Assembly: GCF_003390395.1 (NCBI RefSeq)
Contig: NZ_QUOV01000001.1
Coordinates: 496,001 to 560,000 of the forward strand
From: Thalassotalea euphylliae
GTDB taxonomy: Bacteria > Pseudomonadota > Gammaproteobacteria > Enterobacterales > Alteromonadaceae
Direction: 5' to 3'
Length of the DNA: 64,000 nucleotides
Of this stretch, positions 1 through 64,000 are shown one piece after another. The notes beneath the pieces were generated by a model. That model was given only the letters and a program-made list of their open reading frames with translations. It was not told the DNA's origin and did not search any database. The stretch's first letter is position 1. Each line of letters begins with the position of its first letter. The position numbers and the translations under genes are program-made.

Positions 1-41
1 AATTTCCTTAATTTACAATCACATAATATTTTTTTCATTGT

Positions 42-58
42 CTGGCACAACCTTTGTA
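42..58 (+). promoter_or_regulatory. sigma54-type -24/-12 promoter
   Basis: The sequence CTGGCACAACCTTTGTA matches the RpoN consensus YTGGCACGRNNNTTGCW at the -24 block. The -12 block is TTTGTA, so GC is replaced by GT. The GG (44-45) and the -12 G (56) have the required spacing. Predicted transcription start is near 68-70, about 68 bases ahead of the ATG at 137. The promoter ahead of the pspA operon (2200-2216) has the same architecture and the same TTGTA variant, which supports both. Activator sites are not visible because the window starts at base 1. Confidence 0.6.
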
Positions 59-136
59 AAGGTAAATGCAACTTAACTAATAACGCAGTCGTTAGTTAAC
101 TTTTTACTTAAACAAATGGATATATTGGAGCCGAAC

Positions 137-418
137 ATGAAATCACTAACCACTACCTTAGCAGCCGTCAGTTTATTATTTGGTGCGAGCGCATTTGCGA
201 CAGAAAACAATAACGCCGAGCAACTAGCTGCTGAGCTGATTAAGCAACAAAATGCACAAGTCAGTGAAACGGTTGCTAAGCAAGTAAACCAAGACATTCA
301 GTTTACGCTACGAGCAATGCAGTTACCTGTAGTTGAATTAAACGACAGCATGCTGGCGAAGGCTGAGCAGGGCAAAGTGCCAAGCACAGCAGCTAGCAAC
401 GCTAAATTCGCTGAATAG
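137..418 (+). CDS. small secreted protein, paralogue-like of the pspA-operon leader protein
   Basis: This 93-aa product begins with a clear Sec signal peptide (hydrophobic LAAVSLLFGASAFA, predicted cleavage about residue 21). The remainder is a short, polar, Gln/Asn-rich helical chain with no recognised domain. The start at 137 was preferred over an in-frame ATG at 116 because the signal peptide begins here. The mature start (EQLAAELIKQQNAQVSE...) resembles the protein at 2276-2590 (EQAITQFVVAQGKQVVA...) in spacing and composition, so the two look like distant paralogues. A sigma54-type promoter lies upstream and a membrane microprotein gene follows 18 bases downstream. Function unknown; a periplasmic role in envelope stress is an inference from this context. 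Confidence 0.7.
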   Translation: MKSLTTTLAAVSLLFGASAFATENNNAEQLAAELIKQQNAQVSETVAKQVNQDIQFTLRAMQLPVVELNDSMLAKAEQGKVPSTAASNAKFAE

Positions 419-436
419 TCACGCAGGTAATTGCCT

Positions 437-601
437 ATGTTTAGTTTAGCTACACTGTTTGCAATCATGATGGCACCAGCCATTGCAGCCTTGATGACAT
501 CATTAGTTGTAAGACTATTTGAACAACGCACATTTGAGCAAAAGTTTGATACCGAACGCAGTTTGTTTCGGTCAGACTTGGCAAAATCTGAAGTAAGCTA
601 G
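437..601 (+). CDS. 54-aa membrane microprotein
   Basis: A short reading frame follows the secreted protein gene after 18 bases, with an AGG-type ribosome site about 10 bases ahead. The product has one hydrophobic segment (about residues 4-26, containing MMAPAIAALM) and then a charged, helical tail with Arg, Lys, Glu and Asp. The layout of membrane segment then basic tail, including the MxPxIA pattern, resembles the 39-aa microprotein of the pspA operon at 3297-3416. The secreted-protein plus microprotein pair therefore seems to occur at two loci. No family was recognised. It could be spurious, but length, position and composition argue that it is expressed. Confidence 0.5.
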   Translation: MFSLATLFAIMMAPAIAALMTSLVVRLFEQRTFEQKFDTERSLFRSDLAKSEVS

Positions 602-846
602 AATAAGGTATGTTTGTTACCTATTGGCAGCCTACCTTATTTAGCGCTTTTTTTATTGGTTTTGCTTAATGTAATTCGCCCTCATTTTTCCATTTGGTAT
701 CGTTCATCGCCTCCTAGGCAAACCCTCTATAAAACTCATTAGTTAATTTCTAACCAGCTTAGACACTTTATTACAGTATATTCGCCTGTACACTTTGGAA
801 TAATTCGACTAGTTTGAAGTCAGTATTTTCCTATCTTCTGTTTATC

Positions 847-1692
847 ATGCATAGCAACACGCCATTGATCAGTGTTCACCAATTAAAATCAAAATTAAAC
901 CAACAAAATCTGCTTATTCTTGATGCCAGTATGCCGCCTGTCGTGCCGCAAGAACGACCTCAAAATTGCTGGCCTAACACCATCATTCCCAATGCTAAAC
1001 GTATGGATATTGAGCAAGACTTTTGTGACCAATCAGCGAGTTTTCCGCACACCTTACCTTCTCCACAAGCATTTGAGGCGGCGATTCGCCAGCTTGGGAT
1101 AAATGGTGATGAGCATATCGTTGTTTATGATGATTTAGGGTTATTCTCTGCCGCACGTGCATGGTGGATGTTAACGTCGATGGGACATGAAAATGTGAGT
1201 GTGCTTGATGGTGGCTTGCCGGCATGGTTAGCAGCGGGTTTGCCCAGTGAAAAAGCGAATACTAATGGCATCGCCAAAGGTGAGTTTACGAGCCGTTTTA
1301 ATGCATCGATGTTTGTTAATTATCAGCAGGTAGCGACGTACTTGGCGGATAAAAGTCATGTGATACTTGATGCGAGAGCTAGTGCTCGCTTTTTAGGACA
1401 AACTCCAGAGCCTAGAGTAGGAGTTCGAAGCGGTCATATGCCAGGGGCGGTTTCGCTGCCCTATGCTCAGTTGATGCGCGATGGATTGCTATTGTCATCA
1501 GATGAGCTATCAAGGGAGTTTAAAGCGTTAAACCCTGATAATTTACCTATGATAACAACCTGTGGTTCGGGTATAACCGCCTGCATTTTGGCGTTAGCTG
1601 CAACGCTCGCTGGCTATCAGGATATTGCTGTTTATGATGGCTCGTGGGCAGAATGGGGCTCATTAACTGGCTTGCCAGTTACACCGGGTTAA
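847..1692 (+). CDS. sseA: 3-mercaptopyruvate sulfurtransferase-like (tandem rhodanese)
   Basis: Two rhodanese domains in tandem are visible. The first (about residues 5-130) includes HIVVYDD and the AARAWWML helix. The second (about 150-278) ends with the active-site loop CGSGITA, whose Cys239 would carry the persulfide; the CGSG(V/I)TA loop is typical of mercaptopyruvate rather than thiosulfate sulfurtransferases. From the ATG at 847 the protein is 281 aa, the same length as E. coli SseA. The frame is also open to a TTG at 814, but no good ribosome site supports that longer form. Expected role: cytoplasmic transfer of sulfur from 3-mercaptopyruvate to thiols or cyanide. It stands alone between the two sigma54 units. 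Confidence 0.85.
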   Translation: MHSNTPLISVHQLKSKLNQQNLLILDASMPPVVPQERPQNCWPNTIIPNAKRMDIEQDFCDQSASFPHTLPSPQAFEAAIRQLGINGDEHIVVYDDLGLFSAARAWWMLTSMGHENVSVLDGGLPAWLAAGLPSEKANTNGIAKGEFTSRFNASMFVNYQQVATYLADKSHVILDARASARFLGQTPEPRVGVRSGHMPGAVSLPYAQLMRDGLLLSSDELSREFKALNPDNLPMITTCGSGITACILALAATLAGYQDIAVYDGSWAEWGSLTGLPVTPG

Positions 1693-2115
1693 TCGGTTTA
1701 TGTTAGAGCCGAAAACTACAACAGGATAAAGTCCATTTAATGCTGGACAAATTACAGTGCTGTTTTTAACGGAACTTAAGTTTCACATCATCCAACGCTT
1801 AGCCACTTAATTTCATCCATCGTGTAACCACTTCATTGCTTGTCCAATTAACTGTTGCATGCGCCTTTGCGCTAAAACTTCATCAAGGGCTGATCGCTCT
1901 TTCCAAGTGTTGAATTAGCGTCTACTAACTGTGTTGCTATAGCTATCACACTGTTATACGTATCACACGCGCCGATAACGAATTTGCTTTTTATAGATAA
2001 GGGCACCCAGCAAAAGCGGCGGAATAATCTGTTTTGGTTGTTACTTTGGGCTTGTTACTTTTTGGTGATGGTGAATTTCACCAAGCTGGTGGTTAAATAA
2101 ACTAAAATATCGTAT
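1693..2115. other. intergenic region with no recognised gene
   Basis: This stretch between the sulfurtransferase gene and the pspA-operon control region has frequent stops in all frames and no convincing ribosome site. I see no RNA gene, terminator or repeat in it. Confidence 0.5.
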
Positions 2116-2128
2116 GACATATTATGTC
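2116..2128. promoter_or_regulatory. perfect inverted repeat, candidate activator (PspF-like) site
   Basis: GACATA-T-TATGTC is a perfect 6-bp inverted repeat. Its centre lies about 104 bases upstream of the start predicted from the sigma54-type promoter at 2200-2216. Sigma54 activators such as PspF bind roughly 80-130 bases upstream, so the position fits an enhancer. Assignment to PspF is inference; no pspF gene is in the window. Confidence 0.3.
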
Positions 2129-2199
2129 TTGATTGTGGTGCTTTCTGTAGTGATTTAATAAAACCCTTAATAATCAGCTGGATAAAAAATATTTAAGGA

Positions 2200-2216
2200 T
2201 TGGCATATCACTTGTA
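2200..2216 (+). promoter_or_regulatory. sigma54-type promoter of the pspA operon
   Basis: TTGGCATATCACTTGTA fits the -24/-12 consensus, with GG at 2202-2203 and the -12 G at 2214 at the correct spacing. The -12 element is TTGTA, as in the promoter at 42-58. Predicted start is near 2226, about 50 bases before the first gene. Known psp operons are transcribed by sigma54 with PspF, which agrees with the downstream PspA gene. Confidence 0.65.
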
Positions 2217-2275
2217 ATAACTAATACAAACGCAGCATGGGCTGCTGATTAAATTAGCTTAAAAAGGAAAGTGAG

Positions 2276-2590
2276 ATGAACAAGTTAAAAACAATTTTAG
2301 TTGGTTCAGTAATGTCGATGTCTTTACTGGCGGTAACCGCAAATACAGCACAAGCCGCTGAAGTATCAACTGAACAAGCCATTACTCAGTTTGTTGTAGC
2401 ACAAGGAAAACAAGTGGTTGCTAGTTTAGGAGAGCAGTTACAAACGTCTATCGCTGACTCAATTGCTGAAAGTATCGCTGAGTTTTCAATTGATGAAAGC
2501 TTTACTTGGTCAACCGATGAAGCGGAGGTTGCAGACGCAACTGATGAAGCTGACAGTGAGCCAAAAACAGAATCTAGTGAAGAAGAATAG
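2276..2590 (+). CDS. small secreted acidic protein heading the pspA operon
   Basis: The 104-aa product has a Sec signal peptide (MNKLKTILVGSVMSMSLLAV..., cleavage near ANTAQA, residue 27-28), a central amphipathic helical part, and a strongly acidic tail rich in Asp, Glu and Ser from about residue 80. AAAAGGAAAG lies just ahead of the start. It is first in an operon with pspA only 11 bases downstream. No family was recognised. Its N-terminal mature segment resembles the product of 137-418. A periplasmic partner of the phage-shock response is a reasonable inference from position only. Confidence 0.75.
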   Translation: MNKLKTILVGSVMSMSLLAVTANTAQAAEVSTEQAITQFVVAQGKQVVASLGEQLQTSIADSIAESIAEFSIDESFTWSTDEAEVADATDEADSEPKTESSEEE

Positions 2591-2601
2591 GAGATTACCT
2601 C

Positions 2602-3267
2602 ATGGGAATGTTTACACGATTTGCAGACATCATTAATGCCAACATTAACAGTATGTTAGATAAGGCCGAACAGCCTGAGAAAATGATCCGTTTGATCATT
2701 CAAGAAATGGAAGAGACCTTGGTTGAGGTGAGATCTACTGCGGCGAAACATATTGCTGAGCAGAAAACCATTAACCGCCAGGTGGCATCATTGGAAAAGA
2801 GCGCAGCAAGCTGGCAAGAAAAAGCAGAGCTAGCGATTAGCAAAGGCCGCGATGACCTCGCCAAAAGTGCCTTAGCTGAGAAGCACAAAGTGAAACAGCA
2901 AATGGTGACCTTACAAGAAGAAGCCGACAAGTTGGAAGAGTTCTTAGCCAGTGTGCAAGAAGATGGTCAACGATTACAAACCAAACTTGCAGAGGCTAAG
3001 CGCCGCCAAGAAGCGTTGTTGTTACGCCAAGAGTCAGCAGAAGTTCGATTAAAAGTGCGTGAAAAGTCAACGCAATACAATATTGACGAAGCGATTAACC
3101 GATTTGAGCGCTATCAACAAAAAATTGAGCGTGTAGAAGCGGAAGTAGAGGCCTACGACATGACCCAAAATCAAGATTTGGACAGTCAATTTAGAGCCTT
3201 AGAAAATGACGATAACATTGACCAAGAACTCGCGACATTGAAGCAGAAAGTGAGTAATGCCGCTTGA
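2602..3267 (+). CDS. pspA: phage shock protein A (PspA/IM30 family)
   Basis: The 221-aa protein is almost entirely helical coiled coil and opens with MGMFTRFADIINANINSML, closely matching the amphipathic membrane-binding helix of E. coli PspA (222 aa). The conserved stretch MIRLIIQEMEETLVEVRS follows. PspA binds stressed inner membranes as large oligomers and, in known systems, restrains the sigma54 activator PspF. A good AGGAG ribosome site precedes the ATG. It is co-transcribed with the secreted protein upstream and with the membrane genes downstream. The family assignment is secure; the regulatory loop in this organism is inferred. Confidence 0.95.
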   Translation: MGMFTRFADIINANINSMLDKAEQPEKMIRLIIQEMEETLVEVRSTAAKHIAEQKTINRQVASLEKSAASWQEKAELAISKGRDDLAKSALAEKHKVKQQMVTLQEEADKLEEFLASVQEDGQRLQTKLAEAKRRQEALLLRQESAEVRLKVREKSTQYNIDEAINRFERYQQKIERVEAEVEAYDMTQNQDLDSQFRALENDDNIDQELATLKQKVSNAA

Positions 3268-3296
3268 ACTAAATCAAGTGAAAAGGATACGGGAAC

Positions 3297-3416
3297 ATGG
3301 ACGTTGATTTGATGTTTATATTGATGTGTTTAATGCCAGTTATCGCTTTTGCTATTGCTGGCCTGATCATCAACATCACCCGTAAATACCGTTATCGCAA
3401 GTTTATTAATAAGTGA
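3297..3416 (+). CDS. 39-aa membrane microprotein at the pspB position
   Basis: A short frame with GGGA ahead of its ATG encodes one transmembrane segment (about residues 4-26) followed by a strongly basic tail (TRKYRYRKFINK). It lies between pspA and pspC, where enterobacteria carry pspB, but it is about half the length of PspB and lacks the following coiled-coil region. I therefore do not call it pspB. Its stop lies 8 bases before the pspC start, so it is in the operon. Resemblance to the 54-aa product at 437-601 suggests a family of microproteins. Confidence 0.6.
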   Translation: MDVDLMFILMCLMPVIAFAIAGLIINITRKYRYRKFINK

Positions 3417-3424
3417 GAAAGACC

Positions 3425-3637
3425 ATGAGTTACAAGCCAAGTTATTTAACCCGAAAGCAGCTAACGAAGGATGTTCTTCATAAAAAAGTGTCAGGGGTTT
3501 GCGCAGGTATTGCCCGCTATTATCAATGGCCGCGCTGGGGTATTCGCGTAGCAGCCATCCTAGCATTACTCACTTTTCCTGTGGCAACGGGCGTTGCTTA
3601 CCTAGTAGCTGCAATGTTACTGCCGACCAGAGCTTAA
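3425..3637 (+). CDS. pspC: PspC-domain protein, short form
   Basis: The 70-aa product contains the PspC core: a basic N-terminus, the KKVSGVCAGIARYY motif, a Trp-Arg turn (WPRWGIRVAAIL) and a second hydrophobic segment ending VAYLVAAMLLP. Enterobacterial PspC is longer (about 119 aa) and has a C-terminal soluble part that is absent here. The ATG at 3425 was chosen over a GTG at 3413 because the latter overlaps the upstream stop. It is an inner-membrane protein of the phage-shock response that would sense or relay membrane stress to PspA. Confidence 0.85.
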   Translation: MSYKPSYLTRKQLTKDVLHKKVSGVCAGIARYYQWPRWGIRVAAILALLTFPVATGVAYLVAAMLLPTRA

Positions 3638-3835
3638 GCTAGTTTAAATAGCTTATGAATAAGGGAATATAAAAAGGCTAGGTTAAAACGCACTAGAAAA
3701 TTAGCTAAACAAGGACGTTGAGCTTAAAAGCTACATAGCTAATAAAACACATAGTCAAAAAAATCACACAGTCAAAAAACCATAGTGCCAAAAGGCCATT
3801 TACACCAGAGCGCAAGGGGATATAAGGAAACCATC

Positions 3836-4177
3836 ATGTCATTTTTCAAATCGTTATTACTCGCTATTCTTGCCACTTTATTTTTAACTTACGTGTTGGG
3901 CATCAGTATTCTCGATTTGTTTGATGTTGATGTTTATATGGGTGATGAGCTCATTGAACCGTTAAAAGCGATCAGCTTTGCTGCTTTAGTTGCGGTTGTC
4001 TTAGTGATTGTTGCCATGGCAATCGTGTTGACGGTATTTGGCTCGATCTTATTTGTTGGTTTACTTGTTGTTGGTGCATTGGGGTTAGCGGCGATTGGCG
4101 TGTTTTGGCCGGTATTAGTCGTTGCCTTTATTTTGTGGTTAGTACTAAGGGAGCCAAAGAAGGCACCAGTGAACTAA
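3836..4177 (+). CDS. multi-pass membrane protein at the end of the psp operon
   Basis: The start at 3836 has AAGGAAACC ahead of it; the longer frame from a GTG at 3785 has no comparable site. The 113-aa product has an N-terminal hydrophobic helix, a short acidic stretch (LDLFDVDVYMGDE) and then two or three long hydrophobic segments rich in Val, Leu, Ile and Gly, ending in a short basic tail. No family was recognised. About 200 bases of AT-rich sequence separate it from pspC, so it may have its own promoter. A role in envelope homeostasis is inferred from position only. Confidence 0.7.
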   Translation: MSFFKSLLLAILATLFLTYVLGISILDLFDVDVYMGDELIEPLKAISFAALVAVVLVIVAMAIVLTVFGSILFVGLLVVGALGLAAIGVFWPVLVVAFILWLVLREPKKAPVN

Positions 4178-4267
4178 CCTAGAGGTGTGCACTGATTCGC
4201 AGGTAATTGAAGCTTTTAAAATCTGTTCAAGTAAATTCAACTAAATTCAAGTAAAGCATAAACAAAT

Positions 4268-4290
4268 CAAGCGGCTTGTTAAGCCGCTTG
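4268..4290. terminator. hairpin between convergent genes
   Basis: A perfect 10-bp stem (CAAGCGGCTT / AAGCCGCTTG) with a 3-base loop lies between the psp membrane gene and the convergent enoyl-CoA hydratase gene. The T-run on the + side is about 18 bases away, so it is a probable rather than textbook terminator. Confidence 0.5.
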
Positions 4291-4305
4291 AGTGCAAAGT
4301 AACAA

Positions 4306-5046
4306 TTATTTTTTTAAGAAGCCGTTGAGAATTGTTTTACAGTCATCGGTTTGCATTAATCGAGCAAAAGTTGGAAATTCGCGCTCAAGTGTTTCGTTAA
4401 GTAATGATTGATTCGCTTGTTTGAGCAATCGTCGAGCGCTCATCACTGCATCATTAGGCAAACTAGCGATATGTTGTGCATAGTGGTTTGCGCTAGAAAG
4501 CAATTCAGCTTGGCTGACCTTTTTATTAATGAGTTGCAAAGAAAGTGCGGTGTCAGCGTCAAAAGTGTCACCTAATACCATTAACTCGAACGCTTTTGCA
4601 TGACCAACAAGCTGCGTGAGTAACATGCTAGAGCCTGCTTCAGGAGACAATCCTAGCTTGGCAAAAGGCATTGCAAATTTGGCATTGTCTGCCGCGATAA
4701 CAAGGTCTGCGTGTAGTAACAAGGTACAGGCAACACCAATGGCGGGGCCTGCTACTGCCATTACAATGGGTTTTTCAAAACGGGCAATAGCACGAACAAA
4801 ATCGAAAGCGTCTGGCTCTTGGTCTGGCGGGCAGGCGAGAAAGTCATTTAAATCGTTGCCTGCGCAAAAGCAATGCTCATTACCTTGGATTAATAAACAG
4901 CGAATATCATTATCGCTATTGGCTTGATTCACATAATCACTTAAGGTGTTGTACATTGACGTCGTCAACGCATTTTTTTTATCTAAATTATTCAAGGTGA
5001 TAGTTAACACACCTTGAGCTTGCTCGGCGAGAATTAAGTTATCCAT
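4306..5046 (-). CDS. enoyl-CoA hydratase/isomerase family protein
   Basis: This 246-aa crotonase-fold protein shows the oxyanion-hole segments HCFCAGNDLNDF (about residues 58-69) and AVAGPAIGVACTLLLHADL (about 98-116). The Glu of LSPEAGSS corresponds to one of the catalytic acids of the family. The family hydrates or isomerises unsaturated acyl-CoA thioesters in the cytoplasm; the exact substrate is not readable. It is divergent from the PCu(A)C gene and monocistronic. It could assist fatty-acid or other CoA-ester degradation, possibly together with the catabolic region further right. Confidence 0.85.
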   Translation of the reverse strand: MDNLILAEQAQGVLTITLNNLDKKNALTTSMYNTLSDYVNQANSDNDIRCLLIQGNEHCFCAGNDLNDFLACPPDQEPDAFDFVRAIARFEKPIVMAVAGPAIGVACTLLLHADLVIAADNAKFAMPFAKLGLSPEAGSSMLLTQLVGHAKAFELMVLGDTFDADTALSLQLINKKVSQAELLSSANHYAQHIASLPNDAVMSARRLLKQANQSLLNETLEREFPTFARLMQTDDCKTILNGFLKK

Positions 5047-5114
5047 TTTAAATTGGCTTAGTTACAATAGCGTCACAAAACACTAATCGTTATATCAAAG
5101 GATGTATAGCTAAG

Positions 5115-5585
5115 ATGAAACTTTTTGTTCAACTTATTACCGCAGTAACACTGTTCACAGCCAGCTTTCACAGTGTTGCGAAAAGCGCTGAAATTGTGGT
5201 TGAAGATGCTTACGTACGCGAAGTGATTCCCGGAAATTCAGTTACCTCCGCTTATATGACGATCACCAACCAAGGCGGGCAGGCAATAAAACTCGTTGCC
5301 GCTAAAAGCGATGATATTCCTCTCATCGAGATTCACGAACATACAATGCATGACGGCATGATGAAAATGGGGCAGGTAGCCTTTGTTGAGATTGATGCTA
5401 ATGCGCAAGTTAAATTACAGCCGATGGGGCTGCATCTAATGATGTTTGATCTAGAGCAGCCGTTAGCTGCGGGCCAACAAATTGCTGTCACATTAGTGTT
5501 TGATAATAATACGAGCCTTGATGTGAACTTGCCTGTGCGCAGTATTAAAACAATGAAAAAACAAGCAAAACACCATCACCACTAG
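5115..5585 (+). CDS. PCu(A)C-type periplasmic copper chaperone
   Basis: The 156-aa protein has a Sec signal peptide (cleavage near SVAKSA, about residue 24) and the PCu(A)C/DUF461 fold. The copper ligands are clear: the cluster IHEHTMHDGMMKM (about residues 75-87) followed about 20 residues later by GLHLMM, the usual H(M)X10MX21HXM arrangement. A terminal run of four His may add a metal site. The family delivers Cu(I) to the CuA site of cytochrome oxidase or scavenges periplasmic copper. It is followed 8 bases later by a DUF2333 gene, so the three genes to 7372 probably form an operon. Confidence 0.92.
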   Translation: MKLFVQLITAVTLFTASFHSVAKSAEIVVEDAYVREVIPGNSVTSAYMTITNQGGQAIKLVAAKSDDIPLIEIHEHTMHDGMMKMGQVAFVEIDANAQVKLQPMGLHLMMFDLEQPLAAGQQIAVTLVFDNNTSLDVNLPVRSIKTMKKQAKHHHH

Positions 5586-5593
5586 AGGGTACT

Positions 5594-6586
5594 ATGAACG
5601 TAAACATCTCCACCAAAACCGTATTGGGCACTGTTGCTGGTGTCTTTTTTCTATTTTATTTAATCGGCGTGTTTTGGAGCTTCGAGCCAGATAGCTTTGA
5701 TATCAAAGAGCGTGTTACTAAAGATGCAAGTGCAGAAAATGTTGCACCAGTTATTGGCTACACCACAACGACAGCATTAATTACCGTGACAGAAACCTTG
5801 TTAGACAAACCCGGTGGTTATTTAAGTAATGACGTTCTGCCGCCGTCGGTATTTCTGGATAACATTCCATCATGGGAGTTTGGCGTATTGGAAATGGTGC
5901 GTGATATGGCCCTTGTTATGCGCCAAGAGCTGAGTCGCTCGCAATCACAGTCATTGGAAAATCAGCATCTTAAAAATGCTCAGCCACAGCTGAATATCGA
6001 CCATACTAGCTGGGCAGTGCCATCAGCTGAAAGTGAATACAGCAAAGCGGTTGCTGAATTATACGCGTACCGCTCAGCATTGGCAGATCCTGCTACGCAA
6101 ACCGCACAATTTTATGCACGTGCCGACAACCTGCGTGCGTGGTTAAGTGAGGTAGAAAAACGTTTAGGTAGTTACTCGCAGCGCCTAAGTGCAAGTGTTG
6201 GTCGTGAAGTAGTGAACACTGATTTAGCTGGCGACAGCGTGGCACAACAATCTACTTACTCAGCACCAAACATTGCGATTAAAACCAGTTGGTGGCAAAT
6301 CGATAACGAATTTTACGAAGCGCGCGGTGCTTGCTGGGCGTTATTACATTTCTTAAAAGCCGTTGAGATAGATTTTAACGACGTGCTTGAGAAGAAAAAC
6401 GCGAAAGTCAGCCTACAGCAAATTATTCGTGAGCTAGAAGCAAGTCAGCAAAGCGTTTGGAGCCCAATGATCTTAAATGGTGATGGTTTTGGTTTCTTAG
6501 CAAATCACTCGTTAGTGATGGCGAACTATATTTCACGCGCAAACGCTGCGTTAATCGATTTAAATGAATTATTGAGTCAAGGGTAA
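5594..6586 (+). CDS. DUF2333 family inner-membrane-anchored protein
   Basis: The 330-aa product has one N-terminal transmembrane helix (about residues 9-27) and a large soluble, mostly helical domain that would lie in the periplasm. Features typical of DUF2333 are visible: the SFDIKERV segment after the membrane anchor, LLDKPGGYLSNDVLPPSVFLD, and the C-terminal ILNGDGFGFLANHSLVMANY. The molecular function of this family is unknown. The GAGGG ribosome site sits inside the gap after the copper chaperone stop, and the next gene starts 3 bases after this stop, so co-expression with both neighbours is likely. Confidence 0.9.
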   Translation: MNVNISTKTVLGTVAGVFFLFYLIGVFWSFEPDSFDIKERVTKDASAENVAPVIGYTTTTALITVTETLLDKPGGYLSNDVLPPSVFLDNIPSWEFGVLEMVRDMALVMRQELSRSQSQSLENQHLKNAQPQLNIDHTSWAVPSAESEYSKAVAELYAYRSALADPATQTAQFYARADNLRAWLSEVEKRLGSYSQRLSASVGREVVNTDLAGDSVAQQSTYSAPNIAIKTSWWQIDNEFYEARGACWALLHFLKAVEIDFNDVLEKKNAKVSLQQIIRELEASQQSVWSPMILNGDGFGFLANHSLVMANYISRANAALIDLNELLSQG

Positions 6587-6589
6587 ATC

Positions 6590-7372
6590 ATGAGAAAAAC
6601 ACTAATCGCCGCTGGATTAGCAAGCTTAATGTCGACAGCTGCGCATGCTGATGTCGTCGGCCTTTATATCGGTGCTCAAATATGGGACAACGAGGCTGAA
6701 GGTATTTTTGGTGAAAGTGGCCAGCAGCGAGATTTCAACTTAGGTGACGAGCAACAGGGCAGTTACTTTATTGCGGTAGAGCATCCGATCCCTTTGATCC
6801 CTAACTTGCGAATTGCCAGTACGACACTCGATACAACAGGTTCAACACAAATCACTGAGCCGTTAGAATTTGACGATCAAAATTTTGCTGCTGGTGCTCA
6901 AGTTGCCGCTAGTTTTGATGTAAGTTACATCGACTACACGCTTTATTATGAATTATTCGACAATGGTTTATTCAGCTTTGACTTCGGTTTAACCGCACGC
7001 GATTTTGATGGCGATGTTACGCTTAGCTCGCAAGTGACCAGCAATGATTCAAGTGGTAATCCTGTAAGCAATACCGTCGAAGGCAAAATCAATACCTCTG
7101 AAACTGTACCTATGCTGTATGCATCGACGGAAGTAGGTTTAATGTTTACTGGCCTAAGCTTATTTGCCAATGGCAACTTCTTATCGATTGATGACCATAC
7201 CTTGTATGACTACCAGTTAGGTGTGAACTACGCCGTGGTAGATAACATTGCTATCGATGTTAACTTGCAAGCAGGCTATCGTTCAGTCAAATTAGAGCTT
7301 GATGATTTAGACGACCTTTATTCAGATCTTGAATTTGATGGAGTGTTCGCAGGAGTGACCGTTCATTTCTAG
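6590..7372 (+). CDS. TIGR04219-type outer-membrane beta-barrel protein
   Basis: A 260-aa protein with a signal peptide (cleavage near AAHA, residue 20) and an Asp/aromatic-rich sequence of alternating beta strands. The mature protein opens with DVVGLYIGAQIWDNEAEG and ends with GVFAGVTVHF, a C-terminal Phe typical for barrels inserted by the BAM complex. This arrangement is characteristic of the TIGR04219 outer-membrane family of marine gammaproteobacteria. Function unknown. It is the last gene of the unit with the copper chaperone and DUF2333 genes, closed by the terminator at 7412-7438. Confidence 0.88.
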   Translation: MRKTLIAAGLASLMSTAAHADVVGLYIGAQIWDNEAEGIFGESGQQRDFNLGDEQQGSYFIAVEHPIPLIPNLRIASTTLDTTGSTQITEPLEFDDQNFAAGAQVAASFDVSYIDYTLYYELFDNGLFSFDFGLTARDFDGDVTLSSQVTSNDSSGNPVSNTVEGKINTSETVPMLYASTEVGLMFTGLSLFANGNFLSIDDHTLYDYQLGVNYAVVDNIAIDVNLQAGYRSVKLELDDLDDLYSDLEFDGVFAGVTVHF

Positions 7373-7411
7373 TCTATCGACTAACCGATAACGTCACTTA
7401 GTTAACAAGCT

Positions 7412-7438
7412 AAAAAGCCTTACTCAGTAAGGCTTTTT
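7412..7438 (+). terminator. rho-independent terminator
   Basis: An 8-bp GC-containing stem (AGCCTTAC / GTAAGGCT), a TCA loop and a T-run of seven follow the TIGR04219 gene by about 40 bases. Confidence 0.85.
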
Positions 7439-7504
7439 TTGTGTCTGAATGACAGCTATTCAGCTATTTGGGCAAGTGATTTTTAATTGCAGCGTTTCAA
7501 AGAG

Positions 7505-8308
7505 CTAGTGTAGCTCTAGCCGCTGTCGTTCACCGTTTAATTGCGCCTGCCAGAGCATTAAATTCTTTTCAAATAGCTGAGCAATTGTCTCGGTTTTTAT
7601 TAGGCTGGCTAAGTCTTGGTTAAAACGAGCTAGTAGCTTGTCGCAACCCGAGTCTTTCACAAAACCAAAATGAATGTAGCCGTCAACGGCAAATGGCGTT
7701 AGGGCGACGATTTCATCCTTTAAACCACTGTTGGAAAGGTATGATATACCGGGATAATACCCAGTAACAAAATAGTCGGCACGGCCACGCAATACCATCT
7801 GAAAATTCTGCGCTAACCCTTTTACTTGCTGAATATTAAGGTACTGGTTGGCAAAGTTATCAAAGGCTTCGCCATGGCTATCGCCCAAGTTGATATTACC
7901 GACTTTTCCTATCAGGCTGCGCCAGTCGATAAATGAAAACTCTTCACCTTTTTTAACAAATACGGCCACGGGGTTATTTAGCACAGGTGCACTAGTAAAG
8001 TTCAAAAATTCACGGCGTGCAGGGGTATCTTTAAGCCCCAACAGTAAATCAGTTCGACCATGTTTTGCCATTTCTAACAAGCGCTTCCATGGTACGGGTG
8101 AGCTAACTTGATAATCGACCTGATAACGCTCTAGTAGTTGCTTTGTGATATCTATGGTAACGCCATAGAACTCACCATCGTGATACCAATGAAAAGGCGG
8201 GTAGTTTTCATGGGCACTAACCGTGATTGATTGGCATGGCTCAGCTTGTGTTGTTGGTAACACCATAATACACAGCAGCAAAGCAAAAAATAATCTTACC
8301 AAATTCAA
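7505..8308 (-). CDS. solitary periplasmic solute-binding protein (SBP_bac_3 family)
   Basis: This 267-aa protein has a signal peptide (MNLVRLFFALLLCIMVLPTTQA) followed by the two-lobed amino-acid-binding-protein fold. Typical motifs are YPPFHWYHDGEFYGVTIDI near residue 35 and DLLLGLKDTPARREFLNF near 90, where the Arg normally contacts the ligand carboxylate. No permease or ATPase gene is adjacent, so it may feed a distant transporter, a sensor kinase, or act as an orphan binding protein. A second solitary member lies at 16018-16788. Ligand unknown. Confidence 0.85.
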   Translation of the reverse strand: MNLVRLFFALLLCIMVLPTTQAEPCQSITVSAHENYPPFHWYHDGEFYGVTIDITKQLLERYQVDYQVSSPVPWKRLLEMAKHGRTDLLLGLKDTPARREFLNFTSAPVLNNPVAVFVKKGEEFSFIDWRSLIGKVGNINLGDSHGEAFDNFANQYLNIQQVKGLAQNFQMVLRGRADYFVTGYYPGISYLSNSGLKDEIVALTPFAVDGYIHFGFVKDSGCDKLLARFNQDLASLIKTETIAQLFEKNLMLWQAQLNGERQRLELH

Positions 8309-8847
8309 TCAAAACACCTTTTACGTCTAATGTTGATGAAAAAGAGTACGGTTCGGGCACTCATGTTGTCAGGGGGAGCGCATCCTAACGTATGCTGAAC
8401 AAAAATTACACTGTTTTGATGTTTTTTAGAACCAGTGGTTACATATTAATACAGTCTGTTAGTGAATACCTTAATAGCCTTAAGTTATAGCCTGTGGTCG
8501 TGATTAACACAGCCACATAATTAAATTGCTGTTATACATGGTTAACTTATCTTGAAGTCAGAGACTTTGGTTTTGTCTATTTGGCATTAGATGAATAATG
8601 GTTATGTTGGCTATATGAACGGCAAGTTGACGAAGTGGTTGACCTTTTCTACTTTCACCCCCTAGTATAGAAGTGCTGTTAGGATCGGCTACAGGCTAAG
8701 GACAGTAACGCTTATTCGATTTTTTGGTATAGCCTACAAAGTATTTTCACTTACTACTCGCTGGCTCCTCAATTACTGTCCGGTGTTACCTTTTCTAATT
8801 ATGAAAGCTCGTGATAAGTTTTTACCGCTTAAGGAAGTAATATAGAA
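8309..8847. other. 539-base intergenic region without recognised features
   Basis: It lies between the divergent starts of the solute-binding protein and acyl-CoA synthetase genes, so promoters for both must be here. I could not identify a convincing -35/-10 pair, operator or repeat. Only very short open frames without ribosome sites are present. Confidence 0.5.
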
Positions 8848-10785
8848 ATGACTATTATAAATATAAAGACACTAAATGATGTCGAGTCGTTAGAGCAAGC
8901 AAATCCGGGGGCGAGTCATAGTGAATTTAATAACACTTATGACGCGATTAAACATAGTGCCGCTCAGCGTCCTGAAAAAACGGCCATTTCGTTCTTTTTA
9001 CAGGGTGATGCCTACAACAATGCCCACGATATTTCTTACCAAACACTACTCAGTAAAATTACCCAATCTGCCAACTTCTTTGATTCAATTGGTCTGACTG
9101 AAAATGACGTAGTTGCGTTCTTTTTACCGAATACGCCAGAAGCGCATTATGTGATTTGGGGTGGTGAAGCAAGATGCCAAATTTTAGCTATTAACCCGTT
9201 GCTTGAGCCTAAGCAAATTGGTGATTTAATTAACTCAGTGCGAGCGAAAGCTGTGGTTACCATGAACCCAATGCACCAAATTGAATTGTGGCCTAAGCTT
9301 GAACAGCTATTGCCTGATCTTATTCATACTGAGCATGTCATTGGTATTGATATCGCACATCATGTGACGGGGCCAATGGCGGAACCTGCACAAGCAATGC
9401 AAGCGCAAATGCGTGGCGGAATTAGTTTGCCAGAAGGCAAAACGTACCATAACTTTACTGCGGCAATCGCTGAGCAAAATGGTGAAGCGTTAAACTTTAC
9501 TCGCGAATATACTGATGAAACTATTTCATCACTTTACTGTACAGGTGGTACGACAGGGCTACCTAAAATTGCGCGTCGTACCCATGTTAATGAATTAAGC
9601 AACGTAAAAGCGGTTCAGCAATCTAACTCGCAGATGCTTAACGAGGAAATGGTCGTACTTGGCGGTTTACCTTTATTCCACGTAAATGGTGCCTTGGTAA
9701 CTGGTTTATTACCATTTACCGTGGGTGGTACAGTGGTAATTGCAACCCCGCAAGGCTATCGCGAACCGAATGTTATTCCAAATTTCTGGGACATCGTTGA
9801 ACATCACAAAGTTACAACCTTTAGTGCAGTACCAACGGTTTACTCTGCCTTGATGAACTTCCCAATTGAAGGTAAAGACTTATCGTCGTTGAAGTTCGGT
9901 ATTTGTGGTGCAGCGCCAATGCCTGTTGAAACCTTCAAGTCTTTCCAAGAAACCACAGGTATTAAAATTTTGGAAGGTTACGGCTTAACCGAAGGTACTT
10001 GTGTTAGTAGTTTGAACCCATTCCACGGTGAGCAAAAAGTCGGTTCAATTGGTCTTCGTCTACCTTACCAGCAAATGAAAGCGGTAAACATTGATGGTGA
10101 CAAAATCACGCGTTACTGCGATACCGACGAAATTGGTGTGTTAGCTGTTCGCGGCCCGAACGTATTTTTGGGTTATCAACTTGAGCACCAAAATAAAGGC
10201 TTATGGCTTTATGATGAAGACGGCAATCGCTGGCTAAATACTGGTGATTTAGCGCGCCAAGATGAAGAAGGTTACTTCTGGCTAACAGGTCGTAAGAAAG
10301 AGCTTATTGTTCGTGCGGGTCACAATATTGAGCCGAAATTGATCGAAGAAGCAATGTGTAAGCACCCTGCGATTAACTTAGCAGCTGCAGTTGGTAAGCC
10401 TGACTTACACGCAGGTGAAGTACCTGTTTGTTATGTCCAGGTGGAAGATCCAAGCAGTCTCGATCCAGAGGAACTACTGAGCTTTGCAGCTGCTGAGATT
10501 TCCGAGCGTGCGGCGATTCCAAAAGCAATTCACATCGTAGAGCAATTACCAGTGACAGCGGTAGGTAAAGTATTTAAGCCTCAGCTGGAAATGCAAGAAA
10601 TAGACAAGTGTATTAATGCACTAGCAAGTGAGATGCTTCCAGAAACTCAAGCAAGTGTTTCAGTTGCGCAAGATCCTAAACACGGTATTTTAGCGAGTAT
10701 CGAGTTAGGTGAGTGTGATGGTGAAGCGAAAGCTGCGTTTGTTAAGAAGCTAGGTGAATATACCTTTAAGTCATCGTGTAACTAG
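8848..10785 (+). CDS. AMP-dependent acyl-CoA synthetase
   Basis: A 645-aa ANL-superfamily enzyme. The phosphate loop YCTGGTTGLPK (from about residue 230), the adenine-binding GYGLTEGT (near 376) and the hinge region TGDLARQDEEGYFWLTGRKKELI (near 466-488) are all present, followed by the small C-terminal domain with the catalytic-lysine region PVTAVGKVFKP. It would activate a carboxylic acid to its acyl-CoA thioester with ATP. The chain is longer than most FadD-type enzymes, with a C-terminal extension after the lysine region. AAGGAAG precedes the ATG. As the first gene of the catabolic region it probably activates the acid made by the dehydrogenases downstream. Substrate not identifiable. Confidence 0.88.
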   Translation: MTIINIKTLNDVESLEQANPGASHSEFNNTYDAIKHSAAQRPEKTAISFFLQGDAYNNAHDISYQTLLSKITQSANFFDSIGLTENDVVAFFLPNTPEAHYVIWGGEARCQILAINPLLEPKQIGDLINSVRAKAVVTMNPMHQIELWPKLEQLLPDLIHTEHVIGIDIAHHVTGPMAEPAQAMQAQMRGGISLPEGKTYHNFTAAIAEQNGEALNFTREYTDETISSLYCTGGTTGLPKIARRTHVNELSNVKAVQQSNSQMLNEEMVVLGGLPLFHVNGALVTGLLPFTVGGTVVIATPQGYREPNVIPNFWDIVEHHKVTTFSAVPTVYSALMNFPIEGKDLSSLKFGICGAAPMPVETFKSFQETTGIKILEGYGLTEGTCVSSLNPFHGEQKVGSIGLRLPYQQMKAVNIDGDKITRYCDTDEIGVLAVRGPNVFLGYQLEHQNKGLWLYDEDGNRWLNTGDLARQDEEGYFWLTGRKKELIVRAGHNIEPKLIEEAMCKHPAINLAAAVGKPDLHAGEVPVCYVQVEDPSSLDPEELLSFAAAEISERAAIPKAIHIVEQLPVTAVGKVFKPQLEMQEIDKCINALASEMLPETQASVSVAQDPKHGILASIELGECDGEAKAAFVKKLGEYTFKSSCN

Positions 10786-10888
10786 TACCGGTAACTAATA
10801 CTGCTTGTTACGCCAAGCGGCAACACGTAGCTTGGCGTCATTTGGTTTAGCTTGAATTAGTTTAGCGTTAAACGATAGATTAAAGAGT

Positions 10889-10919
10889 TAAGCCCAACTG
10901 CATTCAGTTGGGCTTTTTT
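10889..10919 (+). terminator. rho-independent terminator
   Basis: A perfect 10-bp stem (AGCCCAACTG / CAGTTGGGCT), CATT loop and a T-run end the acyl-CoA synthetase transcript. A second 9-bp hairpin without a T-run lies at 10810-10838. Confidence 0.85.
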
Positions 10920-10934
10920 ATGGCTGCCTCAATC

Positions 10935-10977
10935 CAATTGGTATTAGTTCAATTGGTATTAGTTCAATTGTTATTAG
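10935..10977. repeat. three tandem copies of a 15-bp unit
   Basis: CAATTGGTATTAGTT occurs at 10935-10949 and 10950-10964, with a third partial copy (one substitution) to 10977. It abuts the stop codon of the DUF1330 gene. The CAATTGGTAT core equals the outer end of the dispersed element at 11516-11781, so it may be debris of that family. Confidence 0.8.
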
Positions 10978-11300
10978 GCTTGTGGGTAAAATAGCGGTTT
11001 TAAACCATCGAGCTTATCAAACAAGTGCCAAATGTAGTTCTTAGTACCTTGCTCTCGATGCGGGTGCAAATCGGCTAAGTCAGGATCATTACAATAATGA
11101 TCAAAAGCATCTTTCGACTTCCATTCTACTAAAATCATCACGGTTCTGGGCTCCATGTCGCCGACCAATGCGCTGTCATATTTGCCCAGTGCTAATACTT
11201 TACCACCGTGCTTTTCTACTTCTGCTGCCGAGCGCCTTGCATATTTGAGGTATTCGTCATTATCAGCTAAATCAAATAGGTTTAGTGCATATACCGCCAT
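10974..11300 (-). CDS. DUF1330 family protein
   Basis: The 108-aa cytoplasmic protein has the dimeric alpha/beta-barrel (ferredoxin-like) pattern of DUF1330: YALNLFDL at the start, then GKVLALGKYDSALVGDMEPRTVMILVEW in the middle. The AFDHYCNDPDLADLHPHREQG stretch follows. Small proteins of this fold often accompany oxidative catabolic genes, but no activity is established for most. It is divergent from the aldehyde dehydrogenase operon. AGAGGGAAC lies ahead of the start. Confidence 0.8.
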   Translation of the reverse strand: MAVYALNLFDLADNDEYLKYARRSAAEVEKHGGKVLALGKYDSALVGDMEPRTVMILVEWKSKDAFDHYCNDPDLADLHPHREQGTKNYIWHLFDKLDGLKPLFYPQA

Positions 11301-11515
11301 GGTTAGTTCCCTCTTTGTACTTATTGTTAGTCAGTTTTCTTAGTTAGTTGTTATTTATTCTAAGCCCTTAATTACTTGTTTAGAGTGCAGCTTGATGGTT
11401 TTTTATGCAAGCCTTGTATTTAATGCTATGCAAAATATTAACAACCCTTAGACAATCAAATAATTATTCACACTATGCACTTTTTAATAGTCTAAACGCG
11501 TACAACTTTATGGTA

Positions 11516-11781
11516 ATACCAAGTGAATTAAATAATTGACCAATTCAGAGCGCTGTCAGCGGTGAGAGAATAAGTCAAATTTGTGCCGATATAGTTATTC
11601 TACATCTAATAAATTTGGCGCAGTTATCGCGACGCTGACACGCTCCCGAAGGGCGAGTTTAAAAGGCTCATATGCTGCGTTATTGATTTTGACAAGGGAA
11701 TAACCAATCTCTGCAATCAATGCCTTGCCTCTAAGCCTTTTAATTCTCGCTGAATGATTAAGTATTTATTTCAATTGGTAT
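11516..11781. repeat. dispersed inverted-repeat element, family 1, copy A
   Basis: This 266-base non-coding element begins ATACCAAGTGAATTAAATAA and ends in TTTATTTCAATTGGTAT, an imperfect terminal inverted repeat of about 32 bases. Its reverse complement aligns along its whole length with 47692-47955, sharing long identical tracts such as GGTTATTCCCTTGTCAAA and AACTCGCCC. It ends 71 bases ahead of the aldehyde dehydrogenase start. A MITE-like nature is inferred from size, terminal inverted repeats and lack of coding capacity. Confidence 0.85.
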
Positions 11782-11852
11782 CAGTGCGTATTTAATAATA
11801 AAAACAAGAACAGAATGCGCCCACTAAATACAAAATTATAACAGGGGGAACT

Positions 11853-13310
11853 ATGGGGACTGTTGAAAACATTAATACCAACACTGAATTTGGTTATTTA
11901 GAAGAGCAGTTAGTGGCGCAAAAAGCGTCTTTTCTTCACCAGCCAATGCCTAGTGCGCAAGAGCGTATCGACAACCTGAATAAATTGAAATCTGTGTTAA
12001 TTGAGCACACTGATGAAATTGTATCAGCCATTAGCATGGACTTTAGCAATCGACCAGAGGCAGAAACTTTACTTGCCGAGATCTTTCCTTTACTTGATGC
12101 GATTGAATACAGCAAAGGGCGCGTTAAGCGCTGGATGAAGCCAAGCAAAAGAAAAACGCCATTAACGTTACAGCCAGCTAAGGTTGAAGTGCTTTATCAG
12201 CCAGTTGGTGTAGTGGGCATTGTTGTCCCGTGGAATTTCCCAGTATTTCTTGGTTTATCGCCACTTGTCTCGGCACTCGCTGCTGGTAACCGCGCGATGA
12301 TTAAAATGTCAGAGTTTGCGCCGCGTACTGCCGATTTAGTACAACGTATGCTTGAGTCAGTATTTAGCAAAGACCAAGTAGCGGTATTTACCGGTGAAGT
12401 TGATGTCAGCTCAGCTTTTACCAAGCTACCTTTTGATCATCTTGTCTTCACTGGTGCAACATCGGTTGGCAAAATCGTGATGCGCGCGGCGGCTGAGCAT
12501 CTAACGCCAGTTACGCTAGAGTTAGGTGGCAAATCTCCGACTATTATTCATGATTCATTCCCAATTGAAGAAGCGGCACAGCGTATCGCGTTTGGTAAGG
12601 GGATGAATGCTGGTCAAATTTGTGTATCACCGGATTATATTTTTGTTCCGAGACACAAGGTTAACGCCTTCGCACAAGCGTTTGTGAAAGCGATGAGCAA
12701 GGCCTACCCAAGTATTCGCGCGAACGATGATTACACTGCGATTATTAGTGACCGCCAGCTCGTACGCTTAAAATCTTATTTGGATGATGCGAAAGCAAAA
12801 GGTGCTGAGTTAATCACGATTAACCCTGAAGATGAAAGCTTCGAAGACACCCGCAAGATGCCAATGACCTTGGTACTTAATACTAATGAGTCTATGTTGG
12901 TTGAGCAGGAAGAGATCTTCGGTCCAATTTTACCGATCAAAGCGTACGACGATATTGAAGAAGCTATTACCTATGTTAATGATCGTGCTCGTCCGCTAGC
13001 ACTTTACTATTTTGATTGGGATAAAGAACGTGCGGCGAAAATTCTCGCGCGTACTCATTCGGGTGGCGTTTGTTTAAATGACACCCTTAGCCATGTTATG
13101 GCAGACGATGCGCCATTTGGTGGTATAGGCCCATCTGGTATGGGTCATTATCACGGTAAAGAAGGCTTTGTGAATTTCAGTAAAGCTAAAACTGTGGTAA
13201 CCAAAGGCCGCTTCGACAGCATTAAATTTATTGCTCCACCGTGGAACAACCCTGTCCACAAATTACTTACGAAAATGTTATGGTTTAAATTTAAACACTT
13301 AACTCGTTAG
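11853..13310 (+). CDS. aldehyde dehydrogenase, coniferyl-aldehyde-dehydrogenase-like
   Basis: A 485-aa NAD(P)-dependent aldehyde dehydrogenase. Glu223 in LELGGKSP and nucleophile Cys257 in AGQICVSPDY are both in place; the GQxCxxPDY form is typical of the class 3/coniferyl-aldehyde-type subgroup. The cofactor segment PWNFPVFLGLSPLVSALAAG and the FGGIGPSGMGHYHG loop are also present. It oxidises an aldehyde to the acid. A strong CAGGGGGAA site precedes the ATG. The GMC oxidoreductase starts 13 bases after its stop and the symporter gene follows, so these three form an operon: an alcohol would be oxidised by the GMC enzyme and the aldehyde here. Confidence 0.9.
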   Translation: MGTVENINTNTEFGYLEEQLVAQKASFLHQPMPSAQERIDNLNKLKSVLIEHTDEIVSAISMDFSNRPEAETLLAEIFPLLDAIEYSKGRVKRWMKPSKRKTPLTLQPAKVEVLYQPVGVVGIVVPWNFPVFLGLSPLVSALAAGNRAMIKMSEFAPRTADLVQRMLESVFSKDQVAVFTGEVDVSSAFTKLPFDHLVFTGATSVGKIVMRAAAEHLTPVTLELGGKSPTIIHDSFPIEEAAQRIAFGKGMNAGQICVSPDYIFVPRHKVNAFAQAFVKAMSKAYPSIRANDDYTAIISDRQLVRLKSYLDDAKAKGAELITINPEDESFEDTRKMPMTLVLNTNESMLVEQEEIFGPILPIKAYDDIEEAITYVNDRARPLALYYFDWDKERAAKILARTHSGGVCLNDTLSHVMADDAPFGGIGPSGMGHYHGKEGFVNFSKAKTVVTKGRFDSIKFIAPPWNNPVHKLLTKMLWFKFKHLTR

Positions 13311-13323
13311 TCAGGAGCGATAC

Positions 13324-14943
13324 ATGAAAAAGCATACAACAAAGGCGACGGATTACGATTATGTGATCGTCGGCAGTGGCTTTGGTGGCTCAGTTAGTGC
13401 ACTAAGGTTGAGTCAAAAAGGCTACAAGGTTCTAGTGATTGAAAAAGGCCGCTGGTACAAAGATAGCACCTACGCCCATAGCGCTTGGGATTTAAAACGC
13501 TGGCTGTGGATGCCGCTATTAGGCTTACGCGGCATTATGAAAATGACCGTGCTCAAGCATATCACCGTTTACTCAGGTGTTGGCGTTGGCGGCGGTTCTC
13601 ATACCTATGGCGCGACATTGCCGACCCCGAAAAAAGCGTTTTTTAATACCGGCTCTTGGGCAAATTTACAAAACTGGGAAGAAGTGCTTAAACCTTATTA
13701 CAAAGAAGCACTGCGTATGTTGGGCGCGCAAGACAACCCCAACTTCACGCAAGCTGATTTAGTGATCAAAGAGCTCGCGCAAGACTTAGGCAAAGAAGAT
13801 GAGTTTCACCCATCGCGTGTTGCGATATTCTTTTCCGACAAAAAAGATCATGGTTCTTTCGTTAAAGATCCTTATTTTGATGGCGAAGGGCCTGAGCGCA
13901 GAGGCTGTATAGAGTGCGGAAGCTGCTTTACTGGCTGTCGGTTTAACGCCAAAAACACACTCGACAAAAACTACCTTTACCTTGCGCAAAAGTTAGGTGC
14001 TGAGATTGTTGCCGAGCAAGAAGTGCATGATATATACCCTGCGGGTAAGAAAGATGGTAGTGAGGGCTACTTTGTCTCATTTAAGAGCTCAAAACCCTAC
14101 AGCTTCAAGAAAAATCACGTGGTACGAGCCAAAGGCGTGATTTTCTCTGGTGGTGTGCTTGGTACCGTGCCGCTGTTATTAAAGCTGAAAGAAAAAGGCT
14201 CTTTGGCAGGCTTGTCAGATAAAGTCGGCGACGATATTCGCACCAATAACGAGACGATCAGCACAGTAACCTCGTTCAAAGAAGATATTAACTTTGCCCA
14301 AGGGGTGTCGATTGGTTCGGTGTTACATACGGACGATCACAGTCATTTAGAGCCGATTAACTACAACGCGCAATCAACCGTAGTTAAATTTTTGCACGCC
14401 CCCAATGTTGTTGGTCGAACCATTTTAAGTCGTGCCGCCTCTTTCGTTAAGTTGATGGTGACTGAGCCGAAAGAAAACTTGAAAGTCTTATTCACCAAAG
14501 ACTGGAGCAAGAAGTCAATTATCTTGTTGTTTATGCAACACTTGGACAGCACCTTGTCGTTAAAACGTGGTCTGGGGGGGCGACTCACCAGTAACTTAGG
14601 TCAAGGCCCTGCGCCATCGCGTTACATCAAAGAATCAACTGCGATCACCGAAAAGATAGAAAAGATTGTTGATGGTAAATCTAGTACCGGTATTACTGAA
14701 GCGGTTTTTGGTACACCATCGACTGCCCATATTCTGGGGGGCTCTGTGATGGCGGCAAGTGCAGATGAAGGTGTTATCAATGACAAGGCAGAAGTGTTTG
14801 GCTACCACAATATGTACGTTTGTGACGGCTCTGCGATTTCTGCAAACCCTGGTGTCAATCCATCGCTTAGCATCACGGCGTTAAGTGAGTGGGCAATGAG
14901 CCATGTTCCTGATAAAAACTCAGAAAAAAAAGATAGCGCTTAG
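13324..14943 (+). CDS. GMC-family (cholesterol-oxidase-like) FAD oxidoreductase with four-Cys motif
   Basis: The 539-aa protein begins with an FAD dinucleotide fold (YVIVGSGFGGS, residues 13-23) and has the GMC substrate-domain patterns GVGVGGGSHTYG (near 84) and, at the C-terminus, STAHILGG with NPGVNPSLSITALSEWA, which carry the catalytic His/Asn region. Residues 195-205 form CX2CX2CX3C (C195, C198, C201, C205), a spacing like [4Fe-4S] ferredoxins; similar Cys-rich inserts occur in ChoD-type relatives. It would dehydrogenate a hydroxyl group, possibly on a sterol- or terpenoid-like ring, and could pass electrons to a carrier rather than to oxygen. No signal peptide. CAGGAGCG precedes the ATG. 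Confidence 0.85.
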   Translation: MKKHTTKATDYDYVIVGSGFGGSVSALRLSQKGYKVLVIEKGRWYKDSTYAHSAWDLKRWLWMPLLGLRGIMKMTVLKHITVYSGVGVGGGSHTYGATLPTPKKAFFNTGSWANLQNWEEVLKPYYKEALRMLGAQDNPNFTQADLVIKELAQDLGKEDEFHPSRVAIFFSDKKDHGSFVKDPYFDGEGPERRGCIECGSCFTGCRFNAKNTLDKNYLYLAQKLGAEIVAEQEVHDIYPAGKKDGSEGYFVSFKSSKPYSFKKNHVVRAKGVIFSGGVLGTVPLLLKLKEKGSLAGLSDKVGDDIRTNNETISTVTSFKEDINFAQGVSIGSVLHTDDHSHLEPINYNAQSTVVKFLHAPNVVGRTILSRAASFVKLMVTEPKENLKVLFTKDWSKKSIILLFMQHLDSTLSLKRGLGGRLTSNLGQGPAPSRYIKESTAITEKIEKIVDGKSSTGITEAVFGTPSTAHILGGSVMAASADEGVINDKAEVFGYHNMYVCDGSAISANPGVNPSLSITALSEWAMSHVPDKNSEKKDSA

Positions 14944-14993
14944 CCCACTAGCAGGCGCTGATCATTAATTAATATAAAAAGAAGTAAATTACT

Positions 14994-15896
14994 ATGGAAT
15001 CAGCAATTACCTTTGCATTACTTGTTGCCCAAGGGATTATTATGTTTTCGCTTGGCATTGGCCTTGAAGTTAAAGACTTTAAGCGTGTTATAGAGCGACC
15101 CTATGTTTTCTTTGTCGCCATGCTTAGCCAAGTGGTGCTCTTACCCATACTGGCGTTTGGCACTGCGTACTTGTTTGACTTCCCACCCGTGTTTGCGGCG
15201 GGCTTAATGCTATTGAGCTTTTGCCCAGGCGGCGTGACGAGTAACATTATTTCTAAGTTATCAAAAGCTGATGTTGCTTTGTCGGTTTCGCTAACCGCTG
15301 TGGTCAGTGTATTGGCGTTTATGACGGTGCCAGTGCTTGTTGCCATGTCGATGAAACACTTTCTAGGTGAAGAAGCGGTGACTTTCTCATTATTTGATTT
15401 AGCGTTTGTCACCTTTCTTATCACCACAACCCCAGTGCTACTGGGTGTGTTAATTCGTCACTTTAAAGAAAACATTGCTAATGCGATTCAAGGCGGCTTA
15501 GAGAAAACCGCCATCGTACTCTGGGTGATTATCGTGGTCTTAGCGATTGCTAACTCGTTTGAGCGTTTAGTTGATAGTTTCGCCGTGATTGGCGGAGGTT
15601 TATTATTCTTGCCATTTATCATGATGGTGATTGGTATCGTTGTCAGCCGCCTGTTTGCGCTGAACAAGAAAGAAAGCAAAACCTTGGGTATTGAAACCAG
15701 TATTCAAAATGGCCCGTTAGCCATTGCTATTGCTGCGACCATTAACGATGCAGATTTAGCTATTACTGAGTTGGCACTGCCAGCAGCGGTATACTCGATT
15801 ACCATGTACTTTGTTGCCTTGCCGTTTATCTTCATTTTTAGAAACTGGGGTGAAGAAAATAGTGTTACTGGTGCAAGTGCGGTGGCTTCAAAGTAG
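14994..15896 (+). CDS. bile acid:sodium symporter (BASS) family permease
   Basis: A 300-aa inner-membrane protein with about nine or ten hydrophobic segments. Family patterns are visible: the early GIGLEVKDFKRV motif, FCPGGVTSNIISKLSKADVALSV (the crossed-helix region that binds sodium) and ETSIQNGPLAIAIA. The family imports organic anions such as bile acids, pantoate or keto acids with Na+. It is the last gene of the operon with the aldehyde dehydrogenase and the GMC oxidoreductase, so import of the pathway substrate or of an acidic intermediate is likely. Substrate unproven. Confidence 0.88.
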   Translation: MESAITFALLVAQGIIMFSLGIGLEVKDFKRVIERPYVFFVAMLSQVVLLPILAFGTAYLFDFPPVFAAGLMLLSFCPGGVTSNIISKLSKADVALSVSLTAVVSVLAFMTVPVLVAMSMKHFLGEEAVTFSLFDLAFVTFLITTTPVLLGVLIRHFKENIANAIQGGLEKTAIVLWVIIVVLAIANSFERLVDSFAVIGGGLLFLPFIMMVIGIVVSRLFALNKKESKTLGIETSIQNGPLAIAIAATINDADLAITELALPAAVYSITMYFVALPFIFIFRNWGEENSVTGASAVASK

Positions 15897-15940
15897 CTAA
15901 GCCATCGCACTGATGTAGTCGCCGGCCATTTTGAGCCACA

Positions 15941-15978
15941 AAGCGGCGTTACTTGCTAAAAGTAACGCCGCTTTTTTA
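15941..15978 (+). terminator. rho-independent terminator
   Basis: A perfect 13-bp stem (AAGCGGCGTTACT / AGTAACGCCGCTT) with a 7-base loop and a T-run closes the aldehyde dehydrogenase-GMC-symporter operon. Confidence 0.9.
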
Positions 15979-16017
15979 TTGAATTTCTCATCCTAAATGA
16001 CAGCTTATAAACTGAAT

Positions 16018-16788
16018 TTACATTGCTGGCGGTGGAAACAAGGCCTTTAAATGGTGTGTGCCGTTGGGGTGCATGGCAATCATAGTGCCGTCTTGCCACA
16101 TACTATTGATGGCTTTATTAATGGTTTCGATAAAGGCTTCGGTTTTGTCGCTGCGATGACAAGAAACGACTAAGTAGTCTGTTGATAACACGTGCTCTGC
16201 GTCAAAGCTTACACGCTCGCTATTACGTGCTGTTGCTAGCATATTGACGACAGGATACCAGCCGACAATTAGTTCAGTGCGGCCAAAATGCAGCATATCA
16301 AATAGGTGTCTGTGATGGCTGGCAACAATATGGGTTGCGTTATCAAATGGTGGCATATTCAGTGCGTTAAACATCTTAATATTGCGCACATAACCGATAT
16401 TAACGTCAGCCAAGTCTTGAGCTGCTAACAATGCTTGATTACGCTCAAAAGTAAACTTGAATAGCAGTAGGGCGGATATGGCCTGTGAACGCACAATATC
16501 GTGTTGTTTGGTTCGATCAAAATAACGGTTAGAGGAGCCAGGCAGTAAACAGTCGATTTTTTTATGATCGAACAAACTCATGGTTCTCGCCATCGGCATA
16601 ACGTCATAATTTATTGTTAAATTAGAGCGTCTAGCAATCTCTTGATAGATCTTATCCAAGTAACCTTGTTTGTCGTGTTGTTGAATTTTCTCGGCAAGCA
16701 CGCCTGCAAATTTGATTGGCGTTTCGGCTTGGCAATATGAAGTAAATAAGCCTATTGCAAGAATTAAGGGATAAACAGCTCGTTTCAT
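16018..16788 (-). CDS. second solitary periplasmic solute-binding protein
   Basis: A 256-aa protein with a signal peptide (MKRAVYPLILAIGLFTSYCQA) and a degenerate SBP_bac_3-like fold: IKFAGVLAEKIQQHDKQGYLD, then IYQEIARRSNLTINYDVMPMARTM and KIDCLLPGSSNRYFDRT. No transporter genes adjoin it. It resembles in type, but not closely in sequence, the protein at 7505-8308. Possible roles are ligand capture for a remote transporter or receptor; the ligand is unknown. Confidence 0.75.
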   Translation of the reverse strand: MKRAVYPLILAIGLFTSYCQAETPIKFAGVLAEKIQQHDKQGYLDKIYQEIARRSNLTINYDVMPMARTMSLFDHKKIDCLLPGSSNRYFDRTKQHDIVRSQAISALLLFKFTFERNQALLAAQDLADVNIGYVRNIKMFNALNMPPFDNATHIVASHHRHLFDMLHFGRTELIVGWYPVVNMLATARNSERVSFDAEHVLSTDYLVVSCHRSDKTEAFIETINKAINSMWQDGTMIAMHPNGTHHLKALFPPPAM

Positions 16789-17147
16789 TCTACTCCTACA
16801 ATACGTTAAAGGCTAAATAGCTTGAAAATCACGGGTTAACTGCCTAATTCCGTTGGCTATTTATTCTTAAATAATTTGTATGAGAGAAATTATAGCTGTA
16901 ATTTGTTGCCTTACTTTGATCAAGGCAGGCTAATGAGCAGAAATTTCTGATAACAACATTAGAGTGGAAACAAAAGCGTTTCAATACAGGTACTAATGTT
17001 TAAAAAATTGTGTTTTCCAGCTGTACTAATATTGCACAAAGTATCACAGCATTGCCATAAAGCAAAGCTGGAAAATCTTAGTATTATGCGCAGTTTCGTT
17101 CTAAATTAACGGCTGAGCATAAAAAGTTAGAGAAGTGTTAGTTGTGG
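16789..17147. other. intergenic region with a spaced inverted repeat
   Basis: This is upstream of the solute-binding protein gene. TTTTCCAGC (17013-17021) is repeated inverted as GCTGGAAAA (17067-17075), 45 bases apart. This could be an operator pair or chance. Nothing else was recognised. Confidence 0.35.
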
Positions 17148-17534
17148 CTAAGCGTGTTCTTTTTGCAGCCATTCACAAAGCGCTTCTTCACCTGGCTCTG
17201 GTAAAATTTCACCACCTTCCATTACCCATTGGGCAGGCACTTCGTGCAATGAAAGATCAATTTCATAAGGGGTTAATTCAAGTAAATTAGCAATGCGCTG
17301 TGTCATATCTGCCGATAGCGTATCGTTCATGTCCGGCGTTCGACCTTTTCGTACAGCACCTAATACATTAACCGTCGCGCGCGGCTGTAAAACAGCGTTG
17401 TGTGCAAACGTTACATTAACAAAGGTTTCTGGCGCACCGGTAATACCACAATGAACATCCATAATTAACACGGCTAGCTTTTCTCTAGTCGCTTCCGGTA
17501 GCGGGTTTTTCGTTGACACGGTATAAAGTGGCAT
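17148..17534 (-). CDS. tautomerase-superfamily protein
   Basis: Starting at the ATG at 17534, which has a GAGGG site 9 bases ahead, the product begins MPLYTVST, so Pro2 becomes the N-terminal catalytic proline after Met removal, as in 4-oxalocrotonate tautomerase relatives. An upstream in-frame ATG at 17549 would bury this proline and is rejected. At 128 aa it is twice the length of a single-domain 4-OT, with a second beta-alpha unit (MTQRIANLLELTPYEIDLSL), consistent with Tautomerase_3/cis-CaaD-like members. It would tautomerise or hydrate an unsaturated keto or enol acid in the cytoplasm. It is followed in the same strand and region by catabolic genes. Confidence 0.75.
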   Translation of the reverse strand: MPLYTVSTKNPLPEATREKLAVLIMDVHCGITGAPETFVNVTFAHNAVLQPRATVNVLGAVRKGRTPDMNDTLSADMTQRIANLLELTPYEIDLSLHEVPAQWVMEGGEILPEPGEEALCEWLQKEHA

Positions 17535-17582
17535 AGTGTTATCCCTCAAATATTTAGTATTACTATTAAAATTGTAGATGGA

Positions 17583-18044
17583 TTAAAGGTCTGTGCTAGT
17601 GGTCAGATAACCTTTTTTGAAATAACCAACAATTAAGCGCAACATCATTTTCAGCTTAGTTTTCTTACGTACCTTTTCATCAACACGTGCATCAAAGGCT
17701 TCGTGCATTCTTTCGTACTCTGACATGTCTGGCGATACTAGGATGATTTCATTCTTGCTACAGCCAGTAATATGTTGCCATTTCGCGCAAATCTCGCTCA
17801 TAAATGGGTGACGTTTGTCAGCTGGCATACCATCTTCTACTGGTAACTGCACGGTTGATGCACAAGACAGCTTACCTGCTATGTAGGATTGTCGATAAGG
17901 CAAGTCTAACCAAGCAAATACTAGGCGATAGTCAGCACCAAAGTGGGCTTTATAAGTACTCGAGATAACTGCCTCAAGCTGCTTAATATTGTTATAGCCA
18001 AGTGAACCTTCTTGTATTGAGCAAATTACTCGAACCGTTTTCAT
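17583..18044 (-). CDS. putative tautomerase-like protein lacking the N-terminal proline
   Basis: A 153-aa cytoplasmic protein, 48 bases upstream of the tautomerase gene on the same strand, so probably in one operon with it. The layout suggests two beta-alpha-beta units: VRVICSIQEGSLGYNNIKQL, FGADYRLVFAWLDLP, then a helix and ITGCSKNEIILVSPDMSEY, which recalls the tautomerase pattern TGxPxxxVxVxFxE. It begins Met-Lys, not Met-Pro, so the catalytic proline is absent if the fold is right. Family membership is an inference from layout and neighbour, not from a firm match. Confidence 0.5.
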   Translation of the reverse strand: MKTVRVICSIQEGSLGYNNIKQLEAVISSTYKAHFGADYRLVFAWLDLPYRQSYIAGKLSCASTVQLPVEDGMPADKRHPFMSEICAKWQHITGCSKNEIILVSPDMSEYERMHEAFDARVDEKVRKKTKLKMMLRLIVGYFKKGYLTTSTDL

Positions 18045-18339
18045 TTACAAATCCACCTAAAACAAATCAATGTTTAAATTACTGTTTGATTACATCATAG
18101 GTAAGGAAGCTTAATTTCGAACAGTGAAAAAATTTACTCACCCTTAATAATTTATCGAATATAAGCTTTTGATATATGGATATTTCATAGAGTAATAACT
18201 CTAAAAATAACCTCAAAAATAATGAAAAACTTGGCCATTCAAAATTTTCATAACGTAGCAAAAATAAGTTCATTACCTTGACTAAATTTTATTAAGTACT
18301 ATCGTGGCACGTTAAACCCCAAGGTAAGATGGATTTAAG

Positions 18340-19566
18340 ATGTCAAACACTCCACTATCAGAAGAGCTTAAACTACGTTCAGGTTCTGTTCTTAAAAACC
18401 GAATTTGTAAGTCTGCAATGAATGAAGCCATGGCAACTGGCGATGGCCGAGTAGTAAGACAGTTTGAAGTCTTATACCGTACTTGGGCAGAAGGTGGTTC
18501 TGGCTTATTGGTGACTGGTAACGTTATGGTTGATAAGCGCCATGCTAACGAACCATTAGCCGTTGCTGTTGAAGATGAACGCGACATGCATTTATTAGAG
18601 CTTTGGGCTCGTGGTGCAAAGTCAAAAGGCGGTCAAATTTGGGCACAGCTAAACCACCCTGGTAAGCAATCACCTAAATTTTTAAACGGTCACCCTGTAG
18701 CCCCATCTGCTGTGCCACTAGCTAGCGATATGTTCTTCCCACCGCGTGAGCTAACGGAAGAAGAAATCTTAGATATTATAGAGCGTTTTGCTAACACAGC
18801 GAGCATTCTAGAAAAAGCTGGCTTCGATGGTGTTCAGCTGCACGGTGCACACGGTTACTTAATTAGCCAATTCTTATCACCAAATCACAACAAACGTGAA
18901 GATAAGTGGGGCGGTAGCTTAGAAAACAGAATGCGTTTCGTTACTGAAGTGTACAAAGCCATTCGTGCTAAGCTAGGTCAAAACTTTGCTGTTGGTATCA
19001 AACTAAACTCTTCAGACTTCCAAAAAGGTGGTTTTACGCAAGAAGAGTCAATTGAAGTATGTAAATGTTTAGATGAGCTTGGTATTGATATGATTGAAAT
19101 TTCAGGTGGTAGTTGGGAAAACCCAGTAAACCGTAAAGGTAACCTGAAAGAGAGCACGAAAAAGCGTGAAGCTTACTTCTTAGAGTTTGCTGAGCAATTA
19201 AAAGAAAACGTTTCTGCGCCAATTATGGTAACGGGTGGTTTCAGAAGCCAGGCAGCTATGGAAGAAGCGGTTAATTCTGGTGCAGTTGATGTAGTAGGTA
19301 TTGCACGCCCATTAGCCGTTGACCCTGATTTAGCTAACAAAGTACTTAACGGCCAAGGTTTCGTTTCAACAGTTCAGCCAATCACAACGGGTATCAAGAA
19401 AATTGATCAAATGGCGATCATGGAAATTAGCTGGTACACCGATAACATTCGCCGTATGGGCGATGGCAAAAGTCCGAAGACCAAAGTTCGCGGTATTTGG
19501 TCAGTGATCGCGGTACTGTTTAACTTCTGGAAACGTGGTCAAACCGTTAAGCGCGTTCGCGCGTAG
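18340..19566 (+). CDS. NADH:flavin oxidoreductase, Old Yellow Enzyme family
   Basis: The 408-aa TIM-barrel flavoprotein has the substrate and FMN signatures of the family: QIWAQLNHPGKQSP (near residue 104), VQLHGAHGYLISQFLSPNHN with His168 and His171 in the ligand position, RMRFVTEVYKAIR, and the phosphate-binding segment VTGGFR ... VVGIARPLAVDP near 295-330. It reduces activated C=C bonds of enones or similar compounds with NAD(P)H. It belongs to the type lacking the extra 2,4-dienoyl-CoA reductase domain. The C-terminus (about 380-408) is basic and hydrophobic. It is monocistronic, followed by a terminator and then the LysR gene. Confidence 0.9.
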   Translation: MSNTPLSEELKLRSGSVLKNRICKSAMNEAMATGDGRVVRQFEVLYRTWAEGGSGLLVTGNVMVDKRHANEPLAVAVEDERDMHLLELWARGAKSKGGQIWAQLNHPGKQSPKFLNGHPVAPSAVPLASDMFFPPRELTEEEILDIIERFANTASILEKAGFDGVQLHGAHGYLISQFLSPNHNKREDKWGGSLENRMRFVTEVYKAIRAKLGQNFAVGIKLNSSDFQKGGFTQEESIEVCKCLDELGIDMIEISGGSWENPVNRKGNLKESTKKREAYFLEFAEQLKENVSAPIMVTGGFRSQAAMEEAVNSGAVDVVGIARPLAVDPDLANKVLNGQGFVSTVQPITTGIKKIDQMAIMEISWYTDNIRRMGDGKSPKTKVRGIWSVIAVLFNFWKRGQTVKRVRA

Positions 19567-19609
19567 TAGGAATAAAGCGCCTACTAAATCTTTAAAGAAA
19601 GCAGTCAGA

Positions 19610-19650
19610 AAATGGGCAAAAGGTGTTAAACCTTTTGCCCATTTTGCTTT
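19610..19650 (+). terminator. rho-independent terminator
   Basis: A perfect 14-bp stem (AAATGGGCAAAAGG / CCTTTTGCCCATTT) with a 7-base loop lies 43 bases after the OYE stop and is followed by TGCTTTTT. Confidence 0.85.
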
Positions 19651-19791
19651 TTACAACATTTAATTTTTTAAATTTTCGACAGTTTAACTGTTCTAATCTA
19701 GTGATCACCCGCCATTGATGTAGCGCAAACTTCACTCGCTATAGCGCAAGCTTATATACGTTATTCCTATACATTCTATTAACCACATACT

Positions 19792-20739
19792 ATGCTAGCG
19801 GGCACAAAAAATTATACACAACAGGCATTTGATGTGATCGATATTTCAGATATCCACATGATCAAGGTGATCAGTGAGGTTGGTAGTATCAATAAAGCTG
19901 CTGAATTATTGAGTGTTTCACAACCCACGTTAAGCAAAAAAGTTAGCCGCCTAGAGCAAAAAATTAATATGGAGTTGTTCTTCCGCGACAGCGCCGGCAT
20001 GATCCCAACGGAAACGGCTCGCCTATTGTTGAGAAAGGGCGATGAGCTGAAAAGTCAGCTTGATATTATCGAGCGCCAGCTGGAATTAATGGCCAATTTA
20101 GTCGGCGGCACCGTGCGCGTTGGTGTTGGCCCGATAATCGAACAAGATATTTTACCTAAAGCACTATTAGATTTTGCCGAGCAAGATTATAAATTTAAGA
20201 TCTCAGTCGTCACCATGTCGTCTGAAGGTTTACTCGACGCGTTAAAGAAAAGCCAAATTGATATTGCGATTGGGCCATTTGCCGCAAACGACGTACCGAA
20301 CGAATTTATTACGCCGTTTATGAATTACGACAAGCTAGTTGCCGCTGTTCGTAAAGATCATGAGCTCGCGAAAGAGAAGAATGTCAGTCTTGAAGTACTG
20401 ATGAAATACAAATCCATCACGCCAAATATCCCGAAAAGCCTGGGTAGCCAAGTGACGGATCTACTGCGTGGCCGTCCGTTAGATCCGATGATCATTTGCG
20501 ATAATTACAATATGGCTAAAACCATAGTGGCTAATTCTGACTACGTCACTGCTGGCCCAGAGACCTTATTCCATAAGGAGTTTGCTAGCGGAGAATTGGT
20601 AAAGCTCGACTTTCAAACAGAAGTCTTCTGGCAATGTCGTTGTTTATTAAAACCAGAAAATTTATTAATTCCCGTCGTTAAAGAAGTGGTCGAATTATTC
20701 TCGCAATATATGTTGGCCGAAGGTGGTGATGACGATTAG
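19792..20739 (+). CDS. LysR-family transcriptional regulator
   Basis: The 315-aa protein has an N-terminal winged helix-turn-helix (about residues 19-80, GSINKAAELLSVSQPTLSKKVSRLEQ) and a C-terminal periplasmic-binding-protein-like effector domain (about 105-305, GTVRVGVGPIIEQDILPKALLDF). An extra 18 residues precede the usual start; an internal ATG at 19858 is less likely because it would cut into the first helix. It lies in the middle of the catabolic region, between the OYE gene and the FadL-type porin, and is the only recognised regulator there, so it may control that region. Effector unknown. Confidence 0.88.
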   Translation: MLAGTKNYTQQAFDVIDISDIHMIKVISEVGSINKAAELLSVSQPTLSKKVSRLEQKINMELFFRDSAGMIPTETARLLLRKGDELKSQLDIIERQLELMANLVGGTVRVGVGPIIEQDILPKALLDFAEQDYKFKISVVTMSSEGLLDALKKSQIDIAIGPFAANDVPNEFITPFMNYDKLVAAVRKDHELAKEKNVSLEVLMKYKSITPNIPKSLGSQVTDLLRGRPLDPMIICDNYNMAKTIVANSDYVTAGPETLFHKEFASGELVKLDFQTEVFWQCRCLLKPENLLIPVVKEVVELFSQYMLAEGGDDD

Positions 20740-21245
20740 TTGCTGATTGCAAACTCCCTAGCCGAGTGAGTTTTGCTTGGCTAGTTCACTCCCTACTTAT
20801 CAAAAAATTTTATAGCTGTTGTAAAATAAATTTATTATTAAGATTCATGAATTTCGCATAGCATCCCCGCGTGGAATTTATGGCAAGAATCGGTCTATTC
20901 TTCGCCATCTTTATCAGAATTTACCCGATACCCAACTGGTATGGCTTCATTACTTAATGAAGCTGGGGTAGAATGCTCCGCTTTTTGGCGTCGTATGTTG
21001 AAGTTTTTTAGTTGTATCGCATACTTTTTCTCTCAGTGAAAGCTAGGATTTTTCTGGCTTGCAGTACACATATCTCTTCTTTTCAAGCATTTCGCTAAAT
21101 CAATCGTTAAGCAAGGTGAGCCGCTAGTTTTCTAGCGTGTGAATGGACTTTTTGCGACTCTAACGAGTACTTTGCTTTTCAACGAGGTTGCCGCCTTCAG
21201 GCTTATGCAACCATTAGAAAACACGAAAGAGTTATTATTAAATCA
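20740..21245. other. 506-base region with no recognised gene
   Basis: It is the leader region of the FadL-type gene. I found only short open frames (for example 32 codons from 20941) without ribosome sites, and no match to the two dispersed repeat families. Moderately GC-rich tracts such as CATCCCCGCGTGGAATTTATGG look unlike ordinary AT-rich spacers here, so a remnant gene or a structured leader is possible. Confidence 0.4.
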
Positions 21246-22538
21246 ATGAAAACCAAATCTTTTAAATTAAATCTTATTGCAGCGGGCTTACAAGTTGGAG
21301 CCGTTTTATTATCTACTTCTGCAACAGCAGCAGGTTTCTACCTGCACGAGCACAGTGCTAATGGCTTAGGCCGTGCATTCGCTGGTCAAGCAGCACTTGC
21401 TGAAAATGCGACAGTGTTATACTCAAACGCTGCCGCGATTACGGAATTCGATAAGGCTCAATTAAGTGCCTTTGCTAGCTACATTGATCCAGGTATTGAT
21501 ATTGACGGCACAGTAACTGTAGGTACTGCCGCGGGTACAGTGACTCACGACGCATCTCATGATGATGTTAGCCCAAGTGCAGTGGTTCCTGCATTTTTCT
21601 ACGTACAGCCACTAAATGACAAATGGTCTGCGGGTCTAGGTGTATTTGCTAACTTCGGTTTATCAACTGACTTCGATTCAGATTTCAACGCGCTACACTT
21701 CGGTGACAGAGCTGAAATCACGAGCTTAGGCATCAACCCAACTATCGCTTATCAAGTGTCAGACGAGTTAAGCTTAGGCTTAGGTGTTACAGCAAGCTTT
21801 GTTGAAGCGGAATTAGGTTCTGCTGTTTCTAACGTTATTTCTGATGCCGTTGGCGGTTTAGTACCAGCTGGTGCTCAAATTGCCCAAATGGAAGGTGATG
21901 ACTGGGGCTACAGCTGGAATGTTGGTGTACTTTGGAAGCCAACAAGCTCAACTAACATTGGTTTAAGCTACCGCTCAGAAACTAAGTTAGAAGTATCAGG
22001 TGACTTGTCATCACAAGTGATTGCAAGTGCAAACCAGTCGGGTACGGTTGATCTAGATTTACCTGCAATTGCTGAACTTGCAATTAGCCAACAAATTACT
22101 GACGCGCTATCAATTCAAGCAAGTGCTAACTGGTTTGGTTGGAGCAGCTTTGATGTACTAGAAGCTGATTTAGCTGACGGTACTATTTTCCCAATTGCTG
22201 AAGAGCACTTTGAAAATAACTGGAAACTAAGCTTAGGTGCAACTTACGAATTATCTGACGCATGGACAGTTCGTGCAGGTTACGCGTACGACGAAGGTGC
22301 GGCAACAACTGAGCATCGCACACTAAACATTCCAGATACTGATCGTCAATGGTTCAGTGCTGGTGCGACTTACACTATGGATGAGTCAACGACAATCGAC
22401 TTCTCTTTATTGAAGGTTTACGGTCGTGAAGTTAGCCTTTCAGAATCTCGTGCCGTTGGCCCGATCAGTTCAGAATTGAATGCTACACAAAGCTCAAATG
22501 CGACTATCCTAAGCGCGCAAGTTAACTACTCGTTTTAA
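21246..22538 (+). CDS. OmpP1/FadL-family outer-membrane transporter
   Basis: The 430-aa protein has a signal peptide ending near STSATAA (residue 28) followed by GFYLHEHSANGLGRAFAG, the N-terminal hatch of FadL-type porins, and ENATVLYSNAAAI, the NPA-like motif of the family. The remainder is alternating beta strands ending in a terminal Phe (AQVNYSF). Such porins pass hydrophobic molecules (long-chain fatty acids, aromatic hydrocarbons, terpenes) across the outer membrane. In this neighbourhood of oxidoreductases it is the best candidate for uptake of the pathway substrate. Confidence 0.92.
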   Translation: MKTKSFKLNLIAAGLQVGAVLLSTSATAAGFYLHEHSANGLGRAFAGQAALAENATVLYSNAAAITEFDKAQLSAFASYIDPGIDIDGTVTVGTAAGTVTHDASHDDVSPSAVVPAFFYVQPLNDKWSAGLGVFANFGLSTDFDSDFNALHFGDRAEITSLGINPTIAYQVSDELSLGLGVTASFVEAELGSAVSNVISDAVGGLVPAGAQIAQMEGDDWGYSWNVGVLWKPTSSTNIGLSYRSETKLEVSGDLSSQVIASANQSGTVDLDLPAIAELAISQQITDALSIQASANWFGWSSFDVLEADLADGTIFPIAEEHFENNWKLSLGATYELSDAWTVRAGYAYDEGAATTEHRTLNIPDTDRQWFSAGATYTMDESTTIDFSLLKVYGREVSLSESRAVGPISSELNATQSSNATILSAQVNYSF

Positions 22539-22621
22539 TTAGCACATTGTCGTTTTAACTAGCACTTTGAAAATAGGCTAAAGTACTAGTCGATTAAAAC
22601 CGAGTGCTATTGAAGCGATAG

Positions 22622-22668
22622 AAGCTAGAAAGCAGACAAATTAGTATGTCGGTTTTCTAGCTTTTTTT
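22622..22668 (+). terminator. rho-independent terminator
   Basis: A 10-bp stem (AAGCTAGAAA / TTTCTAGCTT) with a 22-base loop and a T-run of seven follows the FadL-type gene. Confidence 0.75.
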
Positions 22669-22764
22669 TATGCGTTTTTATCGGTTTATGCTTGCGAACT
22701 ACTCGCAACGATAAGTCAGACTAATTTATCCCAAAAACCGACAGCTTCGCTGACTTGTTGATTA

Positions 22765-23028
22765 GGGCGTGTTGATCTTTCAGGGTTGTTTTTGCAGCAG
22801 TCTGTTTGGGTTTTATACAAGGCGGCACTTGTGCAGTGTAGTTATTCTCCATAAATAAGTGCTAACACAGTAGAAAATTCAAACAGGCGCTGCCCTGCGG
22901 GTTCATCTAAACGCTTCCTGCTCATTGTTGCTCACTTTTTACATAGAACGACTATGCGACAAAGCGAGCGCCGCGGTCAGAAAGCGTTTAGATTGAACAA
23001 AATTCAATCTCGAAAGATCAACACGCCC
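22765..23028. repeat. dispersed inverted-repeat element, family 2, copy 1 (long form)
   Basis: A 264-base non-coding element bounded by GGGCGTGTTGATCTTTC and its exact inverse GAAAGATCAACACGCCC, flanked on both sides by TA. Inside is a second inverted pair (GTTCATCTAAACGCTT ... AAGCGTTTAGATTGAAC), so the whole can fold into a long hairpin. It matches 58127-58301 at both ends, but carries about 90 extra bases (about 22798-22889) bounded by CTGTTTG and CAAACAG. It lies between convergent genes. Confidence 0.88.
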
Positions 23029-23041
23029 TAGTACTTGTCAG

Positions 23042-23887
23042 CTAGAATCTACCACCAATAGTGTCAGCTTCTTGATCCAGTAAATCTATTACCATCTCTT
23101 GGCAATCTTGCTTTGTTAACAATCCACCGTGACTAATCCACTCTAAATCAATGACTTCTGTGCCAGGCAAATGACTGTAGGTATATGGGTAAACGATTAA
23201 GTCTTGTTTTGAGGCGATCGTGAACACTTTTGTATTGGGAATAAGCGCTTCAAAGCTCGGTAAACTCTTAATAAAATTACCTTTGCTATAAAACATTTTT
23301 CTCGTCCATTTAAGCGCAAAACGGGTAACACTGGCCGTGCCTAGATGTGGGCTACCTAGCGTGATGACTAGCCCGATGTGAGGGGCAAGCTCAGGGTGGC
23401 GTTGCAGGACTAAACGGGTGATCAAACCTCCCATGGAATGGGCGATCACAACTATCTTGCGATTAGGGTCAATTCGAATGATTTCTTGAATGGCTTGGGC
23501 ATAACGTTCGACATAAACTTGCGGCGCAATGTAGGGTTTGCCCATATCAATCGCCCACGAATCAAAGCCTTGTGCTGACAGCGTTTGGCGCAAACCATAA
23601 AAACAGCTGCCATTCATATAAAAACCATGCACACATAAAATATAAGGGCGATGATCTTTACTGATTTTGATCGGATCTTTTTTGTCGCGCTTGGATATTG
23701 CCCACCATACAATTTTGGCAGAGCTGATAATCGCTTCGAGATGAATTCGCCAAAAACCTTGCAGTGTTAATTTCGGATAACTGATGCCTAGTCGCTGATG
23801 AGCGTATGCTGAGCGAAAACACAAGGCCAGAATAATAATGCAGGCTAGCAGGTAAATACTGAGTAGATAAAATAACACACTGCTCAT
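23042..23887 (-). CDS. alpha/beta-hydrolase, lipase/esterase type
   Basis: A 281-aa protein with an N-terminal membrane anchor or uncleaved signal (about residues 3-25). The hydrolase core follows: VHGFYMNGSCFYGLRQTL gives the oxyanion HG motif, and VVIAHSMGGLITRLVL holds the nucleophile Ser in an A-H-S-M-G elbow. A later Asp (SKQDLIVYP) and His (EWISHGGLL) complete a plausible triad. It is similar in type to triacylglycerol lipases and PGAP1-like hydrolases. It could release acids or alcohols from esters for the surrounding pathway. It is followed by an inverted-repeat element and is not tightly linked to neighbours. Confidence 0.85.
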   Translation of the reverse strand: MSSVLFYLLSIYLLACIIILALCFRSAYAHQRLGISYPKLTLQGFWRIHLEAIISSAKIVWWAISKRDKKDPIKISKDHRPYILCVHGFYMNGSCFYGLRQTLSAQGFDSWAIDMGKPYIAPQVYVERYAQAIQEIIRIDPNRKIVVIAHSMGGLITRLVLQRHPELAPHIGLVITLGSPHLGTASVTRFALKWTRKMFYSKGNFIKSLPSFEALIPNTKVFTIASKQDLIVYPYTYSHLPGTEVIDLEWISHGGLLTKQDCQEMVIDLLDQEADTIGGRF

Positions 23888-24018
23888 CAGTGGCTGACTT
23901 CCTTAGTTGTTAATAGCAATAGAATTAAGTAGTTACTTAAATTGATTATACTCGTAAACTTGAAAGTCAGCCGCACTAACTGCACTGAATGAGCAATTAA
24001 CCGGTTTAGTGAGTTAAT

Positions 24019-24627
24019 TTACGACAAGCGCTCAGCTATTTCTGCTACGGTTTCTTTACCAAAGAACAATTCGTCTCCAATATAAAAACTAGGCGCACCA
24101 AAGCTGCCTTTGTCTACTGAATATTGCGTATTTGCTGCCAGCTTTTGCTTAATTTCATCGCTTTGGCATAGCGTCATAATCTCATCGGCTGGCAAGTCTG
24201 CTGCAGACAGTACCTCTATCAATACTTGTGCGTCGTCCATTTTTAAGCCTTGTCGCCACATACCATCGAACATGGTATTAACGTACTTCTCAAATACCTG
24301 CTCGCCAAGGCTTTGCGCAGCAATTGCGCCACGCATAATCATCAGTGTATTAACTGGAAAATGCGGGTTCAGTTTAAACTTATCGGCTAGCTGATAACGG
24401 GTTAAAAATCGACGTAACTCGGCTTGCATATAGGCAAACTTGTTCTTTATTTTTTGGTTCGCCAGAAACGGTGACGTATTGCCTGTTGTTTTAAAAATAC
24501 CGCCAAGTAGTACAGGTACGTAATCAAAATTAACTGCTTTTTTCTGTGTTAATTCTTGCACTAGAAGGTGGGCTAAGTAGGCATTAGGGCTACCAAAATC
24601 AAAGTGAAATTCGACGTTCGTGGTCAT
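24019..24627 (-). CDS. 2-hydroxychromene-2-carboxylate isomerase-like (DsbA-fold, kappa GST)
   Basis: Starting at 24627 (AAGGAGCAACTT ahead of the ATG; the frame is open further to 24648 without a ribosome site), the product is 202 aa. It has the DsbA-like fold with FDFGSPNAYLA near residue 9, where Ser replaces the CxxC cysteine as in glutathione-dependent HCCA isomerases. A GAPSF cis-proline loop near 178 and a final FFGKETVAEIAERL helix are also present. Characterised relatives isomerise a chromene intermediate in naphthalene degradation, but many members act on other aromatic or enone substrates. It starts 14 bases after the SDR stop, so both are in one operon. Confidence 0.82.
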   Translation of the reverse strand: MTTNVEFHFDFGSPNAYLAHLLVQELTQKKAVNFDYVPVLLGGIFKTTGNTSPFLANQKIKNKFAYMQAELRRFLTRYQLADKFKLNPHFPVNTLMIMRGAIAAQSLGEQVFEKYVNTMFDGMWRQGLKMDDAQVLIEVLSAADLPADEIMTLCQSDEIKQKLAANTQYSVDKGSFGAPSFYIGDELFFGKETVAEIAERLS

Positions 24628-24641
24628 AAGTTGCTCCTTGC

Positions 24642-25385
24642 TTACCATTTTTCTGCATACGGGCGGATATCAAGCTCGAAAGTCCATGCATCGCGAGATT
24701 GCTGATGCAGCTGCCAGTATGCTTGTGCGACCGATTCGGGCTTCATTAAACCGTCTTCTGGCAGTGAACTTTCGTCAATACCGCGGTCTTTCATCAACTG
24801 ATGCACCCATTCTGTATCTACACCGGCATCAATAACTAAGTGAGCTACGTGAATATTTTGTGGGCCCAACTCACGTGCCATGGCTTGTGCAAGCGAGCGT
24901 AGACCTGCCTTAGCACTAGAAAATGCGCCAAACCCGGCATTGCCTTTTACGCTCGCAGTCGCTCCTGTAAAGAAGATTGACCCGCGTTTTCTTGGCACCA
25001 TATATTTCGCCGCTTCACGGCCATTTAAAAAGCCAGCGAAGCAGGCCATTTCCCAAACTTTGTGGAAGACACGAGAAGTGGTTTCTAAAATAGGGAACTG
25101 AACATTGGCGCCAACGTTAAAGATCATTACGTCAATTTCGCCTACGGTATTTTCAATTTCAGCAAATACATGCTCAACATTGGCTTCGTCGCGAGCATCT
25201 AAAGCAAAGGCTTTTGCTTTGCCTCCGAGTTCACTTATTTCATCGACGAGTGGCTGAAGTTTTTCTACTTTTCTACGCCCTAAACAGACGAGGTAACCTT
25301 CTTGGGCGAATCGTTTCGCAATCGCACTACCAATATAGTCACCGGCCCCGACAATTAGCGCGACTTTTTCTGCTGTTGATGACAT
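24642..25385 (-). CDS. short-chain dehydrogenase/reductase with Phe at the catalytic Tyr position
   Basis: A 247-aa Rossmann-fold protein: VALIVGAGDYIGSAIAKRF is the cofactor loop near residue 9, and IFNVGAN is the NNAG-like motif near 90. The usual S...YxxxK triad appears as FTGATASV ... FGAFSSAKAG, so Lys is kept but the Tyr is Phe (codon TTT). Some SDR subgroups have this change; they may use another acid or have a non-redox role. It leads an operon with the isomerase-like gene. Substrate unknown. Confidence 0.85.
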   Translation of the reverse strand: MSSTAEKVALIVGAGDYIGSAIAKRFAQEGYLVCLGRRKVEKLQPLVDEISELGGKAKAFALDARDEANVEHVFAEIENTVGEIDVMIFNVGANVQFPILETTSRVFHKVWEMACFAGFLNGREAAKYMVPRKRGSIFFTGATASVKGNAGFGAFSSAKAGLRSLAQAMARELGPQNIHVAHLVIDAGVDTEWVHQLMKDRGIDESSLPEDGLMKPESVAQAYWQLHQQSRDAWTFELDIRPYAEKW

Positions 25386-25901
25386 TACACCTTACTCCTG
25401 TTGTTGCTTTTTCTTGTTGTTACTTTTTCATCGTTCCTTGTCGTGCTAGTCCCTGCTCAGAAAAATTTTTTAACGTTAATTTTAACTCTTAAAAAGTGAG
25501 CAAGTCATTGGCACGGTTTAAGTATTACTTGTTTGTTTCAAAAATAGCTATTCCATTTTTTGATCGGGGTTAATAAATTTCACTTGCGTTTTTTTTGTTC
25601 ACAGGTTTAGATAGAGAAAACTGAGTAATTACTCAAATTTTTAGTGTAAGCGCTTAGCTCTCGATATAGAACTAACACATAAAGTGCTGACATTTGGTTC
25701 ATACGAAAAGCGTGTAGAGAACCCATTAGTGCAAAATCAAAGCAATAAGATACTGAGCTTTGACAATTTAACTAATAAAAGTACCTGATTTGTAATGGAA
25801 AATTTAGGTGAGTTAGCGAGTACATCAAACTGTGCATGTTAAGGCATCGAAACAGAGTTGTTAATAATTCAAATACCGACTTGATACAATGGAGAATAGG
25901 T
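25386..25901. other. divergent promoter region
   Basis: This region separates the divergent SDR and alcohol dehydrogenase genes and is AT-rich. It contains a partial sigma54-like -24 element at 25508-25515 without a matching -12 TT. No repeat or RNA gene was recognised. Confidence 0.4.
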
Positions 25902-27113
25902 GTGCGTTCAACAATTAATAAATATGCGATTAAGTGTCTTTCGACATTTTTCCCAACGAAAAAGCCAACGCTATTTCAAGGGCAGGGAGCAACGACTAAG
26001 TTAACGGAATTAATGGTGGTCAATGGTCACAAAAGGCCATTAATAATTGTTGATGGTTTTCTTAATGCCAATGGCGCGATAAAAAGCACCGTTGAAAGCT
26101 TCACACAGGCGGGCTGCGAAGTCTCTGTATTTGACGAAGTTGCAGCAAACCCAACCTTTAAAATTGTTGAAGATTGCCTCAGCTTAGCGATAGCCAATAA
26201 ATGTGACAGCGTGTTGGTTGTCGGCGGTGGTTCGGCGATTGATACAGCTAAAGTGGTGAGCGCAGCGCTAACCAATGGCGCGGTGTCGAGCAAGCTGATT
26301 GGCATGCTAAAAGTCAAAAATCCTCCGTTACCACTTTATGCGGTGCCAAGTACATCAGGTACGGGTTCTGAGGTTACTGCAATCGCAGTTATCTCTGATA
26401 CCAGCACCCATAAAAAACAGTTCTTTATTGACCCTAAATACGTGCCTGTGTCGGCTGCGTTAGACCCTGAGTTAATTGCGAGCTTACCGCCAGAAATGAC
26501 GTCTACAACGGGTATGGATGCTTTAACACATGCGATTGAGGCTTATACGTCAACCGTAAAATTTAGCGATGCGGAGCGCGATGCGGTTTCTGCGATTCGA
26601 TTGTTGGTGAAGTATTTACCTATTGCTTACCAAGACGGTAGCGACTTGCATGCCAGAGAAATGGTGGCACTAGGTTCATTTCTAGCAGGCTATGCATTTA
26701 GTAAAACCGGTCTTGGCTATGTGCACGCTATCTCTCATCAAATTAGCGCGCATTACAATACCCCGCATGGCCTAGCTAATGCCGTGATATTGCCGAAAGT
26801 ACTGCGTTACAACCAAAGTGTTTGCCAATCTCGATTTGCTGAATTAGAACGTGCTTTAGCTACACAGCCAAAGTCTTTAGATGAAAAAGTGCTTGCTGCA
26901 GATTTTATCAAGCGTATTGATCAACTATCAGAAGAAGTGCAAATTCCGGCAACATTGGAAGGCTTAAAAGATAGCGACTTTGATGCAATTGCGCGCGATG
27001 CGTTATCTGAGGCAAAAGAATCTTATGCGGTTCCTAAAGTAATGAAGGCATCAAACGTTAAAACAATTCTGCAAGCTATTGTGAATGGCGAGCGCAATGT
27101 TGTTTTTGCTTAG
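25902..27113 (+). CDS. iron-containing alcohol dehydrogenase
   Basis: A group III (Fe-ADH) enzyme: the NAD(P) loop VVGGGSAIDTAKV, the conserved PSTSGTGSEVT and the metal-ligand helix TGMDALTHAIEAYTS are visible, followed by HAISHQISAHYNTPHG with the remaining His ligands. The start at a GTG (25902) is preferred because GGAG lies 7 bases ahead and it gives 403 aa; an ATG at 25836 would add 22 residues but has no ribosome site. It interconverts alcohols and aldehydes or ketones in the cytoplasm. It is monocistronic, divergent from the SDR pair, and ends in a terminator shared with the convergent molybdenum oxidase genes. Confidence 0.88.
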   Translation: MRSTINKYAIKCLSTFFPTKKPTLFQGQGATTKLTELMVVNGHKRPLIIVDGFLNANGAIKSTVESFTQAGCEVSVFDEVAANPTFKIVEDCLSLAIANKCDSVLVVGGGSAIDTAKVVSAALTNGAVSSKLIGMLKVKNPPLPLYAVPSTSGTGSEVTAIAVISDTSTHKKQFFIDPKYVPVSAALDPELIASLPPEMTSTTGMDALTHAIEAYTSTVKFSDAERDAVSAIRLLVKYLPIAYQDGSDLHAREMVALGSFLAGYAFSKTGLGYVHAISHQISAHYNTPHGLANAVILPKVLRYNQSVCQSRFAELERALATQPKSLDEKVLAADFIKRIDQLSEEVQIPATLEGLKDSDFDAIARDALSEAKESYAVPKVMKASNVKTILQAIVNGERNVVFA

Positions 27114-27168
27114 CGCATAGTTCAATAGCGCAACATGCTGCACCAATGCATTTGCGTAAACAAAAGAT

Positions 27169-27209
27169 AAGCCCGTGAATCAAAGTCGCTTGATTCGCGG
27201 GCTTTTTAT
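27169..27209. terminator. strong hairpin terminator between convergent genes
   Basis: A 15-bp stem (AAGCCCGTGAATCAA / TTGATTCGCGGGCTT, one G-U pair) with a 6-base loop is followed by T's on the + strand. It lies between the convergent alcohol dehydrogenase and molybdenum oxidase genes. Confidence 0.88.
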
Positions 27210-27220
27210 ATCAACCCTAC

Positions 27221-29500
27221 TTATGCAGATTCGTTAAGCGCTAGTGGTAGCGAACGAAGGCGCTTGCCGGTAGCGGCATAAATTGCATTGCCAATCGCTG
27301 CTGCGATAGGAGGCACGCCTGGTTCACCTACACCTGTTGGCGGCTTGGTTGACGGCACAATATAAACGTTAATTTGTGGTGCTTGCGGATAACGCATGAT
27401 CGGATAGTCATGAAAGTTCGTTTGCGTTATTTGGCCTTGCGCAATCTTAACTTGGCTGTTCAATGCGGCCGACATGCCGAAAATAATACTGCCTTCCATT
27501 TGCGCTTTGATAACGTCGGGGTTGATCGCGACACCGCAATCAATAACGCAGGTAACCGAGTGTACAATAATTTTATCTGCCTCAACTGAAACATCAGCAA
27601 TTTGTGCTACTGCTGTTTTTAATGAACGATGCACAGCAACGCCTAGGGCGCGCTTGCCTCTGCTTGATGACTCTGGGCTTGTTGATGCTGGTTTAGTTGG
27701 CCAATTAGCTTGTTTGGCAGCAATGCTAAGCACTTGCTTTAGCCCTTCATCTTTTAAGTTTTTCAAGCGAAATTCGATAGGGTCATGTGCGGCTTGGTAA
27801 GCGAGCTCATCAATAAAAGTTTCCTTAAAAAATCCACTGAGTGAATGGCCTACGCCGCGCCAGTAGCCCGTGCGAATGCCTGGATCGTAAGTGACATTGC
27901 GAATTTCACAATGCTCAGGCAAGTAGTCTTCAAATAAGCCCTCAACACTGGAAGTTTCATTCTTCCAGTTGTTGATCACATCGCCGCCGCGTTTTGCCAG
28001 CCATGCAGAAACGCCGGAAGGCACAAAGGCTGGCAGCACAGCAGGCAAGGCTTCTGGCAGCACATAGGGGAAAATATTAGGGCCAGCTCGTCGGCCACTG
28101 AGTACTTTTAAATAGCCATTATCATCAACTTTCGCTTGATATTGAATAAGTGCTGGAGGTCGATAATAGTCATTGTGCAAGTCTTCAGTGCGCGACCAAA
28201 TAAGTTGAATCGGTTTATTGGTTTGCCGGGCGATGTGAGCCGCTTCTAAAACATAATCTACGCCAACACGTCGACCAAAACCGCCGCCCATAAATTGGTT
28301 GTGCAAGCTAACCTTGTCGCGATCAAGGTCGAGCAGATCAGCAACACCATTGCGGGCAAATTCTGGCGCTTGCGTACCGACCCAAATATCACATTGCTCA
28401 TCATTGATATGAACAATACAGTTCATTGGCTCCATGGTCATATGGGCCAGATAAGGTGCGAAATAAGTCGCGCTATGATGATTTAGCGCTTGGTATTCGT
28501 CATCGTTTAGAGCATCAGAACCACCACCTTGTTTAAACGCTTCAACACCGGATTCTTGTGATAGTTTTTGCGTTAGGTGTTGCGGTAACTCATTACTATT
28601 GAATGTCGCTAAATCCCCTTGTGACCAATTGATTTCGATCAGAGGAATCGCTTGTTGTACTTGCCAATAGTGTTTAGCAACAATGGCAAGACCTGTAGGC
28701 ACCGCGACAACATCGGTTACCCCCTCTAGCGCAAGCGCTTTGCTGGCATCAAAATCGACAAGTGTTGAATCTATACTTGGCCCGTGGATAACGGTTGCAC
28801 GATGTAAATTAGGCACATTTTCGCCCAAATCGATACCATAGCTTGCTTGCCCTGTGACTTTGGCTGTAATGTCGATTCGTTTGCTGTGTTTGCCAATGTG
28901 CTTAAATTCGCTAGCGGCTTTAAGCGGGGCATTGTCAACGGGAGTTAGCTGAGCTGCCGCTTGAATAAAATCACCCATTGGGTATTTGTTGTCTTGGAAT
29001 ACAACAAAACCATTGTTAAGGGTTAGCGCATTTCGGTGAATACTGGGGTCAGTATTGAGGAGAGTGCTTAGCTGAGTGCTAGCAGCCTTGAGTATCGTTT
29101 CTCGCGCATTCGCAGCAGCTTGGCGAAGCGGTAGGTAGTGTTCGCGAATACTGCTGCTGCCCCACGTGCCTTGCATGTTGTAACCGGTATTGGTGTAGGT
29201 TTTATCAACTGGAGCAAAATGCACATTAATGCGCTCAGGGGCAATCGCCAGTTCTTCGGCGATGAGTGTGGTTAGCCCGTGGTAAATACCTTGCCCCATT
29301 TCATCTCGTGGTAATACAAAGTGCACTTCACCTGTGGCAAGAATTTGAATAAAGCCTTCATCTTGATAACTAGCGCTACTTATTTGCGCAAAGGCATTGG
29401 GTTTTGCCGCACAACCTGAAACGGGAACAATTAAACTGGCACCAGATGCCGCTGCAAGCTTAGTACTTAACTTGAGAAAGCCACGACGAGTAATAGTCAT
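27221..29500 (-). CDS. Tat-exported molybdopterin aldehyde oxidase, large subunit (IorB-like)
   Basis: A 759-aa xanthine-oxidase-family large subunit. The N-terminus is a twin-arginine signal (TRRGFLKLS) followed by a hydrophobic stretch and VSGCAAKP, which could also serve as a lipobox. The mature protein has GEVHFVLPRDEMGQGIYHGLTTL, the molybdopterin region QFMGGGFGRRVG, and the catalytic Glu loop PPTGVGEPGVPPIAAAIGNA at the C-terminus. Such periplasmic enzymes hydroxylate aldehydes to acids or N-heterocycles. Its ATG overlaps the stop of the small-subunit gene (TAATG), indicating translational coupling. No XdhC- or MobA-type maturation gene and no cytochrome c gene adjoin it. Confidence 0.9.
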   Translation of the reverse strand: MTITRRGFLKLSTKLAAASGASLIVPVSGCAAKPNAFAQISSASYQDEGFIQILATGEVHFVLPRDEMGQGIYHGLTTLIAEELAIAPERINVHFAPVDKTYTNTGYNMQGTWGSSSIREHYLPLRQAAANARETILKAASTQLSTLLNTDPSIHRNALTLNNGFVVFQDNKYPMGDFIQAAAQLTPVDNAPLKAASEFKHIGKHSKRIDITAKVTGQASYGIDLGENVPNLHRATVIHGPSIDSTLVDFDASKALALEGVTDVVAVPTGLAIVAKHYWQVQQAIPLIEINWSQGDLATFNSNELPQHLTQKLSQESGVEAFKQGGGSDALNDDEYQALNHHSATYFAPYLAHMTMEPMNCIVHINDEQCDIWVGTQAPEFARNGVADLLDLDRDKVSLHNQFMGGGFGRRVGVDYVLEAAHIARQTNKPIQLIWSRTEDLHNDYYRPPALIQYQAKVDDNGYLKVLSGRRAGPNIFPYVLPEALPAVLPAFVPSGVSAWLAKRGGDVINNWKNETSSVEGLFEDYLPEHCEIRNVTYDPGIRTGYWRGVGHSLSGFFKETFIDELAYQAAHDPIEFRLKNLKDEGLKQVLSIAAKQANWPTKPASTSPESSSRGKRALGVAVHRSLKTAVAQIADVSVEADKIIVHSVTCVIDCGVAINPDVIKAQMEGSIIFGMSAALNSQVKIAQGQITQTNFHDYPIMRYPQAPQINVYIVPSTKPPTGVGEPGVPPIAAAIGNAIYAATGKRLRSLPLALNESA

Positions 29501-30108
29501 TACATTGCCTCCCCTGTAGCTTTTACTGCTGTGCCAGCTTCGTTAGGCACTTCTCGCTTAGCGGGTTCATATATTTCGACGCCATTGGCATTATTGCTAG
29601 ACGAAGCGCTAGTGTTTATCGGTGATTCTTTGAGTGAACTTTGCTGCAAAGATTGCTTGTTGTTGATCACTCGCTTAATCGCTTTCTCAATTCTTGGGTA
29701 AGTACCGCAACGACAGATATTGCCTGCCATCGCCGCTTGAATATCTTTGTCACTCGGATTGGTATTCTTCTCTAATAATGCCAACGCCGACATGATTTGT
29801 CCTGACTGGCAATAACCACACTGTGGCACATTTTCATCGACCCAAGCTTGTTGCACAGGGTGCAATGTCTCGCCATCCGCAATACCTTCAATTGTCGTTA
29901 TCCTTTGATTATTAGCAGCACTGACAGGCAGTACACATGTGCGAACAGGCTCACCATTTAAATGCATAGTACAAGCACCACATAAGCCCATACCGCAGCC
30001 AAATTTGCTTCCTGTTAGGCCAACGACTTCACGCACTACCCAAAGTAAAGGTGCGTTAGGATCAACATCTAGTGCTGTAGGTTTACCGTTAATTTCAAAC
30101 TTGATCAT
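29500..30108 (-). CDS. [2Fe-2S] small subunit of the molybdenum oxidase (IorA-like)
   Basis: The 202-aa protein carries two [2Fe-2S] clusters: the plant-ferredoxin type in the N-terminal domain ([16 protein letters not shown] with a further Cys in VRTC, residues about 37-60) and the helical-domain type ([10 protein letters not shown] near 97 and GNICRCGTY near 130). After about residue 155 a Ser/Asn-rich tail of about 45 residues is added, unusual in length for the family. It passes electrons from the molybdenum subunit; lacking its own export signal, it would be carried out with the Tat-tagged partner. First gene of the two-gene operon. Confidence 0.9.
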
Positions 30109-30286
30109 CTTGTTTTTTAGCCGGTTCGAGGCAATTCGTTCGATTTTCTTCGATTATAGAGATATTTAATTCGTGCGTGTTATTCCTTTTTTTGTTTAGT
30201 GATAGCAAAGTTGGCTTGAAGTTTTCGCTCGTGGCTAGCGTATTGTCTTAATTTGGTTAATATAAGCGTTTTGCAATAATCATGAG

Positions 30287-30703
30287 ATGACAATGTTTAC
30301 GGAATCTTTTACGCCACATTTTAGTGATACCGACGCGCTTGGTCACATTAACAATACAAAAGTTCCCATTTGGTTTGAAGGCGCTAGAACCCCAGTTTTT
30401 AGGATTTTTACGCCAACCTTAGATACCGCAAACTGGCCACTTATTTTGGCCAAAATTGATGTGTCATTTGAAGCGCAAATGTATTATGGCGAGACCATGG
30501 AAGTGCGCACCGCAATTAGCCGAATTGGTGGCTCTTCATTTGATGTTTACCAAGAGCTTTGGCAAAACGGCCAGCGAGTTGCCAGTGGCACTGCAGTTAT
30601 GGTGCACTTTGATTTCAAACAGCAAAAATCAGCGGTAATTCCAGAAAATATTCGTCAGCTGTTAACCGAACATTTAGTCGAGTCTTCATCTGACGCTAGC
30701 TAG
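30287..30703 (+). CDS. acyl-CoA thioesterase, hot-dog fold (4HBT)
   Basis: The 138-aa protein opens with FTPHFSDTDALGHINNTKVP, the Asp-containing active-site loop of 4-hydroxybenzoyl-CoA-type thioesterases, and continues with IDVSFEAQMYYGETMEVRT, the usual central strand. It hydrolyses acyl-CoA esters to acid and CoA in the cytoplasm. A second in-frame ATG (30293) is equally possible. It is divergent from the molybdenum oxidase operon and may mark the right end of the catabolic region. Substrate unknown. Confidence 0.85.
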   Translation: MTMFTESFTPHFSDTDALGHINNTKVPIWFEGARTPVFRIFTPTLDTANWPLILAKIDVSFEAQMYYGETMEVRTAISRIGGSSFDVYQELWQNGQRVASGTAVMVHFDFKQQKSAVIPENIRQLLTEHLVESSSDAS

Positions 30704-30905
30704 CTCTGGGTTGGTATTGCTAAACATCTTTCAGGGACGAGATTTTTAGATCAGATAAAGATCTTTTACTGTTGCATCGAGCCACACGGTGGTAGAATCG
30801 ATCAGCTAAGATGATCAATTTTCTATCGTGCGCCTGTGAGCGAATAACGATGGTTTTATAGTCAGTACGTGTTGCTTACTGTCAGATATTGAATAGGAAA
30901 TATAC

Positions 30906-31619
30906 ATGGCCAGTCGTGGTATTAATAAAGTAATTATTGTAGGTAATTTGGGCCAAGACCCAGAAGTTCGTTTTATGCCAAACGGCGGCGCTGTGGCTAA
31001 TTTTACCGTTGCAACCAGTGAAACTTGGAAAGACAAGCAAACGGGTGAGCAAAAAGAGAAAACTGAGTGGCACCGTATTGTCATGTATCAGCGTCTTGCT
31101 GAAATTGCTGGCGAATACCTGAAAAAGGGTTCAAAGGTATACTTAGAAGGTCGCCTGCAAACGCGTAAGTGGCAAAACCAGCAAGGTCAAGATCAATACA
31201 CGACTGAAATTATCGTTAACGACATGCAAATGTTAGATTCTCGTGGCCAAGGTCAAGGTGGTTTCCAACAGCAAGGCGGTTACAACCAAGCACCTCAGCA
31301 GCAGGGTGGTTTTAAACCAGCAGCGCAACAAGGTGGCTTCAACCAAGCGCCTCAACAGCAGGGCGGCTTCAATCAAGCACCAGCGCAGCAGCCAAACCAA
31401 GCGCAAGGTGGTTTCAATCAAGCGCCAGCGCAGCAGCAAGGCGGTTTTAACCAAACGCCTCAGCAGCCAAGCCAAGCGCAAGGTGGTTTCAATCAAGCAC
31501 CTGCTCAGCAGCCAAGCCAAGCACAAGGTGGTTTTAACCAAGCGCCTCAGCAGCCAGCAGCGCCTAAGGTAAACCCACAAGAACCAACTATCGACTTTGA
31601 TGACGATATTCCGTTCTAA
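30906..31619 (+). CDS. ssb: single-stranded DNA-binding protein with long repeat-rich linker
   Basis: An OB-fold of about 110 residues ([20 protein letters not shown], then [20 protein letters not shown] and [20 protein letters not shown]) binds ssDNA as a tetramer. The acidic C-terminal tip DFDDDIPF recruits repair and replication proteins. Between them lies a linker of about 110 residues made of nine GGF/GGY-centred repeats (GGFNQAP(A)QQ type), longer than the linker of E. coli SSB (178 aa in all). No clear LexA box was found upstream. The gene is preceded by a GGAAAT site and followed by a terminator; its neighbours are unrelated. Confidence 0.95.
31255..31565 (+). repeat. in-frame degenerate repeat array in ssb linker
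   Basis: GGTGGTTTCAATCAAGC-type units recur every 33 to 50 bases, encoding nine GGF/GGY units separated by Gln/Pro/Ala stretches. The near-identical tracts make this segment prone to slippage or recombination. Confidence 0.8.
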
Positions 31620-31686
31620 CGAGTGTATTTTTACACGCTACTAGATAGCTAAATGGTGATTTAAGTGTATAGTCGCCAATAAAACA

Positions 31687-31714
31687 AAACCCAGCAACTA
31701 GGCTGGGTTTTTTA
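31687..31714 (+). terminator. rho-independent terminator of ssb
   Basis: A 9-bp stem (AAACCCAGC / GCTGGGTTT), 6-base loop and T-run lie between ssb and the convergent bacterioferritin gene. Confidence 0.85.
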
Positions 31715-31741
31715 ATTTTTGCTTAGCAAGCATTGTCAGTT

Positions 31742-32209
31742 TTACATTTGCGATTGTAAGTAGTTACTTAGCCCAATCTTATCAATTAAACCTAGTTGCT
31801 GTTCTAGCCAGAATGCGTGGTCTGACTCGGTATCGTTAATAAGCGTTTGCAACATGTCACGGCTAACGTAGTCTTGCTTGCTTTCACAAAGTGCCATTAC
31901 GTCTTTAAGTTTCGCATCAACTGCGTATTCAACTCGTAAGTCACTGGCGAGCATTTCTGGTACGTCTTTACCTATTTTCAGGCCTTCACGTTTGACCATA
32001 TCTGGTGTGCCTTCTAGAAACAAAATGCGTTCGATAAGCAGTGAGGCGTGGCCCTTCTCATCATCGAATTCATGGTCTATGCGTTCGAATAATTTATGTA
32101 GGCCCCAGTCATGATACATTCTGGAGTGGATAAAATACTGATCCATTGCTGCAAGCTCATAGGCAAGCAGGTCATTTAAGCTGTCGATTATTGCTTTATC
32201 ACCTTTCAT
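31742..32209 (-). CDS. bfr: bacterioferritin, ferroxidase-type subunit
   Basis: A 155-aa four-helix-bundle ferritin. By alignment with E. coli Bfr numbering, ferroxidase ligands Glu18, Glu51, His54 and Glu94 are present, and Glu128/His131 match E127/H130 shifted by one inserted residue. The haem-ligand Met52 is Lys here, so this subunit should oxidise iron but not bind haem. The partner gene 9 bases upstream shows the opposite pattern. AGGAGAC precedes the ATG. Together they would form a mixed 24-mer iron store in the cytoplasm; iron release uses Bfd, encoded just upstream. Confidence 0.92.
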   Translation of the reverse strand: MKGDKAIIDSLNDLLAYELAAMDQYFIHSRMYHDWGLHKLFERIDHEFDDEKGHASLLIERILFLEGTPDMVKREGLKIGKDVPEMLASDLRVEYAVDAKLKDVMALCESKQDYVSRDMLQTLINDTESDHAFWLEQQLGLIDKIGLSNYLQSQM

Positions 32210-32218
32210 TGTTGTCTC

Positions 32219-32683
32219 CTAAAGCTGTGCTTGTAGGTATTTCTCAATACCCATGTTTGCTATTTGATACTCTTGCGTTTCGATCCAATCGATATGTTCT
32301 TCTTCACCTTCGAGGATCTCGGTCAACATGTCACGGCTCACAAAGTCTTGCTCGGTTTCACACAAGGCAATAGCCTCTTGCAATACGGTGCGTTGGCCTA
32401 GTTCAAACGTGTAGTCGCATTTGAGCATTTCCGTGGTCTCTTCGCCAATGGCTAGTTGGCCAAGTTGTTGTAAATTAGGTAGGCCCTCTAGAAAGAGGAT
32501 ACGTTCAATGAGCTTGTCAGCCTGCTTCATATCGAGAATCGATTTTTTGTAGCATTTTTCGTTAAGTTGGCTGAAACCCCAATTTTTGAAAATTCTAGCG
32601 TGCAGGAAATATTGATTGATCGACGTTAGCTCGGTTGTTAATACCTTGTTTAACATCGCGATAGTGTCGGTTTGCGATTTCAT
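32219..32683 (-). CDS. bfr: bacterioferritin, haem-binding-type subunit
   Basis: A 154-aa bacterioferritin close in sequence to E. coli Bfr ([19 protein letters not shown]). The haem ligand Met52 is kept, but the ferroxidase site is altered: Glu51 is Asp and His54 is Gln, while Glu18, Glu94, Glu127 and His130 remain. It would therefore bind haem but oxidise iron poorly. Such complementary pairs are known from Neisseria and Magnetospirillum bacterioferritins. It is first in the two-gene operon, downstream of a Fur-box-like site at 32775-32793. Confidence 0.92.
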
Positions 32684-32774
32684 GATATTGTCCGTAATGA
32701 GTAAAGGGCAATATCAGTATAGTGGGGATATAGGGGAATGCAAAAAATACAACAAAGTCAATGACTTGTTAAAA

Positions 32775-32793
32775 ATAATGATTATCAATTAGG
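32775..32793. promoter_or_regulatory. Fur-box-like site upstream of the bacterioferritin operon
   Basis: AATAATGATTATC matches 12 of 13 bases of the reverse half of the Fur consensus (GATAATGATTATC), about 95 bases ahead of the bacterioferritin start. Iron-dependent control fits the genes on both sides. Confidence 0.65.
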
Positions 32794-32816
32794 TTATTGA
32801 TAGCAGCTTGTTTTAG

Positions 32817-33011
32817 TTAGCCAACATCTTTAAACAGGCTTTCATCAACGATGGTAGTGTCGATAATTTGTTGAGTAAGTTTCACACAGGTACCGCATTG
32901 TGAGGCAATATCAAGCTGCTGTTTAAGTTCGCGAATTGAACCTACACCTTGCTCGATAACCATTTGTTTGATTTGCTTATCTGTAATGCCTTTGCAGATA
33001 CAAACGTACAT
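32817..33011 (-). CDS. bfd: bacterioferritin-associated ferredoxin
   Basis: The 64-aa protein has the four Bfd cysteines in the characteristic C-X1-C...C-X2-C pattern (Cys4, Cys6, Cys39, Cys42; MYVCICKGIT at the start), holding one [2Fe-2S] cluster. Bfd docks on bacterioferritin and reduces its haem to release stored iron. Its position directly upstream of the two bacterioferritin genes on the same strand, with Fur-like sites before each unit, supports this. Confidence 0.95.
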   Translation of the reverse strand: MYVCICKGITDKQIKQMVIEQGVGSIRELKQQLDIASQCGTCVKLTQQIIDTTIVDESLFKDVG

Positions 33012-33050
33012 CGGTACCTCTTAAATGATCTGGAATATAAAAACGCAAGT

Positions 33051-33069
33051 GATAATAGTTATTATTTGA
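33051..33069. promoter_or_regulatory. Fur-box-like site upstream of bfd
   Basis: GATAATAGTTATTATTTGA fits the 6-1-6 hexamer model of the Fur site (GATAAT repeats) and lies 40 bases ahead of the bfd start, where repression by Fur would occlude the promoter. Confidence 0.6.
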
Positions 33070-33178
33070 TTTGTGATCAAGCAGTAATTTGAGCGGAATT
33101 TCTAAGCTATTAGCACAAAAGGATTTTTATTTTCTGAAGCTTTTAGCAGTTAGCTTAACTGGTATGAAAAACTGAGAT

Positions 33179-33215
33179 AAAAAAAAGCCTAGCTAACATT
33201 ACGTTAACTAGGCTT
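33179..33215 (-). terminator. terminator of the 63-aa protein gene
   Basis: A 13-bp stem with one mismatch (AAGCCTAGCTAAC / GTTAACTAGGCTT) is followed, in the minus direction, by a run of T's (the A-run at 33179-33186 on the + strand). Confidence 0.8.
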
Positions 33216-33249
33216 CTTTAGTGAAAACGGACAATCAAGGTTGATTACA

Positions 33250-33441
33250 CTAATAGTAAATATCCTGTTTGTTGTGGACTTGAGGGTCTTCAACTAACTC
33301 CTCAAAATTAACTTCAAAACTGCTGTTATTGTCGTTGTCAGCTATGTATACGGTACGTGTAGAGCTGTCTATCCATGTTACGGTGCCGCTTCCTTTTTTA
33401 CTGCCGCACTTCATGCCTATATGAATATCGTTAAACTCCAT
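33250..33441 (-). CDS. 63-aa protein of unknown function
   Basis: A short gene with a perfect AGGAGG site four bases ahead of its ATG and its own terminator, so expression is very likely. The product begins MEFNDIHIGMKCGSKKGSGTV and continues with WIDSSTRTVYIADND, reading as a small all-beta, SH3-like module (strand-turn-strand with Gly-Ser-Gly and a Tyr-Ile-Ala strand), followed by an acidic patch. No signal peptide or membrane segment. No family recognised. Confidence 0.7.
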   Translation of the reverse strand: MEFNDIHIGMKCGSKKGSGTVTWIDSSTRTVYIADNDNNSSFEVNFEELVEDPQVHNKQDIYY

Positions 33442-33631
33442 TGTTCCTCCTAAAAAGAAAAGTTGAGATATACCGCAGATGTTTAGATTAAACGTTCTAC
33501 TGATAGTTCCCAGATCACAATTTATGTTCAGTTTTGTGTAAAAAACAAACAGGCGAATTACCAGTATAGAAGTAAATCAGTAGCTTGCTAGCTTTTCGGA
33601 ATGTTTTTAAAAAGTACTTAAAAATTAGTGG

Positions 33632-34771
33632 TTAAGGTGAGAATAGTGCACCAAGTGTAGTTGCTTTTTCAGCGCCAGTCACGGCAGGCATGTTACTAGG
33701 CAGCTGGTTGATATAAGCAAAGGCAAGCCAAGCAAATGCCATTGCTTCGAGTTGGTCGCCGTCTATTTTCAGTTGTTCTATTGCAGCAACAGAAACATTA
33801 TCAAGCTCTTTTGCTAACGCCTTTTGAAGTGTCGAATTTAAACGGCCACCGCCACAAAGCCAAACTGCGCAGGTTTGTGTTGAACCTGAGGTGAGTTTCT
33901 TTATTTGATCAGCGATAGTTCGTGCCGTCAAATTAAGTAGGGTCGCTTGTACGTCTTCTGGCTTGTGCGCTTGGTTGTCCAAATGCTTATTTAACCATGC
34001 GAGGTTATATACTTCGCGCCCCGTACTTTTCGGTGCGGGTTGTGTGAAGTAGTCGTGACTTAGCAGGGTGTTTAGTAATTCTTGATTGCAAGTGCCTGAA
34101 GCTGCCCACTCGCCATTCTTATCAAAGTAATTGCCTTGATGATGCAGTTGGTACCAATCATCGAGTAAGCAATTGCCGGGGCCAGTATCGTAGCCTTGAA
34201 CATCTTGATTATTGCTTGGTAAGAAAGTTAGGTTGGCGATTCCGCCAATATTAACAATAACATTGTGATGACTAGCCGCAGGTGTGCCAGTTATAAGAAA
34301 TTGATGAAATGGCGGCACGAGCGGCGCGCCTTGGCCACCAAGTGCGATATCTTTTAAGCGAAATTGGCCAACAACCTCAATCCCAGTTAAACAGGCTAAT
34401 GTTTGGCTACAGCCAATTTGCAAGGTAAAAGGGTGTGTTTCTTCTTGGCTTGCTAGTGACGGACGGTGGCGAATGGTTTGGCCATGGTTTCCTATCGCGA
34501 TAATTTGCTCAGCACCGACGTTCGCATTAATAAGCAATGTTTTTACCGCACTGCTAAATTGTTTAGCAAGCGCTTTATCTAGGCGTCCCATTTGCTCTAT
34601 TTCGTTATCACTGCTGAGATAAAGCGAAGTGATTTGCGACTGGGTTATCTCGTCATAGGCTTGATAATGGCTAGCGACAAGTACGGGTTTACCTTGACTG
34701 AAATCGACAAGAGCAACATCAATACCGTCGGCGCTAGTGCCCGACATTAAACCAACATAATAACGCGTCAT
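33632..34771 (-). CDS. anmK: anhydro-N-acetylmuramic acid kinase
   Basis: The 379-aa ASKHA-fold kinase shows YVGLMSGTSADGIDVALVDF at its start (the phosphate-binding loop), GNHGQTIRHRPS, VNIGGIANLTFLP and GYDTGPGNCLLDDW, all diagnostic of AnmK. It phosphorylates and opens 1,6-anhydro-MurNAc released from peptidoglycan, feeding recycling toward GlcNAc-6-P. It starts 10 bases after the M23 peptidase stop and is co-transcribed with it, a common pairing near tyrS in Alteromonadales. Confidence 0.96.
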   Translation of the reverse strand: MTRYYVGLMSGTSADGIDVALVDFSQGKPVLVASHYQAYDEITQSQITSLYLSSDNEIEQMGRLDKALAKQFSSAVKTLLINANVGAEQIIAIGNHGQTIRHRPSLASQEETHPFTLQIGCSQTLACLTGIEVVGQFRLKDIALGGQGAPLVPPFHQFLITGTPAASHHNVIVNIGGIANLTFLPSNNQDVQGYDTGPGNCLLDDWYQLHHQGNYFDKNGEWAASGTCNQELLNTLLSHDYFTQPAPKSTGREVYNLAWLNKHLDNQAHKPEDVQATLLNLTARTIADQIKKLTSGSTQTCAVWLCGGGRLNSTLQKALAKELDNVSVAAIEQLKIDGDQLEAMAFAWLAFAYINQLPSNMPAVTGAEKATTLGALFSP

Positions 34772-34781
34772 TGTCAGCCAT

Positions 34782-36251
34782 TTAGCCGTTGTTGCTTTTG
34801 GTGCCTTGCATGGCTAATAACGCTTGCTTTGAGCCATTAAGCTCTTGAATGCGCTTTTGTGCAACGGCAGCAAATGCTTGTTTGTACTTTTTCGCGATCG
34901 GTTTTGCATCTGGTAGTTTAACCGTGCGTGGGTTACGGTGCGTACCGTTAACTAAGAATTCATAGTGCAAGTGTGGTGCTTGTGACATGCCAGTTGAGCC
35001 AACGTATCCAATGACTTCACCTTGCTTAACGCGTTGGCCTTTTTTCACAGCTCGTTTAGAGAAATGTAGGTATTTAGTAACGATACCGTCGCCATGTTGA
35101 ATAAATACATAGTTGCCATTGTACTTGTTATAAGTCGAATGGGTGACTTTACCATTGCCTGCCGCAACTACCGGTGTGCCCGTTGAAGCTCTGTAATCTA
35201 CGCCATTGTGCGCTTTCCAACGTTTTTGGATAGGGTGGAAGCGGCGAGGCTTAAAGTTAGAGCTGATATAACGGAAATTAACGGGCGCTCGTAAAAATGC
35301 CTTGCGCATACTTTTGCCTTCCGGCGTGTAGTATTCGTCGTCAGTGAAGCGAATAGCCTTAAATTCTTCGTTTTGGTTCACAAACTCTGCCGCCAGAATT
35401 TTACCTGGGCCTATGTATTCACCGTCAACATAGCGGTTTTCATAAACAACGTGAAAGCTGTCGCCTTTGCGAATATCTAGCGCGAAATCGATATCCCAAC
35501 CAAAAATATTGGCGAGCGAGATAATTTGGTTATCGTCTAAGCCAGCGCTGATACCTGCATTCCAAAAACTTGAATTAATGATGCCATGCGCAAAGGTTTC
35601 ACGTACTTCAACTGCTTTTTCTTCAGTACGAGTTTGGTAGCTATCGTCAATACGCTCAACGTACAAGGTTTTGATTTTCGACAGCGGATAAGCCAATGAC
35701 ACCAACTCACCTTGCTCGTTTTTACCTAAGCGTAGCGTATCGCCAACGTTAATTTTCTTGAGCTGTTTGGCTGCCTTATCAATTTCATAAGTGGTGCGCG
35801 CACTTAGGCCAGCACGCTTAAAAATTTTAGCCAGTGAATCACCTTTTTTAACCCTTGCTGTTTGCCATTTTAATGCTGGCGTTTTAGGCTCTGGTGCTTC
35901 AATTTCTTGCTTACCAGTGGGTTGCGGTAAATTGTTAGCAAGTGTTTCAGTAGGTGAGTTTTGCGTGTTTTTTGAGCTTTTTTCTTGAGTAATGCCTTGT
36001 GATTTTTCACTCGCCGTGACTTCTGCAACACCTTGCGCGGTAACTTGGTAACGTTTGCCAACTTCCAATGCAGGTGTTTGTTTGCTGGCGGTTGCTTTCT
36101 CTGATGGCAACAGCAACGACAGTACAAGTAGCGAGGACACTACGCTGATCACTACCTTGTGCTGTTTAGGCAGTGATAAATATAAATTTTTTATATTTTT
36201 CAATTGGCTACTACTCAAGTGATCAACTAGGAACAAAAACAATTGTGCCAC
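34782..36251 (-). CDS. M23 peptidoglycan endopeptidase (MepM-like)
   Basis: A 489-aa envelope protein with one N-terminal transmembrane helix (about residues 33-50) and a variable linker. A LysM/OapA-like region follows (WQTARVKKGDSLAKIFKRAG, near 130-150), and then a C-terminal LytM/M23 zinc domain. The domain has HNGVDYRASTGTPVVAAG (first His and Asp ligands) and HLHYEF (final His ligands). It cleaves peptide crosslinks to allow wall growth. No ATG is available upstream of the membrane helix, so a GTG at 36251 is the probable start. It is divergent from tyrS and leads an operon with anmK. Confidence 0.93.
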   Translation of the reverse strand: MAQLFLFLVDHLSSSQLKNIKNLYLSLPKQHKVVISVVSSLLVLSLLLPSEKATASKQTPALEVGKRYQVTAQGVAEVTASEKSQGITQEKSSKNTQNSPTETLANNLPQPTGKQEIEAPEPKTPALKWQTARVKKGDSLAKIFKRAGLSARTTYEIDKAAKQLKKINVGDTLRLGKNEQGELVSLAYPLSKIKTLYVERIDDSYQTRTEEKAVEVRETFAHGIINSSFWNAGISAGLDDNQIISLANIFGWDIDFALDIRKGDSFHVVYENRYVDGEYIGPGKILAAEFVNQNEEFKAIRFTDDEYYTPEGKSMRKAFLRAPVNFRYISSNFKPRRFHPIQKRWKAHNGVDYRASTGTPVVAAGNGKVTHSTYNKYNGNYVFIQHGDGIVTKYLHFSKRAVKKGQRVKQGEVIGYVGSTGMSQAPHLHYEFLVNGTHRNPRTVKLPDAKPIAKKYKQAFAAVAQKRIQELNGSKQALLAMQGTKSNNG

Positions 36252-36362
36252 TATAACAAAAAAATACAGCTTAAACAGTAACAGGGTTTTATCCAGCCCC
36301 TAATTTACAGTAGAATCGGCGACCTATTGATGAATAATATTGACCGATGTGGAGCGAGTTAC

Positions 36363-37562
36363 ATGACTGATGTCAGCCAAGCGTTTGCTGAAATTAAACG
36401 TGGTGCCGAAGAAATTTTGCTAGAAGATGAGCTGTTAGAAAAGCTCAAGCAAGGTAAACCATTAAAAATTAAAGCAGGCTTTGATCCAACAGCTCCAGAT
36501 TTGCACCTAGGTCATACGGTTCTGATCAACAAATTACGTCAGTTCCAACAGTTAGGTCACGAAGTCATTTTCCTTATTGGTGATTTCACTGGCATGATCG
36601 GTGACCCAACGGGTAAAAACGTTACTCGTAAGCCGTTAACGCAAGAAGATGTACTTGCCAACGCTGAAACCTACAAAGAGCAAGTTTTTAAGATTCTAGA
36701 CCCTGCAAAAACACGTGTGGAATTTAACTCGACATGGATGGAAAAGTTAGGTGCTGCAGGCATGCTTAAACTGGCTTCACGCCAGACCGTAGCACGTATG
36801 ATGGAGCGCGATGACTTTAAAAAGCGCTATGCAGGCGGCCAAGCAATTGCCATTCACGAATTTATGTACCCACTTGTTCAAGGTTGGGATTCTGTAGCAC
36901 TTGAAGCTGATGTTGAGCTTGGTGGTACCGATCAAAAGTTCAACTTATTGATGGGTCGTGAACTACAAAAAGTGGAAGGCCAACGCCCGCAAACGGTATT
37001 GATGATGCCATTACTTGAAGGCTTAGACGGTGTTCAGAAGATGTCTAAATCACTGGGTAACTACATTGGTATTACTGACACGCCAACGGAAATGTTCGGC
37101 AAGATCATGTCAATTTCTGATGATTTGATGTGGCGCTACTACGACCTACTAAGCTTTAAGCCGATTGAAGAAATCGACGCATTCAAGCAGCAAATAGCAG
37201 ATGGCGCCAACCCGCGTGACGTGAAAATTGAATTAGCGAAAGAAATTATCGCACGTTTCCACGATCAAGCGGCGGCAGATGCAGCTCACCAAGAGTTCAT
37301 TAACCGCTTCCAAAAAGGTGCGATGCCAGACGAAATGCCAGAGTTAACCGTTGCCACCACAGACGGTGTAATTGCCATCGCCAACTTACTGAAAGAAGCG
37401 GGCTTAGTGGCTAGTACCTCTGAAGCGATGCGTATGATTAAGCAAGGCGCTGCGAAAATTGATGGCGAGAAAGTAGCAGACAATAAAGTACAAGTTGAAA
37501 GTGGTACAACGGCTGTTTACCAAGTCGGTAAACGCAAATTTGCACGTGTGACAACTGCGTAA
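36363..37562 (+). CDS. tyrS: tyrosyl-tRNA synthetase
   Basis: A class I synthetase of 399 aa from the ATG at 36363; an upstream ATG at 36327 lacks a ribosome site and conservation. The HIGH-type motif is HLGH ([20 protein letters not shown]), followed by [15 protein letters not shown] and the KMSKS loop ([10 protein letters not shown]). A C-terminal S4 RNA-binding domain spans about residues 335-397. This matches the longer TyrS subfamily of gammaproteobacteria. Essential for charging tRNA-Tyr. Monocistronic, with its own terminator. Confidence 0.97.
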
Positions 37563-37584
37563 CAAATCAGCCTTATTGATATTT

Positions 37585-37614
37585 AAAAAAACCAGCAAGT
37601 TTGCTGGTTTTTTT
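37585..37614 (+). terminator. rho-independent terminator of tyrS
   Basis: A stem AACCAGCA / TGCTGGTT extended by A's and T's, with an AGTT loop and a T-run, lies just after the tyrS stop. Confidence 0.88.
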
Positions 37615-37682
37615 ATGCTTGTATTTTCTTGGTCACTCGGTAGGCTAACTGACAAGAATCGTTAAATAATAAACAATAATCT

Positions 37683-38300
37683 ATGCGAATCAGCTCGCCT
37701 AAACGCTTTTTTCAATTCACTAAGTTTGCTCGCCGCTTGTGCTGCCTTAGCGCTTTTTTCTTGCTAACAGCTTGCAGTTCACAACCTAAAATTGCCATTG
37801 TGAAATATCAGCCGATTTTTGATTTTAGCCAAGTGCAAAGCTATGGCTTGTACCAGCGTAATGACGAATTTAACGACTGGCAGCTAATCAGCGATAGTCT
37901 GCGTAATGGCATTGAGCTGGCAATCGAGCAAGCAATGGATAGCCAAGGTTTCGCGTTTAAAGACAGCAGCGAAGCAGATGTGATCGTAACCTACTATGTT
38001 ATGCGTCGCAGTGCTCGTAGTTTTAAAACCTACAATCGTGGCGTTAACTATTGTTCATACTGTTTAACGAATAGCAAAACAGGTACGCGTGCCGAGCGAT
38101 TAGATATCAAAGCGGGGAGTTTAGTGATTGATGTGATTCAGCCTAAACATCGACGCTCTATTTGGCGAACGAACTACCCACTTGGCCTGAACGAGAAAGA
38201 CACCAGTATTGAAGTGAATGCAAAAATTAGTTTTGCGGTCGCGGCAATGCTCAAGCAATTTAGCCAAACTCAACAATGGATTACCTCGCATGCCACTTAG
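37683..38300 (+). CDS. DUF4136-type lipoprotein
   Basis: The 205-aa product has a lipoprotein signal with lipobox LTAC (Cys31 would be lipidated). A DUF4136-like domain follows: FSQVQSYGLYQ, IELAIEQAMDSQGF, then ADVIVTYYVMRR and GSLVIDVIQP. The family is periplasmic and of unknown function, often attached to a membrane. A Cys pair in NYCSYCL may form a disulfide. The next gene overlaps or lies just after this stop, suggesting joint expression. Confidence 0.82.
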   Translation: MRISSPKRFFQFTKFARRLCCLSAFFLLTACSSQPKIAIVKYQPIFDFSQVQSYGLYQRNDEFNDWQLISDSLRNGIELAIEQAMDSQGFAFKDSSEADVIVTYYVMRRSARSFKTYNRGVNYCSYCLTNSKTGTRAERLDIKAGSLVIDVIQPKHRRSIWRTNYPLGLNEKDTSIEVNAKISFAVAAMLKQFSQTQQWITSHAT

Positions 38301-38316
38301 ATCTTCTGGTGATCGA

Positions 38317-38928
38317 ATGGGACAAAACACCTTACAACAGGCAATTTTTAGATGGTTGATTATTGCTTGTGTGGTGCTAGCCTTGCTGACTAGCGTGTTA
38401 TTAGCGTTAGGTTACATGCTCAAGGAAAATGAACGCAAAACCAGAGCATTGATAGAAGCATCCCAACCTGCTCACCAATCCACACGCCCACGCGCCCAGC
38501 AGGCATTAGAAGCACAACCACATGCTGAGTCTATAAACCCTTTAATTGAATTGACTGATGACCTTTTGCCTACACCTGAACAGTCGCAACTAACACTAGC
38601 CACTCAAAATAGTGAGGAGAGCGCAGAAAGTGAGGTTGAGGCAAAGGTGAAAGCACAGCTATTAAAAGACTTAGCTCGCTTGCGCCAATTAGAACAAGCG
38701 AAACAGACCATCTTGAATAATTTAGTTTGCCAAGATGTTAGTCAATGCCATTTTGTTGATACAAGCTCGATCGAACTCGGTTGCGTTGTTGCCGTAAATA
38801 CCATAGGTAAAAGTATGTTAAGTAAAGCGCAATTTGTGCAAACGTTCAGCCAAAATGACAGTGAATGTGAAGAGCGAATTAGCGAGCTTTCACTGACTTG
38901 CCATCACAATATGTGTTCCATTGAATAG
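38317..38928 (+). CDS. single-pass membrane protein of unknown function
   Basis: From the ATG at 38317 the product is 203 aa, with one transmembrane helix (about residues 12-33, LIIACVVLALLTSVLLALGY) and a long periplasmic part. The part has a Pro/Gln/Glu-rich linker and a coiled-coil stretch (EVEAKVKAQLLKDLARLRQL). A Cys-containing C-terminal domain follows, with six Cys including CQDVSQC and CHHNMC, likely disulfide-bonded. An ATG at 38290, overlapping the DUF4136 gene, is an alternative start. No family recognised. Confidence 0.65.
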   Translation: MGQNTLQQAIFRWLIIACVVLALLTSVLLALGYMLKENERKTRALIEASQPAHQSTRPRAQQALEAQPHAESINPLIELTDDLLPTPEQSQLTLATQNSEESAESEVEAKVKAQLLKDLARLRQLEQAKQTILNNLVCQDVSQCHFVDTSSIELGCVVAVNTIGKSMLSKAQFVQTFSQNDSECEERISELSLTCHHNMCSIE

Positions 38929-39079
38929 AACACTTACAATCCCTACTAAACACATTATTGAACTCACTAAGCCACTACCGCTAAGCTATTTTCAATAAAC
39001 TATTGTCACCAAGTGATGCTCGCATCTTCGTTTGGCTTGGGTATAATGCCGAACATCTTCCGATAACAGTGTAATTACT

Positions 39080-39403
39080 ATGTCTTTCCCCAATGATGAA
39101 ACGGGTAATGTCCTGCAGGAAATGCAGCAAGCAGGCATTGAGTTAAATGAAATGCATGATGTTGTGTTTTTTCAATTATTTGAGCAAAAAGCGCAAGCGG
39201 AGCAATTGGTTGCTCACTTACAAGCAGTAGCGCCAGATATGGTAGTAGAGCTTCATCCCGATGAAACGCCGAATGTTTGGGACGTTGACTGTACGGTGCG
39301 CATGGTACCAAGCTATGAAGGGATCGTCGCCCAAGAAGCCGAATTTGAGCAACTTGCGGCCAAGTTCAGTGGTTACAACGATGGCTGGGGCATTGAAGCC
39401 TAG
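39080..39403 (+). CDS. rraB: RraB-family ribonuclease E regulator
   Basis: The 107-aa acidic protein ends with FEQLAAKFSGYNDGWGIEA, matching the conserved YDGWG tail of RraB, and has the preceding DVDCTVRMVPSYEGIVAQEAEF region of that fold. In E. coli RraB binds the degradosome scaffold of RNase E and lowers its activity on some mRNAs. The protein is shorter than E. coli RraB (138 aa), lacking its acidic C-terminal extension. Located alone between envelope genes. Confidence 0.85.
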   Translation: MSFPNDETGNVLQEMQQAGIELNEMHDVVFFQLFEQKAQAEQLVAHLQAVAPDMVVELHPDETPNVWDVDCTVRMVPSYEGIVAQEAEFEQLAAKFSGYNDGWGIEA

Positions 39404-39472
39404 CTGTTTTTCGTTAATACGTCGTGTGTGATTAGCAGCACCCACGACGAGTAGGCCAAATTCTATCGCTAA

Positions 39473-40102
39473 TCAGCTATTGTTATCTTTGTCACGAATA
39501 TGGAAGGCTGGCAAAGATACTCGCCAATAAATAGCCGCTAGGCGCAATAAGAGTGTTGTAAGAATCGCGGCAATCAACGTCAAAGTGTGATCTTGGCCAT
39601 ACCAAGAGAGCAGGGCAAACAAGCTACTTCCTAACATGGCAGCAGTTGCGTATATCTCTTGTCGTAAAATTAGTGGAATAACATTACACAAGACATCGCG
39701 GATCATACCGCCCGCTACCCCGGTGATAGTGCCTAAAACAACTGCCGCAGGAATTGGGGCCCCTAGCGACAAAGCCTTTTCCGTACCAACCACTGCAAAT
39801 AGCGCCAAGCCAAAGGCATCGGCTATTAATAAAAATCGTGTCGGTATACGTTTGGGGCGGCGAATAAATAAAATGGTTAACAGCGCCGTTAAGCAAATCA
39901 CCCATAGGTAGTAACTGTTGGCCAGCCAAAACACGGGCGCATCAAGAATGATGTCGCGAATGGTGCCTCCGCCTATCGCTGTCACGGCAGCAAGCACAAT
40001 GACGCCGAATGGGTCGAGTTTAAAGCGTCCTGCCATCAGTGCGCCGGAAAGGGCAAAAACAACCGTACCAAATATATCTAGCCAGAATAACAACTCGGTC
40101 AT
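39473..40102 (-). CDS. TRIC-type (UPF0126) membrane channel protein
   Basis: The 209-aa protein has about seven hydrophobic segments in two repeats. Each repeat carries the family signature around a GGG(T/M)IRD motif: AVTAIGGGTIRDIILDAP near residue 40 and GTITGVAGGMIRDVLCNVIP near 125. Bacterial members form trimeric cation channels. It begins 9 bases after the rhodanese gene stop, so both probably share a transcript. Confidence 0.92.
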   Translation of the reverse strand: MTELLFWLDIFGTVVFALSGALMAGRFKLDPFGVIVLAAVTAIGGGTIRDIILDAPVFWLANSYYLWVICLTALLTILFIRRPKRIPTRFLLIADAFGLALFAVVGTEKALSLGAPIPAAVVLGTITGVAGGMIRDVLCNVIPLILRQEIYATAAMLGSSLFALLSWYGQDHTLTLIAAILTTLLLRLAAIYWRVSLPAFHIRDKDNNS

Positions 40103-40111
40103 TTAACCCAA

Positions 40112-40510
40112 TTACTCCAAAGTTTTCAGCGGTAAACCGTTAGCTTGCCACGCAATAATGTCGCCAGTTAAATGCCAAATATTGGAATAACCTTGTTTGC
40201 GAAGTAATTGCTCAGCAACTGCCGCCCGTCTACCAGAGCGACAATAAACAATGATGTTGGCTGCCTTATCACTTGGCAGTAAAGTGAGATTATTGGCCAG
40301 TTCCGTATGGCTAATATTGATTGCCGATTGAATATGGCCAGTTTTAAATTCTTCTGCGGTGCGCACATCTAGCAGCGTATAGCCACTGGTGAGTGGTGCA
40401 TTGACTAGGCTCAATACGTGCTCCTGTGACACGCTTGGCCGCTCAGATGCCCAGACAAAACTGGTAACGGTAACGAGTAGCAATTGCAGGCTAGCTGCTA
40501 ACTTATTCAT
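40112..40510 (-). CDS. exported single-domain rhodanese
   Basis: The 132-aa protein has a signal peptide (MNKLAASLQLLLVTVTSFVWA) followed by one rhodanese domain (YTLLDVRTAEEFKTGHIQSA) with active-site loop CRSGRRA. The active Cys (about residue 90) could carry a persulfide in the periplasm. The loop CRSGRRA with several Arg resembles PspE/GlpE-type enzymes. It is followed by the TRIC-type channel gene. Whether it acts in thiosulfate or redox chemistry cannot be read here. Confidence 0.88.
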   Translation of the reverse strand: MNKLAASLQLLLVTVTSFVWASERPSVSQEHVLSLVNAPLTSGYTLLDVRTAEEFKTGHIQSAINISHTELANNLTLLPSDKAANIIVYCRSGRRAAVAEQLLRKQGYSNIWHLTGDIIAWQANGLPLKTLE

Positions 40511-40668
40511 TTGAACCCTTAGTAATAGATAAAAGTATTTTCTAGTTTTTAAAGCTTAGGTTATGACGCTCAAGTTTTATGTATAAAGGTATGTCGCATA
40601 ACTTTACTCAGTTTAATTATAGCGATGTTACGATCACGAACAGTATATGGCATGTAGGCAATAGCAAA

Positions 40669-41640
40669 TTAGCTCAGGCTTTGGCTCGCTGCCCAAGCAA
40701 ACACGTAATAACTAACGACTAAGATAACCAGTAGGGTATTGATCCGCCCAATAAATTGGTAAGCCTGACTAATCGTATTGATGTCTGGCGCGCGCCCTTT
40801 AGGATTAAACTCGATGCGTCTTAATTTTTTACCTTCATACATAGCCACACCCGCTAACTTGGTATTTAGTGCAATAGCAAAAAACTGCAGTAAAGCATCA
40901 TTATTTAATTGGAATATTTTCGGTAAGGTTAATCGCCATAACAGGGTTGATTGTTGGCCAAGAGATAACAACAAACCGGCGAGCAGGAAAAGTCGACTCG
41001 GCAACCAAGTAATCAACTGTGATAGCGCATTTACAAAGCCGCCAAAGTGCATCATGTTGCTGCGTTTAGGGTTCCAAGCGTAATGCATTTCCAACAGTAA
41101 GCGATAACTAATAGCCGCCAGTGCGCCGCCCACAAGATAAATCGCAATGACGCTGACCGTAAGTTGCATGTGTTTGATAATCAGCGCTTCAATGGTTGCT
41201 TTGGACAACCCCATGGCAGAAAGCTGACTGGTGTCTCGCAGTACAAGCCGTTTAAGGGTTTGTTTGGCCTTATAATTATCGCCAGCGCGCAGTGCTTTAG
41301 AAATCGTTTTCGCGTTGGGTACAAGCGTTAATGAACCAAGCGCAAAATACAGCAATAGCCCCTGCCAGAGCTCTGGAATCGCAACGAAATCGGCAAATAG
41401 CCATAGAATTACCCACAATGGGGTGAAGGTGACGATAACAGCGACAAAGCCTGAAATGCTTTGCTGACTTTGGCCGTTTTCAGCTTTGTTGACTTTGTTA
41501 GCCAGTTGCAAACAAAAGAATTGAAAAAATTGCCAGGGGTTATGTGCTGCAATGGTTTGCAGCACACGCTTAACCAGTAATACCGCCAACAGTAAAACAA
41601 TACTTTCAAATTGTGGTGGTATTGCGGCAAACCAGTCCAT
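40669..41640 (-). CDS. CobD/CbiB-like membrane protein
   Basis: A 323-aa integral membrane protein with several hydrophobic helices. It shows the CobD/CbiB-like features KRLVLRDTSQLSAMGLSKAT, VGGALAAISYRLL, PKRSNMMHFGG and NPKGRAPDINTISQAYQF. True CbiB makes adenosylcobinamide, but no other cobalamin genes are present, and this position next to mtnN is typical of the regulatory or uncharacterised branch in Shewanella-like genomes. Its ATG overlaps the mtnN stop (TAATG), so translation is coupled. Function is not established. Confidence 0.8.
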   Translation of the reverse strand: MDWFAAIPPQFESIVLLLAVLLVKRVLQTIAAHNPWQFFQFFCLQLANKVNKAENGQSQQSISGFVAVIVTFTPLWVILWLFADFVAIPELWQGLLLYFALGSLTLVPNAKTISKALRAGDNYKAKQTLKRLVLRDTSQLSAMGLSKATIEALIIKHMQLTVSVIAIYLVGGALAAISYRLLLEMHYAWNPKRSNMMHFGGFVNALSQLITWLPSRLFLLAGLLLSLGQQSTLLWRLTLPKIFQLNNDALLQFFAIALNTKLAGVAMYEGKKLRRIEFNPKGRAPDINTISQAYQFIGRINTLLVILVVSYYVFAWAASQSLS

Positions 41641-42350
41641 TAGTTAAGAGTCACGCCCTCTAGTGAGTTGATCATATTGATCACTAACTCAGATGAGTTA
41701 ACAGACGCGGTTTCCAAGTAGGCTTCAAATGAGGTTGGAGATTCTTTGCCTGCAATATCAGACATTGAGCGAATAACGACAAATGGCACGTTAAATTTGT
41801 GACAAGTTTGTGCAATCGCGGCACCTTCCATTTCAACTGCTGCCATGGTTGGGAAATTGGCACGTGCTTTAGCGATATCTTCATCGGCAGTCATAAAGGT
41901 ATCACCCGTTGTGATCAAGCCAACTAGCGTATTAATACCGTCTAGTTTTTCAATCCCAGCTTTTGCTGCTTCAACCAATGCCGGGTGCGGAATAAAAGCG
42001 GCTGGGTTAGCTGGCAATTGACCAATTTCGTAACCAAAAACGATAAGATTAACATCGTGGTAGCGTACTTCAGAGCTAACAACAATATCACCCACTTTAA
42101 GTGATTGTTCAAAACCACCCGCAGAGCCCGTATTGACGACATAATCAGGCGAAAACTTGTCGATCAATAAAACGGTAGCTAGTGCTGCGGCAACTTTACC
42201 AATACCTGATTGAACAATAACTACATCGTGCCCATTTAGCTGGCCTTCGTGAAACTCGAAGCCGCCGTGTTGGGTTGTCGTTGGGTTAGTTAAGGCTGCT
42301 TTTAAAATGGCAACCTCTGGCTCCATTGCGCCAATAATACCTGCTTTCAT
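41640..42350 (-). CDS. mtnN: 5'-methylthioadenosine/S-adenosylhomocysteine nucleosidase
   Basis: A 236-aa nucleoside phosphorylase-fold hydrolase: [16 protein letters not shown] at the start, [19 protein letters not shown] near residue 75, the catalytic Glu segment [15 protein letters not shown], and the Asp-containing [10 protein letters not shown] near 190. It cleaves adenine from methylthioadenosine, S-adenosylhomocysteine and 5'-deoxyadenosine, supporting methionine salvage and quorum-signal metabolism. It leads the operon with the CobD-like gene. Confidence 0.97.
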
Positions 42351-42398
42351 CGGAAATCTCGGTTAATAATAGTTAGCGCGATTATACGCCATTACACA

Positions 42399-42932
42399 TT
42401 AACAGCCACTGGTAACTGTGCCAATACGTGGCTCAGCACCCGTTTTAGGGTTGAAATAATAAGCGTAGCAGGCGTCAGCTAATCGGTAGCCTTGTGGCCA
42501 AACCAACATCAAGCCGTTGCTATTGGCTGGGCTTGGTGTGAAATCTAAGCTGGGGGCAGTGTTTTGGTTACCAACACCACACAAGTCATTAATGGTGCAC
42601 TCTGCAGTGGGGTTGGTAAAAGTAATGTTTTGACCAACATTAAGTAAGAATTGCCATGCGTTAGCCCAGTGACCACTGGCATAACCTTGCTCGATCGCAA
42701 CGTTGCTACCGTTCACCGTAATATTACCGTCTTCTATATTGTCAACGCGTGCTTTGGCTGCAACCAATGATGAACTTGAAGCGATGGCTCCGGCTACCCC
42801 TTCGATAACGGCTTCGCGGCTGTCAGAGGCAAGGTCAATAAAGCGCGGCGCAGCAACGGCGGCTAAAATGCCAAGAATAACAATAACAACAACAAGTTCG
42901 ATAAGGGTAAAACCCTGATGGCGTGATTTCAT
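42399..42932 (-). CDS. orphan type IV pilin-like protein
   Basis: The 177-aa protein starts MKSRHQGFTLIELVVVIVIL: a short basic leader, prepilin-peptidase site G7/F8, Glu at mature position 5 and a hydrophobic N-terminal helix. The globular part has four Cys (two in CTINDLC, one in DACYAYYF, one at the C-terminal end), giving the D-region disulfides of MshA-like pilins. No pilus assembly genes are adjacent, so it would depend on machinery elsewhere. It lies between mtnN and a DUF2726 gene, all on the same strand. Confidence 0.88.
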   Translation of the reverse strand: MKSRHQGFTLIELVVVIVILGILAAVAAPRFIDLASDSREAVIEGVAGAIASSSSLVAAKARVDNIEDGNITVNGSNVAIEQGYASGHWANAWQFLLNVGQNITFTNPTAECTINDLCGVGNQNTAPSLDFTPSPANSNGLMLVWPQGYRLADACYAYYFNPKTGAEPRIGTVTSGC

Positions 42933-42995
42933 AATTACAACTTTTTAACAACGATAATTGGGCGCAAGATTATCAAGTTTGACGGGGCAAAGCAA

Positions 42996-43030
42996 AGCTA
43001 GCCCGAAGCTCAGGTAGAGTTGGGCTAGCT
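42996..43030 (-). terminator. possible terminator hairpin of the DUF2726 gene
   Basis: AGCTAGCCC and GGGCTAGCT form a 9-bp stem with a 17-base loop. The tract beyond it in the minus direction is only moderately T-rich. Confidence 0.4.
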
Positions 43031-43080
43031 AGAAAAAGTGAAATTTAAAGGCTAGTTTAAGTGAACTAGCTGAAGCCTAT

Positions 43081-43728
43081 TTAGTGGGGCATCGCCGCCA
43101 TTGATGGCGTGGCTAGAGATGGAGTTTGAGCAGCCATTTCTTTAGCGGCATTGGCTGTAATAACCCCCGCATTTCTTGGGCGTGCTTTCACCATAGGCGC
43201 AGGAATAACGCGACCTTTGACTTTCGGCATTGTTTTTACACTGCGACCAAGCACTTTATTGCCTAAACAAGCACGAATTTCTTCAACCGTGTAATTAGGC
43301 TTAACTTTGATACGCACATGTGGAATGGAGGCTGCTTCTAACGCACCGCTAACAAACCAATCTTTTTTCACTTTGTAACCGCGTCCGTTAGTGTCTACCA
43401 GATCAACAGCGCCTAGTAGCTTCATTGTGCTACGTTGGCAAATAACAAAGTCTAAATATTTATTGTTGGCGCTTTTCAGCGCAGCTTGAGTGGCTTTTTT
43501 CGAGACACCGCGACGAATATTGACAATGTCAGCTAAGGCTACGCGGTTAAGCACACGGTAGTCAGGGCCAAGCGCACTTTCGACAAGCGTAAGAAAGTTT
43601 TTCTCAGCGGCTGTGTATACAGCTGGCTTGCTATCAAATGGGAATGGAAAGCTGTTATCCGTTAATCGGCTAGCCAATACGGCAACAATTGCAATTAAAC
43701 TGATTAGGGCAAAAAGGATAAGCTCCAT
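43081..43728 (-). CDS. DUF2726 membrane-anchored protein
   Basis: From the ATG at 43728 (GGAG six bases ahead) the product is 215 aa with one N-terminal transmembrane helix. A DUF2726 domain follows (about 40-150: FLTLVESALGPDYRVLNRVA, KYLDFVICQRSTMKLLGAVDL), which resembles restriction-endonuclease-like folds. The C-terminal 60 residues are basic and Ala/Met/Pro-rich. The function of this domain is unknown. The frame is also open to 43740. Confidence 0.85.
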   Translation of the reverse strand: MELILFALISLIAIVAVLASRLTDNSFPFPFDSKPAVYTAAEKNFLTLVESALGPDYRVLNRVALADIVNIRRGVSKKATQAALKSANNKYLDFVICQRSTMKLLGAVDLVDTNGRGYKVKKDWFVSGALEAASIPHVRIKVKPNYTVEEIRACLGNKVLGRSVKTMPKVKGRVIPAPMVKARPRNAGVITANAAKEMAAQTPSLATPSMAAMPH

Positions 43729-43886
43729 AAACATCTCCAAGTATTCAAATTCTTGACGGGGTTCTTTATAAACCTGTTAAAGCAGAATACGTGCCAGAGA
43801 TCTTTGATGGAGCTTATTTATGTGGATTGGTATTGTTAGTCAAATTCCGTTTAGCTGTGAATAAGACTGACTATCCCAAGCTGAGC

Positions 43887-44516
43887 TTAGCTAGGATAGT
43901 TTGCTGCTAGTGCATCATAAACCTGTTGTTGGAAGTCGTTTGCGCTGCTATCAAGCTTGCTCACAACGTCAGCTAATACTTCGTTGTCTTCCTTACCGTG
44001 CCACACTTTGATGTAAGTGCCTTCTTTATAGCCATAATCTTGGCGGAAGAAGTTCAGGGTGTTTTTGCCCACATACTGACGGAATAACTCGTCTAAGTTC
44101 ATGTTCATCAAACGCATGCAGTCGGCAAACGCTTGGGCGTCAAATTCACGTTGGCTTACAGCTGCTGAAGCGAGCTGTTCTAGCGCCAGTTTAAAGTCTG
44201 TTTCTTCGCTAGCTGTTGCTAATTCATTGGTAAGCGATGATGCAATGTCATCAACGCTAGCACCTGTCATCAAACGCAAACTTAAACCAAAATGAAAAAT
44301 ATCAACGAGCTCTAGTTGTACTTGTGGAACGTCAATTTCTTGGTGCTTCCACCATTTCCAACCATGATGATCAAGCATTTCTGCGCACTCAACCCAAATG
44401 GCACGGTACCATTCGTAGCCATTTTCGCGCCAAGTCTCGCTTACTCGGCTATTCATCGCATCTTGCATGGCCAGCATTTGGCTTATTTGAGTGGTCGCGA
44501 CTATTTGTGTGCTCAT
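43887..44516 (-). CDS. dimeric all-alpha dUTP diphosphatase
   Basis: From the ATG at 44516 (AAGAGATAG ahead) the product is 210 aa; the open frame continues to 44651 but starts there are not supported. It has the MazG/dUTPase_2-like helical signature: ISQMLAMQDAMNSRV, then the metal-binding E-x-x-E of WVECAEMLDHHGWKWW (near 45) and the E-x-x-D of LELVDIFHFGLS (near 75). It hydrolyses dUTP to dUMP and PPi, keeping uracil out of DNA. It would act in place of, or in addition to, the trimeric Dut enzyme. Confidence 0.85.
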   Translation of the reverse strand: MSTQIVATTQISQMLAMQDAMNSRVSETWRENGYEWYRAIWVECAEMLDHHGWKWWKHQEIDVPQVQLELVDIFHFGLSLRLMTGASVDDIASSLTNELATASEETDFKLALEQLASAAVSQREFDAQAFADCMRLMNMNLDELFRQYVGKNTLNFFRQDYGYKEGTYIKVWHGKEDNEVLADVVSKLDSSANDFQQQVYDALAANYPS

Positions 44517-44686
44517 TACTATCTCTTTTATGGGGTCTTTAAAATCAAAGGCTATAGTGTGCCTAAGCCGTGTTTCGCATGCAACTTTTTGAAGGGTTTG
44601 TCGGGCGAATAGCTCAGCTTTCTCTCGCCCGTTTGCACTTCCCTTAAGCAATAGTCTTTTGCCGATGGGAATGTGGGCAACAGTCG

Positions 44687-45574
44687 TTACAACAGGCTAA
44701 TAGCTAGTATTGTTGGTGTGACTAATGCCACGACAACGTTACACGCTAAATAGGCTGGCCGCTTGCCAATTTCAAAGCCGTAAACAAATGCACCAATACA
44801 ACTAACAATTGCCAATGGCATTGTAACAAGCGCCCAATAGGCATTTAATGGCAATATTTTGAATTGGATTAATACCGCAATGAGCGCGAACGAAGAAAGT
44901 GTAGAAACAAGCAATATCATGCTTGCTATGGTGGCGCCACAATGAATGGGCAGGGTGTTGCGGCCATGAGCTGCGTCTGCTTCTGTGTCAGGGAATTGAT
45001 TCAGTAATAAAAGGTTGTTGATTTGAAAAAAGCTGATGCCTGCAATTAGCAGCGCATCTAATGTTATTGTGTAGGTCAGTGCTAAAAAGCTTCCCAGCGT
45101 AATGATCAAACTAAAGCCAACACCCGGTGAAATAAAGCACAGCCAAGGCAAAGTGTTGAGGGTACGTGTGTATTGAATTACTACAGCTAAACCAATCAGG
45201 CCAAGCGGCAACAATAGCCAAGTACGAGTAACACATAAGTAACCGCCAATGAGCACAATAAGCACTATACAGGTAATGGCAATGTTACGAGCCCAGTTGG
45301 CTTCGCTGGGAGTTGCGACGAGCGCGCCGCTGCCACCACTAAAGGGTGTGCGTTTCGTTGCCAGGTCTAAACCACTTTGAAAATCTAGGTATTCATTCAG
45401 GGTGTTGACGGCAATATGTGCTAACAGTGCACAACTGAAAATTAGGGAAAGTACAAAAATATTGATGCCATAACCATGATCCATTGCCATACTTGCTGCC
45501 AGCCCAATACAGATGGGTGTTAACAACAGAAAAGGTGGGCGCATGGTCATGAACGCCGCTTTGACTTGCTCCAT
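44687..45574 (-). CDS. UbiA-family prenyltransferase
   Basis: A 295-aa protein with about nine transmembrane segments. Both Asp-rich motifs are present: NTLNEYLDFQSGLD (near residue 62) and NQFPDTEADAAHGRNTLP (near 193). These bind Mg-prenyl diphosphate. It attaches an isoprenoid to an aromatic acceptor in the inner membrane, as in quinone synthesis; the sequence alone does not separate MenA-like from other members. The GTG three bases upstream is a weaker start. No other quinone genes adjoin it. Confidence 0.85.
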   Translation of the reverse strand: MEQVKAAFMTMRPPFLLLTPICIGLAASMAMDHGYGINIFVLSLIFSCALLAHIAVNTLNEYLDFQSGLDLATKRTPFSGGSGALVATPSEANWARNIAITCIVLIVLIGGYLCVTRTWLLLPLGLIGLAVVIQYTRTLNTLPWLCFISPGVGFSLIITLGSFLALTYTITLDALLIAGISFFQINNLLLLNQFPDTEADAAHGRNTLPIHCGATIASMILLVSTLSSFALIAVLIQFKILPLNAYWALVTMPLAIVSCIGAFVYGFEIGKRPAYLACNVVVALVTPTILAISLL

Positions 45575-45606
45575 CACAGTGCTCTCACGTTAGGTTATAG
45601 AAAAAG

Positions 45607-45633
45607 TAAGGGGCATCCAATGATGCCCCCTAC
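45607..45633 (-). terminator. hairpin terminator of the DUF885 gene
   Basis: An 8-bp GC-rich stem (GGGGCATC / GATGCCCC) with a 4-base loop lies 40 bases past the DUF885 stop. In the minus direction it is followed by a T-run (A-run at 45600-45605). Confidence 0.7.
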
Positions 45634-45670
45634 TAACCTTTAATCAAAAACTTATCTGAGGATTAAAGTA

Positions 45671-47488
45671 TTAAGTGCTTTCAATATATTGTTGTACCAG
45701 ACGCTCTAAAATATCCAGTGGCACCGCACCATTTTTCAAGACAACGTCATGGAAATCGCGTAAATCAAAGCGGTCGCCCAATACTGCTTTGGCTTGCTCG
45801 CGCAGTTCAAGTATCTTCATCATTCCTACTTTATAAGCGGTTGCTTGACCTGGCATAACGATGTAACGCTCAATTTCTGAGACAACGTCAGACTGCGCCA
45901 TACCAGTATTCGCTTTCATATAGTCAATGGCTTGTTCGCGGGTCCAGCGTTTGGCATGAATGCCAGTATCAACTACTAAGCGTACGGCTCTAAATAGCTC
46001 TGCTTGCAAGCGTCCGATATTATCAAACGGATTTTCCTGGAAACCTAATTCCCATGCGAGCTGCTCAGTGTAAAGCGCCCAACCTTCAGTGTAGGCAGTA
46101 AATGGCGAGATTTTGCGGATAAAGGGTAAACCTTCTAGTTCCATTGAAATCGCAATCTGGAAGTGGTGTCCTGGAATGCCTTCGTGGTAGGCCAAAGTGC
46201 GCATGCTGTAAGTTGGCGTTGCTTTGATGTCGTAAAGATTGGCAAAAAAACGGCCAGGGCGTGAGCCATCGATCGCCGGTTGTTGGTAGTATGCGCCTGG
46301 CGAAGTTTTTTCTTTAAACTCCGGAATACGAACAACTTCCATCCCAGCTTTTGGACGAATGCGGAACGCGCTATCTATGCCAACTTCAATTTCATCAAGA
46401 ATTTTTTGATAGTCTTTCAGGATTTGTGCGCGACCTTCGTCACTATCTTCATAATAAAAGCGCTCATCTGCTGCGAGTGCTTCGATTGCTTGACTAAATC
46501 CTTGGCTCGTATCGAAACCTTCATTCGCTAAAATTGCAAGAATTTCAGCTTGAATACGCGCGACTTCCGATAAACCAATCTGATGAATTTCGTCGGCAGT
46601 GTAGTCTGTGGTGGTGAAAAACTTTAATGCGGCTTGGTAAGCTTTGTCGCCGTCAGGTAATCGCCAGAAACCTGCGTCTTCTCCTGTACGCGGTTTAATG
46701 CGTTCAAAATACTCAATAAACAAATCATAGGCAGGGTAAACATAATCGATAATATTGCGCTCTGCACTGGCGAGAAGTCGGCTCTTATCTTGCTCGTTAA
46801 CATCTGCAGCGTCATCAAGCTTGGTTTTTAGCGAGGTGTAAAGGATATTTTCTTGTGCTGGCGTGGCGACAAATGTGGTCATTTCATCCAGTACGCGATC
46901 GACAACAAAGCGTGGCGGTAATATGCCTTTTTCTTCACGAAGTTGAATACCCGCTAATGTTTGTGCAAATTTAACACGCACAGCTTCAAGTCTTGCGAGA
47001 TAATTTTCAGCATCTTCAACACTATGTACTTGGTGTTGTGCTTCCATAAAGCTTGGGTAGCCATTTTGCACACCAAATAATTGGTTAACAGGGTAGTTGT
47101 GGTAGCGGAATGGCTCAGATTGCTCGCCAAACTCGAGTAAATACAAGGTAATTTCTTTTGACAACTGATCGCTTTCTGACAAGCTTTCGTCATCGTAACT
47201 TAACAGTACTTCTTTGATCTTTGGCAGCTTTTCGTATAACTCATCAGTGCTTTGAGGGCTGTTGTCATCGAGCTTGGCATTGTGCCCCTTGATGCCAAGT
47301 GACTCTAAAAAGCCAAGTGACGTGAGTGTTTCAGGGCTTTCAAAAGCAAATTGGATCAGCGTGCGATCCAGAAAAGCGCGAAACATAAATGGTTTCTCTG
47401 CTTTCCATTCATGCGTGGCAAAGGCTACTGCGGCGATCAGTATGACCAGCAGGCCGAGCAATAGGCGTTTCAAGAATGTTTTTATCAT
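45671..47488 (-). CDS. DUF885 family zinc-peptidase-like protein
   Basis: A 605-aa protein with an N-terminal membrane anchor or signal (about residues 8-26) and a large helical domain. The HExxxxH-type motif YHEGIPGHHFQ (near residue 443) is the metal signature of DUF885, whose members resemble carboxypeptidase-like metalloproteases. IRKISPFTAYTEGWALYTEQ follows. It probably acts in the periplasm on small peptides, but activity is not proven for most of the family. It stands upstream of the prenyltransferase gene but is separated from it by a terminator. Confidence 0.85.
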   Translation of the reverse strand: MIKTFLKRLLLGLLVILIAAVAFATHEWKAEKPFMFRAFLDRTLIQFAFESPETLTSLGFLESLGIKGHNAKLDDNSPQSTDELYEKLPKIKEVLLSYDDESLSESDQLSKEITLYLLEFGEQSEPFRYHNYPVNQLFGVQNGYPSFMEAQHQVHSVEDAENYLARLEAVRVKFAQTLAGIQLREEKGILPPRFVVDRVLDEMTTFVATPAQENILYTSLKTKLDDAADVNEQDKSRLLASAERNIIDYVYPAYDLFIEYFERIKPRTGEDAGFWRLPDGDKAYQAALKFFTTTDYTADEIHQIGLSEVARIQAEILAILANEGFDTSQGFSQAIEALAADERFYYEDSDEGRAQILKDYQKILDEIEVGIDSAFRIRPKAGMEVVRIPEFKEKTSPGAYYQQPAIDGSRPGRFFANLYDIKATPTYSMRTLAYHEGIPGHHFQIAISMELEGLPFIRKISPFTAYTEGWALYTEQLAWELGFQENPFDNIGRLQAELFRAVRLVVDTGIHAKRWTREQAIDYMKANTGMAQSDVVSEIERYIVMPGQATAYKVGMMKILELREQAKAVLGDRFDLRDFHDVVLKNGAVPLDILERLVQQYIEST

Positions 47489-47691
47489 GGTTTTACTCTT
47501 TATTGGTTTTTTATACTTCTTTTGAGTCTAGCCAACTTAGCCTAGCATTTTGCATTGCCTTGAGTACATAAATATCAGCGAGTTAGCCCTCGTATGGCAG
47601 ACTAAATTCAATGGCATAGTCATGCATCAAACTTATAAACTCCTATTCATTTATATCATTGGTATTTGTCTGACGAATAACTAGTATCTTA

Positions 47692-47955
47692 ATACCAAAT
47701 TGAATAATTATTTGACCACTCAGCGAGAATTTAAAGGCTCATAGACAAGGCTTGGCGTGCAGAGAATGGTTATTCCCTTGTCAAACGGCATAACGCAGTA
47801 TATGAGCTTTTAAAACTCGCCCGTGGGAATGCATAAGCAGCATGATAACTGCACAAAATTCAATTGATGTAGAGCAACTATATCGTCATAAATTTCGTTT
47901 GTTCTAATGCTGCTTATGTCATTCTGAGAGACTAAATAATTAGTCAAATTGGTAT
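47692..47955. repeat. dispersed inverted-repeat element, family 1, copy B
   Basis: A 264-base element with 32-base imperfect terminal inverted repeats (47692-47723 and 47924-47955, beginning ATACCAAATTGAATAATTA and ATACCAATTTGACTAATTA when read inward). It is colinear with the reverse complement of 11516-11781. It carries no open frame of note and ends 53 bases ahead of the class II aldolase start, so it may supply part of that promoter. Confidence 0.88.
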
Positions 47956-48008
47956 AACAATACACTAGCAGCCTAGCTGCTTTAGGCAAAAACTCCTGGG
48001 GGCGAGAA

Positions 48009-48821
48009 ATGAGTGAATTAGTAAAGCCAGAAGCGAATATCGAAAATATGACGCGGGGTAGCCAGCAATTTGGCGTACCTAAACCGCCTGTGTTTGAAGA
48101 TAAAATGGCGCAACGTCAATATGATAAGCAGCGTTTAGCATCAGCATTTCGCGTATTTGCAATGAAGGGGTTTGATGAAGGGTTGGCAGGGCATATTACC
48201 GTGCGCGATGCCGTTGAGCCGGATACTTTTTGGGTCAATCCATTGGCTGTGCACTTCTCGCAAATTAAAGCGTCAGATTTAGTTCGTGTTGATCACAAGG
48301 GAAATATTGTTGAAGGGAACTATGCCATCAACAATGCGGCATTTGCTATTCATTCACGTATCCATGAAGCGCGCCCGGACGTGAATGCTGTTGCTCATGC
48401 ACACACCACATACGGGCGAGCTTTTGCTTCATTGGGCATTAAGTTGGCGCCAATTTCGCAAGACGCTTGTATGTTTTATAACAATCATGGCGTATTTACA
48501 GAGTTTACTGGCGTTGTAGCGGTTACTGAAGAGGGTGATTTAATCGCTGAGGCGCTAGGGCAAGGAGCCGGTGTGATATTGCAAAATCATGGCCTGCTTA
48601 CTGTTGGCAAGTCGGTTGATGCTGCAACGGCAAACTTCGTGATTATGGATAGCTGTTGCCATAGCCAATTATTAGCACAAGGGGCGGGTGAGTTAACCTT
48701 GATCCCAGAGCAAGTAGCGGCACAAACGCAAAAAGTGAATGGCTCTGATTATGTGACTTGGGGCAATTATCAACCAATGTACGCACAAGCGCTTGCGTTA
48801 GATGATAGCTTTTTAAATTAG
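48009..48821 (+). CDS. class II aldolase/adducin family protein
   Basis: The 270-aa protein has the zinc-site pattern of the family: GLAGHITVRD near residue 60, AHAHTTYGRAFASLG near 130 with two His, and ILQNHGLLTVGKS near 195 with the third His. Characterised relatives include L-fuculose-phosphate aldolase, and the adducin head lacks catalysis. This chain is longer than sugar-phosphate aldolases and resembles the uncharacterised group found near oxidative catabolic genes. A CTGGGGGCGAG site precedes the ATG. Substrate not identifiable. Confidence 0.85.
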   Translation: MSELVKPEANIENMTRGSQQFGVPKPPVFEDKMAQRQYDKQRLASAFRVFAMKGFDEGLAGHITVRDAVEPDTFWVNPLAVHFSQIKASDLVRVDHKGNIVEGNYAINNAAFAIHSRIHEARPDVNAVAHAHTTYGRAFASLGIKLAPISQDACMFYNNHGVFTEFTGVVAVTEEGDLIAEALGQGAGVILQNHGLLTVGKSVDAATANFVIMDSCCHSQLLAQGAGELTLIPEQVAAQTQKVNGSDYVTWGNYQPMYAQALALDDSFLN

Positions 48822-48852
48822 AGCATATAGCTTGGGCTATGGCTAGAGCGTA

Positions 48853-50598
48853 TTAGCGGCGACTGGCAATGCGCTGGTCGTCGTGATATTCCACGACTTG
48901 ATTTCGTCCTCCATCTTTAGCACTGTAAAGCGCAATGTCAGCACGACTAACTAGCTGATTTGGCCTTAATGATTCCAAATTATCACAAATGATAAACCCG
49001 ACGCTGACGGTCACCACTTGTGGCGATTTTCCACTGAATTCATGAGGAATGGCAAGGTCACGTATTTTTTGGCAGATTGCATTTGCGGCTTGAGTACAAT
49101 AGTCGCGATCGGTATTGCTCAGCATGACAATAAACTCTTCTCCGCCGTAACGCGCAATAATATCACTTGGCCGCTTAGTGATATCGGAAACATTGAGCAA
49201 ACTACCGATATTTTTCAAGCACATATCACCCATTAAATGGCCGTAATGATCGTTGTATTGCTTAAAGTGATCGACGTCGAACAAAATAATTGCTAACGAT
49301 TTATTGTCACGTAAGCACCGCTGCCACTCTAAGCTCAACTGATTGTCGAAATGGCGGCGATTGTATAGCCCCGTTAAACTATCGGTGATTGCTAGCATCG
49401 CCAGCTCCTCATTGGCTTCCGACAGCTCTTTTTGCATTTTTTCTAAATCTGCGGTGCGCTCTTTTACCCGCTGTTCAAGCTCAGCATTGGTTTGTTCGAT
49501 TCGGTTGCGATGTTGTCGCTGTAAGTGAAAAATCAATTTGAGCAGTAAGAGCACCATGACCAGAGATATGCTCAATACTTGAATAAAAGTGTTGCGGGTT
49601 TTGTAGTAGGGCTCTAACGCCTCTTCTACGTTAATTTCCGTTGCAATCCCAAATTGAAACTTATGATCCCAAATCCAAGCACCCATTACAGGCACGCCGC
49701 GATAGTCTCGATAACCTTCGGTATTGGTGCCGCTTTTACCTTGTGTTGCTTGTGCGGCCATCAGCGTAAGGGGTCGTTGTTCGTAATGTAGCTTAGCTTT
49801 ATAGCCTTGTGTTAAGTCGCCGCCGGGATCTTTAATTAGTACGTTAAAACTGCTGCTTTGATTATCGCTAATTATGTTTAGATCGCGCAGTTGTTGATCA
49901 AAGCGGCTTTCGGTAAGTAAAGTGCCTGACTTGTCAAAGGCATAGGTTTCACCTGTTTCACCAATGCGGCCAATGGTGGTAACGCTAGAAAAATACCTTC
50001 TCGGATTGATGCGTAGCGCCAGAGCAGCAATAACCTGTTGCTGACTGTCAAGCATAGGGGCAACGATAAACATTGTCGCTGCTTCTTTATCGGCTTTAAT
50101 CGGTGGAATAAAGGTGGTTTCACCATTAAAAACTTTGGCAAGCAGCTCTGGCTTATGGCGTGCAATAATATTTTCACGCCCTAAGCTATTGTTATCCATT
50201 GCCGCGATATTGGCGTAATCAGGAGCGATGATGAAGAAGCCCTGATCGCCAAACTTGCGAATAATAGGCAGAATAAATTGCCTAAACGCTCGCAGGTTTT
50301 CACTATCTGCAAGTGGAAAGTCGCTGTGGTATTCGTATAGGATTCGCTTGGTTACGGCTACGATAGCGGCTGTTTCTGCAATGCTAGAGACGGCAAAACG
50401 ACGTTGCTCAACGAGTATTTGATGGGCCTCTTGTACCGTCAGTAGCAAGGTTTGCAAGTTGTCTCTGATCTGCTCTGTGGTACTTACTTTAATTTGTTTT
50501 AGGGCAAAAACAGACAATAGAATCACGGCACCCATGAAGGTGGTGATAAGGGTAATAGCGCGGATACTTTGTTGCTTGGGGTGCTTAGGTTGCTGCAC
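48853..50598 (-). CDS. Cache-domain GGDEF diguanylate cyclase
   Basis: A 581-aa membrane protein with an N-terminal helix (about residues 14-32), a periplasmic dCache-like sensor domain (about 45-335) and a second helix near 345-365. A coiled coil (RIEQTNAELEQRVKERTADLE) and a GGDEF domain follow. The signature is ARYGGEEFIVML, preceded five residues earlier by RPSD, a complete RxxD inhibitory site. It should therefore make cyclic di-GMP and be product-inhibited. The periplasmic ligand is unknown. It ends convergent with the aldolase gene. Confidence 0.93.
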   Translation of the reverse strand: MQQPKHPKQQSIRAITLITTFMGAVILLSVFALKQIKVSTTEQIRDNLQTLLLTVQEAHQILVEQRRFAVSSIAETAAIVAVTKRILYEYHSDFPLADSENLRAFRQFILPIIRKFGDQGFFIIAPDYANIAAMDNNSLGRENIIARHKPELLAKVFNGETTFIPPIKADKEAATMFIVAPMLDSQQQVIAALALRINPRRYFSSVTTIGRIGETGETYAFDKSGTLLTESRFDQQLRDLNIISDNQSSSFNVLIKDPGGDLTQGYKAKLHYEQRPLTLMAAQATQGKSGTNTEGYRDYRGVPVMGAWIWDHKFQFGIATEINVEEALEPYYKTRNTFIQVLSISLVMVLLLLKLIFHLQRQHRNRIEQTNAELEQRVKERTADLEKMQKELSEANEELAMLAITDSLTGLYNRRHFDNQLSLEWQRCLRDNKSLAIILFDVDHFKQYNDHYGHLMGDMCLKNIGSLLNVSDITKRPSDIIARYGGEEFIVMLSNTDRDYCTQAANAICQKIRDLAIPHEFSGKSPQVVTVSVGFIICDNLESLRPNQLVSRADIALYSAKDGGRNQVVEYHDDQRIASRR

Positions 50599-50672
50599 GC
50601 ATTACATCTCTTGCCTCGATACGCCGCTCTACTATAGCACTTTTAGTTGGTGATAATATATTCAAAACGCAT

Positions 50673-50718
50673 AAAAAAGGGCACGCTAGACTCATTAAGT
50701 AATAAGTCGCGTACCCTT
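50673..50718 (-). terminator. terminator of the gltBD operon
   Basis: A 10-bp stem with one G-U-type mismatch (AAGGGCACGC / GCGTACCCTT) and a 22-base loop follows gltD. In the minus direction it is followed by a T-run (A-run at 50673-50678). Confidence 0.7.
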
Positions 50719-50757
50719 AGTTTTTCGCTTTGCTGATAAAGCGTTTTGGTCTGCTTG

Positions 50758-52197
<1,440 letters not shown>

Positions 52198-52208
52198 TTA
52201 CTCCACCC

Positions 52209-55200
52209 TTATTGCGCTTGCACGCGAAGCTCTGCCGATGAACGCGTTTGGTGACCTAGCAGGGCTTTAACATCAGTTGCTTTTGGCTTGATTAGCTTAA
52301 ATTTAGGCGCGTAATTATCGAAATCGTTCAATATAGCTTGCGCGCGTAAGCTGCCCGTTTCCTCAAAATGTTGGTTAATAATGCCACGTAAGTGCTCTTG
52401 GTGAATCACTAGCTCTTCAATTGGCAACATTTCAATCGACTCTGTGTTTAGACGAATTGCCAAGTCATCCGCTTCATCAAGCACATAAGCAAAGCCACCT
52501 GTCATCCCTGCACCAAAGTTCAAACCCACTTGACCCAGAACAGTAACAATACCGCCAGTCATGTATTCACAGCCGTGATCGCCTGTGCCTTCGATAACGG
52601 CATGCGCACCCGAGTTACGTACACCAAAACGCTCACCCGCACGGCCACAGCCAAACAAGCGACCGCCTGTTGCACCGTACAAACAGGTGTTACCCATGAT
52701 CATGGTTTCATGGCTTGCATACTCAACGCCTTTAGGTGGCTTGATAGTTAACTTACCACCGGTCATGCCTTTACCAACATAGTCGTTAGCGTCACCGGTT
52801 AAGGTCATTTCTAACCCGCCAGCGTTCCAGACGCCGAAACTTTGACCCGCAGTGCCTTTAAGGTGAAGTTTAATTGGGTTACTTGCCATACCTTGATCGC
52901 CATGATGTTTAGCAATTTCACCCGAAAGTGCTGCACCGACTGAGCGATCAGTATTGTTGATGTTAAATCTAAACTCCGCGCCTGTTTTATGGGCAACAGC
53001 ATCGCGAGCAGCTTCCACCAATTGTTGATTAAGCTTGCCTTCATCGAACGGAATGTTAGCTTCCGTTTGGTGAAGTGCTGTGTGCTTGCCTGCAACCACA
53101 GGGGCAATAATTGGCGACAAGTCCAGTTTTTGCTGCTTGGCACTAATACCTTGCAGCGGCACGAGTAAATCAGTACGGCCAATGATGGCAGTTAGGCTTT
53201 CAACACCCAGCTTAGCTAAAATTTCACGTACGTCTTGTGCCACGAACTTGAAGTAATTCATCACTTGCTCTGGTAAGCCTTTGAAGAATTCTTCGCGTAA
53301 CACTTCATCTTGCGTTGCAACACCAGTAGCACAGTTGTTTAGATGACAAATTCGTAAGAACTTACAACCTAAGGTGACCATAGGTGCAGTACCAAAACCA
53401 AAGCTTTCAGCACCTAAAATAGCTGCTTTAACAATGTCTAAACCTGTTTTTAAGCCGCCATCAACTTGTAAACGCACTTTATGGCGTAGACCATTTTCTA
53501 CCAGTGATTGGTGCGCTTCCGCTAAACCAATCTCCCATGGACAGCCAGCGTACTTCACAGACGTTAATGGGCTAGCACCTGTACCACCGTCATAACCTGA
53601 AATGGTGATAAAGTCAGCATATGCCTTAGCAACACCTGATGCGATCGTACCAACACCTGGGCCTGATACTAATTTAACCGAGATTACCGCTTTTGGATTA
53701 ACTTGCTTCAAGTCGAAAATTAGCTGAGCTAAATCTTCGATTGAGTAAATGTCGTGATGTGGTGGTGGTGAAATTAGCGTTACACCAGGCACAGAAAAAC
53801 GCAATTTAGCAATTAGTGGCGTAACTTTGTCACCCGGTAGTTGACCGCCTTCACCCGGTTTTGCACCTTGTGCCACTTTAATTTGTAGCACGTCAGCATT
53901 GACTAGGTAATGCGGTGTAACACCAAAACGACCCGAAGCGATTTGCTTGATACGTGAGTTTTTCACGGTACCAAAACGGCGTTCATCTTCACCGCCTTCA
54001 CCAGAGTTAGAGAAACCACCTAAGCGGTTCATGGCAATCGCTAACGCTTCATGTGCTTCAGGGCTTAATGCACCAATAGACATTGCCGCGCTGTCAAAAC
54101 GCTTGAATAAGTCTGCGTCTGATTCGACCTTTGAAATATCAATCGCTTGCGTGTCATCTTTCAGTGCTAACAAGTCGCGTAACGCTGCGGTAGGGCGATT
54201 ATTCACTTCGTCGGCAAACTGACGATAATCGCTATAGTCACCAGTTTTAACCGCATTTTGTAGGTAACTTACTACATTTGGGTTAAACGCGTGGTATTCG
54301 CCGCCATGCACATATTTGAGTAAACCACCGTGGTCAACTTTTTGGTGTGGTAAAAAGGCACGACGGGCTAAGTTGATATTGTCTTGCTCGATATCGCTAA
54401 AATCAGCACCTTGCAATCTGCTCGGAATATCCGGGAAACAGGTTTGCATAATGTTATCGTTAAGGCCAATCACTTCAAACAAGCCAGCACAACGATAACT
54501 GGCAATAGTTGAAATACCCATCTTAGATAAGATTTTTAATAAGCCTTTATTGATACCGTTTCGGTAATTTTCAATGGCTTGACGTGCAGGGATTCCAAGT
54601 TGACCTTTGTCGACCATTTGTTCAATGGTTTCAAACGCTAAGAATGGGTAAACCGCTGTGGCACCTAAGCCAAGTAGCACCGCAAACTGATGTGAATCAC
54701 GAACCGATGCTGTTTCAACAATAATATTGGAATCGCAACGAAGCTGCTCTTCAACCAAACGTTTTTGTACAGCGCCTACTGCCATTGCCGCTGGAATAGG
54801 TAATAAACCAGGGTAAATTTGACGATCTGACAACACTAAGATAACAGTGTTCTTGTTGCGCACAAGATCAGTTGCTTCGTCACATAAGCGCTGCACTGCT
54901 GCTTCTAACCCTTCTGCTGGGTCATAGTTCAAGGTCAAGGTATCTGAACGATAGTGCTCTTGATCTAATTCGCGCAGTTGTTTTAACCCTGTATACATTA
55001 ATACAGGGGTGTCGAAAATAATGCGATCGGCATGGCCAGTAGTTTCATTAAAAACGTTGTGCTCGCGGCCAATACATGTTGCCAATGACATTACATAACG
55101 CTCGCGCAATGGATCAATTGGTGGGTTGGTTACCTGCGCAAATTGCTGGCGGAAGTAATCATAAAGTGTTCTAGGCTTACTTGATAATACTGCCATCGGC

Positions 55201-56669
55201 GTATCATCACCCATTGACCCCGTTGCTTCCTGACCATTCTCGGCAAGCACTTTAACCACTTGATTGATTTCTTCATAGCTGTAGTTAAATAGCTTGTGAT
55301 ATTGCGCCATCTCGCTGTCGTCAAACATACGAGTGCCAATTAGGTTGGCTTCCAGTTGATCAAACGGTACTAAGCGGCGAATGTTTTTATTTAACCATTC
55401 ACGGTATGGATGGCGAACTTTTAATTCATCATCAATCTTGTTTGAGTCGAAAATGGTACCTGTATAGGTATCAATCGCCAGCATTTCACCTGGGCCAACT
55501 CGGCCTTTTTCAAGCACTTCATCTTCGCCGTAATCCCAAATGCCAACCTCTGACGCTAGGGTAATAAAGCCATTACGGGTAATGACGTAACGGGCTGGGC
55601 GAAGGCCATTGCGGTCAAGATTACAGGCAACATGGCGACCATTGGTCATCACGATACCAGCTGGGCCATCCCACGGCTCCATGTGCATGGAGTTAAATTC
55701 GTAGAAGGCTTTTAAGTCGTCATCCATGGTTGGATTATTCTGCCAAGCAGGTGGCATTAATAATCGCATCGCACGGAAGAAGTCCATGCCGCCAGCTAAA
55801 AATAGCTCTAGCATATTGTCTAGTGACGAGGAATCCGAACCACTTTCGTTAACAAACGGCGCTGCATCTTGTAAGTCTGGTAATAATGGTGAATTAAAGC
55901 GGTAAGTACGTGCTCGTGCCCACTGGCGGTTACCTTTAATGGTGTTGATTTCACCGTTGTGTGCTAAGAAGCGGAAAGGTTGCGCTAGGTGCCATTGTGG
56001 CGAGGTGTTTGTTGAGAAGCGCTGATGGAAGACACAAATAGCGCTTTGCATGCGAATGTCAGCCAAATCTAAATAAAAGTTTGGCAGGTCAACCGGCATC
56101 ATTAAGCCTTTATAGATAGTAACCTGACAAGATAGGCTGGCAATGTAGAATTTCTCGTCGCTAATGCGCTTTTCGGCACGGCGTCTTGCCATATATAAGC
56201 GGCGCTCTAAATCACGGTTACGCCAGCCTGGCGGTGCATCAACGAAAATTTGTTCAATAGTTGGTAAATTACTAGCGGCGATTGGGCCAAGAATTGATTT
56301 GTCAGTAGGGACAACACGCCAACCAACAATAGTCAGTGTTTCGCGGCTTAATTCTTCTTCAAATATTTTTTTCGACGCTGCGGCAAGCTCTGGGTCAGTG
56401 TTAAGAAACACCATACCGACCCCATATTTTCGGCCTAGCTGCCAACCGTTTTCTTCAGCAATGGCACGGAAAAATGTGTCTGGTTTTTGTAGTAATAGAC
56501 CACAACCATCACCCGTTTTCCCATCGGCTGCAATACCCCCCCGGTGCTGCATACGATCTAAGGCGCTAATCGCAGTTTTTATTAATTTGTGACTTGCTTC
56601 ACCTTTTTGATGAGCAATTAAACCGAAACCACAATTATCCTTTTGTGTGTTGGGATCATATAGCTGCAT
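52209..56669 (-). CDS. gltB: glutamate synthase large (alpha) subunit
   Basis: A 1486-aa enzyme. The mature N-terminal nucleophile is Cys13 ([10 protein letters not shown]) after removal of a 12-residue propeptide, and starts the class II glutaminase domain. The central and FMN-binding synthase domains follow ([40 protein letters not shown] and [14 protein letters not shown]). The 3Fe-4S motif is [12 protein letters not shown]. The C-terminal beta-helix has repeated G-x-x-G turns. It converts 2-oxoglutarate and glutamine to two glutamates. Operon with gltD. Confidence 0.98.
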   Translation of the reverse strand: [1486 protein letters not shown]

Positions 56670-57091
56670 TATTGTTCTCCAAGCATTTTACAATTCGCAG
56701 ATACGAGGCTTCAGGCACGAATAATTAGGTAATAATTGTGAATAAATATACCTGAATGCATTATGAGCGAACCATAGACACTAACGACAAATATACATTC
56801 CGTCAACATTTATAGAGTATTTGCTCGTAATTAATTTTCATAATAATCGGTATTTTTATGGCTTATTTATCGCTTGTTGCGCCATTTTAAAACAATGGTT
56901 GCACAAAAGTTGAATAAATGGTCAATGATGGGGCGTGTATGGGGGAGCGCTTACATATTCTGTAATTTTATTACATAAAAGGCGCGTTGCCAGTTAAGTT
57001 AGGGGCGCTAGCTTGATGACGTGATGAAAATTAATTTTATTCATATTTATAACGAATAAGTATATCGAAATTTGTCGATATTAATAAACAA
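56670..57091. other. AT-rich leader region of gltBD
   Basis: About 420 bases between gltB (start) and the folE2 terminator, very AT-rich, with no open frame of note. It must carry the gltB promoter, but I could not place one convincingly. Confidence 0.5.
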
Positions 57092-57114
57092 AAAAGCCTG
57101 CTTCAGCAGGCTTT
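57092..57114 (-). terminator. terminator of folE2
   Basis: A stem AAAAGCCTGC / GCAGGCTTTT with a TTCA loop follows folE2 by 43 bases. In the minus direction it runs into T's. Confidence 0.8.
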
Positions 57115-57156
57115 TCATAGAAACGATTTCTGGCCAGCTAGTGGCTTTATTTAGCT

Positions 57157-58083
57157 TTATGCTTGATAGCCGTCTTCAACGCCTTTGGTGGTGATACTCA
57201 CTGCGTTGTGTGCGTGTAGGGATTCAAGGTGATTTACTTTAACCCAGAAGTCATCATACTGCGTAGCTTGATTCATCGTATGCTGCAGTTTGCGCGCCGC
57301 ATCTTCACAGAACATCAGGTTCTGACCGTTTAAGCGGGCAAACTCTTGCTCGTCTTCTCGTTTAACTGCGGCTTGTACAGGTGTTTGTAACGTGTCTTCA
57401 ATCGCATCAACTAGGTCACTGATCGGAAACTCTGTGACCGATGAGTTCAGTTTAACTTTTACTTTGGCAATAGAGCGCTGGCTGTGTGGTGTGGCGACAA
57501 CGCCTTCAGTTGTGCCGAGCCATTCATGTATTGTTTGCTTGTCGATACTGTCTTGTTCATCAAACTTATTTAAGAAAGCTTGCTGTATAAGCTGGCGAGC
57601 TAACGCAGCAGAGCAAGGGCAAGTGGACGAGTATCTTACGTCGATTGCTAGTTCAACTGACAATTGCCCTTTGTTTAACTGGCCAGTTAATACAACCGGG
57701 TAGGCTTTCCAACCTTGTTTGCCACTGATTAGCGATTTACGGCGCATGTGATAATCAAAGTGAATGGCGACTTTTGCTTGGTCGCTTAGTTCTTGATGAG
57801 AGCTAATAAAGCCATCGAGCAAGGCCGCAAAGCTTTGGTAATTCAAGGTATTGTTATTGGATAATTCGTCGAGCAATAAATATAGGCGCGACATGTGAAT
57901 ACCTTTTGCCTGTGCCTCTTTCAAATTCACAAACGCATCAATGTGAGCTGACACCATTCGCTCTGGCTGGTCTTTAGAAGCCACCATTAAAGGCATTTCA
58001 ATATTGCTCATTCCAACCCAATCTAACGTCCCTTCGGTTTGGGCAGTGGTGTGATTGGCGATGTCTGGCATTGATGTTGGCAT
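57157..58083 (-). CDS. folE2: GTP cyclohydrolase FolE2 (type IB)
   Basis: The 308-aa protein shows the FolE2 signature: [12 protein letters not shown] near residue 23, [10 protein letters not shown] near 45, [17 protein letters not shown], and the metal-site motif [11 protein letters not shown] with Cys155 and Cys157, plus the C-terminal FCEDAARKL. It converts GTP to dihydroneopterin triphosphate for folate and can use metals other than zinc, so it is often a zinc-independent backup or sole enzyme. GGAGAA precedes the ATG. An inverted-repeat element lies 43 bases upstream. Confidence 0.96.
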
Positions 58084-58126
58084 TAGTTCTCCGCAATCTC
58101 AGTAGTAAAACTTAATAAGCTACTCA

Positions 58127-58301
58127 GGGCGTGTTGATCTTTCAGGGTTGGTTTTGCAGAAGCTGCCCTGCGGGTTCATCTAAACACTTCCTGCTCATTG
58201 TTGCTCGCTTTTTACATAGAACAACTATGCGACAAAACGAGCACCGCGATCAGAAAGTGTTTAGATTGAACAACATTCAACCTCAAAAAATCAACACGCC
58301 C
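58127..58301. repeat. dispersed inverted-repeat element, family 2, copy 2 (short form)
   Basis: A 175-base element bounded by GGGCGTGTTGA and TCAACACGCCC. It agrees closely with the outer parts of 22765-23028 (shared TGCCCTGCGGGTTCATCTAA, then CTTCCTGCTCATTGTTGCTC and TTTTTACATAGAAC), but lacks the roughly 90-base middle block of that copy. Internal inverted repeats allow a long hairpin. It lies between the divergent folE2 and hptA genes. Confidence 0.88.
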
Positions 58302-58530
58302 CTGTCAGCGTAACCAGCCTAGAACCAAAAACCACATAAAAAGTATTGATTTGAGGGCTGTTTTCGCTAATAAAATGGGCGGCTATTCTGAACGAAAATC
58401 CGGCTAAAATCAATATCTGTAGCGGCATTCTCATGAGTAAAGGTGTAGCATTTAATGAATTTAGATTTACATTAAATACGCTTGCGATTAGGCTGTGTGG
58501 TGATACGAAATAAGAGGAATAAAAAGCACT

Positions 58531-58878
58531 ATGAACCAGCCTGCAACTATTGATAAATCGCTAATTCAAGGATATTTAGACAATTTAGGGGGCACGGTGG
58601 TAGCGCAGATGCTTGCGCTTTATCAGAAGCAATCTGGCGTTTACATTGGTGAGATTGAAGCTGCGATCAATGAGCAAAGTCAATCTAACTGGCAAGAACG
58701 TTGTCACAAAATGAAAGGTGCTGCGGCAAGTGTCGGCTTACTAAGTGTTCATCAGTTTTTAGTGGCTATTGAAAAATCGACAGAAACTTGGCCACAAAAA
58801 AGCGAGCACCTTGCTCGCTTAAAAATTGATAATACCGCCGCTATTGCTGATTTTAAGCAGTGGCTTGAAAGCTTGTAA
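58531..58878 (+). CDS. hptA: stand-alone histidine phosphotransfer protein, HptA-like
   Basis: A 115-aa Hpt domain with the phosphorylated His59 in ERCHKMKGAAASVGL and the usual four-helix pattern. In Shewanella a free Hpt protein (HptA) works with the ArcS kinase to phosphorylate ArcA instead of a built-in ArcB Hpt domain. Here the gene is convergent with arcA and only 65 bases from it, which strongly supports the same role. AAGAGGAATAAAAAG precedes the ATG. No ArcB or ArcS gene is in the window. Confidence 0.88.
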   Translation: MNQPATIDKSLIQGYLDNLGGTVVAQMLALYQKQSGVYIGEIEAAINEQSQSNWQERCHKMKGAAASVGLLSVHQFLVAIEKSTETWPQKSEHLARLKIDNTAAIADFKQWLESL

Positions 58879-58943
58879 GAAGCTTTTTTACAGCCTAAAT
58901 CTAAACCCCAAATAAGCTTAGCTAAAGCCAATCTAAACTTTGG

Positions 58944-59648
58944 CTAAGCGTCGATGCTACCAACGAAACGGTAGCCTTCACCATGGATGGTATTGATTAG
59001 CTCTGGCGTTTCTGGAATAGATTCAAAGTGTTTACGCAAACGACGAATGGTAACGTCAACCGTACGGTCATTTGAGCGTAAGTCGCGACCCGTCATTTCC
59101 TTGATTAATTGCTGGCGAGAAACAATTTGCCCAGCATTTTCAATCAACAATTTAAGTGCACGATATTCACCACGAGGAATTGGAATAATATCGCCAACGG
59201 GTGTTGTCATCTTGCGTGAGTTACCGTCAAGTGACCATCCGTTAAAATTGATAATTGCACCGTCAGTGTCAGGTTTTACATGAGTAATACGGCTGAGGAT
59301 ATTGCGTGCACGAATGGTTAACTCTCTTGGGTTAAATGGCTTAGTCAAGTAATCGTCTGCGCCAATTTCTAGACCCAAAATTTTATCAATGTCACTATCA
59401 CGACCAGTTAGGAAAATAAGTCCCATATCGCGATTGTTAGTCAATTCTCTAGCCAGCAACAAGCCGTTCTTACCAGGCAAGTTAATATCCATGATAACTA
59501 AGTGTACTTTTTGTTCTCTTAGCTGAGCGTCCATCGAATCGCCATCAACAGCTTCAGAGACTTGATAGCCTTCTGCTTCGAATAGATTTCGGAGGTTAAA
59601 GCGTGTGACGTCTTCGTCTTCAACGATAAGGATATGGGCTTTTTGCAT
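58944..59648 (-). CDS. arcA: ArcA response regulator
   Basis: The 234-aa OmpR-type regulator has a receiver domain ([20 protein letters not shown] at the start, phospho-acceptor Asp54 in [10 protein letters not shown], Lys of TKPFNPREL) and a C-terminal winged helix ([18 protein letters not shown], VRRxR-type recognition helix, GEGYRF). Length, Asp54 and sequence match ArcA, the global regulator of respiratory and redox gene expression. It is convergent with hptA, its likely phosphate donor. Confidence 0.96.
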
Positions 59649-59821
59649 TTTTTGTCCGTTTACTAACTGGTATCTATGCTTAGTATTGTTTAACTAGCCT
59701 TATATAGTAACTTAATCGCTAAAGTTAAAGGCTGGTGTTCGTATTTTTTACTTTAGTCTTTAACATTTTAGCAAACAATATAGGTGACTTCATCCGTCAC
59801 ATGGTTACAGAAAGTAATCAA

Positions 59822-61504
59822 TTAGTTAAATTTAGGCATTTCGGTTAATTGTGCAGGGAAAGCGATCTCAAATTGTACGCCTTGCGTTGGTTCAATATCG
59901 AATTGAATATGGCCGCCAAGCGCTTGGGTGACAAGGTTATAAACTAAGTGTAAGCCTAAACCACTGCCACCTTCGCCGCGTCTAGTTGTGATGAAAGGAT
60001 CGAAGATCTTGGTTTTGATCGACGGCTCTACGCCTTTGCCATCATCTTGGTAATTAATGTGCAGTTGGCCACTTAAATACATCACATTGATTGTGACAGT
60101 TCCACCATCACTATCTGCAAAACCGTGAATGATGGAATTCACAATCAGGTTGATCAATATTTGGTTAATCGGTCCAGGCTTGCTAATAACCGCTAAATTT
60201 TCACTGCACTCAATTTGAAAATTCACCTTTTTCTGTTTGAGTTGTGGCCCCAATGACAAGATCACCTCGTCAATCAACTGCATAACGATAAATGCGCTAT
60301 CTGCTTCATTACTTTGGTTTACTGCCACTTGTTTGAAGCTAGAAATTAAGTCTGCAGCACGATGTAAGTTGCGTGTGACAATTGCCAGGTTCTCTTCACT
60401 TTCCGTCAGAAAACGGCGCAGTTGACTCGCTTTTAGGGTTTTATCGTTAAAGGCGGTATGAACTTCATTTAAGCGATCAGATAGCAAGCTCGATGCGGTA
60501 ACGCCTAAACCTATTGGGGTATTTACCTCATGAGCAACACCTGCGACCATATCGCCTAACGAGGCCATTTTTTCACTTTCGACTAGTTGCCCTTGGAACT
60601 GATGAAGCTTTTCTAGCGTAGATAGCAACTCTTGGTTTGAATCTTTCAGCGCGTCAGTGCGTTGGCTAACTTTATCTTCCAATTCGTGGTTAAGTTTTAA
60701 AATCTGTTGCTCTGCATTTGCTTGTTTTTCTATATGTCGCTCAATGCGGTTGAGCATGACATTTAAATCATCGGCAAGTAATTCAAACTCTTGGTTTTCC
60801 ATGCCGTTAACACGAACACTGAAGTCTTTTTTCTGCGATACATTGCGTATCGCTATAAGCAATCGATTAATCGGTGTAATCACCGAACTGTACATAATAT
60901 TGGTGATGAGTGCGCCGATAATCAGCACTAAAATATAGCCAATAGATAATGTGAACCAGGTCGTTGTTTGCAGTTCATGGTAGCTATTTGTATCAAGCTG
61001 CAAGTAGGCATAACCAATTAGCTTGTTATCGACATTGATTGGGTTGATATATTCAATAATGCTATCGGTAATGATGGGCGCTTGATATTTTTCGATACTC
61101 GCAGTTTTCTCTGGGATAGCAGGGAAGCCTTGCTTATTGTAGCTGGCAAAAAAGTTCAGCTCTTGGTTTTCAAAGCGATAGACGTGAACGTAATTAAAGC
61201 GAGGTAAATTTGAAAGTCGCTTCATTACCTCTTGATATTCACTGTAGTTGTCGGTTTCGATGAATGCTACCGCACGGCTACTTATAATGGCTGCGCGCTC
61301 TTTAATATCTTGTTTTAGCTCTGCGCCAAGGTGATCAAAAACAAAATATGAGACAACCAAGTGTGCGAGAAAAAATGAGCCGGTTACAAAAGCCAGCATT
61401 AATAGATTCAACTTACGACGAATTGACTTAGTTTGCACAACTTGGTTGGAATGCATAGTTTGGTTCGAATGCATAGGCTGGTTGGAGTGCATAGTTTGGT
61501 TCAT
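59822..61504 (-). CDS. membrane sensor histidine kinase
   Basis: A 560-aa kinase: transmembrane helix about 32-55, a periplasmic sensor region about 60-180, a second helix about 183-205, HAMP about 207-260 and a coiled coil to about 310. The phospho-acceptor His325 is in AGVAHEVNTPIG, and the C-terminal ATPase has NLIVNSIIHGF, DDGKGVEP and GEGGSGLGLHLV. The H-box with NTP is of the HisKA type that often lacks a paired regulator. The N-terminus contains three six-residue repeats, so starts at 61492, 61474 and 61456 are also possible. It lies 173 bases upstream of arcA on the same strand; whether it serves ArcA is unknown. Confidence 0.9.
   Translation of the reverse strand: MNQTMHSNQPMHSNQTMHSNQVVQTKSIRRKLNLLMLAFVTGSFFLAHLVVSYFVFDHLGAELKQDIKERAAIISSRAVAFIETDNYSEYQEVMKRLSNLPRFNYVHVYRFENQELNFFASYNKQGFPAIPEKTASIEKYQAPIITDSIIEYINPINVDNKLIGYAYLQLDTNSYHELQTTTWFTLSIGYILVLIIGALITNIMYSSVITPINRLLIAIRNVSQKKDFSVRVNGMENQEFELLADDLNVMLNRIERHIEKQANAEQQILKLNHELEDKVSQRTDALKDSNQELLSTLEKLHQFQGQLVESEKMASLGDMVAGVAHEVNTPIGLGVTASSLLSDRLNEVHTAFNDKTLKASQLRRFLTESEENLAIVTRNLHRAADLISSFKQVAVNQSNEADSAFIVMQLIDEVILSLGPQLKQKKVNFQIECSENLAVISKPGPINQILINLIVNSIIHGFADSDGGTVTINVMYLSGQLHINYQDDGKGVEPSIKTKIFDPFITTRRGEGGSGLGLHLVYNLVTQALGGHIQFDIEPTQGVQFEIAFPAQLTEMPKFN
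61441..61504 (-). repeat. 18-bp tandem repeats over the kinase start codons
   Basis: Three imperfect 18-base units (minus strand, each encoding NQxMHS with an ATG) cover the translation start of the histidine kinase. Each unit offers an in-frame ATG, so copy-number change would alter only the N-terminal length. Confidence 0.75.
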
Positions 61505-61735
61505 TACTAGATTTTAACTACCTATCTTAGTGCTTATTCGCCGTTTTTAATGCTCAATTTTTAACTTGAGCACGTGTCGTAGGCGCAAAGTAGCATGGGT
61601 TTATATCTACGATGCTTTTTCAGTGAATATCAAAAGGTCAGCGCTCGTCAATGTTTTATTCTTTATTAAAGTTAATTTATACCAATTTAGTTAACGACTG
61701 ACGCACTGTTTTTTTTTCACGCTTGCCAGTAATAA

Positions 61736-62872
61736 CTACACTGAAGCGAAGTAGACAGCAAAGCCACGTTGATTAACCGTGGTTTGTATTTGTTTAAAAC
61801 CTTCAGCCAAAATAGGTTGGTATTTTAAAAAGCTATTTGCCACCACAGTTAAGTTACCACCTCTAACTAATCGTTTCGGACACTCACGCAAAAACGTTTC
61901 GGTTGCAGCATAATGCGTCTTCAAGCCTTGATGAAACGGCGGGTTAGTGACGATATGTGAAAATACCCCGTTAACTTCACTTAGGCCGTCTGAGGCAAAT
62001 ACCTCGCCTGCTAAGTTATTTACTTTTAACGTCTCTTGCGTGGAAGCAACTGCCAGTGCACTAATATCGAGGGCGGTAATTTCTGTTTCAGGGTATTGCT
62101 TGGCTAAGTAGGCGCTGATCACTCCGGCACCACAGCCAAAATCAAGCAGTTTGCCTTGGTAACTTTTTTTCAGTAATTGCTCGGTAGGTAAATTTTCTAA
62201 TAGAACTTGTGTGCCTTTGTCTAGTTGCTTTTGGCTAAACACGCCCGGCAGTGCGGCAATGTTAAGTTCAATACCGGCAACCGAAAGCGGGTAGTAGTGG
62301 AACCAATCGGCAAGGGAAAACTGATAATCACCACGAATAAACTGACCAGCGAATAAACTGCAATGGCGAGCAGAATCGAGCTTATGACAATGGCTAATAT
62401 AGTCTTGGCTTAATTTTGCTGCTGATTTGATGCCGCCTTTGTTTTCACCAACAAACAGCACTCGTGCATCGTCTGTTAAATGTGGAGCAAGCATAGCTAG
62501 TGAATAAGCAAGCTCTGCTTTGCTTTTCGGGAAGGCAATCATCGCTAAGTCATATGCGATATCTTCTTTGTTTTGCTTAACTTCTTCACTTTGTTTAGCT
62601 TCGTTGCTATGTCTAGTTTCTTGGCTCTGCTCAGCGGTTAAGTGCGTACCAAAGCTGTAGCTCAACTTTGAACTTGGTTGGGCAGCCGTTATTTGCGCCA
62701 ATTGATCCGCAGCTAGCTTGTTATTGGTGAAATAATGCAATTGGCACTCAGGATATTCATCAAGCCATTCTTGATATAGCCCGTCGACGGGGAAGTTAAC
62801 TAACACTGCCCGCGTACATGCTAACTCGTCGATATTGCGAACCAGTACTTGAGATAAATTCGATAATGCCAT
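61736..62872 (-). CDS. rsmC: 16S rRNA (guanine-1207-N2) methyltransferase
   Basis: The 378-aa protein has the RsmC two-domain layout: a degenerate N-terminal methyltransferase-like half with VLFVGENKGGIKSA, and a C-terminal active half with the SAM motif LLDFGCGAGVISAYLA (near residue 245) and catalytic NPPFHQG (near 312). It methylates G1207 of 16S rRNA in the 30S subunit. An insertion near residues 100-120 is rich in Glu, Lys and Gln in short repeats and is longer than usual. Confidence 0.92.
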   Translation of the reverse strand: MALSNLSQVLVRNIDELACTRAVLVNFPVDGLYQEWLDEYPECQLHYFTNNKLAADQLAQITAAQPSSKLSYSFGTHLTAEQSQETRHSNEAKQSEEVKQNKEDIAYDLAMIAFPKSKAELAYSLAMLAPHLTDDARVLFVGENKGGIKSAAKLSQDYISHCHKLDSARHCSLFAGQFIRGDYQFSLADWFHYYPLSVAGIELNIAALPGVFSQKQLDKGTQVLLENLPTEQLLKKSYQGKLLDFGCGAGVISAYLAKQYPETEITALDISALAVASTQETLKVNNLAGEVFASDGLSEVNGVFSHIVTNPPFHQGLKTHYAATETFLRECPKRLVRGGNLTVVANSFLKYQPILAEGFKQIQTTVNQRGFAVYFASV

Positions 62873-63164
62873 GTGATGTCCAACTTGCCTCGCGTTAGAC
62901 GCTAATCGTCAGCGTTAATACGTTGCTTACCTAGGTTGATGATAGCCAGCTTAAGCCGAGTGTGAAACTGCTTCTTGCCGACACAAATTGCCAAAATTCG
63001 CGGACTACAAACTTCACTAAAATCGCGCGAGGCCGCATTTTACGTGATTGATAAAGCAAGGTATAGCGGTGTGTTGACATTAGAGCAAATATTCGATGTA
63101 ATGAGCCCGTCCTTATTCCTGCGCGGTGGTGTGGCTCGTCAAGCTCATACCATCGCGATGAAAA

Positions 63165-63335
63165 GGGCCAGAAGAGGAGCGTTAACCAGGTAGTTAATGT
63201 CAGGAGATCAAACTCCAGTGACCATTAATGAGGGGGATTAACGCCGAGACTAATACATTTTTGATTGATGTATTGGTCGGTTGCTCAGGCTGAATCCTGA
63301 CAACTGTCACCCATTAGGTGGAGAGCTTCTGGCCT
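63165..63335 (+). ncRNA. lysine riboswitch (L-box)
   Basis: The closing stem GGCCAGAAG (63166-63174) pairs with CTTCTGGCC (63326-63334). Inside, in order, are the conserved L-box elements AGGAGCG, the GAGGGGG...GCCGAG arm, GGCTGAATCCTGACAACTGTCACC and GGTGGAGAGC. This is the lysine-sensing domain, ahead of the lysine-pathway gene dapA. Downstream, CTGCC (about 63345) can pair with GGCAG just ahead of an AGGGA ribosome site, with no strong T-run, so control is probably at translation. Confidence 0.92.
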
Positions 63336-63415
63336 TTGTTGAACTGCCTGCGCTTTTTGCCGTGGGCAGGGAACAAATGCCGATAAGTTCTCCGAACGAA
63401 GTGAGTTCGAGAGAC

Positions 63416-64000
63416 ATGAATCCTGAAACTTCTAATTCATTAGCTAACGCAACCTTACCCAAATTCCCATTGTGGACTGCGTTGGTTACCCCTTTTGCCG
63501 AAAGTGGCGCTATCGACTTTGCCTGTTTATCGCGAATTGCTCGCGAACAAGCAGCCGTCGGCAATGGTTTGTTACTGCTTGGTAGCACTGGCGAAGCAAT
63601 GGCGCTCAATGCTGAGCAACAGTTTGGTATCGTAAAATACGTAGCTGAACTTGGCCTTGATGTGCCGATCATGGTCGGTGTTGGCGGCTTTCAATTAATG
63701 CAACAGCTAGAATGGATTGAACGCTGTAACCAGCTAAATATTGACGCCTATTTACTTGGTGCGCCCTTGTACGCTAAGCCTGGGCCTGTTGGCCAAGAGC
63801 AATGGTTTACCGCTTTGCTTAATGCTGCCAACAAGCCTTGTATGCTCTACAACGTGCCGTCGCGAAGTGCGGTTACTTTATCGGTTGAAACCTTAGCGAA
63901 GCTGCAAAATCATCCAAATTGTTGGGCACTTAAAGAAGCCAGCGGTGATATCGCGCAATTTAATCGCTACCGCGAAGCCTGCCCTAAGCTTGCGCTTTTC
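63416..64000 (+). CDS. dapA: 4-hydroxy-tetrahydrodipicolinate synthase, 3' end beyond window
   Basis: The visible 195 residues form a class I aldolase TIM barrel: LWTALVTPFAESGAIDF, the pyruvate-contact GSTGEAMAL, the NVPSRSAV loop with its catalytic Tyr (MLYNVPSRS) and the Schiff-base Lys in WALKEASGD. It condenses pyruvate with aspartate semialdehyde, the first committed step to lysine. Partial: it runs off the right edge. The ATG at 63416 (GAGAGAC ahead) is conservative; an in-frame ATG at 63377 has a stronger AGGGA site and would add 13 residues. Controlled by the lysine riboswitch directly upstream. Confidence 0.93.
   Translation, partial: MNPETSNSLANATLPKFPLWTALVTPFAESGAIDFACLSRIAREQAAVGNGLLLLGSTGEAMALNAEQQFGIVKYVAELGLDVPIMVGVGGFQLMQQLEWIERCNQLNIDAYLLGAPLYAKPGPVGQEQWFTALLNAANKPCMLYNVPSRSAVTLSVETLAKLQNHPNCWALKEASGDIAQFNRYREACPKLALF

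Follow-up and report, generated by a model that had tools for sequence, protein, structure and literature searches.

In the marine bacterium Thalassotalea euphylliae and related species, the phage-shock (Psp) response to membrane stress appears to have been extended: a second PspA cluster and a pair of small genes, here called sec and mic, carry the psp switch. Two neighboring groups of genes are concerned, unit 1 (sec1, mic1) and unit 2 (sec2, pspA2, mic2, pspC2, memD). From their promoters, enhancers, conservation, the sec and mic homologies and the synteny with dusA, all of which we computed, both units are very probably members of the PspF/sigma54 regulon that together correspond to an expanded version of the enterobacterial dusA-pspG locus and would work by the mechanism proposed below.

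The locus and its genes

The window, that is, the whole stretch of 64,000 nucleotides that was analysed, corresponds to C1:496001-560000 within the 4.36-Mb genome of T. euphylliae. Immediately upstream of its start lies a gene named dusA because it matches that of E. coli (60.8% over 232 aa). From dusA the order continues with the unit 1 promoter, sec1, mic1, a rhodanese gene (850-1692), the unit 2 promoter, sec2, pspA2, mic2, pspC2 and memD (Table 1). The classical pspF and pspABC genes sit 2.46 Mb from units 1 and 2, and the genome encodes three PspA paralogues (PF04012 proteins), the third of which is located at 3.33 Mb.

Table 1. Positions in the window of the promoters, enhancer sites and genes of units 1 and 2.
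Feature	Position	Strand	Description
Unit 1 promoter	42..58	+	CTGGCACAACCTTTGTA, sigma54 -24/-12
sec1	137..418	+	93 aa, predicted small exported protein: signal peptide and short helix-forming mature part
mic1	437..601	+	54 aa, predicted single-helix membrane microprotein
PspF-type enhancer, first site	2069..2084	+	TGGTGAATTTCACCAA, 21.0 bits, 131 bases upstream of the unit 2 promoter 17-mer
PspF-type enhancer, second site	2090..2105	+	TGGTTAAATAAACTAA, 13.4 bits, 21 bases past the first site
Unit 2 promoter	2200..2216	+	TTGGCATATCACTTGTA, sigma54 -24/-12
sec2	2276..2590	+	104 aa, predicted small exported protein, sec1 paralogue, acidic tail
pspA2	2602..3267	+	221 aa, second PspA of the genome
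mic2	3297..3416	+	39 aa, predicted membrane microprotein, mic1 paralogue, occupies the pspB place of the classical operon
pspC2	3425..3637	+	70 aa, short PspC, barely more than the PspC domain
memD	3836..4177	+	113-aa membrane protein, C-terminal part PspG-like

Promoters and PspF-type enhancers

The original prediction held that the two units start from -24/-12 promoters of equal spacing, and we confirmed this: CTGGCACAACCTTTGTA and TTGGCATATCACTTGTA share their GG-to-GT spacing. It also took the TTGTA form of the -12 element to be unusual, which is wrong. The E. coli pspA promoter has TTGGCACGCAAATTGTA and that of pspG has TTGGCATGATTCTTGTA, and comparison with these two marks TTGTA as ordinary in psp promoters. 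As described in the passages cited here, the known targets of PspF in E. coli are pspA-E and pspG (PMC9239133, PMC2763126), with the pspA and pspG promoters named as such (PMC3709507); PspA holds PspF, and membrane stress frees it (PMC3709507, PMC9239133).

Classical pspF/pspA intergenic regions of relatives have in common a palindrome, TRGT-N8-CYAA, about 110 bases upstream of the promoter, and a second copy is often present about 90 bases upstream. A motif search on these regions locked onto the pspF coding start and was replaced by a search of the 122 bases before the promoter. The resulting 16-base matrix was trained on 27 regions, which remained from 34 loci with a divergent pspF after removal of four (copies or unclear promoter) and three near-identical ones. 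The genome of the window contributed one of the 27 regions. E. coli is outside the training set, and the matrix recovered its sites at pspA (17.4 bits) and pspG (17.8 bits).

Both units have a PspF-type upstream activating sequence, spaced from the promoter as in the classical regions, a feature that the original prediction did not mention. The unit 1 enhancer, TGGTGAATTTTACTAA, scores 16.3 bits and lies upstream of the window (L002:9930-9945, equal to G000:C1:495930-495945), 112 bases ahead of the first base of the promoter 17-mer. Two sites precede unit 2; none of 200 shuffles scored as well as the first, and the second rises to 14.7 bits if its register is shifted one base upstream. The enhancer at both units resembles that of classical pspA in motif, in distance and often in double-site layout.

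These features recur among relatives. For 43 promoters of related loci, the best site reached at least 14 bits in 37, compared to 0.4% of 8,600 dinucleotide shuffles, and it was positioned 100-140 bases upstream in 42 of the 43, compared to 23% of shuffles; the sole exception is a site within dusA. A count over 75 promoters in 41 related loci (leaving aside seven classical or pspF-linked loci, the near-copies L088 and L089, L093, two sites inside dusA, and L151-L154) found 73 whose best site reached 9 bits or more and 64 that reached 12. Best sites fell at -116 to -107 in 41 cases and at -136 to -127 in 28, and the promoters under 9 bits are those of L138 unit 1 (4.4) and L149 (6.5). Part of this conservation is shared descent, because the relatives belong to one family.

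We also scanned 326 kb of the T. euphylliae genome, about 7% of the total, consisting of the whole window, the 10 kb before it and loci chosen around activators or promoter-like words. This yielded 945 distinct sigma54-like sites, four of which had an in-phase enhancer of at least 12 bits. These belong to units 1 and 2, to classical pspA, itself part of the training set, and to a gene for a secreted Sel1-like protein (12.9 bits). The site at the Sel1-like gene barely exceeds the threshold. Evidence on the unit 1 promoter comes additionally from a 16-mer promoter word, TGGCACAACCTTTGTA, which has 22 exact occurrences in 16 of 60 genomes and is found at 31 places when one mismatch is allowed, against 7 for the reversed control word. 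In five of the seven genomes of the genus one exact copy of this word precedes the Sel1-like gene, and the enhancer sites at those five genes score 12.9, 12.9, 15.1, 19.8 and 9.3 bits. The spacer AACCT within TGGCACAACCTTTGTA is invariant, while the spacer of the unit 2 promoter varies.

A sigma54 promoter by itself names no activator, and, apart from short fragments, the PspF-type activator model strongly matches the genome 13 times, in 12 cases below the PspF cut-off. The units might therefore be governed by another enhancer-binding protein with a related DNA-binding domain and lie outside the Psp response. However, their enhancers match those of classical pspA and of the E. coli PspF targets pspA and pspG, and the cargo consists of pspA2, pspC2 and a PspG-like gene, which makes this explanation quite improbable compared to control by PspF. 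A pspF gene is found at C1:2953498 (559 bits, cut-off 443.55) and exceeds the cut-off in all 36 genomes of the family. The proposal that the two loci form one regulon is thus supported at the sequence level, with in-phase PspF-type enhancers at both units that are conserved across genera.

Two families of small proteins

The signal-peptide-like N-termini of the Sec proteins were judged by eye and with a scripted AxA-type rule. The exported proteins had been predicted to have similar mature N-termini, a likeness that profile-profile comparison and shuffles bear out beyond composition. With signal peptides removed, the sec1 and sec2 families (10 unit-1 and 26 unit-2 sequences) align with a profile score of 27.9 and 78% probability, whereas 60 column shuffles gave at most 14.6. 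After gappy columns were trimmed the score was 23.4 (60% probability), a value reached by none of 60 plain shuffles (best 12.9) and none of 60 heptad-preserving shuffles (best 15.5). Twelve more remote unit-1 proteins match both sec sets (scores 21.8 and 26.8), and a search with the window's sec2 likewise finds sec genes of the unit 1 type in L079 (E = 0.004) and L082 (E = 0.001).

For the tiny membrane proteins a shared MxPxIA segment had been proposed; the segments are confirmed, and homology is backed by profile comparison. The mic1 (26 sequences) and mic2 (9 sequences) profiles align with a score of 25.6 and 89% probability, compared to a best score of 21.2 in 80 shuffles preserving hydrophobic class and at most 14.8 for decoy membrane helices. 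The mic1 family shows the pattern M...P....L..S..V...E, and M1, P14 and S22 are invariant across 21 sequences.

Profile similarities in both families are modest (59-89% probability) because the sequences are short, and helix periodicity may inflate the scores. The sec-sec and mic-mic similarities could then be convergent products of helix or membrane-helix composition, in units that were assembled separately and share their promoters alone. We regard this as unlikely: the sec alignments run collinearly from the start of the mature protein and the mic alignments from residue 1, neither the heptad-keeping nor the hydrophobic-class shuffles reach the observed scores, decoy helices stay well under them, and the window's sec2 finds unit-1-type sec genes in the two loci named above. 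Common ancestry of the two sec-mic pairs is the reading we adopt.

The structural model of Sec2 contains one 38-residue helix (residues 32-69) and a poorly predicted acidic tail, with a mean pLDDT of 61. We considered Sec as an amphipathic helix, but the helix of Sec2 is not clearly of this kind, its moment being matched in 16% of shuffles (4% for Sec1). Against solved structures the sec family showed no resemblance, the lone match (E = 0.026) covering the signal peptide region. When sec, mic and memD were each scanned against Pfam and NCBIfam, only sub-threshold chance matches appeared; the best match in the sec family scan was to YmgD, in one of 43 members (E = 0.001). Sec-like matches in G017:C12 and G022:C7, which lie inside frames of 627 and 476 aa respectively, were taken as chance. 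In the parts of the literature covered by our search we found no paper on sec or mic.

Systems made of a peptide and its partner commonly have a gene for a small exported protein directly before one for a small membrane protein. Read in this way, sec and mic would encode a secreted peptide (microcin-like or a signal) and a membrane protein that confers immunity to it or exports it, on a borrowed psp promoter, and Sec1 does give a match to the bacteriocin-type model NF053514 (12.3 bits, E = 0.15). That match, however, is far under the cut-off of 40. One sec copy resides within the pspA2 operon, the position beside dusA is stable in many genera, and the microprotein is strongly conserved and kept after sec1 loss, all of which renders a peptide system very improbable.

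Matches to sec1 were obtained in 9 of the 60 genomes and to sec2 in 15, in both cases including all seven of the genus. At ten Colwellia and Litorilituus loci mic1 stands under the promoter without sec1 (L133, L134, L136-L138, L141, L142, L144, L147, L155); the retention of mic where sec was lost points to a core role for the microprotein. Unit 1 is present twice in G033, and G020 has two tandem sec genes. In several remoter genera (L077, L079-L082) dusA and pspA2 are separated by a sec gene with its own promoter, and a further promoter serves pspA2, which lacks sec2; this layout suggests later addition of sec2.

A search for the pair away from this pspA, which the original prediction had proposed, was successful in G034 and G024, and sec units were also found in G054. 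G034, which has a single PspA, carries dusA, two enhancer sites, a promoter, sec and mic in that order. The free-standing sec-mic pair of G024 has neither dusA nor a recognisable enhancer, the matrix scan finding no site of at least 9 bits there. The sec proteins of G034 and G024 have weak sequence homology to the sec family. In G007, dusA is followed by a promoter and mic alone, 31 kb from pspA2. In G054, a genome from another family, dusA is accompanied by two enhancer-promoter-sec units and by a gene with a PspC domain (25.8 bits, cut-off 25); no PspA match was found on the contig carrying those sec units.

Relation to pspG and proposed working

The remaining genes of unit 2 tie the locus to known Psp systems. 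PspA2 exceeds the equivalog cut-off (TIGR02977, 276.8 bits compared to 242.95). PspC2 exceeds the PspC-domain cut-off (PF04024, 54.7 bits compared to 25) and fails the full-length PspC equivalog (TIGR02978, 47.5 compared to 104). Mic2 resembles PspB in its place between pspA2 and pspC2, and its profile weakly resembles that of the membrane segment of PspB (score 19.0, 39.6% probability), but it is 39 aa long, is without the coiled-coil part and gave no match to the Pfam and NCBIfam PspB models. For Mic1 we rejected a kinship with PspB (score 12.2, 2.9% probability).

MemD may be a distant relative of PspG: it too belongs to a locus beside dusA with a PspF-type promoter, and its C-terminal part can be aligned with PspG. 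Compared with a PspG profile built from only four PspG sequences, it scored 35.1 with 88% probability over the C-terminal 64 columns of memD, while the best of 60 class-preserving shuffles scored 22.4. It differs from PspG in having no match to PF09583 (none of 27 memD members at E 0.1) and, in the structural model, in a small hairpin and an additional helix at the N-terminus; the model is that of an all-helical membrane protein with a mean pLDDT of 85. Searches with PF09583, the canonical PspG model, found nothing in the genome of the window (G000) or in any of the 36 family genomes. In E. coli pspG follows dusA, and dusA adjoins pspG in three of four PspG loci from other families. Units 1 and 2 together thus look like an enlarged counterpart of the enterobacterial dusA-pspG locus, a reading that we base on dusA synteny and on the memD profile, memD itself failing the PspG model.

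The resemblance to the E. coli PspF regulon (pspABCDE and pspG) extends to the TTGTA sigma54 promoter, the enhancer motif, PspA, PspC and the PspG-like gene beside dusA. Unlike that regulon, the Thalassotalea locus has a second PspA operon, a short PspC, a microprotein in the place of PspB and small exported proteins, and its dusA-linked site holds seven psp-type genes where E. coli has one, pspG. Variable pspA neighborhoods, and PspA paralogues in differing contexts, also feature in the catalogue of Ravi et al. 2024 (PMC11237479), the passages compared containing no PspF-controlled small exported protein or single-helix microprotein.

We propose that stress at the inner membrane would release PspF from PspA and that PspF, encoded 2.46 Mb away, would bind the TGGTnAATTTnACCAA enhancers about 110 and about 130 bases upstream, turning on classical pspABC, unit 1 and unit 2 in parallel. 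PspA2, PspC2 and the PspG-like MemD would then work within the inner membrane and on its cytoplasmic side, Mic1 and Mic2 would be single-helix inner-membrane proteins, and Sec1 and Sec2 would be exported, so that the response may gain a part across the membrane. The sec-mic pair itself would be an old duplicated unit, one copy of which now encloses pspA2. Control by PspF in living cells, the export and topology of the proteins, cooperation between Sec and Mic and a protective role are our inferences. More tentatively, and with less than even confidence, we suggest a trans-membrane arm of the Psp response, in which Sec and Mic form a PspF-controlled two-part unit that might aid PspA2 from the periplasm and might also act as a standalone effector where no second PspA is encoded. 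Sec and Mic might also be the missing stress sensor that reports damage beyond the inner membrane to PspA2 and PspC2.

Two unnamed families, the small exported proteins and the microproteins, carry the psp control element across many marine genera. This sharing makes Sec and Mic testable new members of the Psp response, and the earlier suggestion that they are new components of it is supported only as predicted regulon membership together with synteny. Both the sensing step and the effectors of the Psp response are still debated. The synteny with dusA hints at the origin or the destination of pspG, and the enhancer motif together with its spacing offers a simple rule for locating members of the Psp regulon beyond enterobacteria.

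Gene organization around the psp units

Features with their coordinates and scores (G000:C1, contig 1 of the source genome; L204, an extracted locus)
Feature	Position	Strand	Score
Unit 1 sigma54 promoter	window 42-58		
Rhodanese, mercaptopyruvate-sulfurtransferase-like	window 850-1692		233.7 bits (model cut-off 250)
Third PspA-family gene of the genome	G000:C1:3334274-3334960		134.6 bits
Sel1-like locus	G000:C1:86875-86890	minus	
Sel1-like gene	L204:1296-1826	minus	

A rhodanese gene is located between units 1 and 2 in the source genome and in several other genomes; no match to a rhodanese was found when the loci of two compared genomes, G002 and G004, were searched. The last gene of the E. 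coli psp operon, pspE, encodes a different rhodanese, which may be a coincidence. In a locus from another family (L084, in G054:C2), dusA is followed by two sec genes, each with its own predicted enhancer and promoter, and then by a PspC-domain gene; pspA is absent near this locus.

Promoter conservation and a candidate regulon member

Spacers of sigma54 promoters are usually variable; the AACCT spacer of the unit 1 promoter is unchanged across many genera. When locus L087 was scanned at the third PspA-family gene, no in-phase PspF-type site was found. The Sel1-like gene encodes a secreted protein of 177 aa, whose PF08238 score (24.9 bits) is below the cut-off of 30.7. In the source genome this gene is preceded by an exact copy of the promoter word of unit 1 and has a predicted PspF-type site of 12.9 bits; it is a likely additional member of the predicted PspF regulon.
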